Of a DNA stretch of 9,044 nt, positions 1 to 9,044 are shown piece by piece; within the stretch, counting starts at the first letter, position 1; every line of letters begins with the position of its first letter. The notes below the pieces were generated by a model. The model was not told where the DNA came from. It saw nothing but the letters and a program-made list of their open reading frames with translations, and searched no databases. Position numbers and translations under genes: made by a program. Source of the stretch: Gammaproteobacteria bacterium (GTDB lineage: Bacteria > Pseudomonadota > Gammaproteobacteria > Pseudomonadales > Pseudomonadaceae); assembly GCA_012735335.1 (NCBI GenBank), contig JAAYHO010000078.1, positions 1-9,044 on the forward strand, given 5' to 3'.

Positions 1-768
1 GCGCTCCGGGTTGCCGATGCCAGCCACTGCCTGGACCCGGGGCGGCGCGCGCCATTCCCCCGGACGGACCCGTTCGCCGGTCTTCAGGTTGACCAGTACA
101 CTGGCCTGCAGACGCATGGCGTAGGCGCCGTCGGCATCCTTGTCGGCGCCGGTGCGAATCAGCATGTCCGCCTCTGCCAGGCGGCTGGCGGGCTCGCGCA
201 GCGGCCCCTCCGGCAGGCAGCGGCCATTGCCCAGACCCCGGGCGTGATCAATCATCACCAGCTCCAGGGTCCGCCCCATGCGGTAATGCTGCAGACCATC
301 ATCGCTGATGATCACATCCACCGGCGAATGCTCCAGCAGGTAGCGCCCGGCCCGGGGGCGATCCGGATCTATCACCACCGGCACCTGACAGCGGCTGGCA
401 ATCAGCAGCGGCTCATCACCGACCTGCTCCGGGCCATCCTGCCGCGGCTGTACCCGCCAGGGCAGCGACGGCGGCTTGCCGCCGTAACCACGACTGATGA
501 CTCCTACCCGCAGACCGCGACTGCGCAGGTGCTCCACCAGCCAGATGACCATCGGCGTCTTGCCGGTGCCACCCAGGGTGATATTGCCAACCACGATCAG
601 CGGTACCGGGGGTTGCCAACTGGCAGAGGGGTTGTCCAGATAGCGCTGGCGTTTGTTCAAGGCCAGGCGCTGGTACAGGCTGGACAGCGGTCTGAGCAGC
701 GCCAGCCAGCTGTGTTGCCCATACCAGGCGCGCAACAGGCGCTGCTGCAGATCCGGGGTGCGCTTCAT
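1..768 (-). CDS. lpxK: Tetraacyldisaccharide 4'-kinase LpxK (3' end cut by window edge)
   Basis: LpxK phosphorylates the 4' position of the lipid A disaccharide precursor at the cytoplasmic face of the inner membrane, a late essential step of lipid A synthesis. The 256 residues visible begin [12 protein letters not shown]. They carry the family P-loop [13 protein letters not shown] at about residues 60-72, the ISRGYGG motif at 91-97, ISDDGLQH at 154-161, and [12 protein letters not shown] just before the edge. The family is usually about 330 residues, so roughly the last quarter lies outside the window. The ATG at 768 overlaps the exbD stop as ATGA and has only a weak Shine-Dalgarno, so translation is probably coupled to exbD. 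It is the last visible gene of the comEC-exbB-exbD-lpxK run. Identification is firm. Confidence 0.97.
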
Positions 769-1196
769 GGAGCCGGTTTTTCCATCTCGTTGGTGGTCAG
801 GCGCAGGCGGGTGAAGCCCTGCTGGCCTGCGGCATCCATGGCAGTGATCACCGCCTGGTGCGGGGTATTGGCATCGGCGGTGATCACCACCGGCTGCCGG
901 GTATCCCCGGCAGCTTCTCGAGCCAATGCGGACTTGAGGGTGTCCAGCGTCGGGTTGATCAGGGTCTTGCCATTGATCGCCACTTCCCCGGCGGCGGAGA
1001 TCAGCACTTCGATCTGCTGCTGGGTGGACGGATCGACATGCTCGCCGGAGGCGGATTCGGGCAGATCGACCTTCAGCTGGGTTTCCCGGGTGAAGGTGGT
1101 CGAGACCATGAAGAAGATCAGCAACAGGAACACCACATCAATCAGCGGTGTCAGGTTGATATCCGTCTCGACCCGGGTCCTGCGTCGGAAGTTCAT
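765..1196 (-). CDS. exbD: ExbD/TolR-family biopolymer transport protein
   Basis: This 143-residue protein is the ExbD/TolR partner of a proton-driven ExbB/TolQ-type motor in the inner membrane. It has a short cytoplasmic N-terminus, then one membrane segment at about residues 16-34 starting [18 protein letters not shown]. Asp20 lies in that segment at the position of the essential proton-carrying aspartate of this family (Asp25 in E. coli ExbD). A periplasmic domain of about 100 residues follows and ends in a charged tail. The ATG at 1196 lies 3 bases after the exbB stop, and the TGA overlaps the lpxK ATG, so the three genes look like one translationally coupled unit. No tonB gene is adjacent, so the outer-membrane partner is unknown. 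It could equally be named TolR-like; exbD is preferred because no tolA, tolB or pal is nearby. Confidence 0.92.
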
Positions 1197-1199
1197 GGC

Positions 1200-1910
1200 T
1201 CAGTTTCCCTTGGCTGCTGCCGGGGCGCGGCGGGGGGTGCGCTTTTCTGCGGCCTGGCCGGCGGCTGCACTGCCGTTGCCCCCGCCATTCCCGTTCAACC
1301 CGACATCCCGGTGACCCTGCAGCACCTCGACCAGCTTGGTGGCCTCCTGCTCCATGGCCACCACCAGCTCGTCCACCCGGCGGCTGAGAAAACGGTGAAA
1401 GAACAGCGCGGGAATGGCCACGGTCAGGCCAGCGGCGGTGGTGATCAGAGCCATGGAAATGCCCCCGGCCAGCACCGCCGTGTTACCGGTACCCTGCAGC
1501 ATCACCGCATTGAACACCTCGATCATGCCCAGCACCGTACCCAGCAGACCCAACAGCGGAGATATCGCAGCGATGGTGCCCAGGGTGCTCAGGTAGCGCT
1601 CCAGTTCATGGATGACCTTGGTCGCGGCCTCCTGAATGCACTCCTTCATCACCTCGCGGCCGTGGTGGGCGTTGGCCAGTCCCGCAGCCAGCACTTCACC
1701 CAGCGGGGAATCGGCACGCAGCGACTTGAGGCGGTTGGTATCCAATTGCCCTTCCTTGACCCAGCGCCAGACCTGGCCGACCAGACTGGGCGGTGCCACC
1801 CGTGCACTGCGCAGCGTCCACAGACGCTCAAGGACGATGGCAGCAGCCACTACCGAGGACAGTATGATCGGCAGCATCAGCCAACCACCGGCTTTGATCA
1901 ATTCCCACAC
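1200..1910 (-). CDS. exbB: ExbB/TolQ/MotA-family proton channel subunit
   Basis: This is the channel-forming partner of the ExbD protein encoded next to it, a proton-motive-force energiser in the inner membrane. The 236 residues contain membrane segments at about 12-30, 108-135 and 152-172. The core motifs are GTIAAISPLLGLLGTVLGMI (111-130) and ISMALITTAAGL (151-162), typical of the MotA/TolQ/ExbB domain. By hand alignment Thr125 and Thr158 match the pore threonines 148 and 181 of E. coli ExbB, while E. coli Glu176 falls on Met153. The C-terminus (about 206-236) is a low-complexity Gly/Ala/Asn tail with basic residues, likely disordered. I chose the GTG at 1910 because a GGAGGG sits 7 bases upstream and WELIKAGGW is a natural family N-terminus. 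A TTG at 1925 would add five residues and bury that ribosome-binding site. It lies 46 bases after the comEC stop. Confidence 0.92.
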   Translation of the reverse strand: MWELIKAGGWLMLPIILSSVVAAAIVLERLWTLRSARVAPPSLVGQVWRWVKEGQLDTNRLKSLRADSPLGEVLAAGLANAHHGREVMKECIQEAATKVIHELERYLSTLGTIAAISPLLGLLGTVLGMIEVFNAVMLQGTGNTAVLAGGISMALITTAAGLTVAIPALFFHRFLSRRVDELVVAMEQEATKLVEVLQGHRDVGLNGNGGGNGSAAAGQAAEKRTPRRAPAAAKGN

Positions 1911-1917
1911 AGACGTT

Positions 1918-1923
1918 CCCTCC
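1918..1923 (-). promoter_or_regulatory. Ribosome binding site deciding the exbB start
   Basis: On the minus strand GGAGGG is followed by seven bases and then GTG (1910-1908). This is close to the ideal Shine-Dalgarno and favours GTG over the in-frame TTG at 1925, whose own codon overlaps the purine run. Confidence 0.7.
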
Positions 1924-1956
1924 AAAGTTGTCTTGTCCAGATCCGGCGGGCCTCGG

Positions 1957-4251
1957 CTAGCGTTGCATCAGCCGAACCGCATCCTGATCTTCATGCCAGA
2001 AGCGTTGTGCATGCTTGCGCCAGGTCCAGGCCTGACGGGTCTTCCCTGTGTCATCCAGGACAAAGCGTGTCGCTCCAGCGGTCGCAGTATAAACCGGTTC
2101 GGCATCCAATTCGCGGTATCGTTCCACAACCCGAGGATGTGGATGGCCATATTGGCTGTGCCGAGCGGCGCTGAACACCACCCAGCCGGGATTGACGGCA
2201 CGAATGAACGCATAGGACGACGAACTGCGGCTGCCATGATGGGGTGCCAGCAGTACATCAGCCGTCAATTCCCGCAGCAGCATCTGGTACTCACCGCGTA
2301 TGCCCACATCCCCCGGCAACAGCACGGCGCCCTGCGCCGTTGCCACCCGCAGCACACAGGACTGCTCGTTGGCGGAGACCGGGGGCGGCGGGCTGTGCAG
2401 TATATCGAAGCGCACCCCATCCCACTCCCAGAACTGGCCAACCCGGCAGGGCTCAACCGCCAGGCGCGGATCCTGATCCTGCACCTGCCCAGCAACTACC
2501 TGCGCTACCGGCATATGCTCGGTAATGAAGGGCGCGCCACCGGCGTGGTCATTGTCCGCATGACTGAGCAGCAGCATATCCAGCTTGCGCACACCCAGCG
2601 CCAGCAGCGCCGGATGCACCACGGCCTCGCCCAGATCGAAGCCACTGGCAAAACGAGCTCCGGTATCGTAGAGCAGATCGTGTCTATGGGTCTGCACCAG
2701 CACCGACAGCCCCTGCCCCACATCCAGCACGGTCACCCACAACTGTCCGGGTTCCGGACGCGGCTGGGGTGGCAGAAACAGGGCCAGCACACAGGCAGCA
2801 GCAGGCAGTGCCAGCAACCGGGCCATGGGGCTGAGCAGCGCGGTGACGCCCACCAGCCCCAGCAGGAACCCCACCCAGCCGGGATAGGCCAGTCGCTCGG
2901 CCTGACGGATAAAGGCCAGCCACTCCAGAGCGGAGAACAGCCAGTTGAGCAGCCGCGCCGCCCACTGCACCAGCCAGGGCCAGTCAAACAGCAGTTGCAG
3001 CAGGGCACCGAGCATGGCTGCGGGCACCACCAGCAGGCTGACCCAGGGAATGGCGAGGATATTGGCCAGCGGTGAGGTAATGCTGCCGGGCATGCACCAG
3101 AGCAACAGCCAGGGCCACAGGCCGATGAACACCACCCATTGCGCCCGTCCCCACTTCCACCACAGATTGCCGGCACTCAGCCGTGCGGCCATGCCATACA
3201 GCAGCAGCCCGACCGCCATGAAGGATAACCAGAACCCGGCGCGCAACGGTGCCGCCGGGTTCCAGGCCACCACCGCAGCAAAGGCGATCAGCCAGAAGGT
3301 CCAGAGCCCAGGCTGGCGATACAGCAGCTGAATCAGCAGGCCGAGACTGATCATCAGCAGCGACCGCTGTACCGGCACATCGAATCCAGCCAGCAAGGCA
3401 TAGGCTGCTGCCACCAGGATCACCAGCGGAATGGCCAGCCACAGTCGCGGCCAGGGCCAGAGCAGTAACCCGCTGCGCCCGAGCAGGGTAATCAGGCCGA
3501 ACACCGCCGCCGCCAGCATGCCCACGTGCAACCCGGAGATGACCATCAGGTGGGCAGTCCCGGTGGCCTGCAGGCTCAGCCAGTCCTGCTTGCTCAGCAC
3601 GCTCTTGTCCCCTACCACCAGGGCGATCAACCGCTCTCCACCGGGCTGCTCGGCCAGTACCCCGCGCAGTTGCTGTCTGATCTGCTGGCGCAGGGCGGCA
3701 ATCCCCGGCACCAGAAGCTCATCAGCCAGACGCTGGCCACTGCGCACACTGCCCAGCGCGCCGATACCCTGGGCGTACAGCCAGGCTTCATAGTCGAACC
3801 CCCCGGGATTGGACATGCCCGCCGGGCGGCGCAGACTGATCTCGAAACGCCAACGCTCCCCGGGATTGACCGCCTCACCACCAAACCAATGGGCGCGGAT
3901 CGGCGGCAGTGACTGGCCACTCTCGACCAGCTGCGCCTGCTCCAGTTCGAAACGCCAACCGGTTTCCGTGGGCTGGGGCAAACCAGCGACCTGGGCGGTA
4001 ATCAGTACCCGCTGGCCGTCGAGCTCGGGAGAGAGACGCTGATCCAGCAACTGTTGATGGGACAGACAGGCCCAGGTCAGGCCCAGACCGAAAGGCAGCA
4101 GATAGCGCAGGCCGCGCAGACGCTGGAACCGCCAGCCCAGGGGTGCCGGCAACAGGATGGACAGAGGCAGCCACCAGGGCGGCAGGCTGGCCCAGCTCAG
4201 CGGCAGCAACAGGCCACCGATCAGGGCCAGCAGGAGCAGTGGCACAACCAT
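1957..4251 (-). CDS. comEC: ComEC/Rec2-family DNA internalisation protein
   Basis: ComEC forms the inner-membrane channel that carries single-stranded DNA into the cytoplasm during natural transformation. From the ATG at 4251 the protein has 764 residues, usual for Gram-negative ComEC. It starts with a hydrophobic run (VVPLLLLALIGGLLLPLSW). An N-terminal DUF4131-like soluble segment follows, then the Competence domain with the hallmark TGTAHLMVISGLHVGM and many membrane helices. The C-terminal metallo-beta-lactamase-like domain begins VTVLDVGQGLSVLV and has SHADNDHAGG (about residues 562-571), LLPGDVG and LLAPHHGSRSSSS. The active-site histidines and aspartates look intact. An in-frame ATG at 4317 would add 22 polar residues but has no Shine-Dalgarno, whereas GGAG lies 10 bases before 4251. 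It heads the leftward cluster; no other competence gene is visible. Confidence 0.95.
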   Translation of the reverse strand: MVVPLLLLALIGGLLLPLSWASLPPWWLPLSILLPAPLGWRFQRLRGLRYLLPFGLGLTWACLSHQQLLDQRLSPELDGQRVLITAQVAGLPQPTETGWRFELEQAQLVESGQSLPPIRAHWFGGEAVNPGERWRFEISLRRPAGMSNPGGFDYEAWLYAQGIGALGSVRSGQRLADELLVPGIAALRQQIRQQLRGVLAEQPGGERLIALVVGDKSVLSKQDWLSLQATGTAHLMVISGLHVGMLAAAVFGLITLLGRSGLLLWPWPRLWLAIPLVILVAAAYALLAGFDVPVQRSLLMISLGLLIQLLYRQPGLWTFWLIAFAAVVAWNPAAPLRAGFWLSFMAVGLLLYGMAARLSAGNLWWKWGRAQWVVFIGLWPWLLLWCMPGSITSPLANILAIPWVSLLVVPAAMLGALLQLLFDWPWLVQWAARLLNWLFSALEWLAFIRQAERLAYPGWVGFLLGLVGVTALLSPMARLLALPAAACVLALFLPPQPRPEPGQLWVTVLDVGQGLSVLVQTHRHDLLYDTGARFASGFDLGEAVVHPALLALGVRKLDMLLLSHADNDHAGGAPFITEHMPVAQVVAGQVQDQDPRLAVEPCRVGQFWEWDGVRFDILHSPPPPVSANEQSCVLRVATAQGAVLLPGDVGIRGEYQMLLRELTADVLLAPHHGSRSSSSYAFIRAVNPGWVVFSAARHSQYGHPHPRVVERYRELDAEPVYTATAGATRFVLDDTGKTRQAWTWRKHAQRFWHEDQDAVRLMQR

Positions 4252-4289
4252 GTGCGGAAGACTCCGATATTCTGAAATGCGGCACAGGT

Positions 4290-4305
4290 GGTAGTCCTGA
4301 CTACC
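4290..4305. promoter_or_regulatory. Near-perfect palindrome in the comEC / DUF2062 divergent gap
   Basis: GGTAGTC and GACTACC form perfect 7-bp arms around a 2-bp CT centre. The site is 38 bases upstream of the comEC ATG and 45 bases upstream of the DUF2062 ATG, so a bound protein could affect both. Neither side shows a convincing sigma70 promoter. A smaller inverted repeat, GTTGC-TTGACT-GCAAC, lies at 4322-4337. Operator function is inferred from symmetry and position only; the regulator is unknown. Confidence 0.35.
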
Positions 4306-4350
4306 TATTGGGGGCATAATCGTTGCTTGACTGCAACCCGACCACCTGCG

Positions 4351-4875
4351 ATGCCACGTGAGCTACTGAAGCGCTACATGCCCAGCCCGGAACGGATCAA
4401 ACGCAACAGATCGCTGCGTTTTCTGGGGACCATCCTGCACGACCCGAATCTCTGGCATATCACCCGCCACAGTGTGGCCCGGGCGATGGCCTGTGGTCTG
4501 TTCGTGGCCATGCTGCCGATCCCGATGCAGATGCTGCTATCCGCCTTCTTCGCCGTGATGGTGCGCGCCAACCTGCCGATCTCGGTGGGCCTGGTCTGGC
4601 TGACCAACCCCATCACCATGCCGCCGGTCTTCTTCGCCCAGTACAAGATAGGCACCCTGCTGCTGGGTGCCCCCGAACGCAGCATGCCCATGGAGCTGTC
4701 GCTTACCTGGCTGACCACGGAAATCCAGCATATCTGGCAGCCCATGCTGGTCGGCTCGCTGCTGACCGGCGTGATCTGCGGTGCCGTCGGCTACTTCGGC
4801 ACCCTGTTGTATTGGCGATTCTGGGTATCGCGCAACTGGAAGCGCCGCAAATTGCGACGCCGTCGCCAATCCTGA
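4351..4875 (+). CDS. DUF2062 domain membrane protein
   Basis: This 174-residue protein belongs to the DUF2062 family, whose biochemical role is not established. A basic N-terminus (MPRELLKRYMPSPERIKRNR) leads to the family block HDPNLWHITRHSVARAMACG. A hydrophobic stretch with AMLPIPMQMLLSAFFAV follows, then the signature NLPISVGLVWLTNPITMPPVF. A second membrane segment lies near residues 131-156 and the tail is strongly basic (WKRRKLRRRRQS), which should stay in the cytoplasm. The ATG at 4351 is chosen because family proteins begin close to this motif. An upstream in-frame GTG at 4288 would add 21 unrelated residues and overlap the palindrome. No clear ribosome-binding site was seen. It is divergent from comEC and ends 6 bases before the lolD stop in the convergent direction. 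Confidence 0.86.
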   Translation: MPRELLKRYMPSPERIKRNRSLRFLGTILHDPNLWHITRHSVARAMACGLFVAMLPIPMQMLLSAFFAVMVRANLPISVGLVWLTNPITMPPVFFAQYKIGTLLLGAPERSMPMELSLTWLTTEIQHIWQPMLVGSLLTGVICGAVGYFGTLLYWRFWVSRNWKRRKLRRRRQS

Positions 4876-4881
4876 GCGGAC

Positions 4882-5568
4882 CTACAGCTCACGCTGGACC
4901 AATCGGCCCTCACTGAGGGTCAGCGCCCTATCCATCTGCGCTGCCAGCCCGAGGTCGTGGGTAACCACCAGAAATGCAGTATGCAGGCGCTGACTGAGCT
5001 CCAGAATGAGTTGCTGCACACTGCGTGCGGTGTGCTGGTCGAGGTTGCCGGTGGGCTCATCCAGCAGTACACAGGCGGGCTCATTAATCAACGCCCGGGC
5101 AATGGCCACGCGCTGGCGTTCGCCGCCGGACAGCTCCGCCGGTTTGTGTCCGGCCCGGGCGCCCAGCCCTACCCGTTCGAGCATGGCCATGCCCCGCTCC
5201 CGGGCCTGCCTGATCGGCGTTGCACCAATCAGCAGCGGCATGCACACATTCTCCAGCGCAGTGAACTCCGCCAGCAGATGGTGGAACTGGTAGACAAAGC
5301 CCAGCTCGCTGTTGCGCATGCGCCCGCGTTCGGACTCCTTAAGGGCGGACATCTGCCGCCCGGCCAGCCAGACCTCGCCACGGGTCGGGGTATCCAGCCC
5401 GCCGAGCATGTTCAGCAGCGTGGTCTTGCCCGAGCCGGAACTGCCGACGATCGCCACCCGCTCGCCGGCATGCAGCAGCAGATCGACATTATCCAACACC
5501 TGCAGACTCTGCGGCCCGACCGCATATTCCTTGCTCAGCTTGCGGCACTCCAGTACTACCTCAGTCAT
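4882..5568 (-). CDS. lolD: Lipoprotein-releasing ABC transporter ATP-binding subunit LolD
   Basis: LolD hydrolyses ATP at the cytoplasmic face to drive release of outer-membrane lipoproteins from the inner membrane to the chaperone LolA. The 228 residues contain Walker [10 protein letters not shown] (42-50), Q-loop Gln94 within FVYQFHHLL, signature [15 protein letters not shown] (146-160), Walker [12 protein letters not shown] (167-177) and switch His204. [18 protein letters not shown] is the segment characteristic of the LolD/MacB subfamily. The ATG at 5568 sits inside the end of the permease gene (8-base overlap), giving [15 protein letters not shown] as in other LolD proteins. An upstream in-frame ATG would add 12 residues from within the permease gene and is unlikely. 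In Pseudomonas, as I recall, lolE follows lolD; here a convergent gene ends 6 bases away instead. Confidence 0.96.
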
Positions 5569-6805
5569 AACGCAGGGCCTCCGCCGGTTCGGTACGGGAT
5601 GCACGCCAGGCCGGATACAGGGTCGCCAGGAAGCTCATACCCAGGGCCGCGCCGCAGATGATGATGACATCCGTCCAGATCAGCTGGGACGGCAGATAAC
5701 TGATGAAATACACATCGGAGCTGAGAAACTGGGTACCCAGCAAGCGCTCCAGCCCGGCGACCATGGCCGACACGTTGAGCGCCGCCAGCACCCCGAGGAT
5801 GCCCCCGGCCAGGGTGCCGACCACGCCGATGACCGAACCCTGGACCATGAAAATGCCCATGATGGTCCCCGGTGATGCACCCAGGGTACGCAGGATGGCA
5901 ATGTCGGCCTTCTTGTCGGTCACCACCATGACCAGGGTCGAGATGATATTGAACGCCGCCACGGCAATGATCAGCAGCAGCAACAGACCGATCATGGTCT
6001 TCTCCATGCGGATCGCCGCAAACAGGTTACCGTGGCTGCGCGTCCAGTCCTGAGCAAAATAACTGCCGGGCAGCTCGGTCACCAGTTCCCAGGCGACCTT
6101 CGGTGCCTGGAACAGATCCTCCAGCTGCAGACGCACACCCTGCACCTGCCCCGGCTGCCAGCGACTCAGGCGCGCCGCATCAGCCACATGGATCATCGCC
6201 AGCGAGCCGTCCAGCTCGGCACCAACCTTGAATACACCGACCACATGAAAGCGCTTGAGCCGGGGGAAGACACCCGCCGGGGTCACCGAGGCCTCGGGCA
6301 TGACAAAGGTCAGCTTGTCCCCCGGCTGCACACTGAAGCGCCGGGCAATCAGCTCGCCGATGATGATACCGAACTCGCCTTCCTGCAGATCCGCCAGTGC
6401 CCCGACCTGCATATGCTCATCAATGATCGACACCCGCCGCTCGGCCTCGGGATCGATACCGGTGGCCAGCACCGGCACCACACTGCCATTGTGCGTCAGC
6501 ATGCCCTGCATCTGGATAAAGGGCGCTGCGGCCTCAACCTGCGGGTGCGCCTCAAGCTCGGAGGCCAGGCTGCGCCAGTCATCGATCGGCTGATAACCAT
6601 TGATACTGGCATGCGGCACCATGCCGAGAATCCGCGTGCGCAGCTCCCGATCAAAGCCGTTCATCACCGACAGCACCAGAATCATTACCAGCACCCCGAG
6701 GGTCAGCCCGAGCATGGAAATGAGTGAGATAAAGGAGATGAAATGATTGCGACGCTTGGCCCGCGTATAACGCAGCCCGACAAAAAACGGTAAGGGTCTG
6801 AACAT
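5561..6805 (-). CDS. lolC: LolC/LolE-family lipoprotein-releasing permease (possible single-permease LolF type)
   Basis: This is the membrane subunit partnering LolD, extracting lipoproteins from the inner membrane and passing them to LolA. The 414 residues show the family topology. TM1 spans about 24-48, preceded by [22 protein letters not shown] large periplasmic domain covers about 50-268. Three C-terminal membrane segments lie near 270-296, 315-345 and 378-398. [17 protein letters not shown] (298-313) is the cytoplasmic coupling loop typical of FtsX-type permeases. In the periplasmic domain, residues 170-181 ([12 protein letters not shown]) match the proline-bounded hook region of LolC that binds LolA. 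It is the only Lol permease gene seen, so the transporter could be a homodimer (LolF-like), or a second permease could be encoded elsewhere. lolD overlaps its 3' end by 8 bases. Confidence 0.87.
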
Positions 6806-6858
6806 GGATTACCAGTTACCTGTGGGGATAAGCCCGATGAATGGCTGTTCGGCTGCAC

Positions 6859-6886
6859 ATGTTACACTGAAACCGGTTTCGGTAAA
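6859..6886 (-). promoter_or_regulatory. Candidate sigma70 promoter for lolC-lolD
   Basis: On the minus strand TTTACC (6886-6881) and TAACAT (6864-6859) match -35 and -10 consensus at 4 of 6 positions each and are 16 bases apart. Their position, 54 bases before the lolC ATG, suits the lol genes. The score is modest, so this is a candidate only. Confidence 0.35.
6869..6880. promoter_or_regulatory. 12-bp perfect palindrome GAAACCGGTTTC in the lolC / pilZ divergent gap
   Basis: GAAACC is directly followed by GGTTTC, inside the spacer of the candidate lolC promoter and 24 bases upstream of the PilZ-gene ATG. TTAC (6862-6865) and GTAA (6882-6885) flank it, widening the dyad with slightly unequal spacing. 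A repressor bound here would block the putative lolC promoter. No regulator family can be assigned. Confidence 0.35.
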
Positions 6887-6904
6887 CCAGCAAGGTAGAA
6901 TGTC

Positions 6905-7489
6905 ATGCAGCCAGCCAATCCAACCGATGTGCATGCAGGTTACTTTCAACTTGCAGATGAACTGGCACTGGATTATCAGTTGATCGAGCCGCCCGGTGAC
7001 GACCAACTGCACACCGATGATTCCTCCCCGCTGTTCGGTCTGCTGGGGGAGTTACAGCTGCTGGAGCACGAGTCGCAGCACCTGCTGCGCCAGATCGGTG
7101 AACGCGATCGGGTACTGGCTGCCTGCCTCAAGACCTTCAGCAAACGTATCGACCTGCTCGGCCAGGGGCTATCCATGCAGCTGTCCGTGAACATGGGCAA
7201 ACCGGTAGCCGTCACCCTCAGCGAGGTGGGCCTGACCTTCTCCACCGACCAGCCGCTGGCGGTCGGACAATGGCTATCCCTGCGCCTGCTATTATCAGAA
7301 GCATCCGGCCTGGCAACGATTGCGCAGATTGCCGACTGTGCCCGGGATTCGACTTCCGGGCGCTGCACAGTGCAGGTAAGCTTCCACCACGGCAACGAGG
7401 CCCAACGGCAGTTGCTGGCGCGCTATATCGTGCAGAAACAGGCACAGGACATCCGTGCCGCAAAACACAACGAAAGGACATCGACATGA
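6905..7489 (+). CDS. Atypical PilZ-domain protein
   Basis: PilZ domains often bind cyclic di-GMP, but this 194-residue protein has a degenerate version. The N-terminal part (1-90) is acidic and then helical with many Leu/Gln (LGELQLLEHESQHLLRQI), possibly a short coiled coil. The PilZ-like beta barrel lies at about 92-177. TLSEVGLTF (104-112) stands where DxSxxG is expected: Ser106 and Gly109 are kept and the Asp is Thr104. VQVSFHHG and LARYIVQKQ (171-179) match the usual C-terminal end of such domains. No RxxxR motif precedes the barrel, so nucleotide binding is doubtful. The ATG at 6905 follows CAAGG at a usable distance. The TGA overlaps the next start (ATGA). The matching gene sits in the same lol/sthA neighbourhood in Pseudomonas, as I recall. 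The family call is made by eye and is moderately sure. Confidence 0.75.
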   Translation: MQPANPTDVHAGYFQLADELALDYQLIEPPGDDQLHTDDSSPLFGLLGELQLLEHESQHLLRQIGERDRVLAACLKTFSKRIDLLGQGLSMQLSVNMGKPVAVTLSEVGLTFSTDQPLAVGQWLSLRLLLSEASGLATIAQIADCARDSTSGRCTVQVSFHHGNEAQRQLLARYIVQKQAQDIRAAKHNERTST

Positions 7490-7776
7490 AACTTCTCCTG
7501 CCCCTGACCCTGAGCGCAGCACTGTTTGCCGTCACCTCCGTGCAAGCCGACACCCTGACCATTCCCCTGGGTCAGCAGGCCAGTGGTCAGCAGGTCAACC
7601 TGCCCCAGCGCGGCACCAGCACCAGCCAGGTACAACGCCAGCATGGCGAACCGACCACCCGCCACGCCGCTGTAGGTCAACCACCGATCACCCGCTGGGA
7701 TTACCCCGGCTACAGCGTCTACTTCGAATACGACCATGTGGTCCACGCTGTTCGCCACCACCAGCGCAGCAATTAA
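7486..7776 (+). CDS. Small exported protein of unknown function
   Basis: I do not recognise a named family. The 96 residues open with a clear signal peptide, MKLLLPLTLSAALFAVTSVQA, with a cleavage site after Ala21. This leaves about 75 mature residues, probably in the periplasm; there is no lipobox cysteine. The mature part has a Gln-rich beginning and then RGTSTSQVQRQHGEPTTRHA, PPITRWDYPGYSVYFEYDHV and VHAVRHH. A short helix, a Gly-x-Pro turn and a Trp-Tyr-Pro strand followed by a further strand recall BamE/SmpA-like folds, but that is only an impression. The ATG overlaps the PilZ-gene stop, with AAAGGA 8 bases upstream. The stop codon touches the AAGGAG used by the next gene. Similar genes may be labelled phosphodiesterase in databases purely from adjacency. 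Confidence 0.82.
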   Translation: MKLLLPLTLSAALFAVTSVQADTLTIPLGQQASGQQVNLPQRGTSTSQVQRQHGEPTTRHAAVGQPPITRWDYPGYSVYFEYDHVVHAVRHHQRSN

Positions 7777-7784
7777 GGAGCCGC

Positions 7785-8504
7785 ATGCTCATATATGGTC
7801 ACCGGGGCGCCCGTGGCGAGGCGCCGGAAAATACCCTGGCAAGTTTTGACAAGGCGCTGCAGGCAGGTGTCACTCGGGTGGAGCTGGACCTGCACCTGTC
7901 CGCCGATCAGCAACTGGTGATCATCCACGACCCGACCCTGCAGCGCACCACCGGGATCAAGGGCAAGGTAGCCCGGCATACCGCCGAGCAGTTGACCCGG
8001 CTGGACGCACGCCTGGGCCTGGCTGGCTGGGAGCAGCCCTGCCCGATTCCCACGCTGGAGCAGCTGTTCCAACAGTTTCCGCAGTTCGAGCATTACCAGC
8101 TGGAGGTCAAGAGCGGCTCCCGGGCCCAGGCCCGTCCGGTGCTGGAGGCGATCATGCAGTTGGTGGAGCGTTACCAGTTGCAGGACAAGGTGGTCATCAC
8201 CGCCGCCAGCCGGCATCTGCTGCGCTACGCCAGAGACAGCCACTGTCCCCTGCCCACCGGGCTGGTGGAGGAGTACGGCATGCTGGATCCGGTCAAGAGC
8301 GCCCTGCGTTATCAATGCCGCTTCCTGGCCCTGAACTGGAAACTCTGCACCCCCACCCGCGTAGCCCAGGCCCAACGCAACGGCCTGCACGTCTCGGCCT
8401 GGACGGTCAATGAGCCGGAGTTGATGCTGAAGTTGCGGGATATGGGAGTCGACAGCCTGATAACAGACGTTCCGCACCTGGCAGTGACGATACTGCAAGA
8501 TTAG
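7785..8504 (+). CDS. ugpQ: Cytoplasmic glycerophosphodiester phosphodiesterase (UgpQ/GlpQ family)
   Basis: The enzyme hydrolyses glycerophosphodiesters, products of phospholipid turnover, to glycerol-3-phosphate and an alcohol. The 239 residues form one GDPD TIM-barrel domain. HRGARGEAPENT (6-17) holds the first catalytic His6. VELDLHLS holds metal ligands Glu33 and Asp35. VIIHDPTLQRTTG holds the second catalytic His48. LEVKSG carries Glu107 and Lys109. The C-terminal SAWTVNEPELMLKLRDMGVDSLITDVP is the family ending. No signal peptide is present and the length is short, so it is cytoplasmic, like UgpQ rather than periplasmic GlpQ. The ATG at 7785 has AAGGAG 4 bases upstream. It is the third gene of the PilZ / exported-protein / phosphodiesterase set. 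No rho-independent terminator with a T-run follows. Confidence 0.93.
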   Translation: MLIYGHRGARGEAPENTLASFDKALQAGVTRVELDLHLSADQQLVIIHDPTLQRTTGIKGKVARHTAEQLTRLDARLGLAGWEQPCPIPTLEQLFQQFPQFEHYQLEVKSGSRAQARPVLEAIMQLVERYQLQDKVVITAASRHLLRYARDSHCPLPTGLVEEYGMLDPVKSALRYQCRFLALNWKLCTPTRVAQAQRNGLHVSAWTVNEPELMLKLRDMGVDSLITDVPHLAVTILQD

Positions 8505-8542
8505 TTCGGCTGTAGGGTCGCTTGGTGCTTGTGGTCCGTGCA

Positions 8543-8572
8543 GGCCTCTGCGTTGGTACACCCCTGCTACGA
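8543..8572 (+). repeat. Left 30-bp inverted-repeat arm
   Basis: These 30 bases, starting GGCCTCTGCGTTGGTAC, match the reverse complement of 8830-8859 at 29 of 30 positions (A versus G at position 18). Twenty-one of its 30 bases also correspond to the outer arm of the right 101-nt element. It may be the remnant of a third copy whose core has been lost: the following bases GTCCGCG do not match the element core. Confidence 0.85.
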
Positions 8573-8588
8573 GTCCGCGCGAGGCCGT

Positions 8589-8689
8589 GCTGGGGTGCAG
8601 GCCCGTGCCGACACGCTGCAAGTACATCCCTGTAAGCTCGCGGTTTTCATCCCTGAAAACCGACGGTCGGCACAACCCTGCACCCCAGC
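8589..8689 (+). repeat. 101-nt modular palindromic element, copy 1
   Basis: Outer arms 8589-8612 and 8666-8689 are complementary at 21 of 24 positions, with the three mismatches together at 8602-8604 against 8674-8676. They enclose two mini-hairpins. TAC-ATCCCT-GTA lies at 8623-8634. A perfect 8-bp stem CGGTTTTC / GAAAACCG with loop ATCCCT lies at 8641-8662. Single-strand boxes are CGACACGC (8609-8616), GCTCG (8636-8640) and ACGGTCG (8663-8669). The expected fold is a three-way junction. Length and all box offsets are identical to copy 2. The repeat family was not recognised. Confidence 0.88.
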
Positions 8690-8751
8690 CGCCAGTAAAC
8701 TTCGCAGCTGCTGCCAGAGAAAACCATCAGCCACTCAGAGTTTCCGCCGTA

Positions 8752-8852
8752 GCGTTGGGACGCCCCTGATACGACCGTTTGATGTCAGGGATGACATCAA
8801 CGAGCCCCCAGGGATGGGTTTACGGCGTGTCGTAGCAGGGGCGTACCAACGC
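8752..8852 (-). repeat. 101-nt modular palindromic element, copy 2 (inverted)
   Basis: Read on the minus strand, the outer arms 8852-8829 and 8775-8752 pair at 22 of 24 positions. Inside are CCC-ATCCCT-GGG (8818-8807) and the perfect 8-bp stem TTGATGTC / GACATCAA around ATCCCT (8800-8779). The boxes CGACACGC (8832-8825), GCTCG (8805-8801) and ACGGTCG (8778-8772) fall at the same offsets as in copy 1. Stem sequences differ from copy 1 yet remain paired. Confidence 0.88.
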
Positions 8853-8859
8853 AGAGGCC
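8830..8859 (-). repeat. Right 30-bp inverted-repeat arm
   Basis: This is the partner of 8543-8572 at 29 of 30 positions. It overlaps most of one outer arm of copy 2 and extends 7 bases beyond it (GGCCTCT on the minus strand). With the left arm it brackets a 317-bp segment. No target-site duplication is evident in the bases just outside. Confidence 0.85.
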
Positions 8860-8864
8860 GACAC

Positions 8865-8912
8865 CGCCCTTGCAGCAGTTAAAGCGAGCGCCCTTGCAAC
8901 AGCTCAAGCGCT
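8865..8912 (+). repeat. Two tandem 24-bp units
   Basis: Units 8865-8888 and 8889-8912 both start CGCCCTTGCA and agree at 19 of 24 positions. They lie downstream of the sthA stop. The array has only two units and looks like a local duplication. Confidence 0.6.
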
Positions 8913-8914
8913 CG
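8885..8914 (-). terminator. Hairpin downstream of sthA, weak terminator candidate
   Basis: CGAGCG (8885-8890) pairs with CGCTCG (8909-8914). After a 2-base CC bulge, CTTG (8893-8896) pairs with CAAG (8905-8908) around an 8-base loop. For the leftward sthA transcript the hairpin starts 27 bases after the stop codon and is followed by CTTTAACTG, a poor U-run, so termination efficiency is uncertain. On the other strand it has no T-run. Confidence 0.4.
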
Positions 8915-8941
8915 ACTCCGACCGGCAAAACCGAAGAAGGG

Positions 8942-9044
8942 TCAGAACAACCGCCCCAACCCATCCAGCGCTGCTACCCGATAGGCTTCGGCCATGGTCG
9001 GGTAGTTGAAGGTGGTGTTGACGAAATACTTGATGGTATTGGCC
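8942..9044 (-). CDS. sthA: Soluble pyridine nucleotide transhydrogenase SthA, C-terminal end (5' part beyond window)
   Basis: Only the last 33 codons and the TGA are visible. They read [20 protein letters not shown] and then [13 protein letters not shown]. This matches the conserved C-terminus of SthA, the soluble FAD flavoprotein that moves reducing equivalents between NADPH and NAD+. The block sits in the dimerisation domain shared with dihydrolipoamide dehydrogenase-type enzymes. The neighbouring glycerophosphodiesterase and lol genes fit the Pseudomonas order. The catalytic and nucleotide-binding parts cannot be judged here. Confidence 0.92.

What the first reader, a model, noticed from the sequence alone, without database searches (positions are those of the whole stretch)
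8589..8852. Two inverted 101-nt elements with the same three-way-junction architecture
Copies at 8589-8689 (+) and 8752-8852 (-) are exactly the same length. Each has 24-nt self-complementary outer arms enclosing two mini-hairpins, and three junction boxes (CGACACGC, GCTCG, ACGGTCG) at identical offsets. The outer arms differ between copies at many positions but pair within each copy at 21/24 and 22/24. Copies that keep structure and length while stem sequence drifts suggest selection on a folded DNA or RNA. It could be a non-autonomous mobile element moved by an enzyme that reads hairpins, a structured 3' UTR, or a nucleoid or topoisomerase site. I do not recognise the family.
Basis: partly seen in the sequence, partly recalled or inferred. 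Interest (0 to 1): 0.75.

Follow-up and report, generated by a model that had tools for sequence, protein, structure and literature searches.

The report
Dispersed repeats carrying twin CsrA-type hairpins
Two inverted copies of a three-armed folded sequence sit here, and they belong to an unnamed repeat family scattered, up to more than a hundred times per genome, through gamma-proteobacteria; one strand of each copy shows two hairpin loops that match the docking motif of the global RNA regulator CsrA/RsmA, so the family likely works as scattered, mobile CsrA docking sites.

Summary
Units A (8589-8689) and B (8752-8852) are 101 nt, align without gaps (61/101 identical) and fold as three-way junctions. 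They lie in one inserted unit of about 327 nt between convergent gdpd and sthA genes; in 23 of 27 parsed loci of the genus that gap is only 5-72 nt. A covariance model from 60 units finds 9 matches in this genome and 21-143 in five others. Of 349 sampled Pseudomonadota genomes 26 match, all in the window's class. Rfam, plasmids, phages and E. coli gave no match. 25 of 30 base pairs show compensatory change. On the better-folding strand the two hairpin loops read CANGGANG in 117 and 121 of 126 matches, the published CsrA/RsmE hexaloop ANGGAN, with the two GGA 19-24 nt apart. I conclude: a REPIN/MITE-like dispersed repeat whose unit is predicted to bind a CsrA/RsmA dimer. Binding and transcription are untested and no mobilising enzyme was found: RAYT transposases are not linked (0 of 34 loci), and single units show no orientation bias towards neighbouring genes (18:18), which argues against a host-selected 3'-UTR role.

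The parts
8538..8864 (.). whole inserted unit: left B-type arm, unit A, spacer, unit B (ends approximate)
   Evidence: aligned with copies at unrelated loci in this genome (C17, C376) and in G025 and G005; gap of 437 nt here, 377 nt in G005, 5-72 nt in 23 of 27 parsed loci
8538..8573 (+). B-type 5' outer-arm fragment, complementary to the right arm of unit B
   Evidence: 30 nt at 97% to the reverse complement of the right end; a similar arm lies left of A in some copies of G025 and G005
8589..8689 (-). unit A, three-way-junction fold; model R1 match 8599-8679, 75.5 bits
8648..8655 (-). hairpin P3 loop of unit A, CAGGGATG (ANGGAN loop closed by C-G)
8625..8632 (-). hairpin P2 loop of unit A, CAGGGATG within UUACAGGGAUGU
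   Evidence: 11 of 12 positions of the CsrA SELEX consensus RUACARGGAUGU quoted
8690..8751 (.). spacer between the two units
8752..8852 (+). unit B, three-way-junction fold; model R1 match 8762-8842, 89.3 bits
8786..8793 (+). hairpin P3 loop of unit B, CAGGGATG
8809..8816 (+). hairpin P2 loop of unit B, CAGGGATG
7785..8504 (+). glycerophosphodiester phosphodiesterase gene, convergent left neighbour
   Evidence: Pfam GDPD E 4.6e-40; conserved neighbour in the genus
8942..9044 (-). 3' end of a soluble transhydrogenase (sthA-like) gene, convergent right neighbour
   Evidence: its C-terminal peptide motif was found next to gdpd in relatives; the gene name is recalled, not from a call

Best explanation
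The two elements lie in one inserted copy of a dispersed REPIN/MITE-like repeat family, and each 101-nt unit is predicted to fold, as RNA of one strand, into a three-way junction that would hold two CsrA/RsmA-type ANGGAN hairpin loops about 20 nt apart, likely for one CsrA/RsmA dimer to bridge. Shown: the family, its copy number, the filled and empty sites at this gene pair, the covarying fold, the loop sequence and the spacing of the two GGA. Inferred: that the unit is transcribed, that CsrA/RsmA binds it, and that binding is why the loops are kept. Because the units form an inverted pair, read-through from either gene would yield one sense unit with two docking sites. The scattered sites would act as decoys or as docking points on 3' ends, and CsrA binding may also serve the spread of the element itself. 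The enzyme that moves it is not identified.
For: Family: 45 of 144 relatives match by blastn at E<=1e-3, 27 of 36 of the same genus (many of these match only the core); pattern matches in 42 of 369 gamma-proteobacterial genomes, reversed control 0; R1 matches 9 in G000 and 21, 23, 40, 143 and 109 in five others, 150 candidates scored each. Insertion: gdpd-sthA gap 437 nt here, 377 in G005, 5-72 in 23 of 27 parsed loci. Fold: 25 of 30 pairs change on both sides, covariation 0.720 against 0.167 shuffled and at most 0.112 slid; with no P1 pairing demanded, 94 of 142 units pair at 13 or more of 20 against 35 of 710 with another unit's arm. Loops: the P3 loop, in no fetch pattern, holds GGA in 71 of 77 de-duplicated units; CANGGANG in 117 of 126 (P3) and 121 of 126 (P2) R1 matches (120 of the 126 are distinct). 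GGA-to-GGA gap 19-24 nt in 59 of 60 units, 20 in 42, against the published 10-63, optimum above 18. Strand: stem wobbles on the GGA strand are G.U 87 against A.C 30 in 77 units; the GGA strand folds better in 64 of 77. A divergent Pseudomonas subfamily has CANGGA in both loops in 27 of 27 listed matches. CsrA genes are in 42 of 45 element genomes, 39 of 39 of the near-complete ones. In vivo lead: P. putida RsmA, RsmE and RsmI pull-downs contain intergenic sequences beside ISPpu8 and a long palindromic region (PMC7937890, passages); kinship not tested.
Against: No orientation bias of single units among codirectional genes (18 same, 18 opposite). No transcript or binding data, and no sigma-70-like promoter in 8400-9044. 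CsrA is expected in this class anyway, so one search is weak support. Under strict clustering (45 clusters) the wobble asymmetry is 16 against 6 clusters, p = 0.05. P2 loops were partly asked for by the fetch patterns, and the 126 matches were found with a model that contains the loops. Units of A1 had to pair at 10 or more of 20 in P1. One pair of P3 (columns 18-41) is unpaired in 31 of 60 units. In the 397-nt + strand transcript the P2 loop of B is predicted buried. In X. campestris, changing all four predicted GGA of another 3'-UTR RsmA-binding RNA, RsmU, did not abolish binding or its overexpression effect (PMC7694677, passages), so GGA loops alone do not prove a role.
Confidence: 0.58

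Rival explanations
1. A single-stranded-DNA transposon of the REPIN kind: the fold and loops are read by a transposase of the HUH/Y1 type during replication, and the likeness to CsrA sites is accidental.
For: Inverted pairs at short spacing, 38 of 39 two-unit groups, arrays, and no match in plasmids and phages resemble REPINs; a strand-specific fold also fits ssDNA.
Against: 0 of 34 Y1_Tnp loci carry a core with at most 3 mismatches within about 1.5 kb, some cut by contig ends; one has a 4-mismatch hit. The 34 are the 4 of this genome and 30 fetched out of 58 matches in 20 element-bearing genomes. G380, 99% complete with 143 R1 matches, has no Y1_Tnp match. Three of six Y1_Tnp loci examined have repeats near the gene, of other sequence. 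The loops vary mostly at the N positions of the CsrA motif.
Confidence: 0.22
2. A host-selected 3'-UTR element: a bidirectional terminator or mRNA stabiliser between convergent genes.
For: Convergent site here; a gene 3' end is the nearer neighbour in 58 of the 96 units that could be classed, out of 160; very stable hairpins.
Against: No orientation bias in single units, 18:18; gap of 5-72 nt at the same gene pair in 23 of 27 parsed loci; only one weak terminator-like site in 8400-9044, against 0.5 expected; terminators need no conserved loops.
Confidence: 0.1
3. A nucleoid-protein or topoisomerase DNA site of the BIME kind.
For: Inverted pairs and arrays.
Against: Conservation is in loops and junction, with stems free to change if they pair, which is not the pattern expected of a double-stranded DNA site; no direct test was possible.
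Confidence: 0.05
4. The family is moved by a GIY-YIG-like/DUF4357 nuclease, whose gene lies between two 95%-identical inverted units in G571.
For: L333: units at 1501-1581 and 2589-2669 flank a 294-aa DUF4357 ORF.
Against: Homologues in only 2 of 80 genomes with an earlier match, G571 itself included, so it looks like cargo or coincidence. The GIY-YIG label is recalled; Pfam gave only DUF4357 over its cut-off.
Confidence: 0.03

Closest known systems
REP and REPIN repeats with RAYT transposases (PMC3733652: abstract and two sections read; PMC3116915: search listing only, REPIN anatomy recalled)
   Same: short palindromic intergenic repeats, inverted pairs with a short spacer, arrays, chromosomal, many copies
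   Different: unit is an about 80-101-nt three-way junction, not a 20-40-nt palindrome; conserved hexaloops; no RAYT linkage found; no invariant GTAG tag (GTAG or CTAC anywhere in 27 of 77 units)
CsrB/CsrC and RsmX/Y/Z decoy RNAs (PMC7652899, section 4 and passages; details partly recalled)
   Same: GGA hairpin loops of the ANGGAN type spaced for dimer bridging
   Different: two loops per unit in a covarying three-way junction; dispersed repeats rather than one gene; no Rfam match; sequestration not tested
Terminal inverted repeats of TIRYT/TIRtron loci (PMC3733652, section 16 read)
   Same: long, partly self-complementary inverted repeats, moderately abundant
   Different: defined by flanking a tyrosine transposase gene, which was not found for this family
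ISPpu8-adjacent intergenic RNAs bound by Rsm proteins in P. putida (PMC7937890, passages read)
   Same: palindromic intergenic sequence enriched with RsmA, RsmE and RsmI
   Different: sequence not available here; kinship untested
RsmU, 3'-UTR-derived RsmA-binding sRNA of Xanthomonas campestris (PMC7694677, passages read)
   Same: 3'-UTR RNA with several GGA, bound by RsmA, no Rfam 13 homologue as stated in the paper
   Different: derived from one locus, the comEA mRNA; kinship untested

Membership tests
REP/REPIN moved by RAYT | RAYT (Y1_Tnp) gene flanked by the repeat | tested here: not met
   0 of 34 Y1_Tnp loci with a core at up to 3 mismatches, one with 4; 2 of 20 element-bearing genomes without any Y1_Tnp match
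REP/REPIN moved by RAYT | GTAG or CGTC tag at one foot of the palindrome | tested here: inconclusive
   no invariant GTAG; GTAG/CTAC anywhere in 27 of 77 units, CGTC/GACG anywhere in 62 of 77, position at the foot not tested
REP/REPIN moved by RAYT | inverted pair with short spacer | tested here: met
   38 of 39 two-unit groups are inverted in one fixed sense, gaps 48-204 nt; 87 units are single and one locus has an array of five
MITE-like non-autonomous mobile element | closely similar copies at unrelated sites, and empty sites in relatives | tested here: met
   C17 and C376 copies about 90% identical to the window over 296 and 263 aligned nt; short gaps in relatives
MITE-like non-autonomous mobile element | target-site duplication and a matching autonomous parent | tested here: inconclusive
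   no transposase among the 25 shown of 124 Pfam families of 134 neighbouring ORFs; gaps in relatives too different to read a duplication
CsrA/RsmA-binding RNA | ANGGAN hexaloop in a hairpin | tested here: met
CsrA/RsmA-binding RNA | two sites 10-63 nt apart for dimer bridging | tested here: met
   19-24 nt in 59 of 60 units
CsrA/RsmA-binding RNA | binds CsrA/RsmA | not testable with these tools
   needs EMSA or CLIP-seq
Known Rfam RNA family | score over a family's gathering cut-off | tested here: not met
   no match at E<=1 in this stretch

The most novel reading that the evidence does not exclude
A bacterial counterpart of Alu-type elements: a protein-less mobile repeat, at over a hundred copies in some gamma-proteobacteria, that spreads through an RNA whose three-way junction docks a host RNA-binding protein, CsrA/RsmA, at two hairpin loops, so that genome-wide copy number tunes the Csr/Rsm network.
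Probability: 0.2. Interest if true: 0.93.

Novelty: new variant of a known kind. Interest (0 to 1): 0.74.

Why it matters
If the loops bind CsrA/RsmA, a global regulator would face dozens to hundreds of unannotated docking sites in many gamma-proteobacteria. That would bear on how CsrA is titrated, might explain palindromic intergenic RNAs in an Rsm pull-down, and would show a repeat family using a host RNA-binding protein. Even without binding, it is a structured family with strong covariation that has no match in Rfam 15, with a ready covariance model.

Tried and rejected
RAYT/Y1 transposase as partner: rejected. DUF4357 nuclease as general mobiliser: rejected. Long-distance inverted pairs as autonomous elements: in L125 and L194 I recognised no transposase among the ORFs between the units. 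Recurrent neighbour genes by all-against-all BLAST of 938 ORFs: no transposase recognised by eye in the 30 clusters shown. Pfam scan of 134 ORFs near units: no transposase among the 25 of 124 families shown. Viral contigs: 0 exact pattern matches. Plasmids, phages, E. coli: none. Literature by sequence fragments: none in the held library; by topic, no title or abstract start about CsrA-binding dispersed repeats in the listings (12 of 42 listed; one search found no paper). The library holds open papers only. Alcanivorax CsrA-related sRNAs (PMC9788540, passages) are single-locus by their description. ISPpu8 is listed as an IS4-family element (PMC3056050, passages). RsmU kinship: I recognised no comEA-like ORF in the two Xanthomonas loci listed; RsmU itself could not be compared. 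REP surveys PMC12306157 and PMC2267715 were only searched for terms.

Rows dropped before counts: A1 holds 60 of 67 clusters with P3 of 20-28 nt, out of 169 units that had to pair at 10 or more of 20 in P1; one search used the 170 matches in named loci out of 273; one search parsed 27 of 30 fetched loci, of 36 genomes with the gene; 17 single units were left out as incomplete and 8 as inside ORFs; one search classed 96 of 160 units.

Full report
Observation. The two 101-nt copies exist as described: inverse orientation, 61/101 identical without gaps, boxes at the same offsets, outer arms pairing 21/24 and 22/24. Folding energies are 6.7 to 9.6 standard deviations below shuffles.

What is inserted. 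The copies are parts of one unit of about 327 nt, 8538-8864. A similar arrangement, about 90% identical over 296 and 263 aligned nt, occurs at unrelated places of this assembly (C17; C376, cut by a contig end) and in relatives G025 and G005. The unit lies between convergent gdpd and sthA genes. In 27 parsed loci of the genus the gap between these genes is 5-72 nt in 23, 437 nt here, 377 nt in G005 with the same repeat, and 279 and 359 nt in two genomes that carry a different inverted repeat there; G025, among the 23, keeps what looks like an eroded remnant.

Distribution. The 327-nt unit has blastn matches in 45 of 144 relatives, 27 of 36 in the genus besides the window's own genome; many of these cover only the core. 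A core pattern with up to one mismatch occurs in 42 of 369 gamma-proteobacterial genomes; its reversed control gave none. Model R1 gave 9 matches in the window's genome, 21, 23 and 40 in three genomes of the genus, and 143 and 109 in two genomes of the class, with only 150 candidates scored each. Of 349 sampled Pseudomonadota genomes 26 match, all labelled own genome, or same family, order or class; how many of the 349 lie outside the class is not printed. Viral contigs, plasmids, phages and E. coli gave nothing.

Fold. The fold is an outer stem P1, a first hairpin P3 with a bulge, an unpaired A, a second hairpin P2 with a 5-nt internal bulge, and an unpaired GU. Of 30 pairs, 25 change on both sides; covariation is 0.720 against 0.167 in shuffles and at most 0.112 when slid. 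P1 pairing had been part of the collection rule, so I repeated the P1 test without it: 94 of 142 units pair at 13 or more of 20 positions with their own arm, 35 of 710 with another unit's arm and 20 of 710 with a shuffled arm. P3, whose pairing no rule asked for, has changes on both sides in 8 of 10 pairs; one P3 pair is open in 31 of 60 units.

Which strand. In P1 of 77 de-duplicated units the GGA strand has 87 G.U and 30 A.C cells (printed there for the other strand). In A1 it is 37 against 13, with rows 23 against 6. In 45 stricter clusters it is 46 against 15, clusters 16 against 6, p = 0.05. The GGA strand folds better in 64 of 77. So the folded strand is probably the one with GGA loops; whether as RNA or as single-stranded DNA is not decided by this.

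Loops. On that strand the hairpins end in CANGGANG, that is, ANGGAN closed by C-G: 117 of 126 for P3 and 121 of 126 for P2 among R1 matches, of which 120 are distinct. In a set where the P3 loop was not asked for, 71 of 77 hold GGA. A review read here gives the RsmE/CsrA site as a hairpin with an ANGGAN hexaloop, the SELEX consensus as RUACARGGAUGU with AC and GU pairing, mostly four or fewer contiguous pairs, and dimer bridging of sites 10-63 nt apart with an optimum above 18 (PMC7652899, section 4). Unit A's P2 reads UUACAGGGAUGU (11 of 12 positions), and the two GGA are separated by 19-24 nt in 59 of 60 units, by 20 in 42. A divergent Pseudomonas subfamily with another P1 has CANGGA in both loops in all 27 matches listed for three genomes. 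CsrA genes are found in 42 of 45 element genomes, and in 39 of 39 that are near complete, which in this class is expected anyway. In the window, folded as read-through transcripts, the GGA loops are open except P2 of unit B in the + transcript. No sigma-70-like promoter was found in 8400-9044, so transcription would have to be read-through.

Organisation. In named loci, 38 of 39 two-unit groups have the GGA strands pointing outwards (minus then plus), 48-204 nt apart; there is one array of five, and 87 units are single. Among single units between codirectional genes, 18 lie in the sense of the genes and 18 against. Arrays occur in other genomes. Other sequence is sometimes inserted inside the P3 loop, with a similar insert in two different genomes (L100, L265).

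Mobiliser. I looked for it and did not find it. Y1/RAYT loci lack the core in 34 of 34 at up to 3 mismatches, with one 4-mismatch hit, and two element-bearing genomes lack a Y1_Tnp match. A DUF4357 gene flanked by two 95%-identical inverted units in G571 has homologues in only 2 of 80 genomes, G571 included.

Mechanism. I favour a REPIN/MITE-like repeat whose RNA unit docks CsrA/RsmA. The fold, loops and spacing are shown; binding, transcription and effect are inferred. The missing orientation bias speaks against a host-tuned 3'-UTR role and for a mobile element that keeps the fold for its own propagation, or for a purely additive decoy effect. P. putida pull-downs of RNA bound to RsmA, RsmE and RsmI contain intergenic sequences beside ISPpu8, one called a long palindromic region (PMC7937890, passages), an encouraging but untested parallel. 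RsmU of Xanthomonas, a 3'-UTR RsmA-binding RNA whose GGA changes did not abolish binding (PMC7694677, passages), is a caution.

Novelty. Dispersed palindromic repeats and CsrA decoy RNAs are both known kinds. A dispersed repeat built around a covarying two-site CsrA-type hairpin module was not seen in the searches.

Changed: three, not four, of six Y1_Tnp loci with other repeats nearby; aligned lengths of the C17 and C376 copies; an untested remark on U-tracts replaced; what was seen of each paper.

Noticed in passing
L242 and L249 (G002, G034), gdpd-sthA gap: A different 279-359-nt inverted-repeat element (ends GGTCTRTTGWCGTTTCGTTCACCC) sits at the same gene junction in two relatives, so this convergent gap looks like a repeated landing site.
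   Followed up: no
L265 (G025) and L100: A similar insert of about 50 nt, itself two small hairpins by eye, is placed inside the P3 loop of a unit in two different genomes.
   Followed up: partly
L333:1501-2669 (G571): A DUF4357 (GIY-YIG-like by eye) gene lies between two 95%-identical inverted units.
   Followed up: yes
L216, L218, L219: Three of six Y1_Tnp loci examined carry unrelated repeats of the CGAGCTGGTGCTCG or CGAGGTGGAACTCG type near the gene, a separate REP-like system in the genus.
   Followed up: partly
window 461-513 (+): Sub-threshold fluoride riboswitch match (22.2 bits, gathering score 34).
   Followed up: no
L234 (G025), gdpd 3' end: The gdpd reading frame seems to end inside an eroded remnant of the repeat, a possible case of a repeat supplying a stop codon.
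   Followed up: no
G130:C1:94430-95646: Array of six units in one orientation with a period of about 227 nt.
   Followed up: no
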